From positions 1 to 26,875 of the IMG/VR virus record IMGVR_UViG_3300036980_000506: 26,875 nucleotides of DNA. One strand, written 5' to 3'. Source of the DNA: a virus. This document shows, piece by piece, positions 1-26,875 of the stretch (its first letter is position 1; every line of letters starts with the position of its first letter). The notes under the pieces were generated by a model. That model was not told the DNA's origin. It saw only the letters and a list, made by a program, of their open reading frames with translations, and did no database searches. The translations under genes and the position numbers were made by a program.

Positions 1-2
1 AC

Positions 3-1112
3 GCAGAAGGAAAGCTCATCACCGACGAGGACACCATCAAGTCATTCGGCTGCACCGAGACGCAGTGTTTCGACACGCCCTGGATTGACCCGAAGGATGC
101 GCCCTCGTTTGAGGAAGAGTGCCCGATGCTGGCCAGCTATTTCAAGCGCGTGCTCAGCCCGGGGTACTTGACGGAGTACAACGTCACTGGCCCCGACCCT
201 CGCCGTGCGGTCATGCTGGAAGCCGTGGGCATGGCGCTGCTCGGTCTCGGTACAAAGGTGCGTAAACTTCTGTGTCTTATCGGGGAGCCGGGCACGGGTA
301 AGTCCACCTTCATCGAGGTGCTGACTGAGCTGTTCCCGCCGGGGGTTCGCTGCTCTATTCACCCACAGGACTTCTACGGGTTCCATAAATGGCCGCTCGT
401 TGGCGCGCGTATCAATCTCGTGGACGACGTGAAGAAGGCGCCGATTCAAGAAGACGGCGACCTGAAGATTGCCATTACCGGTGGCATCCTGCCTATCGAA
501 CGCAAGCACCACGATGGGTTCAATATCAATTCCATCGCGGGGCACATCTATGGGTCGAACAATCGAATCAACGTGCGCGGCGGTAGCACGGGCTTGGCCG
601 CGCGTATGATCGAGATCGACTTCAACGCTGATGTCTTGCGGCACACAACCGCAGACATTCAGGACTACTCCAAGAAGACCGTGGCCGCCGAGCGGTACGC
701 AATCATTCGCCACTTCATCTACGCAGCGTTGGACCGTGTGCTCAACCACGAGTACTGTCTGACTGCGCAGCCCGATGCGGCTGAGAAGTTCGCGGAGTTG
801 GCCGCGCCCACAACGCCGGTAGAGTCCTTCTTCGGCACGCTCGTGTTCGATGAGAACGCGCGCCTGACCAGCAACGTAGTGTATGATGCGTTCAAAGCGT
901 TCTGCGAAGCGAACGGTTTCAAGTTCGCGTCCACCAAGCCCTCATTTGACAAGCTGTTCGGCAACTGGCGGCGCATCAAGAACAAGCGCGATTGGACCCA
1001 CAAGAACAGCGCGGGTAACATGGTCTTCCGCCTGTCCCTGGATGGGGCCGCAGCCGAGCCCGTGGAGAAGGAGGGGCAGCTCATCTCCTTCGTCGGGCGG
1101 AAGTCGGGCTAA
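3..1112 (+). CDS. DNA primase-helicase, D5/P4 type, C-terminal part (5' partial)
   Basis: The frame is open to the first base of the window, so the gene starts upstream; 369 codons are visible. It carries the order of motifs of a superfamily 3 helicase: Walker A GEPGTGKST (visible residues 94-102), Walker B INLVDD (137-142), motif B' around AITGGILPIERKHH, motif C/sensor IYGSNN (182-187), and an arginine-finger candidate in GLAARMIEIDF (Arg201). The last ~120 residues resemble the winged-helix tail of poxvirus D5/phage P4 primase-helicases. Proteins of this family form hexameric rings that unwind DNA at the phage origin, and many carry a primase domain in the N-terminal half, which would lie outside this window. 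The last codons and the stop run into an 11-bp tandem repeat array. The helicase call is firm; a primase half is inferred from the family only. Confidence 0.9.
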   Translation, partial: AEGKLITDEDTIKSFGCTETQCFDTPWIDPKDAPSFEEECPMLASYFKRVLSPGYLTEYNVTGPDPRRAVMLEAVGMALLGLGTKVRKLLCLIGEPGTGKSTFIEVLTELFPPGVRCSIHPQDFYGFHKWPLVGARINLVDDVKKAPIQEDGDLKIAITGGILPIERKHHDGFNINSIAGHIYGSNNRINVRGGSTGLAARMIEIDFNADVLRHTTADIQDYSKKTVAAERYAIIRHFIYAALDRVLNHEYCLTAQPDAAEKFAELAAPTTPVESFFGTLVFDENARLTSNVVYDAFKAFCEANGFKFASTKPSFDKLFGNWRRIKNKRDWTHKNSAGNMVFRLSLDGAAAEPVEKEGQLISFVGRKSG

Positions 1113-1167
1113 GGTCGGGCGTAGTCCGGGCGCAGGTCGGGCGCAGGTAGGGCGCAGGCAGGGGGGC
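1091..1167 (+). repeat. Seven degenerate 11-bp tandem repeats at the helicase 3' end
   Basis: Seven consecutive 11-bp units (1091, 1102, 1113, 1124, 1135, 1146 and 1157) follow the pattern GGTCGGGCGCA with 1-4 changes each. The first two units are codons and the stop of the helicase gene; the other five are non-coding. The period is one DNA helical turn, so all copies lie on one face of the helix. This is the geometry of iterons, but a slipped-strand minisatellite would look the same. An origin role is inference only. Confidence 0.7.
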
Positions 1168-1287
1168 TCGGGCCGATTTGGTCAGGGCCCTACAGGTTTT
1201 GGCTCGGGCGCGCGGGGTTCCTGACTGAGCAGTCATTCACTGACGCGAGCCCAGCGAGAAAAGATGTGGCACCCCACCCCAATCCGC

Positions 1288-1316
1288 TTGCATCCACCCA
1301 GGGGAGGGGCTATGTT
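1288..1316 (+). promoter_or_regulatory. Weak sigma70-like promoter candidate in the 1168-1378 gap
   Basis: TTGCAT (1288-1293) and TATGTT (1311-1316) are 17 bp apart, upstream of the 52-aa ribbon-helix-helix gene. The -35 matches only 3 of 6 consensus positions and the -10 matches 4 of 6. The remainder of the 1168-1378 gap holds a short inverted repeat (GACTG-AG-CAGTC, 1223-1234) and a GGGAGC/GCTCCC imperfect hairpin just before the gene. No other gene is visible there. Confidence 0.25.
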
Positions 1317-1378
1317 GATGGTGTGGGAGCGAGACGCCACCGGGCGCTGCTCCCCACCAACCCCAGTAGGAGAACACC

Positions 1379-1537
1379 ATGGATACCGCCGAGACCTGCT
1401 CCGTCAGCATGACCCTCTACATCACGCCCACTCAGGAAGCGCAGCTCGCGGCACTCGCGAAGAAGGACAAGCGCAGCAAAGCCTTCATCATTCGTGCGGC
1501 TCTCGATGCCTACCTCGCTAACCTTGAGGTCAAGTAA
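1379..1537 (+). CDS. Small ribbon-helix-helix (Arc/CopG-like) DNA-binding protein, 52 aa
   Basis: A 52-codon reading frame starts at ATG 1379 behind a good ribosome site (AGGAG, 5 nt upstream). The protein has the ribbon-helix-helix layout: a short strand (SVSMTLYIT, residues 8-16), helix A (PTQEAQLAALAKKD), a turn with KRSKAFIIR, then helix B (AALDAYLANLEVK). Proteins of this fold dimerise and insert the paired strands in the major groove, usually as repressors. The gene ends in GAGGTCAAGTAA, a sequence repeated exactly at the end of the next gene. Role in this phage is unknown; a regulator of the early region is the simplest reading. Confidence 0.75.
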   Translation: MDTAETCSVSMTLYITPTQEAQLAALAKKDKRSKAFIIRAALDAYLANLEVK

Positions 1538-2036
1538 TCCAATGAGGACAAAGCGCAGTGGTGTGTATTCACTGGTGATCGGCCCCTACTTCTATGTCGG
1601 GTCTACGACAGACTTGGACCAACGAGTGTTCTCTCATCGCTGCGAACTACGCGCAGGCCGGCATTCCCCAAAGCTTCAGCGCGCGTGGTACGAGTACCAA
1701 TCAGCAGAGCTGCATGTTCTCGTGGAGTGCTCGAAGGAAGAGTTACTCGTGAACGAGCAGATCGCTATCGACTGGGTGTTCGCCACGGAGTTCTGCTTAA
1801 ACACCGGACGTTGTGCAGAGAATCCAAACCGGGGGCGTAAGTTGTCGGCCGAACGCTGCGCGCAGATAGGTGAAGCTCGGCGCGGAAAGAAGCACACGCC
1901 CGAGAGCATAGCCAAGATGGCGTCAGCAAAGCTCGGTCGCCCCCGTTCACTCGAAACACGAGCCAAGATAAGTGCATCGCTTAAACGTCGCTACGCTCAA
2001 CAGAGCAATGTACTCAACACCTGCGAGGTCAAGTAA
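1526..2036 (+). mobile_element. Homing-endonuclease insertion flanked by a 12-bp direct repeat
   Basis: GAGGTCAAGTAA occurs at 1526-1537 (end of the ribbon-helix-helix gene) and again at 2025-2036 (end of the endonuclease gene). Each copy is followed within a few bases by ATGAG, the start of the next gene. The repeat holds a GAGG Shine-Dalgarno element and a stop codon, so after insertion both downstream genes keep a ribosome site and a clean stop. Deleting one repeat copy plus the intervening 499 bp joins the ribbon-helix-helix gene directly to the Cys4 gene. The interpretation as insertion is inference from this arrangement. Confidence 0.6.
1542..2036 (+). CDS. Free-standing GIY-YIG homing endonuclease with NUMOD3 repeats
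   Basis: The 164-aa protein has an N-terminal GIY-YIG nuclease domain: GVY (residues 7-9), YVG (18-20), a catalytic-type arginine in DLDQR (Arg28) and a metal-binding glutamate in LLVNEQ (Glu72), at spacings like I-TevI. Residues 97-149 are three successive NUMOD3-like DNA-binding units (RGRKLSAERCAQI, RGKKHTPESIAKM, LGRPRSLETRAKI). Such enzymes nick or cut a specific target and spread their own gene by recombination. ATG 1542 is chosen because it directly precedes the GIY-YIG core and has GAGG 12 nt upstream; an in-frame ATG at 1494 would overlap the previous gene. No intron boundary is visible, so it looks free-standing rather than intron-encoded. Confidence 0.88.
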   Translation: MRTKRSGVYSLVIGPYFYVGSTTDLDQRVFSHRCELRAGRHSPKLQRAWYEYQSAELHVLVECSKEELLVNEQIAIDWVFATEFCLNTGRCAENPNRGRKLSAERCAQIGEARRGKKHTPESIAKMASAKLGRPRSLETRAKISASLKRRYAQQSNVLNTCEVK

Positions 2037-2037
2037 C

Positions 2038-2241
2038 ATGAGCACGGGCATTCAACACCACATCGACCCAGTCCAGCCCGATGCTCCAGCCCCGTTGTCA
2101 AGCATCGACAACCTTCGCGTCCAGGTCGCCCAGCTTCTCGTGGCAGTTCAAGACCTGAAGGAGCTGACCCTGTACGACTGCGAAGGCTGCAAGCGTCCCA
2201 GGTATAAGTGTGTTTGCTCCGCTGCCATCAAGAAAGGATAG
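2038..2241 (+). CDS. Small Cys4 (probable zinc-binding) protein, 67 aa
   Basis: The start is ATG 2038, one base after the endonuclease stop, with GAGG in the repeated element serving as ribosome site (9 nt spacing). Residues 20-45 are predicted helical (SSIDNLRVQVAQLLVAVQDL). The tail holds Cys48, Cys51, Cys58 and Cys60 in the pattern C-x2-C-x6-C-x-C, which is a plausible zinc knuckle, followed by a basic end (AAIKKG). The frame extends upstream in the endonuclease gene to an ATG at 1972, but that start has no ribosome site. The family is not recognised. Its place between two DNA-binding-type genes suggests a regulatory or nucleic-acid role, but nothing in the sequence proves it. Confidence 0.65.
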   Translation: MSTGIQHHIDPVQPDAPAPLSSIDNLRVQVAQLLVAVQDLKELTLYDCEGCKRPRYKCVCSAAIKKG

Positions 2242-2245
2242 CCCC

Positions 2246-2455
2246 ATGTCCATCGCTACCATGAAGCTCACCATCGACATTGACATCGAGCTGCACCGGC
2301 AGCTCAAGGCCCACTGCGCCGCCACCGGGGTCAGCCTCAAGGACTTCGTGACCGAGGGCGCCATCGCCCGCCTGCGGATGCAGGGCCAGTCGGTGTCGCG
2401 CGAAGTGGTGGAAAGAAGTGTGGGTGCCGTTGACAGCACCTCCTCATCGCGGTAA
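2246..2455 (+). CDS. Ribbon-helix-helix DNA-binding protein, 69 aa
   Basis: The start is ATG 2246, 5 nt after the previous stop, with AAAGGA upstream. The alternating strand MKLTIDIDIELHR (residues 6-18) is followed by helix LKAHCAATG, a turn, and helix VSLKDFVTEGAIARLRMQ, the usual layout of the MetJ/Arc/CopG fold. The strand residues that would contact DNA are Lys, Thr, Asp and Asp. The last ~18 residues are Ser-rich and probably disordered. This is the second ribbon-helix-helix gene in the same early operon; the two are not obvious duplicates because their helices differ. It probably represses or organises early transcription (inference). Confidence 0.7.
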   Translation: MSIATMKLTIDIDIELHRQLKAHCAATGVSLKDFVTEGAIARLRMQGQSVSREVVERSVGAVDSTSSSR

Positions 2456-2467
2456 GATATCAGTGTT

Positions 2468-2545
2468 GGCGGGCAGCGCGGCATCGGGTAGGACCATCAT
2501 ACCCATGCGGCACCATCCTCGGTAAGTCGGTCGCGCTGCCCCGCC
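2468..2545 (+). other. Structured RNA or leader element (two stacked stems)
   Basis: A 13-bp stem pairs 2468-2480 with 2532-2545, with one bulged C at 2539. Immediately inside it a second stem pairs 2481-2490 with 2500-2508, nine pairs with one bulged C at 2485 and a 9-nt loop. The two stems abut with no unpaired base on the 5' side, so they could stack coaxially. A pyrimidine tract (CTCCTCTCTCT) follows the outer stem. The element lies between the second ribbon-helix-helix gene and the coiled-coil gene. It could be a terminator, a regulatory leader or a small RNA; none is proven. Confidence 0.5.
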
Positions 2546-2621
2546 CTCCTCTCTCTATGAATGGTTGAGCTATCCGTAACCCGCCCAACCAACCTAACCC
2601 CAGTGAAGTAGGAAGACCATC

Positions 2622-3161
2622 ATGGCTCGCAAGCCCAGCACCACTGCCCCCGCCGCCGAAGTCGCGGCTCCCGTCGTCACCGAGTCCATCGCCGAGCTTC
2701 GTGCCCGCCTCGCCGCTGCCGAAGCCGCCGAAGCTGAGGTTGCCGCGCTCATCGAGTCCGCTCGTGTCGCCAGCCTCAAGGAGCAGTACACCATCTTCAA
2801 CGAAACCTTCGAGTCGGCGCAGTCCAACCTCGAAGCCTTCGAAGCCGGCCTCTCCGTCGCCGACCGGGCCCTGCTCGGCATCAAGGTCCAGGCCGACCGC
2901 AGCCCCAAGGGCGCGACCCTCGCCACCCTCCGGGCCCACCTCGCCTCCCTCGCCCCGGGTTCGCGCTTCACCACGGCGCATCTGCTCGAAGCGGTCGTGC
3001 CCGACGCCTCGGCCGCCACCGTCCGCAGCGCCCTCGGCCAGCTCGGCATCGAGCCCATCGGCAAGGGCAAGGGCGCTCACTACATCATCGCCGCCAAAGT
3101 TTCCCCCGCCGGAGAGCCCTCCGCCGAAGCCGGAACCGAAGGAGCCAGCGCCTCCAACTGA
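2622..3161 (+). CDS. Coiled-coil protein with winged-helix-like C-terminus (unknown)
   Basis: The 179-aa protein starts at ATG 2622 after GTAGGA. Residues 1-20 are a low-complexity Ala/Pro/Thr tail. Residues 22-75 are Ala/Glu-rich heptad-like helix (SIAELRARLAAAEAAEAEVA), a likely oligomerisation coil. Residues ~92-158 read as a helix-turn-helix with a wing: TLATLRAHLASL, FTTAHLLEAV, SAATVRSALGQLGI, then GKGKGAHYIIA. The last 20 residues are disordered. A dimerising coil plus a DNA-binding tail is the layout of many small phage regulators and nucleoid-type silencers, but I do not recognise the family. It is the last gene of the plus-strand block and is followed by a terminator. Confidence 0.7.
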   Translation: MARKPSTTAPAAEVAAPVVTESIAELRARLAAAEAAEAEVAALIESARVASLKEQYTIFNETFESAQSNLEAFEAGLSVADRALLGIKVQADRSPKGATLATLRAHLASLAPGSRFTTAHLLEAVVPDASAATVRSALGQLGIEPIGKGKGAHYIIAAKVSPAGEPSAEAGTEGASASN

Positions 3162-3203
3162 ACCCGTTTCGGTGCCCTCATAGGCATCTCCATCAACCGC
3201 AAG

Positions 3204-3238
3204 AAGGGCCTCGGGTAACACCGGGGCCCTTTCCTTTT
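3204..3238 (+). terminator. Rho-independent terminator between convergent blocks
   Basis: An 11-bp stem pairs 3204-3214 (AAGGGCCTCGG) with 3221-3231, with one G-T wobble and the hexaloop GTAACA. TTTCCTTTT follows on the plus strand. On the minus strand the stem is followed by a weaker TTCTT, so it may also stop the late transcripts arriving from the right. It separates the end of the early block from the end of the late block. Confidence 0.85.
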
Positions 3239-3250
3239 GCGAGTGCTACG

Positions 3251-3283
3251 CCAGCGTTACTCCAGTGTTACTCCAGTGTTACT
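3251..3283. repeat. Three 11-bp tandem repeats
   Basis: Three head-to-tail copies of CCAGTGTTACT begin at 3251, 3262 and 3273; the first has one change (C for T). The last copy overlaps the stop codon of the minus-strand gene ending at 3279. This is a second 11-bp-period repeat in the window, unrelated in sequence to the 1091-1167 array. Confidence 0.75.
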
Positions 3284-3560
3284 GTAGTTGACCAACCATC
3301 GGGTGCTGCTTGACTCCAGACAGCTTCAAGCTCATGCACTTGCTGTCACCGTATTCAATACGACACGCAGTCTGGAGCTTGACGTGGACTTCGCGCAGGT
3401 CAGCGATGATTGGCGTTACATCCACCGGAGGGCGGGCGGCGAGCGGCGCCGGGGGCTTTGCGACTGAGCCCTCATCGACCGTAGCTTCAGGCGCAGTAGG
3501 CTCTCCAGCAATGGGCGTAAAGCCGCAGAGAAGAAGGCACACAAGGCACGCGCGGGTCAT
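3279..3560 (-). CDS. Small exported protein, o-spanin candidate
   Basis: The 93-aa protein begins with a short basic end and a hydrophobic run (MTRACLVCLLLCGFTPIAG), which reads as a signal sequence. A Pro/Ala-rich stretch follows (EPTAPEATVDEGSVAKPPAP), then a C-terminal part with two cysteines (QTACRIEYGDSKC). Its start codon overlaps the stop of the upstream gene as TGATG, so translation is probably coupled. A small Pro-rich exported protein coupled to a one-TM coiled-coil protein is the layout of Rz/Rz1-type spanins. Against this, no canonical lipobox is present: the Cys8 and Cys12 contexts (CLVC, LLLC) lack the usual small residue at -1. The call therefore stays tentative. Confidence 0.5.
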   Translation of the reverse strand: MTRACLVCLLLCGFTPIAGEPTAPEATVDEGSVAKPPAPLAARPPVDVTPIIADLREVHVKLQTACRIEYGDSKCMSLKLSGVKQHPMVGQLQ

Positions 3561-3880
3561 CAGTTGCTCCGAGAGAGTTGCAGGTTGAGTAACCGATCCA
3601 CGCTGCGAGTGGTATTAGAAAGTTCCGTTGCCAGAGCAGGAAGCTGTTGGACTGCGTCCTCCGTCTTCCTTATCCGTTCTTCTTGAACAATGAGTGCAGA
3701 CTCAGCTCGGTCAAGTCGGACGATGAGTGCCGTGTTGGTCTGGACCTGGGTGTACCACGCCGTCAGCGTACCCACCACAGTCGCGGTCAGAAGCGCCGGA
3801 ACGGTAATGCCGATGTAGTCGCGGCCCCGCTCGCGGATGGTCTGAAGCGCGCTGGTCAGTTGGGGAATGGGCTCGGCCAT
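3560..3880 (-). CDS. Membrane-anchored coiled-coil protein, i-spanin or holin-like candidate
   Basis: The 106-aa protein starts at ATG 3880 (GGGAG 4 nt upstream). A longer GTG-started frame to 3964 has no ribosome site. The basic segment QTIRERGRDY precedes one membrane span, about residues 22-42 (IGITVPALLTATVVGTLTAW), implying N-in topology. The rest is a heptad-rich coil rich in Glu, Arg and Leu. This topology fits an i-spanin (inner-membrane subunit of the complex that disrupts the outer membrane at lysis), and the next gene, coupled by TGATG, would be its partner. Alternatives are a one-TM holin or a virion membrane protein. It lies at the very end of the late block, a common place for lysis genes. 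Confidence 0.55.
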   Translation of the reverse strand: MAEPIPQLTSALQTIRERGRDYIGITVPALLTATVVGTLTAWYTQVQTNTALIVRLDRAESALIVQEERIRKTEDAVQQLPALATELSNTTRSVDRLLNLQLSRSN

Positions 3881-3930
3881 AGGAACTCCCGAGAAAAGGG
3901 GACGAACAGACGCTAACCCATTCGCCCCCC

Positions 3931-3959
3931 ATCCTACCTCTTGGAGACTAAACCGGCAA
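3931..3959 (-). promoter_or_regulatory. Weak promoter candidate before the spanin-like pair
   Basis: Read on the minus strand, TTGCCG (3954-3959) and TAGGAT (3931-3936) are 17 bp apart in the 101-bp gap upstream of the gene starting at 3880. The -35 matches 3 of 6 consensus positions and the -10 matches 4 of 6, so chance is a serious alternative. Confidence 0.25.
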
Positions 3960-3981
3960 GTCACCGACTATCGCCATTCCC

Positions 3982-4353
3982 TTAGACCGCGCTCACATCC
4001 CAGTAAGCGACGACCAGGGTATCGCCAGTGGTGTTCGTACCAGCGGCGTTGTTGATCGTAGCCGCGGCAGTGATCGTGAACTCGCTGGTCAGCGTGCTCA
4101 GGTTGATGTTCGCGGCGGTCGCATCACGGTCAAGGCGCAACACGCAGATGAGCTTGTCAGCGGTGGCGATGCCAGTCACAGTCACGTCACCGGCAGCCGC
4201 TCCGGCAGCAGTCGTGATCACGAGGGCGCCGGCAACCATGTGACTGCCGCCCACGATAGAGAGCGCCAGCTTGGCAGCAGTGATGGCGAGGGCGCCGAGC
4301 TTACCAGAAGTGACCACACCATCACGAATGTCAGAGTTCTTGACCCAGGCCAT
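3982..4353 (-). CDS. Small probable virion structural protein, 123 aa
   Basis: The start is ATG 4353 with AAAGGA 8 nt upstream; a longer frame to 4398 lacks a ribosome site. The N-terminus (MAWVKNSDIRDGVVTSGKL) continues as an Ala/Leu-rich helix (GALAITAAKLALSIVGG). The rest is Thr/Ala/Val-rich alternating strand (ALVITTAAGAAAGDVTVTG, ending TLVVAYWDVSAV). The composition, low in charge and rich in Ala, Thr and Val, is typical of phage fibre or decoration proteins, and phrases like GKLGALAITAAKLA are common in minor structural proteins. It follows the large ejection-type gene after a 110-bp gap. No catalytic motif is visible. Confidence 0.6.
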   Translation of the reverse strand: MAWVKNSDIRDGVVTSGKLGALAITAAKLALSIVGGSHMVAGALVITTAAGAAAGDVTVTGIATADKLICVLRLDRDATAANINLSTLTSEFTITAAATINNAAGTNTTGDTLVVAYWDVSAV

Positions 4354-4383
4354 GGGGCACATCCTTTTGCGTTGTTGCAGCGA

Positions 4384-4431
4384 AGGGCGCTGCTTCACGA
4401 TGGACTAAGAGTGGGAGAGCAACAGCGCCCT
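4384..4431 (-). promoter_or_regulatory. 9-bp inverted repeat in the 4354-4463 gap
   Basis: AGGGCGCTG (4384-4392) pairs perfectly with CAGCGCCCT (4423-4431) around a 30-nt loop. It sits between the 1468-aa gene and the 123-aa gene. There is no U-tract, so it is not a standard terminator; an RNA processing or stabilising hairpin is possible. Confidence 0.4.
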
Positions 4432-4463
4432 CACACCCACTACCACCTGATACCGCCCTAACC

Positions 4464-7400
4464 TCATCGAGCCATCGCGTCCAGCTCGCGCTTGATTTCC
4501 TTCTGCCGGGCCCCCAGCGCCTCGACCTCGCTCTTGATCTTGATCGGAGACACGATGCCCGTTCCGAGCAACACGGGGTTCTCGCCCTCAAACCGCTTCA
4601 GGTCTGCACCAGGAACCGGGGGCAGCAACGCGGAGTAGTCGTCAATCGCACGCTGAAGTGCAACATAGGTAAGGCCGAGAAGTACAGCCTTGTAGCGGAG
4701 ATAGCCCCCGCTCGTCCTGAAGCGGAACTGTTGACCCGCGAACTCGGGCTCACCAGCGGTGCGCATCTCAGCCGGCACCGGCTCAACATCGAACGTCTCG
4801 CGGAACGCATCCCACTCGCCGATGGTCATCACAGCGTTGACATGCTTGGGCGGCACACGATGGAATCCAGCGGCATCCGTGCGCGCCGACTCCATCAGGA
4901 CTTCCTTGCCGAAGTCAATCGTGGGACTGACGCGTGTGTCATCCAACATGTCGCCCAAGTCGCGCACCTGCTTACCATCCGCGAGCAGGTAGTTCGTGAC
5001 GTTCGCGATGGTCTGGAGCGAGGAGAACGCGGGAATCTCCGGGCCGAACACGGGCGACTTAGACAGCGTGTCGTAGTCTTCGCGGTCCATTCCGTACAGC
5101 CGCGTCAGCGCGTACCCGGGCGCGTACTCAAGCTGGTCCGCAATCTCCAGCTCCAGCGCCTTCTGAATCATGAGCTGTTGCTTCAACTTCGACGGCGCGG
5201 TCACCGCAGTCTTAGCGACCTCCAGCAGCGAGGAGCGCCACCATCCGTAGAACATCATGGTCTTGGCCACGTACTCGCGCTCGATAGGTTTGATGCGCCC
5301 GTAGTCAAACAGCGAAGCGCGGGCCAGCTCGGCGGCTTGCTCTGGAGTCGAGCCCTTCACGCGCGCCGTGACGTACACAGACTGACGCCAGGTATTGTCG
5401 TTCAGGTCCGCCGCGATGGAGTAGATGTTCTTGTTGGTCGGGTCCAGATAGCGTGTGATGGTCCGCAGCCGCCCCGCGTTCTTACCAGAGTCCAGCGTCT
5501 TCGACACCCGTTGCAAGTCATTCAGGAACTGGTTGCTGAACTCGAAGCCGGCCTGCGAAAGCGTGATGTTCGCCTTCGCCATCTCTTCATCGAGCATCTT
5601 GTAGGTGACCGGATCACCAGCCATGTCCTTGAACGCTACCTCGAACGGCGTCTTGCCGAGCTTCGCGGCGCCCCAGTTAATGAGTTGGCGGCCCACGTCC
5701 GGAATCGCCTGCATCGCGAACGGCAGGTTAATCGTGGTGCCAATCACCAGCGGGGCAGTCGCCGCGTTGTTGAAGTGGAACTTCATGTTCGGCAGGAACC
5801 CACCGCCCAGCATGCCGCCAATCGTACCGCGCCGGGCAGTGTCTACGACGTGCCCGAGCGTGCGACCAACCTGCTCCAGTCCCTCGGCATCCTTAATCCG
5901 AAGAGACTCAAGTGCCTTGTCGATGTTACCAGCGGCAGTCGAGGAGTCGAGTGCCTTCATCGCGTCGGCGAAGTCTTGCCCGTACAACGCGACCCAGCCG
6001 CCGCCGATGTCCTTAGACTTCGGGATGCCATTGATGAAGTCTACACCCTTCATCTCGGGAGGGAATCCATTCCTATACAGCGCCTGCGTTACAGACTCGT
6101 CGAACATGAGTCGGTAGTTCTCAACCCAAGTATCCGAAGTCTTGGCGGGAAGCAGCGCCTTCATCTCGTCAAAGGTCAGCGCGCCCTTGCCAACGCCCTC
6201 TCGAAGCTGCTTCTCGACAGACGCGCGTACGATGTCCTGGTAGTTGCGCGGCTCCAGGCCGAACGCACCACCGGAGTAGCCCCCCTGGAATCCCCAGTAG
6301 CGCACCCCCGCGGACACAATCGCGCCGTCCGCCACGTCCTGCATGTGCGCGATAACCTCGCCGGCCGCAGCGGCGCGCTTCTCCTTGACCAGCGTAACGA
6401 TCATCGTCTTCGCGATAGCATCACCGCCCTTAATCGGATTGCGCAGTCCCTTACCCGCCAAGTCGGCCGAGCCCTTGCGCAGTATGTCAATCATCTCGGT
6501 CAAGCCAGTAGACGACGGAGCCTGACTCAGTCGCGAAGCAATGACCAGTCGCTCCTCAGTCGTGAGCGCGCGACCGAAGAAGGTGTGAAGCATCTCCTCA
6601 TTGACACGCGGAAAATTGCGCTGACCATTCGCCGCGCGAACGACGAGGTTATTCAAAGCCTGTTCCGCATCACGAGTGACCTTCAGCTCAGCCGTCATGT
6701 CCGACTTGACCGTGTCAACCACGTTGGCGTATCGGCCTTGAAGGTCAATCAGTCCGGACTCAATCGCGAGCGGAGTCTTCGCCTTGACGACAGACTTGTC
6801 CCGTCGCATCTCAGACAGGGCGTTACCTACATCATCCATCCATGTGCGCCTCTCAACCGGAGTGCGCGCCATCGCAGACGCCGGGCCTTTGTAAAGGACT
6901 TCCACCGCACCGCCTGCCACCTTGTTCGCTTCGGCAAGCGCGGCCTGCCCAATGAGGTAATCCTTTAGCAGCGCGTACTCCCGCGCGTTACCCTCTGCGG
7001 CGAAGCTACGAACAAACATGCCCTCGTCATCAGTAGCCTTGATTATCTCTTCGACACGGCTGACCCACACCGGGCGTGATGCTTCGTTCTTGGGTAGCAT
7101 CGCCAGGACTTCGTCAGCGTTCTTGAGCGTGCCGTCAGGATTGCGCGCGAGCAGCGTCTGCACACGGCGGGCTACGTCCGCCTTGATGCCAACCCATTCC
7201 TTATTCGAGATAGCAACGTCGGAGTTGATGAAGCGCAAGTCGCCGGGCGCCGCGTCGGCAACGCTCTGTTCAACGACCTTGCGCACACCGGCTGCGTCGT
7301 CAACCTTGGCCGCCGCTTGAACCGTAGGATGAAGCGACTTCTCAAACTCAGCCAGTCCTTCACCACGCGCAACGACAGCCTTCGAAGTCGCCGTGTGAAC

Positions 7401-8870
7401 CGGAACCTCGCCCGCCCGAACCGCACGAAGGGCCGCCGCCGTGTCCACCACCTCCTGCTGAATGAGGCGGCCAGCCAGGGCGCCGGCCTGCCGGTCGGTG
7501 CGCGCCGCGCCCACCAGCGCCTCCCTGGGCAGCTCCAGGCCCTGGGCCAGCCGGACGGCCTCACGCTCAGCCAGCCCCCGGGAGACGGCAGCCAGGGGGT
7601 CGGCGATGGAGGCCCCGACCTTGGCGACCTTGGGCGCCCCGGCGAGGTCGGCCGCCAGCTCGACGCCCTTGCCCACGAGCTTGAGCCCCTTGCCCACGGG
7701 CGGCAGGACAGGAATCATGAACTCAGCACCGAGCCCCACGACTTTAGGCACGTTGGGGAAGCCGAGCTTCGTCCAGGCGGCCTGATATTCCGGCATGTCG
7801 GAGAAGTCGTCGCCGAGTGTTCGGCCCTCCCGCATGTCACGCGCGATGTCTCCAGTCATAGTCCCGGTGCTGGGACGTGCCTTGATGCCTTGGAACGCAC
7901 GGGGGCCGAGTCCAATAGCAGAAGGCATCCAATCTGGAAGCGTCGAGGCGACCTTGTACGCCGGATCTGCGGGGTCCAGAGGCGCCCCACTTTCGTCAAC
8001 TTCGTACGTCAACGCCTTCACAACTGGCGTGGTCATCGTACGGGAGAGCGCACCGAGGTCGCGCAGCGCAGTCGCGATGGGCGTCTCATAGAGCTGGTTG
8101 CTCGCGTCCTTGTTCTCCTCCTGAGTGGCGCCCTTCCACCAATGGCCGAGAGGGTCAGTCATTCCAGGCGACACCTGTTCAGCAAACGCCTTCCACTTCG
8201 CGTCACCAGCCGGGCCATCCTCGAAGCGCGACCGCAGCTCGGTGACCTTCGCGACTCGCGCCTGAAGTACCTGCATCTCGGACGGCTCAGCGACTCCCTT
8301 CGCCTGAAGCTCGCCCTTGACGATCGCGTCAAGCTTGGCTTGAGCCTCCTTGGCGCGGGCATCCGCCTGTCGTCGGGCTTCCACGTCGGCAGCCTTCTCC
8401 AGCGGCTGCGGCTTGAGCGCGTCCACGATGGCGCCTACTCCAGTCGTGCGCTGAACATCCGGAACGCCAGCGATGCGCCGCCCTTCAACGTCAGTCGGGC
8501 GCGTCGAGAGGTTCGTGACCTTGTCCTGCGCCTTGCGCAGCGCGGCGGCTTTGTCTTCGCCAAGGCCCAGATAGAACGCCGTGTCCTTCTCGATAGCCTT
8601 GCTACGCGAAGTGCTCATGTCCGTAGACGAAGGGTATTCGGGGCGCACAGTTTCAGCAGCGCCAACTCCAGTCACACCAATCGACGGCGCGACAACCGGC
8701 GCGCTGACGTTCAACCCCTTCTGCTTGTTGCTCGCGGCGTAGGCAGCGCGGCGCGACTCGATGTACGCGGGCTTCTGACCGTTGGCCTTGAACACCTCCA
8801 GGTTGGAGCGCTGCGCTTCGGTCAGCTCATCGTCGGAGACAGCGGTGGGGGCGGGGTTCACGTCGGCCAA
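4464..8870 (-). CDS. 1468-aa internal virion/DNA-ejection protein candidate (T7 gp16-like position)
   Basis: The start is TTG 8870, with GAGG 6 nt upstream and an in-frame stop six codons before it. The next in-frame ATG is about 84 codons further in. The protein is helix-rich with long charged stretches (residues ~155-215), a hydrophobic Gly-rich part (~375-425, VVGLGAEFMIPVLPPVGKGL) and an amphipathic middle with GGMLGGGFLPNMKFHFNNAA. The C-terminal third is dense in Tyr and Trp. It is the last of three helix-rich proteins (219, 568 and 1468 aa) in the same order as T7 gp14, gp15 and gp16 (196, 747 and 1318 aa). In T7 these leave the head and form a DNA channel across the envelope. No lytic transglycosylase motif is visible at the N-terminus, unlike T7 gp16. 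A large polyvalent-type protein is the alternative. Confidence 0.6.
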   Translation of the reverse strand: MADVNPAPTAVSDDELTEAQRSNLEVFKANGQKPAYIESRRAAYAASNKQKGLNVSAPVVAPSIGVTGVGAAETVRPEYPSSTDMSTSRSKAIEKDTAFYLGLGEDKAAALRKAQDKVTNLSTRPTDVEGRRIAGVPDVQRTTGVGAIVDALKPQPLEKAADVEARRQADARAKEAQAKLDAIVKGELQAKGVAEPSEMQVLQARVAKVTELRSRFEDGPAGDAKWKAFAEQVSPGMTDPLGHWWKGATQEENKDASNQLYETPIATALRDLGALSRTMTTPVVKALTYEVDESGAPLDPADPAYKVASTLPDWMPSAIGLGPRAFQGIKARPSTGTMTGDIARDMREGRTLGDDFSDMPEYQAAWTKLGFPNVPKVVGLGAEFMIPVLPPVGKGLKLVGKGVELAADLAGAPKVAKVGASIADPLAAVSRGLAEREAVRLAQGLELPREALVGAARTDRQAGALAGRLIQQEVVDTAAALRAVRAGEVPVHTATSKAVVARGEGLAEFEKSLHPTVQAAAKVDDAAGVRKVVEQSVADAAPGDLRFINSDVAISNKEWVGIKADVARRVQTLLARNPDGTLKNADEVLAMLPKNEASRPVWVSRVEEIIKATDDEGMFVRSFAAEGNAREYALLKDYLIGQAALAEANKVAGGAVEVLYKGPASAMARTPVERRTWMDDVGNALSEMRRDKSVVKAKTPLAIESGLIDLQGRYANVVDTVKSDMTAELKVTRDAEQALNNLVVRAANGQRNFPRVNEEMLHTFFGRALTTEERLVIASRLSQAPSSTGLTEMIDILRKGSADLAGKGLRNPIKGGDAIAKTMIVTLVKEKRAAAAGEVIAHMQDVADGAIVSAGVRYWGFQGGYSGGAFGLEPRNYQDIVRASVEKQLREGVGKGALTFDEMKALLPAKTSDTWVENYRLMFDESVTQALYRNGFPPEMKGVDFINGIPKSKDIGGGWVALYGQDFADAMKALDSSTAAGNIDKALESLRIKDAEGLEQVGRTLGHVVDTARRGTIGGMLGGGFLPNMKFHFNNAATAPLVIGTTINLPFAMQAIPDVGRQLINWGAAKLGKTPFEVAFKDMAGDPVTYKMLDEEMAKANITLSQAGFEFSNQFLNDLQRVSKTLDSGKNAGRLRTITRYLDPTNKNIYSIAADLNDNTWRQSVYVTARVKGSTPEQAAELARASLFDYGRIKPIEREYVAKTMMFYGWWRSSLLEVAKTAVTAPSKLKQQLMIQKALELEIADQLEYAPGYALTRLYGMDREDYDTLSKSPVFGPEIPAFSSLQTIANVTNYLLADGKQVRDLGDMLDDTRVSPTIDFGKEVLMESARTDAAGFHRVPPKHVNAVMTIGEWDAFRETFDVEPVPAEMRTAGEPEFAGQQFRFRTSGGYLRYKAVLLGLTYVALQRAIDDYSALLPPVPGADLKRFEGENPVLLGTGIVSPIKIKSEVEALGARQKEIKRELDAMAR

Positions 8871-8916
8871 GGTACACCTCGAAGGTCAAGCTATCACGAG
8901 GAGGAAAGGCTGACCA

Positions 8917-8951
8917 CGGCAGGCGGTGAACCCCAGCGAACCCGCCTGCCG
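8917..8951 (-). promoter_or_regulatory. 10-bp perfect inverted repeat between amidase and gp16-like gene
   Basis: CGGCAGGCGG (8917-8926) pairs perfectly with CCGCCTGCCG (8942-8951) around a 15-nt loop, directly after the amidase stop. On the minus strand no U-tract follows at once; a pyrimidine run (CCTTTCCTCCTC) comes about 10 nt later. It may be a weak terminator or a processing hairpin that sets the ratio of upstream to downstream products. Confidence 0.5.
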
Positions 8952-8962
8952 CGGCAGCCAAA

Positions 8963-9388
8963 CTATGCTCGAAGTGCCAGGTCTGCGCGCAACTTCTTCA
9001 AGTCGAAACGATCGCCTGGACAGGCCGTAGATGCGCCTTCCGCTTCACGATGTCCGAATACCTGCGAGGCCGGGATGCCGTACCTACGCATCAAGGCGCC
9101 GACGACATCCAACAGCTCCTCATACACGGGCGCCTTCATGTCCGCCACGCTGTAGTTGCCGGCAACGCAGACGCCCAACGAGTTCGTGTTGTGCCCCTGG
9201 GTATGCGCGCCAACCTCAGTCTCGCGGCGGCCCTCGTGAGTGACCACGACGCCGCCTTTGAGATTGATGACCTTGTGGTAGCCGATGGTGCGGAAGCCCC
9301 GCGCGACGTGCCAGCGCGTAATCTCCTCGACTGAGGTTGACTCCGCGCTGGCCGAGTGGTGGATGTAGATCGCAGCGGGCTTGTTCAT
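8963..9388 (-). CDS. N-acetylmuramoyl-L-alanine amidase (PGRP/amidase_2, T7 lysozyme type)
   Basis: The enzyme cleaves the bond between muramic acid and the stem peptide of peptidoglycan, using Zn2+. Numbered from ATG 9388, the core IYIHHSAS (His10/His11), GYHKVI (Tyr37, His38), VGAHTQGHNTNSLGVCVAG and FGHREAEGASTACPGD (His113, Cys123) match the T7 lysozyme/PGRP fold. Zinc ligands are expected to be His10, His113 and Cys123. At 141 aa it is a bare catalytic domain with no cell-wall-binding or signal region. ATG 9388 is chosen because ATG 9400 sits directly on its GAGGT element with no spacing; both are possible. It lies three to fifteen bases after the glycine-rich gene and just before the gp16-like gene, so it may be a virion lysin, the lysis endolysin, or both. 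Confidence 0.9.
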   Translation of the reverse strand: MNKPAAIYIHHSASAESTSVEEITRWHVARGFRTIGYHKVINLKGGVVVTHEGRRETEVGAHTQGHNTNSLGVCVAGNYSVADMKAPVYEELLDVVGALMRRYGIPASQVFGHREAEGASTACPGDRFDLKKLRADLALRA

Positions 9389-9403
9389 GGCTTTCCCCAT
9401 ACC

Positions 9404-10453
9404 TCAGAGATTGCTAACGATAGCAGTACCCGCCGCGCCGTTGGTACCCGCAGTGCCGCCGTTAGCCGCAGCGCCGCCAGTCCCACCGAGCACGTTGGTA
9501 GTGACGGTGCCAGTCAGCGCGCGATAGACGACCCACACCTTGCCGCCCACGCCGCCGTTCCCGCCGCCACCAGTGAGCGCCCCGATGAAGGCCGCATCAC
9601 CACCATTCCCGCCCGCAGCGGTCAGGGTGGGCGACCCAACGATGGTGTCGAAGGCGCAGAGCACAGACCCCGCACCGCCCCCGCCGCCGCCGCCAGCGCC
9701 GACCGTGGTGCCAGTTGCGGTGCCCGTGCCGCCCACGCCGCCGTTCGCCACGAAGGACGCGGAGCCCGTGCAGACAAGGCTCTTGGCCCGGACAGAGGTG
9801 ATTCCAGCCCCGCCGCCGCCGCCGCCCGAGGCGCCCGAGCCCAGGGTGACTAAGAGAGCGGCACCCGCGCCGCCCCCGCCGCCCGCGATGCCCGCGTGGT
9901 TGTTAACGGGGAGCTGCATCCGCCACAGCTCGAACATCAGGCGAAGGCTGCCCTTCGTCGCGTCCCAGAGGGTGAGCGCCGACGCGTTACCTCCAGCGTT
10001 CGCACCGCCAGCTCCACCAGCGCCGGACTGCCCACCGAGACAGTTCGTGTTGGTCACGCCCGTACTGGCAGAAACACCAGTGTTGCTCGTCGTGCGGCCT
10101 GCCGCGCCCGCAATGCCCGGGTTGAACCGCGACGAAGACGATGTGGGCGAAGCCGCGCCGGCCGTGTTGACCGAAGCCGCGCCGCCGTTCGAGCTAAGCC
10201 GGGCTGTACCATTCATCGTCAGCGTGCCACTGACGAAGATAGGATTACCCGCCGGGTTGACCGTAATCCCAGTGGAGATGGTGCAGTCAGTCCACTGGTA
10301 CTCCTGCGTAGTCGTCGCGGTGTAGGTGGTACTGTTCAGCGTGAAGCCAGTGACCGCGCCGACGCCGTCGAAGACAGCCGCGCCATCCGACCCGTCGCCG
10401 AAGTACAGCGACAGGATAGCAGCGGCAGCCGTGGCAGAGAGGATAGAGCCCAT
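9404..10453 (-). CDS. Glycine-rich fibre/adhesin candidate, 349 aa
   Basis: The start is ATG 10453 after AAGAGGTG. Residues 1-85 are a beta-rich head (FTLNSTTYTATTTQEYQWTD). Residues ~140-345 hold at least seven Gly-rich blocks, for example GGGGGAGA (191-198), GGGGGGAG (210-217), GAGGGGGGGAG (252-262), GGNGGD (281-286) and GGGGNGGVGG (295-304). Between them lie strand-like segments (ITSVRAKSLVC, KVWVVYRALTG). This spacing fits either a polyglycine-II sandwich, as in the S16-type gp38 adhesin tip, or a Gly-lined right-handed beta-helix. The protein has two cysteines in the strand parts. It probably contacts the host receptor (inference). Poly-Gly codons make the DNA here a near-continuous run of GGC/GGT-type triplets. 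Confidence 0.65.
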   Translation of the reverse strand: MGSILSATAAAAILSLYFGDGSDGAAVFDGVGAVTGFTLNSTTYTATTTQEYQWTDCTISTGITVNPAGNPIFVSGTLTMNGTARLSSNGGAASVNTAGAASPTSSSSRFNPGIAGAAGRTTSNTGVSASTGVTNTNCLGGQSGAGGAGGANAGGNASALTLWDATKGSLRLMFELWRMQLPVNNHAGIAGGGGGAGAALLVTLGSGASGGGGGGAGITSVRAKSLVCTGSASFVANGGVGGTGTATGTTVGAGGGGGGGAGSVLCAFDTIVGSPTLTAAGGNGGDAAFIGALTGGGGNGGVGGKVWVVYRALTGTVTTNVLGGTGGAAANGGTAGTNGAAGTAIVSNL

Positions 10454-10463
10454 GGTTCACCTC

Positions 10464-10931
10464 TTACTTGACGACGTGGAGACGAACGAGGCCAATGGTA
10501 TCAACGGTCGCGGAGTTGGTCTTCACGCCGATGTAGAGCTTGCGCGTGTTCGTCTCAGTCCCGTTGACCGTGACGCTCGACACGCCCGCGCGCACGTTCA
10601 GTTCGAACAGGCAGCCCGCCGTGGTTCCAGACGGCCCAACCGTCACGACCTTGGAGGCCGCCGACAGCGCCGGGTCAACGACGGGGTACGAAGGAGCGCC
10701 AGCCGCGAAGCCCTCGAAGATGCCGATGATAACCGTGGGCGCAACGCTGGTGAGCGCCACGAACATGAGGTCGAGCTGGGCGAGCGAACACTCGCGCGGC
10801 ACGTTGTCGATGAGGAAGTAGACGTAGCCGCTGTTGTCCACGTTGGACGGCGCGGCGACAGAGACGGCAGTGGTCCCGTCGGCCTTGAACGCGGCGACGA
10901 TGCACTGGTGCCATTGAACAGAAGAAGCCAT
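10464..10931 (-). CDS. Small beta-rich virion protein, 155 aa
   Basis: The start is ATG 10931 (AGGA 7 nt upstream), rather than the frame start at 10946, which lacks a ribosome site. The sequence alternates hydrophobic and polar residues throughout (CIVAAFKADGTTAVSVAAP, TVIIGIFEGFAAG, KLYIGVKTNSATVDTIGLV), so it is probably a beta-sandwich. There is no signal peptide or catalytic motif. It lies 10 bp before the glycine-rich gene, with which it is probably co-translated, and 38 bp after the gp15-like gene. A fibre base or a fibre-associated cap is a reasonable guess, but the family is not recognised. Confidence 0.6.
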   Translation of the reverse strand: MASSVQWHQCIVAAFKADGTTAVSVAAPSNVDNSGYVYFLIDNVPRECSLAQLDLMFVALTSVAPTVIIGIFEGFAAGAPSYPVVDPALSAASKVVTVGPSGTTAGCLFELNVRAGVSSVTVNGTETNTRKLYIGVKTNSATVDTIGLVRLHVVK

Positions 10932-10969
10932 GATGAAGTCCTGCAATGAGAGGTTAAGGCACCAGTGGG

Positions 10970-12676
10970 TTACAAAGGGCCGTACTGGTCGAGAGTCTTG
11001 ATAGTGCGCGAGTTGCCCTTGTCGCGGGCCTTCAGAAGAAAGAGCTTCAACTTATCGCGCTTGGTCATGGGAGCGAGGGGCTTATCGTCCACGCCCGCTG
11101 CGATATCGTCCATAGTCTCCTCAGACACGGGAGCCTCAGCGACAGGCGCGATAGGTCCACGGGCTCGCGCCTTCTCGTTCTCCGTCTGTCCGCCCATCAT
11201 CTCGTTCGGCGTTGGGGGCGGAGTCGGCGTGCGCGACTCCGGTGACTTGATGGCGGCCTGCGCCGTCTGGTCCTTGGCGAGCTTCTTCTTCATGTAGTTG
11301 AGGACGATCGTGTTCAGCTTCTCGGGGTCGTCGCCCGCCGCTTCCTTCGCCTTCGCGACAAGCTGCTGTGGAGTGAGCGTGCCCTTCGATGTGTCGAACA
11401 GCATGTACCCGACGTTGCGGTCAGCCGGGTCAATCGTGATGCCCTTCTTCGCCAGCGCCTGCGCGTCTTTCCAGTTGAGTGCGAACACAGACGCGTTCTG
11501 CGCCGCGACCTTGTCCGCGTAGTTACCAGGGCCCACGGAAGGAATCACCGGAGCAACCGTGTCGCGCAGAGACTGACGAATGCCGCCCTTTCCGTAGATG
11601 GGCTCGTACTGCTTGTTTGCTTCGCGGAGGATGTCCATCTGAGTAGCGCGACGGGGAGCCGCCGCCTCCTCGCTCTGCATCTGCGCGCGCACTTCCTCGA
11701 CGCGCTTGCTGGTGGCACCAGAGATGGCGGGGTCATTCAGCTCGCTGCGGAACAGGTCCATGTTGGACAGGATAGTTCCGCGATGCTTCATGAAAGCTTC
11801 GGCGCCAGCGTCAGCCATCAGCTCGTCTTCGGTCATCGCCGACAGCCGCCGGTACTCGGGCGTCAGGACGTAAGCCTTCGCCTCAAGCACAGACTTCTCA
11901 ATCGCATCAACGCGCGCCTTGGTCGCCGTGCTGAGTGCGACCTGCTCATCGGCAGTCTTCTTGATGGCACCAATGCCACCACCGTAAGCCTTCTGCTCAA
12001 TGAGGTCAGCCTCAGCCGCGTACTGCTGTGCCACGTTCTCGCGTGTGAGCGTGTCCGCGTCCCAGCCCTTCATGGCGAGCGCGTCATTCGCGACACCGGG
12101 CTTGATGCCGCTGTTGATGAGCTGGTCGCGGAACGTGACCGCTTGGTCCTGCTGCGCCAGTGAACTGCCGGCGCGAAGCTTCGATGTGATGCCGAGCGCA
12201 TCCATCTGGTCGGCAATGACCTTGGCCTGTGCGCCGTCGTCGTTCTGGCTCAGAATCACCGGGTCGCGCCCGATGGTGCCCGCCGCAGTTCCGGACGCCG
12301 CGACAACCGTGGCATTGGCGCGCAGCTCCTTGAGCGCCATGTCCTTAGCCTTCAGCAGTCGCGCAGCATTGGCGCCCCGAGCGTCGGCCTCTCGGCCCTG
12401 GGTGACGCTCTGCTCCTTCATGCTGCTCTGGTAAGCACGGCGGGCTTCGGTCAGGTCGCCGGGCTGGATACGAGCAGTCGCGGCACGAGACTTCGCAGTC
12501 TGCGCCTCAAGCGTCTTGATCAAGTCCGCGTCAGCTTTGGCCTTGGCCTTCTGGCGCGCGATTTCGTTGTCGTAGTCCGCATCAGCCTCAGCGTGAACAC
12601 GCGCTACAATCTCGGCCCACTTGTCGGCCTGGAGTTCTGCGTACGTCTTGTAGACGGTTTCACCATTGGTCGGCAT
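10970..12676 (-). CDS. Internal virion protein candidate, 568 aa (T7 gp15-like position)
   Basis: The start is ATG 12676 with a strong GGAGGA 8 nt upstream; it overlaps the end of the previous gene by 17 bp. The protein is almost entirely helical and highly charged. Residues 13-75 form a continuous coil (AELQADKWAEIVARVHAEAD, then KAKADADLIKTLEAQTAKSR). Further Ala/Glu/Lys helices run to ~340, and a Pro/Thr-rich tail (PESRTPTPPPTPNEMMGG) lies at about 485-502. There is no membrane span or enzyme motif. Its place directly after the 219-aa gene and before the 1468-aa gene, plus its composition, is the basis for proposing the middle ejection protein. Without a profile search this remains positional. 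Confidence 0.55.
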   Translation of the reverse strand: MPTNGETVYKTYAELQADKWAEIVARVHAEADADYDNEIARQKAKAKADADLIKTLEAQTAKSRAATARIQPGDLTEARRAYQSSMKEQSVTQGREADARGANAARLLKAKDMALKELRANATVVAASGTAAGTIGRDPVILSQNDDGAQAKVIADQMDALGITSKLRAGSSLAQQDQAVTFRDQLINSGIKPGVANDALAMKGWDADTLTRENVAQQYAAEADLIEQKAYGGGIGAIKKTADEQVALSTATKARVDAIEKSVLEAKAYVLTPEYRRLSAMTEDELMADAGAEAFMKHRGTILSNMDLFRSELNDPAISGATSKRVEEVRAQMQSEEAAAPRRATQMDILREANKQYEPIYGKGGIRQSLRDTVAPVIPSVGPGNYADKVAAQNASVFALNWKDAQALAKKGITIDPADRNVGYMLFDTSKGTLTPQQLVAKAKEAAGDDPEKLNTIVLNYMKKKLAKDQTAQAAIKSPESRTPTPPPTPNEMMGGQTENEKARARGPIAPVAEAPVSEETMDDIAAGVDDKPLAPMTKRDKLKLFLLKARDKGNSRTIKTLDQYGPL

Positions 12677-13319
12677 GGTACTGGTCCTCCATGCCCATCA
12701 AGGCGCGGGCATCGTCGTCAGTGAAAGAGCGTCCATAAGCAGATTCGAGAGAAGTCTTGCGCCCCGTGAACTCGTCCATGGCGACAGCGTTCTGCTCGCG
12801 CTTCTGGATGACCGAAGGGCCGATTGCCTTCCCGACGCCCGCCGCCGTCGCGAGCCCAGCCGTGGCGAGGTTGACCCAGGCCGCCCGCTTGGCGTTCTTC
12901 GCGGCCTGCTTCTGCGCGTCGAGCTGGAGCAGCATGTCTCGGTTCGTGGCTTCTCGCGTCACGTCCGCTTCGTTGATAGCCTGCCCAACACCGAGCCGCC
13001 GCTCAGCCCGGCGCGAGAGGTCGCCCTGGAATGCCTTCGCCCCAGCGCCCGCGCCCGCGTCGTCAATGGTCATACCGGCGCTGAACCGTGCGTTTTGCTC
13101 GCGCTCCTGAGCGGCAAGCGGTGCGCTCAAGCGGTTCTCCATGACCGAGCGTTCCTTCTCGCTCAGTCCCAGCTCGCCCTGCTTCTTCCGCTTGCGCAGC
13201 TCCTCAAGCAGTTGCTCCTGGGCCGGGGAAAGACGGGCGCTTCGCGCGGCATTAAATCCGCTCGCGACGTTGCCGACGCCCTTTGCCACTTCGCCGATGA
13301 TCGACAACGCTGGAACCAT
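12660..13319 (-). CDS. Internal virion protein candidate, 219 aa (T7 gp14-like position)
   Basis: ATG 13319 is preferred, with GGGGGT 5 nt upstream; an in-frame TTG at 13331 is the alternative. The N-terminus (MVPALSIIGEVAKGVGNVAS) is a short amphipathic or membrane-seeking helix. A charged coil follows (QEQLLEELRKRKKQGELGLS). Near residues 147-167 lies a second Gly/Ala-rich hydrophobic segment (AAWVNLATAGLATAAGVGKA) that could insert in a membrane. T7 gp14 is of similar size (196 aa) and is the ejection protein that enters the outer membrane. The C-terminus overlaps the next gene by 17 bp. The assignment rests on size, order and hydrophobic pattern. Confidence 0.55.
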   Translation of the reverse strand: MVPALSIIGEVAKGVGNVASGFNAARSARLSPAQEQLLEELRKRKKQGELGLSEKERSVMENRLSAPLAAQEREQNARFSAGMTIDDAGAGAGAKAFQGDLSRRAERRLGVGQAINEADVTREATNRDMLLQLDAQKQAAKNAKRAAWVNLATAGLATAAGVGKAIGPSVIQKREQNAVAMDEFTGRKTSLESAYGRSFTDDDARALMGMEDQYHADQW

Positions 13320-13348
13320 GGGAACCCCCAAAGAAGACTATCACAAGG

Positions 13349-14020
13349 TCAGATGTGGTGCAACGTAGCCAGGAAGCCCCACGCGTAGATTACGGTCTTC
13401 GCAGTGTCAGACTTAGTGGTCAATCCAATGGTGTAGGTACCGCTGGTGAGGTCAGACACAACCTCGTAACCATTGTAGTTGTACCGCACCGCCTCAGTCG
13501 GCCACGTCGAAAGGCCCGCAGTCTCTTCGGGCATGAACCCCAACGTGCTCAGGGAGTTCGAATCCTTCGTGCTCTTGTAGCAGTAGAGGGAGGCGGCCCC
13601 ATAAACAGCGTCGCCGTTGCCCCGCGTGATGCCGTAGCACCACCATTGGAATGAGAGGGCCCCGGGGTAACGCACATTCAGCGTGACCGAGGTGCGGGGC
13701 AGCTCGACCAGGGAGCCGCCGCCCAACTTGCTGGTGTTGTAGCACGAGCTGAAGGTGAACATGTTGCTATTGGGGGCAATCTGCGCTCCCTCCAACACGA
13801 CCGAGGCGAAGTCACCGTGCCGCACTTCGGGCCCAGTCTGTCCGCCGCCTATCCCATAGATGACAGGCTTCATGATATGCTGCGGCTCTACCCAGGGCTC
13901 AGCCAGGATAGCCGTGCTTTCGATCTTGTCGAGGTACTGGCGCAGTGCGTCACAGTTCCCCTGCCACGCCGCAGCAGTGAGTGGGGTTGCCGTCGTAAAA
14001 GTATTTGGGGGAGAAAACAT
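13349..14020 (-). CDS. Beta-rich virion protein of unknown family, 223 aa
   Basis: The start is ATG 14020 with GAGGAG 9 nt upstream. The frame is open to 14170, but that stretch overlaps the neighbouring gene and has no ribosome site. After a short helix (AAAWQGNCDALRQYLDKIES) the protein is beta-rich with many aromatic residues (SFQWWCYGITRG, YNYNGYEVVSDLTSGTYTIG) and ends in a strand (KTVIYAWGFLATLHHI). It is four bases downstream of the 307-aa gene, so the two are co-translated. It is the last of three such genes between nozzle and gp14-like gene. A fibre, spike or tail-knob protein is likely; no enzyme motif is seen. Confidence 0.65.
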   Translation of the reverse strand: MFSPPNTFTTATPLTAAAWQGNCDALRQYLDKIESTAILAEPWVEPQHIMKPVIYGIGGGQTGPEVRHGDFASVVLEGAQIAPNSNMFTFSSCYNTSKLGGGSLVELPRTSVTLNVRYPGALSFQWWCYGITRGNGDAVYGAASLYCYKSTKDSNSLSTLGFMPEETAGLSTWPTEAVRYNYNGYEVVSDLTSGTYTIGLTTKSDTAKTVIYAWGFLATLHHI

Positions 14021-14024
14021 TTGC

Positions 14025-14948
14025 TCACACTCCTCGCTGCATCTTGGCGGCAATGTAACACTGAGAGAGCGTGACGGACTGCCCCAAGGCGCCGGCCGGG
14101 TCGATCTCGATATGAACGAAGCGGTTGTTGGCGTTGCCCGCGGTGCGCCATGGGTAGTACAGACCGTCAATCACCAACCGGAATCCGTAGATGGTGATGT
14201 CGTTGCCAGTCTCGTTCTTGTAGAAGTACGAGCGCATCTGCTGCAACCCTTCGGGCGGCACATTGTACGCGGCACTCGGCGGGTTCTTCGTGTTGTCTAC
14301 AATCGCGCCGTCGTAGAAGTAGCTGAGGTGCTGGAGCGGCATCGTCGCCGCAGTCCCGCCCGTGCCACCTACAACCGTTACAGTGCTGCCGCGGATTGTA
14401 TAGGGCGCGCTCGACTCCACGCCGTAGTTCGTGTTGAAGTCGCCCTGCTTCGGCGGCGACACCCAGTTGGCGAGCGCATTCGAAGTCTGGTCCCACTGGA
14501 GCCATACCAACCAGCACGGCGAGTTGCGGAACAGCTCGTTCAATCCGGCCTGGAAGTTGTCGATTGCGGTACACAGGTCAATCAGGACGGAGAAGTGAAC
14601 CTCAAGAATGTCACCGTTCTTGAGCACCTTACCCGACGCGCCGGTAACCAGCCGCGTGCCGGAGCCATGGGCAATCTCGGTAACCGTCCGCGTCGCTGTG
14701 TTCGGATATGCAGTGCCCGCGCCGGGTACTACGTTCGTGGCCTGCTTCGCCAAGTAAACCAGGCGCATCGCGTCAGACAACTCGCGCCGGTCGTACTTGA
14801 GCTGTTCGATGTCGAGCCCTTCTTCGGCCACGTTCGCATCGTCTACGGCGCCAGTCGTCAGCGTAACGATGTCACTGAACTTCTCGTTGAGAAGCGTGTC
14901 GTCGGGCGAGGTGCCAATCTCGAAGGAAGCATTTGTTACGCGAGACAT
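14025..14948 (-). CDS. Beta-rich virion protein of unknown family, 307 aa
   Basis: The start is ATG 14948 with GAGAGG upstream. Residues 1-75 look like an assembly domain (ASFEIGTSPDDTLLNEKFSD, then a helix DIEQLKYDRRELSDAMRLVY). The rest alternates strands and loops: EIAHGSGTRLVTG, VHFSVLIDLCTAIDNFQAGL, STVTVVGGTGGTAATM and a terminal QSVTLSQCYIAAKMQ. No catalytic residues are recognised. It lies 9 bp after the 207-aa gene and 4 bp before the 223-aa gene. The set of three sits where T7 has only gene 13 between nozzle and gp14, so these are likely extra tail or fibre parts. Confidence 0.65.
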   Translation of the reverse strand: MSRVTNASFEIGTSPDDTLLNEKFSDIVTLTTGAVDDANVAEEGLDIEQLKYDRRELSDAMRLVYLAKQATNVVPGAGTAYPNTATRTVTEIAHGSGTRLVTGASGKVLKNGDILEVHFSVLIDLCTAIDNFQAGLNELFRNSPCWLVWLQWDQTSNALANWVSPPKQGDFNTNYGVESSAPYTIRGSTVTVVGGTGGTAATMPLQHLSYFYDGAIVDNTKNPPSAAYNVPPEGLQQMRSYFYKNETGNDITIYGFRLVIDGLYYPWRTAGNANNRFVHIEIDPAGALGQSVTLSQCYIAAKMQRGV

Positions 14949-14957
14949 CTCGACCTC

Positions 14958-15581
14958 TCAGCGATGCGTGTTGACGAACAGGGCAGTTCCGCCGCCGTAC
15001 ATCATGTTGGATTCGGCCATGTTGTCGTCGGTGCCGGAGCCCGTGTTCTTCGGCGAGGAGTATTTCCACTCCAGCGTGAGCGTGACCGGACCCGCTACCT
15101 CAATCAGACCGACGATAGAGATATTGGAATACTCGATGTAGTTACCGCCGGTCGCCCACACGAGCTGGCCGTCACTCGACATGACTCGAAACTTGACGAA
15201 CTTGGGGTTCGACACCGTATTGTAGAGGTACATCCAGGCCCATAGCGAGACCTGCACGCTGAGTAGCCCGGGGAGCAGCCCGGTTAGAATCCAGGTCTCG
15301 CCAGTACGCCAGCCGCCGCCGTAGTCACCGTACTGGAGGCAATCGAACTCGCCGATGCCACCGCCCGACGTGCGGAATGCCGAGCCCAGCATGAAGTCCT
15401 GGTACACGCTCGTGGTGTGCAGCGCATTCGGCGTCATGTGCGACCGGCCCACGCACTTCGCGGGCAGGTTGTTGCGCCGCAACGCCGCAGTCCGCACCTT
15501 GAGCGTGTCGTATTCGATGTTGGCGGTCTCAGCCTCAGCAATGTTGCCGGTGCGCGCCTGTGCTTCAGTCCAAGACTTCAT
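14958..15581 (-). CDS. Virion protein of unknown family, 207 aa
   Basis: The start is ATG 15581 after AGGAGAGG (4 nt spacing). The N-terminus is helical (SWTEAQARTGNIAEAETANI). The rest is beta-rich and aromatic (GEFDCLQYGDYGGGWRTGET, LLSVQVSLWAWMYLYNTV), with a final strand (MYGGGTALFVNTHR). It follows the nozzle gene by 12 bp. The N-terminal helix could plug into the nozzle or another tail part while the beta domain is exposed. No enzyme signature is visible, and I do not recognise the family. Confidence 0.62.
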   Translation of the reverse strand: MKSWTEAQARTGNIAEAETANIEYDTLKVRTAALRRNNLPAKCVGRSHMTPNALHTTSVYQDFMLGSAFRTSGGGIGEFDCLQYGDYGGGWRTGETWILTGLLPGLLSVQVSLWAWMYLYNTVSNPKFVKFRVMSSDGQLVWATGGNYIEYSNISIVGLIEVAGPVTLTLEWKYSSPKNTGSGTDDNMAESNMMYGGGTALFVNTHR

Positions 15582-15593
15582 GACAACCTCTCC

Positions 15594-17705
15594 TTAGACC
15601 GTGCGGCCGGTGATACCGCGGTTGCCCGACGTATTGTAATCGACAGACACACCCGCGAGGACGAAGTCATTCGAGCTGGTGAACTCGAACATAATCTTGC
15701 TGCACTGCCGGGGCGCCACGTCGAATCGAATAACCGAGAATGACTCGTCCTGCCACACAGGGGTGCCGTCAATAACGATGGTATCGAACACCGGGCGCTT
15801 GGTGCTGTCCGTGTCCTGCATCACCTTCACGGCGTTGGGGTCGGCTACGCCCACGGTCGCGTAGTCCGCGTACCACTTCAGCGTGACCGTGTTGTTGCCG
15901 GTGTTGCGAATCTTGGCGTAGACGAACATGCTATTCGTCATGCCCAAGCCGCCGAACTCCAGCCATTCAGTGCGGAATACAGATGTCGGCGCCGCGCTTG
16001 CCGTGTCTGTCCAGATAGGATTCTCCTCAGTACCCGTGTTGACCAGCGTGGAGCCCATCTGTCGGCGCCGCGAGATGACGAACAGCCCGGCTTCAAGGTC
16101 CGGAGTCGAGTTGTTCCCGAGCCCGTCGCCCGTGATGTGCCCGAAGACCAGCTCGCCCTCGGGGTTCGCCGTGATGCAACCGACCGGCCAGTTGGGGCGC
16201 ACACTCCAGTCGCCCGAGTCCACATGATAGACGACGCCGAAGTTGTTGATGTCGCTTCCGTCAATGGCGAAGTAGCAATGCCACTCGCGCCACTTGTGGG
16301 AATAGGCCGCCGTCGCCCGCGCCATCGTGACCCGGTTCATTCGCTTGAACACGCGGTCAATCTGCTTGCTGATCTTCTGGTAGCCAACGCCGGAGCCCGT
16401 GTCCAGGCCACCGTTCACCAAGTAGACGCCGTCGTGCGCCAACATGAGCACACCCATTCCGGGCACCTCAGTCAGCGTGTCCGTGGCAATCGAACCGATG
16501 CGCTCCATCAGCGGCACGATGTAAAGGTTGCTGCTACCGTCGCGCCGCACTGCGTCAACCGCGTTCTCGCGCAGCACAACCAGCATATTGTTGTAGCCCC
16601 GAATGCCGCGAATGCCGCCGCCCTGCCGCATACCGAACTCGAAGTAGTCATTCGCGCCGAACTGGTCAGGCTTGTTCTGGTTGGAGTAGTACAGGCGCGT
16701 GCCCTGCACCGAGCCACCGTCAATCCAAAGCCTGTTGTCGAAGGTCGTGCAGTACCGCGCACTGTTGGCCGGCAACGCAACCGAGTCCGCCTCAGTCGGC
16801 GCCAACGAGGTCAACACGGAGTCATGCGTCGAGTCGTAGTACCACGTATCAATGTTGTTCGGGATGTCGGCCACGAAGTAGTAGACCTCGGCCACGCCCT
16901 CGGTAAGATTCATCGTGCGATAGATACGCCGACCCAGCGTGCCCGTCGGCCCCGTAGGAATCTGCATGCCCAGCGTGTAACGGTTACCGTCTACCGCGGT
17001 AATCCACGTAACCACGTTGGACGGCAACGAGATGGGCGACTCGGCGCCACCGAAGGTGTAGTACGAGACGCGCCACTTGAAGCGATTCGTCGTGTTGGCG
17101 GCGTAGAAACCCAGTCCGCGCTCATCCGTAACCGTACCGTAGCCATCGGCCTGCATACCGAACGTCTCACCCGCCGCGCCCAGCGTAGACGGAGTCGTGT
17201 CTACGCCCCACACCTCGGGAGCCGCAGGGGGTGAGAGCCAACCGAGCTGGTACTTCGGGATAGAGGTAGCGATTGCTGGCGTCGGCCAGCCCACGTATTT
17301 GATTGGCGTGTTGGTCCCGTTCGTGATGATGAGGAAGCGGCCGAACTCGGCGTAGTGCGCCGCGGTTCCGCTTGGAGTGGGCACATTCGTATCGGCCAAG
17401 ATTACGTCGATACGAAACGCGCCACCCCAGTCAACAACGTGGTAGATGTCGCCACCGCTCTCGATAAGAATCCATTCCTGCGACCCCCCGTGCCGCGACC
17501 AGATGTAGAGCGAGTCAATCCGGCCGAGTACATCGAATGGCCGCCAATAGGTTCCGCCCGGGAAGAACTTCTCGTAGCCAATACGGTTGTCCCACATGCC
17601 GGATGCGGGGTCGCGCGTGAAGTTCTCGATGAGCAGCGCGTTGTTAGACGGGGCTTCGAACCCCGTGTGCATGCCGCCGAATCGCTGAATGTTCGCAGTC
17701 GCCAT
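15594..17705 (-). CDS. Tail nozzle protein (T7 gp12-like), 703 aa
   Basis: The start is ATG 17705 after AGAGGG. The protein is beta-rich throughout, with repeated strand-turn units such as DVLGRIDSLYIWSRHGG, EWILIESGGDIYHVVDW, GRFLIITNGTNTPIKYVGWP and MGVLMLAHDGVYLVNGG; these resemble the blades of the propeller domain in nozzle proteins. Its length is close to T7 gp12 (794 aa). In podoviruses this protein forms a hexamer below the adaptor and holds the DNA in until infection. Its place, 13 bp after the adaptor gene, is the usual adaptor-nozzle pair. No catalytic motif is seen. Confidence 0.72.
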   Translation of the reverse strand: MATANIQRFGGMHTGFEAPSNNALLIENFTRDPASGMWDNRIGYEKFFPGGTYWRPFDVLGRIDSLYIWSRHGGSQEWILIESGGDIYHVVDWGGAFRIDVILADTNVPTPSGTAAHYAEFGRFLIITNGTNTPIKYVGWPTPAIATSIPKYQLGWLSPPAAPEVWGVDTTPSTLGAAGETFGMQADGYGTVTDERGLGFYAANTTNRFKWRVSYYTFGGAESPISLPSNVVTWITAVDGNRYTLGMQIPTGPTGTLGRRIYRTMNLTEGVAEVYYFVADIPNNIDTWYYDSTHDSVLTSLAPTEADSVALPANSARYCTTFDNRLWIDGGSVQGTRLYYSNQNKPDQFGANDYFEFGMRQGGGIRGIRGYNNMLVVLRENAVDAVRRDGSSNLYIVPLMERIGSIATDTLTEVPGMGVLMLAHDGVYLVNGGLDTGSGVGYQKISKQIDRVFKRMNRVTMARATAAYSHKWREWHCYFAIDGSDINNFGVVYHVDSGDWSVRPNWPVGCITANPEGELVFGHITGDGLGNNSTPDLEAGLFVISRRRQMGSTLVNTGTEENPIWTDTASAAPTSVFRTEWLEFGGLGMTNSMFVYAKIRNTGNNTVTLKWYADYATVGVADPNAVKVMQDTDSTKRPVFDTIVIDGTPVWQDESFSVIRFDVAPRQCSKIMFEFTSSNDFVLAGVSVDYNTSGNRGITGRTV

Positions 17706-17718
17706 GGCTCATTCCCTC

Positions 17719-18978
17719 TCAGGTCCAGGTTACGAGGCCATAGACACGGCGCATGCCATCTCGGCCCCACGAGGAGCCCTTCACCAAGTCGCGGTTGCCC
17801 GGCGTGAGATACTTCGCAGCCATGGTGCGCTTGTGCTCCAGGCCCTTCTTCGCACAGAACTTCTCAGTCGCCACTTGGCCGAGCTTGTTCGCCATTCCTT
17901 CAGCGACGACGAAGGCAATCAGCTCATGCGTCTGAGACGGGAAGAACGACGGCGTGTCCGTGTCTTCAACGAGCTTGATGAAGCGGCGCATGTAGCGCAG
18001 CCGAATCGTGGTGTCGGCGGCGGCGAGCGGATAGATTCGAATGCGCTGAACCTGACCGTCCGTATTCTGGAACCGGATGTTCACGATGTCAAACTCGGAC
18101 GATGCCGGGCTCAGCGGGTTCGCGTAGGTATTCGTGTGCGCGCCCTCGTCAAGCTCCGATTCGAACAGGCGCCAGGGAGCCGTGGCGCTCACCCGAGACC
18201 ACACGTTTCGCTGGAATCCGACGTGTGCAGTAATGGCGGCGAGCTGGAGTTGCGGCCGATTCACGCCGCTCAAAGTAACCGAGGTCGATGCGCTCATCGT
18301 TCCGTGGTAGCCGTTGCGGGAATAGGTGAGCGCGAACTCATAGGTGCCCGCGGACCAACCAGCGCCGGCCGCCGTGCCGAATGTCGGCGCAGCTCGGGGC
18401 GTAGGAATGGCGACTGAATCCGCTGTGGTCCAGGCGCTCGGAGTTCCGGTCGTGTCGTCATTGAACGCGTACTTGCCGGCCTCGGAGCGGAACATCGGTG
18501 TGAAGGAACCCCGACCTGTCGCGGCCTGCCGCAGCGTGGCGCCGGCTTCGATGATGTAGTTGCAGTCCTCCGGCAACCAGATGAATACTTCGTCGGCTGT
18601 GAACGTGTAGGTTCCAGTCGTGCCCGTGAACGCCGAGTCCAGATAGGCCGAAGTGGTCGATGCAACCCGCACGATGTTGTAGACGGTCGAACCGGCGGCG
18701 TTCGTAATCGTGATTCGCTGACCAATCATCCAGGGTAGGAAGAAGGCGGCCACCGTAGTGACGTTGAAGCTCGCATTCGTCGCCGTGCCCGCCGCATTCG
18801 TGACGCGCCCGTGGAGCGTGCGGTCAATCTCGTGGCCCATGAATGGCCACTCTGATTCGATTGCGACGCTACCGAACGCATCGTTGATAAGCTCGGTCAG
18901 CTCAGTGTTGAACTCATCGTTGTCCGGCGCGTGATTGAGCAGGTTCTTGACCTTCGTCTTGATCTGACCGAGATTCAT
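17719..18978 (-). CDS. Head-tail adaptor (T7 gp11-like), 419 aa
   Basis: The start is ATG 18978 (GGAG, 6 nt spacing). The N-terminal helical part (MNLGQIKTKVKNLLNHAPDN, then TELTELINDAFGSVAIESEW) is typical of adaptor proteins that dock under the portal. The middle is beta-rich (RITITNAAGSTVYNIVRVAS, GTYEFALTYSRNGYHG), and the C-terminal ~80 residues return to helix (HELIAFVVAEGMANKLGQVA). At 419 aa it is about twice T7 gp11 (196 aa), so the middle beta domain is an addition, perhaps a fibre-docking site. It is separated from the capsid genes by a terminator and is the first gene of the tail block. Confidence 0.7.
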   Translation of the reverse strand: MNLGQIKTKVKNLLNHAPDNDEFNTELTELINDAFGSVAIESEWPFMGHEIDRTLHGRVTNAAGTATNASFNVTTVAAFFLPWMIGQRITITNAAGSTVYNIVRVASTTSAYLDSAFTGTTGTYTFTADEVFIWLPEDCNYIIEAGATLRQAATGRGSFTPMFRSEAGKYAFNDDTTGTPSAWTTADSVAIPTPRAAPTFGTAAGAGWSAGTYEFALTYSRNGYHGTMSASTSVTLSGVNRPQLQLAAITAHVGFQRNVWSRVSATAPWRLFESELDEGAHTNTYANPLSPASSEFDIVNIRFQNTDGQVQRIRIYPLAAADTTIRLRYMRRFIKLVEDTDTPSFFPSQTHELIAFVVAEGMANKLGQVATEKFCAKKGLEHKRTMAAKYLTPGNRDLVKGSSWGRDGMRRVYGLVTWT

Positions 18979-19030
18979 GGCGTTCTCCGCAGGTTAAGCG
19001 CGGCTGACCTGGCACAGTCTACCCTATCAC

Positions 19031-19068
19031 GAAACGAAGAAGGGGGCCACCCTTTCGAGCAGCCCCCT
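19031..19068 (-). terminator. Terminator after the capsid cement gene (GNRA-capped stem)
   Basis: Read on the minus strand, AGGGGGC TGCTC GAAA GGGTG GCCCCCT forms a continuous 12-bp stem (two or three wobbles in the upper part) closed by a GAAA tetraloop. TCTTCGTTTC follows. It lies in the gap between the cement gene and the adaptor gene. T7 has its main late terminator in the matching place, just after the capsid gene. A leaky terminator here would let capsid and cement be made in excess over tail proteins. Confidence 0.7.
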
Positions 19069-19088
19069 CCCATTGGAGCGCCTATGGC

Positions 19089-19544
19089 TCAGAGCCCGGC
19101 CGACTCACCCTGGCCGAACAGCCAGATGTTGGCAGTCGTGGTACCATCGCTGAGAGCGATACCGAGCACATGGTCGGTACCGACAGTGACGGTGTCGAAC
19201 TTGCCGGCGGTGCCGCCTAGGTCCATACCAACAGCGTCGCCAGCGGTAACGGTGTCAGTCTTGGCGCCGACCACGAGGCCCTTCACGGCAACCGCGATGG
19301 GCACCGAGGTCGAGGCAGCGGCGGCGGCTTCGAGCGCAACACCAACGAAGGCGAGCGAGCCCGCAGCGTTGGCGGTCGCCTGAATGACCGACTGAGTAGC
19401 GGAGAAGCCAGCAGCCGCAGCCACAGAGAACATCACCGCATCGCCGGCCACGATGGCGCCGCCGGGGTAGAACATCTTGACGACAGTGTTCGGCGTCACG
19501 TACGACGAACCCTTGGAGAAGTTGACGGGAAGTCCAGCAGACAT
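19089..19544 (-). CDS. Capsid cement/decoration protein (DUF2190-like), 151 aa
   Basis: The start is ATG 19544 with AGGTGA upstream. Residues from ~25 on show the hallmarks of this family: GGAIVAGDAVMFSV, a strand-rich middle with VPIAVAVKGLVVG, the second AGDAVGMD, then KFDTVTVGTDHVLGIALSDG and ANIWLF near the end. These proteins trimerise on the outside of HK97-fold heads and stabilise them. It follows the major capsid gene after a hairpin-bearing 98-bp gap and ends just before a terminator, so capsid and cement form one expression unit. The length is typical for the family (about 110-150 aa). Confidence 0.75.
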   Translation of the reverse strand: MSAGLPVNFSKGSSYVTPNTVVKMFYPGGAIVAGDAVMFSVAAAAGFSATQSVIQATANAAGSLAFVGVALEAAAAASTSVPIAVAVKGLVVGAKTDTVTAGDAVGMDLGGTAGKFDTVTVGTDHVLGIALSDGTTTANIWLFGQGESAGL

Positions 19545-19596
19545 GTTGTCACCTGAAGTTGAAGTAGACGTAGATGAAGAAGAACAGCGGCCGAGA

Positions 19597-19635
19597 GGCT
19601 GGGGTCAGGACCAGAAGGCTACCCTGACCCCAGCC
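19597..19635 (-). promoter_or_regulatory. 13-bp perfect hairpin between capsid and cement genes
   Basis: GGCTGGGGTCAGG (19597-19609) pairs perfectly with 19623-19635 around a 13-nt loop, starting 8 bp after the capsid stop. On the minus strand a moderately U-rich stretch (TGTTCTTCTTC) begins about 10 nt after the stem. It could be a partial terminator, an RNase III processing site or a 3' stabiliser for capsid mRNA. Confidence 0.65.
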
Positions 19636-19642
19636 GAAGTCA

Positions 19643-20650
19643 TCATGCGTCGGCGTTACAGATGATGCCGTGGCAGTTGAGGGCCAGGGGCACAACCTGC
19701 ATCATGTGCTTGATGGAACAGAACCGACCGTTCTGCCCGTTCGCGTAGCTGATGAAGGGGCCCTGCTTGAGATTCGCGCCGCTGTGGACGTGAGCCTCAA
19801 GGTTCTGACTGTTGAGCATGTACATCGAGAGCCCGACGGCGGCCTGGACTTGCGTCGCGGCGTTGAACCGCGAAGACATGTACATCTTGGCGCCGCCGAA
19901 CATGAGCGAAGGGTTGCCGCCGTCCAGGTCTTCCTTCGAGGTGAACCGCTCCTGGGTGGTGAGCGTGTCGCCGTAGAGCCCGTAGCTGAGCAGCGAGGCG
20001 ATAACGATGTCGATGTTGCCCTTCGAGGAAACCTCGTCGGCAGAATCGCGCACCTTGCGCATCCCAGGAAGACCGGTCGTGGCGAAGGTCGAGCCGACGT
20101 TCACGAACTGATTCTGGAGAGTACCAGTGTAGCTCGACTTGGCGACACCGCAGACGGTGTTGGTCTGCGAGCCGAAGGCCAGCTCCTCAAACCAACCGGT
20201 CGTGGTGGTCACGCCCTGCATGGTCTGAAGGTCGGTCAGGATGGTAGAGGTACCAGCCAGGAGCTGCTTCTCAGTCTCGTTCTTGAGGGAGAACAGCACG
20301 TTCTCAACGCGGCGCGCGAGGATGCGGCCCACAGCGAGCGACCCGGAGTTGATAAGCTCGTCGCGCTCGGTGAGATGCACCTTGCCGTCGAAGAGACACC
20401 AGGGCGCCTCAGCCGCAGCCGAGATGTCCGCAGCGGACATGCCGCCCGACTCGGTGCCGGAGCTGTACTGAGTGACGGCGCTGTGCTCGTTGACGCCAAA
20501 GCCGAAGCTGATCTTGAGGCCGCCGTCATCCTTGACCGCGCTCTTGAGAAGCAGGTCGAGAAGCGGGGACTTCTTGAAGGTGCTCTGGCGCTGAGTCTTC
20601 AGCAGCTTCTGCACGGTGGAAGTGAGCTGGTCGTTGGTATACGAAGCCAT
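19643..20650 (-). CDS. Major capsid protein (HK97 fold), 335 aa
   Basis: The start is ATG 20650 with AGAGGG 9 nt upstream, rather than the open frame to 20677. The protein has an N-arm (residues 1-40), a Gly/Ser-rich loop (YSSGTESGGMSAADISAAAE, 62-81) in the E-loop region, and the long amphipathic spine helix SLAVGRILARRVENVLFSLK (104-123, running to ~131). The later part is mixed alpha/beta (GNIDIVIASLLSYGLYG, GGAKMYMSSRFNAATQ). It follows the scaffold gene, as in most phages of this type, and has its own promoter-like sequence and a 5' hairpin. It has no prohead protease domain, and no protease gene is visible nearby. Confidence 0.88.
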   Translation of the reverse strand: MASYTNDQLTSTVQKLLKTQRQSTFKKSPLLDLLLKSAVKDDGGLKISFGFGVNEHSAVTQYSSGTESGGMSAADISAAAEAPWCLFDGKVHLTERDELINSGSLAVGRILARRVENVLFSLKNETEKQLLAGTSTILTDLQTMQGVTTTTGWFEELAFGSQTNTVCGVAKSSYTGTLQNQFVNVGSTFATTGLPGMRKVRDSADEVSSKGNIDIVIASLLSYGLYGDTLTTQERFTSKEDLDGGNPSLMFGGAKMYMSSRFNAATQVQAAVGLSMYMLNSQNLEAHVHSGANLKQGPFISYANGQNGRFCSIKHMMQVVPLALNCHGIICNADA

Positions 20651-20679
20651 GATGGAAAACCCTCTGAGTGAATACAACG

Positions 20680-20704
20680 CGCAGCAACTACCGTAGTCGC
20701 CGCA
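20680..20704 (-). promoter_or_regulatory. Hairpin in the capsid mRNA leader
   Basis: On the minus strand an 11-bp stem (several G-U pairs) closes a CGG triloop, 30 nt before the capsid start codon. The G-U pairs become A-C mismatches on the other strand, so the fold favours the capsid mRNA. A 5' stabilising hairpin on an abundant transcript is a reasonable role. Confidence 0.5.
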
Positions 20705-20767
20705 AAGAGAACCGTGCTGTCCAGTCCTCGGGGTTGTTCACGAAGGAGTCCACCGGGGCCTGTGTGT

Positions 20768-20796
20768 AGGATACCTCACTGGCTATCGGCAGTCAA
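20768..20796 (-). promoter_or_regulatory. Sigma70-like promoter for the capsid gene
   Basis: Read on the minus strand, TTGACT (20791-20796, 5 of 6 consensus positions) and TATCCT (20768-20773, 4 of 6) are exactly 17 bp apart. It lies in the 185-bp gap between scaffold and capsid genes. Transcription would start near 20760, giving a leader of roughly 110 nt. A terminator-like hairpin lies just upstream, so the capsid unit looks independently driven. Confidence 0.6.
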
Positions 20797-20822
20797 CGAG
20801 AGGGGCAAAGATTCTTCGCCCC
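20791..20822 (-). terminator. Terminator-like hairpin after the scaffold gene
   Basis: On the minus strand GGGGCGAAG-AAT-CTTTGCCCC forms a 9-bp stem (one G-U pair) with a triloop at 20802-20822, followed by TCTCGTTGACT, a weak U-tract. It lies 13 bp after the scaffold stop and its tail overlaps the -35 of the capsid promoter candidate, so upstream read-through and new initiation may be separated here. Confidence 0.45.
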
Positions 20823-20835
20823 ACTCGGGCGACCG

Positions 20836-21711
20836 TCAGCGCCGAGCCCCCTTGGCGACGACGGCGCCCAGGATGTCGAAGTTCTTGTCCTTCAAGTAGC
20901 GAAGGGGAATGCCGTCTTCATCCACATCCTCCTCTTCCCGAGTGGTGGCGCGCGTACCCGAGCCAGTCTTGGCGGCGGCCTTTCGCGCCTGCTGGGTGCG
21001 GTACGCCGTGGCCTTCTCTTCGCGCAGTCGCTTGTTCTCGACACGGAGATACGCGTCTTCCATCGAGAGGTTAGCGTTCTTCTCCATCAGGCCCAGCACT
21101 TCATTGACAACCGTGTCGTCCTGCATCAGTGGATTGGCTTCCACGAACGCTTCAAACTCGGCCGCAACTTCAGCATCTTCCTGAGCCTTCGCCATCGGAG
21201 ACAGCGCGCCACGAATGCCCTCGTTGATGCGGGCTTCGATGTAGGCGCTCATGCTCGCGGGGTCGAGCGCATCGAAGTCAGCGGGAACTGCCTTCGCGGC
21301 GGGCATCGCGAGCTTGGCCCGAGCCTGATTCGCCTGAGTCGCGCTGCGCTGCAAGCCCTTGATGAGCGCCAGTACATCGCCACGCTGGTCCTCCGGAATC
21401 GCGGCCAGTACGTCCTCGACGCTCTTGCCCTTAATGGGCTGCACAGACTCATCAATCTTGATAGAGTCAAGCGGAATGATAGGCTTCTCTTCCTTCGGAG
21501 CCTTGGCCTCAACCTTCGTCTCGGCTGGCTTGTCGAACGAGTGGCCCATCGCGATAAGGATGTCGCGCTCCTCGTCGGTGTAGTCTCCGTCGGGGTCGAA
21601 CTCCCACGCGGCGGTGGAAGCGCCCTCCTCGGAGCCATCTCCAAGGAGGTCACTCGGGTCGCCCTGGTCAACCTCGATTTCGAGGTCAGCGTGCTGGGGT
21701 TTGGCGGACAT
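20836..21711 (-). CDS. Scaffold protein, 291 aa
   Basis: ATG 21711 (GAGGTG 4 nt upstream) is preferred over the in-frame TTG at 21714. The N-terminal half is very acidic (HADLEIEVDQGDPSDLLGDG, WEFDPDGDYTDEERDILIAM), the middle is Ala/Glu/Gln helix (residues ~110-150), and the C-terminal third is helical and basic (VENKRLREEKATAYRTQQAR), ending YLKDKNFDILGAVVAKGARR. An acidic, helical protein with a basic C-terminus just before the major capsid gene is the standard scaffold layout: the basic tail contacts capsid protein during prohead assembly and the scaffold then leaves. Its start is coupled to the stop of the previous gene. Confidence 0.78.
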   Translation of the reverse strand: MSAKPQHADLEIEVDQGDPSDLLGDGSEEGASTAAWEFDPDGDYTDEERDILIAMGHSFDKPAETKVEAKAPKEEKPIIPLDSIKIDESVQPIKGKSVEDVLAAIPEDQRGDVLALIKGLQRSATQANQARAKLAMPAAKAVPADFDALDPASMSAYIEARINEGIRGALSPMAKAQEDAEVAAEFEAFVEANPLMQDDTVVNEVLGLMEKNANLSMEDAYLRVENKRLREEKATAYRTQQARKAAAKTGSGTRATTREEEDVDEDGIPLRYLKDKNFDILGAVVAKGARR

Positions 21712-21714
21712 CAA

Positions 21715-22227
21715 TCACCTCTGGCTGGGACGGTTGAGCATCAACGACTTCAGTCTATCACGCGGCGAAGACTCCGGCGCGTTGGGCATCGGCGCCTCGC
21801 GCTCGGGCATCGGCGCCGGCCCGGTGCCACCATCGGCAGGCGCGGGACTCTTCAGGTGCATGCGCACTTCGGGGTCAGACAGGAACGCCTCGACCATGCC
21901 CGCGAACAGGACGAGGTCCGGGTCCTGGCGCGCGTCGTCCAGCTCGTCGGTGATGGCTTCGCGCCCAAGGTCGGCGGCGACGGCGTCAAGCATGAGCAGG
22001 AACTTCATGGCTTCGACAGGGATAGTGCCAGGTTTGGTCGCGAGCGGAATGGCCCGAGCCTTGGCGCCGAACAGCGCGGTGCCCGAGTTGAGCGAATCGA
22101 GCAGCGCGTTCAGCGCGTCGGCGCCGAACTTGGTGGGCGGCACCGTCTTCATAGCGGCCTCGTCGGCGGCAACCTGCGCGCCACCAATGGCACGCCGCAT
22201 GTCGGGAGAGAGAGGAGAAGGCATCAT
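21715..22227 (-). CDS. Unknown late protein, 170 aa
   Basis: The start is the first ATG of an ATG-ATG pair at 22227 (GAGGTTG upstream), which overlaps the zinc-ribbon stop as ATGA. Residues 1-130 are mostly helical (MRRAIGGAQVAADEAAMKTV, VEAMKFLLMLDAVAADLGRE, PDLVLFAGMVEAFLSDPEVR). The C-terminal 40 residues are Pro-rich and disordered (SPAPADGGTGPAPMPEREAP). The family is not recognised. Lying between portal and scaffold in a tightly coupled chain, it may act in head assembly, but there is no motif to support a function. Confidence 0.65.
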   Translation of the reverse strand: MMPSPLSPDMRRAIGGAQVAADEAAMKTVPPTKFGADALNALLDSLNSGTALFGAKARAIPLATKPGTIPVEAMKFLLMLDAVAADLGREAITDELDDARQDPDLVLFAGMVEAFLSDPEVRMHLKSPAPADGGTGPAPMPEREAPMPNAPESSPRDRLKSLMLNRPSQR

Positions 22228-22619
22228 GGTACAACCTCGTCAAGCGCACTGTGGGTGTTAACATCAAGGATGTCAGTCGTCTGCATCGCCTCGACACAGC
22301 GGTCACTGAACTTGTCGCGCTCAAGCTGCGCGTGCCGCGTCGTGTCCATGTGGTCGCGCGGCAGGTCGGCGAGGGGCACGAGGCCACGCTCGTTGCAGAT
22401 ACGGTCGATGTCCTTCGCGCCGTTGACCATACAGCCAAGGCCCTCATTCCAGACCGCGGCCGAGTCGCCCCAGCGCCCGGGAGTGCGCGCGATTCGGGGC
22501 AACTGACGCTTGGCCTCCCCACCGCAGGCGCACACGACGGTATCCGCAACCACGTCTTTGCCGCGGAACAGCTCCTCGGTTACGTGGCCTTGGGAACAAG
22601 CGAACTCGATAAGGGGCAT
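22224..22619 (-). CDS. Zinc-ribbon protein (FmdB-like N-terminus), 131 aa
   Basis: The start is ATG 22619 with AGGTGA 5 nt upstream; the longer frame starts at GTG 22628. The N-terminus MPLIEFACSQGHVTEELFRG and later VVCACGGEAKRQLPR resemble FmdB-type zinc ribbons. The candidate ligands are Cys8, His12, Cys30 and Cys32, so the usual second cysteine of the first knuckle is replaced by histidine. The remainder is helical and charged (KDIDRICNERGLVPLADLPR, HAQLERDKFSDRCVEAMQ). Small zinc ribbons of this type are common next to terminase and portal genes in phages, where their role is not established. The end overlaps the next start by ATGA. Confidence 0.7.
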   Translation of the reverse strand: MPLIEFACSQGHVTEELFRGKDVVADTVVCACGGEAKRQLPRIARTPGRWGDSAAVWNEGLGCMVNGAKDIDRICNERGLVPLADLPRDHMDTTRHAQLERDKFSDRCVEAMQTTDILDVNTHSALDEVVP

Positions 22620-22641
22620 GAGAGTCACCTACGCTGGGGTT

Positions 22642-22677
22642 ATGGGAGTGACCAAGTTGGAACCTAGTCACTCCCAT
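22642..22677 (-). promoter_or_regulatory. 11-bp perfect inverted repeat after the portal gene
   Basis: ATGGGAGTGAC (22642-22652) and GTCACTCCCAT (22667-22677) are exact complements around a 14-nt loop, in the 74-bp gap between portal stop and zinc-ribbon start. There is no U-tract on either strand. An operator or an RNA processing hairpin are both possible. Confidence 0.55.
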
Positions 22678-22693
22678 TCGACCTATCATATTA

Positions 22694-24412
22694 TCAGACT
22701 TGAGGCAACACCGCCTGAATCTTCTCCGGGCTCGGAAGCGCGCCGGGCGACAGGCCAAGGTTGCCTTCGTCGGGCACAGTAGGCTCGGCGACAGGTGGCC
22801 CGGCGACGGCAGCAGCCGCATCAACCGCGCTCGGCGCCGCAGCCTCAGCTTCCTTCGGCATCAGTTCAGGCATACCCATCAGATGAAGCCGCTTCTCAAG
22901 CAGCGCACGCTTGTCCACGCCCATGTCGAGCAGTGACTGCGTGTCGTTACGCAGGTCATTGAGCTTCTGAATAGACGACTGCGGAGTGCCGCCGCCGTCG
23001 AGCGCGAAGAAGCGGAAGTCGCCCGCCAAGTCTTCGTCGCGAATCACCTTTGTCTCGCCGTCAAGCAGCACAACCTCCGGCTCGCCGCCCTCCAGCATGA
23101 CGCGCATCATGGACAGGCAGATGGTACACACAGTCGTGACCATCTCGTCCCGTTCACGCGCCATCTCACCAACGAGCGAGTTGGAGTACGCCGCCTGCGC
23201 CGTAACCTCAGTCGCCGTGCCGCCGTTCGACTGGCCGAACACCATGCCGTTCAGCATCGAGGCGCGCTGAATGTCGGACTCGACGTGCGCCACGTACTCT
23301 TCGACTTCGGGCGGCGCGGGCTGCATCGGAATCGGCGCGATCAAAGTGCGCACGTCCTGGTCAGCGTACGTCTCGGCCACTTCAATGAGCGCGCCGTCGA
23401 TGCCCGACGCGAACTTGGCCGCCTCACCTTCGAGGAACACACCCTTCTGCGCGATGAGCTGGCGCCCGCACTTGCGCACCGCCTGGGCCTGGAAGTTGCG
23501 CGCCTCGATAAGCTCCACGAGCTGCGCGTACACACGCTCCAAGGCCGAGTACCCCATGAGCGGGTCATCAGGCATGCGCCCGAAGAACAGCGGCGCGATG
23601 GGACAGACCGGCTTGTCGCGCGCCGTGCGGAACGGAATGGCGGTGTACTTCGTGACGACATCGCCGTCTTCGAACTCGGCGCCGTCATAGAGCCAAGCCT
23701 CGCCGTTCATGTGCTCTGCACACCAGACGAACAGGCGGTCAGCCTTCATGTCGTAGAACTCGTAGACCAGGACATGCAAGTCGTGGGCGTCCGGGTTCAG
23801 CTCCTCGTCTGGGTCAACACTGGAGTCGTCGCCCGCGTTCTGGTCGAGGAACGGCTTGACGACTTGGCCCTGAAGCACGACGCCCCACTTCTCGTTAGCG
23901 TCTTCGACCGGCATCCAGTAGCGGTGCCCGACGTAGCGCTGCTTCGCCCATGCCATCGACTGCCGGTCAACCAGCAGGTCCCAGGGCATGACGACAGCCG
24001 CCTCAATCCCAGTGAACGCGTCTTCGTAGTCCGCGCAGATGGCGAACTTAATAGCGCAGTTGGGGTAGATGAGCGCGTTGCGCGCCGCGTCCTCAGCGAC
24101 CGAGCGGAACTGCGCGATGAAGTTGTTGGCCACGCTCTGCGCAACGTCCTTGTTGCCCTTGCCGTCGATGGCCGCAGTAGCGACGACCGCCGGATTGCGC
24201 GAGAACAGTGACGCCATGTAGCCCTGCACGAACTCATAGCCACGGCTCAGCTCGATGCCCGACGTGAACAGCGGCGCATTGTCAGCGCGCACTTTCGCGG
24301 GGTAATACTGAGTGCGGTACACCGCGCGCAGCTCTCGCATTCGGGGGCGCCGCGCGCTCCAGTAGTTGTCATGGTTCTTGACGATGTGCCGCACTTTGGA
24401 GGGCGTGAGCAT
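22694..24412 (-). CDS. Portal protein, 572 aa
   Basis: The start is ATG 24412, 8 bp after the terminase stop, with GAGGT overlapping that stop. The sequence shows the usual portal order: an N-terminal helix-rich region (RMRELRAVYRTQYYPAKVRA), a stretch on membrane-type geometry (SRGYEFVQGYMASLFSRNPA), a wing domain rich in Trp and Tyr (HRYWMPVEDANEKWGVVLQG), the stem and crown helices (YSALERVYAQLVELIEARNF, ASMLNGMVFGQSNGGTATEV, EMARERDEMVTTVCTICLSM), and an Ala/Pro-rich C-terminal tail that is probably disordered. Twelve copies normally form the ring through which DNA enters and leaves. Length and position next to the terminase match portals of podoviruses (T7, 536 aa). Confidence 0.85.
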   Translation of the reverse strand: MLTPSKVRHIVKNHDNYWSARRPRMRELRAVYRTQYYPAKVRADNAPLFTSGIELSRGYEFVQGYMASLFSRNPAVVATAAIDGKGNKDVAQSVANNFIAQFRSVAEDAARNALIYPNCAIKFAICADYEDAFTGIEAAVVMPWDLLVDRQSMAWAKQRYVGHRYWMPVEDANEKWGVVLQGQVVKPFLDQNAGDDSSVDPDEELNPDAHDLHVLVYEFYDMKADRLFVWCAEHMNGEAWLYDGAEFEDGDVVTKYTAIPFRTARDKPVCPIAPLFFGRMPDDPLMGYSALERVYAQLVELIEARNFQAQAVRKCGRQLIAQKGVFLEGEAAKFASGIDGALIEVAETYADQDVRTLIAPIPMQPAPPEVEEYVAHVESDIQRASMLNGMVFGQSNGGTATEVTAQAAYSNSLVGEMARERDEMVTTVCTICLSMMRVMLEGGEPEVVLLDGETKVIRDEDLAGDFRFFALDGGGTPQSSIQKLNDLRNDTQSLLDMGVDKRALLEKRLHLMGMPELMPKEAEAAAPSAVDAAAAVAGPPVAEPTVPDEGNLGLSPGALPSPEKIQAVLPQV

Positions 24413-24420
24413 GATGACCT

Positions 24421-25983
24421 CTACTGGTTACGCGAAGGAAGTGACTGAACCGAAGTGCCGCCCAGCATCTTCCGCATCATAGCAGCCTGCCTATCCGCCG
24501 GGGTCCAGGCACGCGAGGGAGTTTTGCGGATGGCGTCGAGCGCCATGTTGGAGAGGGCCAGGGCATCGGCGTGGTCGTCGTGCCCGCCGTCAGGGTGCGA
24601 CGGCGCGAGCTTGCCCGGCGGCACCGTCATCTGGCCCAACTCGTTCTTGAAGACATGCGGCAGGCTTTCATAGGTGTCCGCTTCAACCCGATCGCGCAGC
24701 AGGTTGTACATGTCGAGCTTGGACTGCAACGACGTAGTCCAGTCCTTGCCAGTCGGCGACTGCCACAGTCGATGTGCCAAGCTCGGGTTCTGGCGGAACT
24801 CATTGAGCACAACATGCCCGTGGTTGTTGGACTCGACCAGAATCTTGTCGCACTTATAGGTATCAATCAGCGGGATGCAACGCTGCGCGAACAGCTTCGG
24901 CGCCAAGCTATTCGTAGCGAAGAAGTACACGAGCTGCTTCGTTGCCTTGCTTGTGATGGCGAGCACGGACCAGTCCGCGTTGGCGCCCCCGCCTCCGCCG
25001 ATGTCGAGCCCGGCGGCGTAGCAATCGGAGGGCATGTACCCTTCGGCCTTCCAAGTTACGCTAATAGTTTCGATGGAGTTCTGGCTGAACCACTGGCCGC
25101 TCAGGTGCTCGAAGGCTTCCTCGAATGTACCAGGATTCTCCTTCTTGAACAGCGCCTCGCCGTACTCGTTGATCTGATAGCGGCGCCACTGAAGCTGCTC
25201 ATCCGTGAGCTTCAGGTTCGGGTTACCCTCGCTCACACTGTACTTCAGCTCAAGCGCCTTCTCATCCGGCGTGCGAACGAAGGTATCATTGACCTCACGA
25301 CGGTTCAGGTCGTGCTTATACCAGGGCCAGAAGAAGAGAGTGTACTCTGAATCGACTCCATCCTTTGCGCGTTGCGCCATCTGATGATAGCGGTCGCCGG
25401 GTCGGTTAGGGGTCGTCTCAATAACAAGCTGACCAGTAACGCTAAGAGCATTCGACACCTCCCGTAGCTTCTTCTCTTGGTCGGGGTAGAACGCGAACTC
25501 AGTAAGGTGCGCGAAGTTAATCGACTTGCCGCGCACTGTGTTGTCCGCCTTAGCGGAAAGATAGTGGCTAATCGCGGACGGCTTGGAGAACCTTAATAAC
25601 TCTACGTTCGACTGCGCGATGGGCCGGATGTCGCGCATGAAACCTGGCAGCGACTCGTACATCTCCTGGTCCATACGCGACAGGACTTTCGTGGTCCCGT
25701 CCGTAAGCGCCATCGCAATCGACTCGAAGCTCTGGCCGCTGTCGAGGAAGTACATACAATACAGCGAGTACGCCCGCAACAACGTAGTGATGCCGAGCTG
25801 CCGGCTCTTGACTACGATGACTTTCTTTTGGGTTAAGAGTACATTCAATAGGGCGAACTGCGCCGGCTTCAGCAGCAGGCAGATGACCGCGAACGTCTCC
25901 TTGTCCGTGATGGACAACAGCGCGAAGAAGACCGCCGGGTCCTCAATCATCACGGCGAGGTCATCGACCATGTCTTCAATCAT
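24421..25983 (-). CDS. Terminase large subunit, 520 aa
   Basis: The start ATG 25983 overlaps the previous stop as ATGA. The ATPase half has a Walker A of the terminase type, KSRQLGITT (residues 59-67), Walker B INFAHLTE with catalytic Glu162, and the ETTPN coupling motif (189-193). The nuclease half has the RNase-H-like acidic triad: Asp327 in GLDIGGGG, Glu384 in ILVESNNHGH and Asp470/Asp473 in HDDHADAL. It pumps DNA into the prohead and cuts the concatemer. The length is typical. The portal gene follows directly, and the small terminase candidate precedes it. Confidence 0.94.
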   Translation of the reverse strand: MIEDMVDDLAVMIEDPAVFFALLSITDKETFAVICLLLKPAQFALLNVLLTQKKVIVVKSRQLGITTLLRAYSLYCMYFLDSGQSFESIAMALTDGTTKVLSRMDQEMYESLPGFMRDIRPIAQSNVELLRFSKPSAISHYLSAKADNTVRGKSINFAHLTEFAFYPDQEKKLREVSNALSVTGQLVIETTPNRPGDRYHQMAQRAKDGVDSEYTLFFWPWYKHDLNRREVNDTFVRTPDEKALELKYSVSEGNPNLKLTDEQLQWRRYQINEYGEALFKKENPGTFEEAFEHLSGQWFSQNSIETISVTWKAEGYMPSDCYAAGLDIGGGGGANADWSVLAITSKATKQLVYFFATNSLAPKLFAQRCIPLIDTYKCDKILVESNNHGHVVLNEFRQNPSLAHRLWQSPTGKDWTTSLQSKLDMYNLLRDRVEADTYESLPHVFKNELGQMTVPPGKLAPSHPDGGHDDHADALALSNMALDAIRKTPSRAWTPADRQAAMMRKMLGGTSVQSLPSRNQ

Positions 25984-26579
25984 GGTGTGTCCATCGCTTT
26001 GCGCCGAGCTTCAACCGCAGCACGAGCGGCCTGGATGGGGCTCGTATCGGCCGACGACTGAGCGACCGGCATCCGGGGCGCCGTGCCCTCACCATTCGCG
26101 AAAAGTGTCCGGTCAAGCATAGCAAGCACGGATTTCGGGTCGGCGTTCAAGGTCAGCGTGGCCACGGCGAGGCCCTGGTAGCGGCGGGCCCACTCCTCCA
26201 TAGTCAGCCGGCCGGCGGCAACGTCCATCGCCAGCGCCTCCCGGTGGGCCTGGAGGTAGGCGCCTGGGTCCGTTGTTGCTCCGGGCTGCCCCGTGGTCGA
26301 GAGGCGCGCTTCGACCTCCGCCGGAGCCCAGCCCTCTTCGAGCAGCATCATCGCATCGGATAACCGAGCTTTAACGTCAGGTTTTGCCAGGTCCCTGTAG
26401 CGGCGCACCGCCTCGGCGCTCCGGATGGCGAACGCCCCGATGGCCCATACTCGGAAGTGCGACTCAAGGTTGCGGGCAACGTCGGCTTCGCCGGTATCGT
26501 CGGCCTCATAGATGGCGCGCTGGGCCACCGCTTCCGCAGACCAGCTCGTCAACCGCAGCGGTGTCCACCACGTAGCCAT
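25980..26579 (-). CDS. Terminase small subunit candidate, 199 aa
   Basis: The start is ATG 26579 (GAGGT 10 nt upstream). The same frame stays open for a further 96 codons to a TTG at 26867, but that stretch translates low-complexity repeats and has no ribosome site. The protein is nearly all helix (WSAEAVAQRAIYEADDTGEA, IRSAEAVRRYRDLAKPDVKA, LSDAMMLLEEGWAPAEVEAR), with a disordered C-terminus. Small terminases are helical, recognise the packaging start and lie just before the large subunit. Function is assigned from position and composition, since no helix-turn-helix is plain. It overlaps the large subunit by ATGA, so the two are coupled. Confidence 0.6.
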   Translation of the reverse strand: MATWWTPLRLTSWSAEAVAQRAIYEADDTGEADVARNLESHFRVWAIGAFAIRSAEAVRRYRDLAKPDVKARLSDAMMLLEEGWAPAEVEARLSTTGQPGATTDPGAYLQAHREALAMDVAAGRLTMEEWARRYQGLAVATLTLNADPKSVLAMLDRTLFANGEGTAPRMPVAQSSADTSPIQAARAAVEARRKAMDTP

Positions 26580-26663
26580 ACTACAGCATACCTCAAACGG
26601 AAGCTGGGGGCAAGGCAAGGTCCCATGGTCCGGTGGTATGACCAGTTGACCACCGAGGCAGCC

Positions 26664-26690
26664 TGGGTGGCCGGGGTGGCAGGGGTGGCA
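26664..26690. repeat. Three 9-bp tandem repeats (GGGGTGGCA)
   Basis: Copies begin at 26664 (TGGGTGGCC), 26673 and 26682 (both GGGGTGGCA). The array lies about 85 bp upstream of the small terminase start on the minus strand. Together with the CGGAGG repeats further right it makes up most of the recognisable structure in the 26580-26875 stretch, in which I see no gene. Confidence 0.65.
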
Positions 26691-26747
26691 TGGTTCTTGC
26701 AGGCCGCCCAACTTCGGCCCAACTTTCGAGCAGACCCCCTTGGACCT

Positions 26748-26858
26748 CGGAGGGTACGGAGGGTTACCCTCCGTACCGGAGGATGGCAAGTTGTCACACT
26801 CCGGCCAAAAGCCCAGCTTCTTCCTTATCTCTTTCAAAGTACGGAGGGTACGGAGGAT
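26748..26858. repeat. CGGAGG repeat cluster with an 11-bp hairpin upstream of the terminase genes
   Basis: CGGAGGG or CGGAGGA occurs in direct orientation at 26748, 26757, 26777, 26842 and 26851, and inverted (CCCTCCG) at 26767. The paired copies at 26748/26757 and 26842/26851 are both 9 bp apart. GGTACGGAGGG (26753-26763) and its exact complement (26767-26777) are separated by only TTA. Repeats next to the small terminase gene are what a packaging (pac/cos) recognition site often looks like; a transcription control site is the other option. Confidence 0.6.
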
Positions 26859-26875
26859 AGAATCCAAAAATAGTT

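Follow-up and report, generated by a model that had tools for sequence, protein, structure and literature searches.

The question raised by this locus is why a zinc amidase gene lies beside the largest gene of a putative phage ejection set, and whether the enzyme would serve DNA entry or lysis. The window, that is, the whole stretch of DNA that was analyzed, is IMG/VR virus record IMGVR_UViG_3300036980_000506 (26,875 bases, classed linear), from an uncultured short-tailed phage. Terminase, portal, coat, and tail genes flank the ejection locus in the usual podovirus order. A preliminary description had named six open reading frames in the locus and regarded them as a T7-type ejection set interrupted by fibre genes and an amidase gene; all six were found in place on the minus strand. 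The features of the locus, from high to low coordinates, are as follows:

12660..13331, minus strand: gp14-like candidate ejection protein, 223 aa from TTG (219 aa from ATG at 13319)
10970..12676, minus strand: gp15-like candidate ejection protein, 568 aa, assigned by position and size, with a low-confidence all-helical model
10464..10946, minus strand: small protein of 160 aa, taken as beta-type on visual inspection
9404..10453, minus strand: Gly-rich fibre/adhesin candidate, 349 aa, matching phrog_13336 (unknown function) at E 1.4e-5
8963..9400, minus strand: Amidase_2 protein, 145 aa, most likely an endolysin (Pfam E 1.9e-16)
8900..8959, minus strand: strong hairpin (-41.6 kcal/mol) in the gap between the amidase and 1468-aa genes, with a pyrimidine-rich stretch after it
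4464..8870, minus strand: gp16-like candidate ejection protein without SLT, 1468 aa, assigned by synteny in relatives and 32% identical to its counterpart in related contig L006
4376..4466, minus strand: second stem-loop (91 nt, -38.7 kcal/mol), following the 1468-aa gene
3982..4398, minus strand: short fibre-like protein, 138 aa, found with the HMM of the relatives' post-gp16 fibre (cluster c1) at E 7e-4 among 29 proteins
3560..3964, minus strand: TM and coiled-coil protein, i-spanin/holin-like, 134 aa, with a hydrophobic segment at residues 51-69
3279..3560, minus strand: small lipoprotein-like protein (LLLC|G), o-spanin-like by sequence, 93 aa, with an N-terminal hydrophobic segment

The 219/223-, 568-, and 1468-aa proteins are helix-rich, and the genes for the 160-, 349-, and 145-aa proteins lie between the second and the third of them. 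Elsewhere in the window, a DUF5906/D5-like primase-helicase gene was found near the start (126-1112, plus strand), which may be cut because its open frame runs to the window edge. A GIY-YIG/NUMOD3 homing-endonuclease-like gene (1494-2036, plus strand) lies near the replication gene, and a small ribbon-helix-helix protein encoded at 2210-2455 (plus strand) matches the ParD antitoxin (E 2.3e-6). Between the portal and head genes there is a gene for a zinc-ribbon protein (22224-22628, minus strand; Zn_ribbon_8, E 3e-4) with relatives in 24 loci.

First, the gene order was compared with that of related phages. Among viral contigs, at least 320 relatives of the tail-hub-like protein g703 were counted, and the g703 of one relative gave weak matches to podoviruses, Roseobacter phage CRP-1 and Cronobacter phage Ss1 among them. 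Searches of cultured phages by tblastn gave no match, either with the 1468-aa, g703, and coat proteins of the window or with the large proteins of its relatives. The family searches covered 31 related virus records and one bacterial record drawn from the g703 relatives, many of them fragments. Gene maps were read for 22 contigs besides the window, and both the gp15-like and gp16-like genes were visible in 19 of these. The data showed that the three helical genes were contiguous in all 19, with the gp15-like gene directly before the gp16-like gene, whose complete copies encode 1514-2330 aa. The usual order after the gp16-like gene was a small beta protein, a fibre, a TM-coiled-coil protein, and then other genes; fibre genes lay downstream of the ejection set or elsewhere, as did the lysin gene in those records that had one. 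The relatives of the 223- and 1468-aa proteins keep the same order in related contigs, and the open reading frames of the window were therefore taken as real genes. Only in the window, among the maps read, were genes present between the second and third ejection genes. Given that the three ejection genes stay together in related phages, this contig is so far alone in showing the interruption.

An order seen on one contig only could also arise if the fibre-amidase block had been misjoined between the 568- and 1468-aa genes during assembly. The sister contig L001 stops inside the 568-aa gene, and the 31- and 30-mers across the junctions were found in no other viral contig. However, both junctions are cleanly intergenic, the GC content varies only from 0.56 to 0.68 across the window, and the block is flanked on either side by the genes one would expect in the phage group, so that we consider an assembly artefact quite improbable. 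The third ejection gene is separated from the others by a displaced fibre-endolysin block, and this rearrangement is unusual within the group.

We analyzed the likeness of the three helix-rich proteins to T7 gp14, gp15, and gp16. In a T7-type set, a gp14-like factor adjoins gp15 and a larger gp16 comes next (PMC8954989); this arrangement was found in 19 relatives, and in the window the order is kept but interrupted by three genes. The likeness held for position, size, and helix content, but not for sequence homology. Profile comparison with the T7 and P22 ejection proteins, which the preliminary description had proposed as a check, detected no homology: HHalign of the three ejection families against single T7, P-SSP7, and P22 sequences gave less than 2% probability in every case, while in the same comparison the g703 profile found CRP-1 gp44 at 97%. 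A search of PDB sequences with the profiles of the three families gave no match. The gp14-like protein did not match Pfam T7_gp14 (PF24072) at E<=1, and T7 gp14, the positive control, matched it at 7.6e-47. As the profiles matched none of the T7, P-SSP7, or P22 proteins, the terms gp14-, gp15-, and gp16-like refer here to order, size, and helix content only.

Within the group, the 223-aa protein is 32% identical to the product of the same-place gene in contig L006, and a family alignment could be made. The 568-aa protein evolves fast (12-16% to same-place genes in relatives); in known phages, too, gp15-like proteins are frequently recognized from size and synteny (PMC8954989). The 568-aa protein and the part of the 1468-aa protein from residue 270 to 1468 were modeled with AlphaFold; both models were mostly helical and of low confidence (pLDDT about 51-52), and a fold search in BFVD with the 568-aa model found nothing at E<=0.001. 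None of the ejection proteins showed a TM segment in a simple hydrophobicity scan, a result that was uninformative because T7 gp14 also scored none. From their position, size, and helix content, we infer that the 223-, 568-, and 1468-aa proteins are the ejection (internal virion) proteins of this phage and would be packaged.

The 1468-aa protein itself gave no noteworthy match in Pfam or PHROG. That it carries no transglycosylase, as the preliminary description had observed, was borne out by the Pfam search, in which no convincing SLT or other wall-hydrolase domain was found in this protein or its 21 homologues and no SLT in any of the 32 virus records (the window and the 31 related ones). T7 gp16, the positive control, gave SLT at 1.7e-31, and SLT was undetected in P-SSP7 gp16 and P22 gp16 in the same search. 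One of the 22 family members searched showed LysM, a binding domain, at 9e-4. The first 270 residues of the 1468-aa protein, which precede the modeled part, contained neither a Pfam hit nor a GLMQ-type motif. The transglycosylase is phage-specific, is absent from P22-like phages, and is sometimes carried on a gp15 homologue (PMC8954989). Its absence here is therefore not unusual and is compatible with an ejection role.

Instead of being a channel protein of the gp16 type, the 1468-aa protein might belong to the large polyvalent proteins and carry other effector domains into the host. The best Foldseek matches of its model were viral proteins, and two of the top three (E 1.6e-15 and 2.5e-9) bear the name "large polyvalent protein associated domain"; late phage genes include those for polyvalent proteins, which are believed to accompany the DNA into the cell (PMC5512222). 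Against this, the model is weak (pLDDT 51), the whole-chain TM-scores were low, no LPD Pfam domain matched in the 22 gp16-like family members, and the named proteins may be uncultured-phage relatives with automatic names. A PDB fold search found nothing at E<=0.001, which carries little weight at this pLDDT. The polyvalent reading is unlikely, and it is compatible with the gp16-type reading that we prefer.

Next to this protein, as the preliminary description had stated, the amidase gene was confirmed. The 145-aa protein matched the PHROG family called amidase at 2.1e-28, and the best solved match of its family profile was T7 lysozyme (gp3.5; 1aro, E 1e-28). Residues H14, H15, Y41, H117, and C127 are invariant in the family, and the protein has the domain, the Zn ligands, and the catalytic Tyr of an Amidase_2 endolysin. 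Other wall hydrolases were not found among the window proteins searched, which leaves the amidase as the only endolysin candidate seen; because the record is a 26.9 kb fragment, another endolysin possibly lies beyond it. Among the 35 contigs with the amidases nearest to that of the window, none had any ejection gene. For the 160-aa protein of the same block, no relative was found among viral contigs; kinship with the relatives' post-gp16 small beta proteins had been suspected from a C-terminal motif, and the HMM match was not significant.

The preliminary description had further proposed a split ejection machine, in which the amidase would be packaged with the three ejection proteins and would open the wall in trans, replacing the transglycosylase of T7 gp16. 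The amidase gene adjoins a gp16-like gene whose product has no SLT, and hydrolase domains do move between ejection proteins, as in K1E, where the wall activity is carried on the gp15 homologue (PMC8954989). However, SLT was absent from relatives with and without a detected amidase alike, and P22-like phages manage without a transglycosylase (PMC8954989).

The distribution of lysins in the relatives also argued against such a machine. Amidase_2 was present in the window and in 9 of the 31 related virus records, phrog_3000 in 13, both together in none, and neither in 9. Because 9 records have neither lysin, and most are fragments, the mutual exclusion rests on 22 relatives; with the record of the window included, the chance of no overlap under independence was 0.0014, a value that ignores kinship and missing ends. 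On the g703 tree the lysin labels intermixed, with at least 4 label changes for the amidase and at least 8 for phrog_3000, counts that are inflated by the records with neither. The lysin gene also varied in position: it lay behind the fibre genes, between the portal and head genes, or, in one record, just before the terminase. In those mapped relatives that carry it, the amidase gene came after the fibre and TM-coiled-coil genes, at a distance of 2.4-3.5 kb downstream from the gp16-like gene. A lysin whose type and place change so freely is unlikely to be tied to gp16 as a fixed partner.

The phrog_3000 protein (for example L089:12121-12696 and L094:1516-2097) also matched a PHROG annotated as endolysin (about 1e-9 to 1e-12), and its H-x14-SxGC pattern is reminiscent of YkuD-type enzymes. 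Its profile had no match among solved structures. It was also found in crAss-like and Pseudoalteromonas phages, where no clear lysis context was seen. This protein, of unknown function in PHROGs, is probably an undescribed lysin. Putative lysin types that replace each other offer a natural route to finding lysins, and phrog_3000 is a good candidate.

The surroundings of the amidase gene were also examined. The hairpin at 8900..8959 was the lowest of about 2440 60-nt windows on the late strand (mean -17.5, sd 5.0), and transcription past the amidase gene may end or weaken there. Strong intergenic hairpins with long stems, terminator-like, were also observed around the coat gene (18979-19088, 19545-19642, and 20678-20835, minus strand). 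Past the second stem-loop, the 134-aa protein had a weak best match to the relatives' TM-coiled-coil cluster c9 (E 0.024), and the 93-aa gene overlaps the preceding gene by 1 nt. With fibre-like and spanin-like genes downstream of it as well, the gp16-like gene lies inside a fibre and lysis block.

Beyond adjacency, then, the split machine found no support: the lysins swap on the tree, a strong hairpin parts the amidase gene from the gp16-like gene, and the closest solved structure is T7 lysozyme, a lysis amidase. It is very improbable that the amidase is packaged to replace the transglycosylase, and there is equally little likelihood that a virion-carried amidase cuts the wall at DNA entry together with the SLT-free gp16-like protein, even if it also acted as endolysin. 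The exchange and varied positions of lysins in relatives, the SLT-free relatives, the T7-lysozyme match, and the hairpin all point to an endolysin. We hold with good confidence that the amidase is the ordinary endolysin of this phage, relocated beside the usual ejection genes. Its lysis role is argued indirectly, from its being the sole endolysin candidate seen, from its replacement by phrog_3000 in relatives, and from the spanin-like pair nearby.

The locus would accordingly represent the virion-ejection, fibre, and lysis part of a late operon. The 223-, 568-, and 1468-aa proteins would exit the head ahead of the DNA and, like their counterparts in T7 and P22, form an envelope-spanning channel. 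The 145-aa zinc amidase would be a late product that breaks open the wall at lysis, together with a holin and the downstream spanin-like pair; its participation in DNA entry need not be assumed. In this lineage the block of beta protein, Gly-rich fibre, and amidase would precede the gp16-like gene instead of following it, which is why the ejection set looks interrupted. The case illustrates how misleading gene neighbourhood can be as a guide to ejection machines, in an uncultured phage group that is common and has a large gp16-like protein without a recognizable wall enzyme.

Four known systems come close. One is the set of uncultured contigs of the g703 group (e.g. G001, G004, and G017), in which the terL, portal, coat, tail, and ejection genes are ordered as in the window; in those contigs, however, the ejection genes are uninterrupted, the fibres lie downstream of the gp16-like gene, and the lysin lies downstream or elsewhere. 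P22 gp7, gp20, and gp16 resemble the window set in being three genes past the tail genes with a large protein without transglycosylase (PMC8954989), but P22 gp16 has 609 aa in comparison with 1468 aa, and the profile match was not significant. With T7 gp14, gp15, and gp16 (196, 747, and 1318 aa), the window shares the order, the rough sizes, the helix richness, and the place after the tail genes, but it differs in having no detectable homology, no SLT, and three genes between the second and third. T7 lysozyme (gp3.5), an N-acetylmuramoyl-L-alanine amidase, is like the amidase of the window in being a single Amidase_2 domain of about 150 aa with conserved Zn ligands. T7 encodes its lysozyme outside its late structural block, whereas the amidase gene of the window sits inside such a block.
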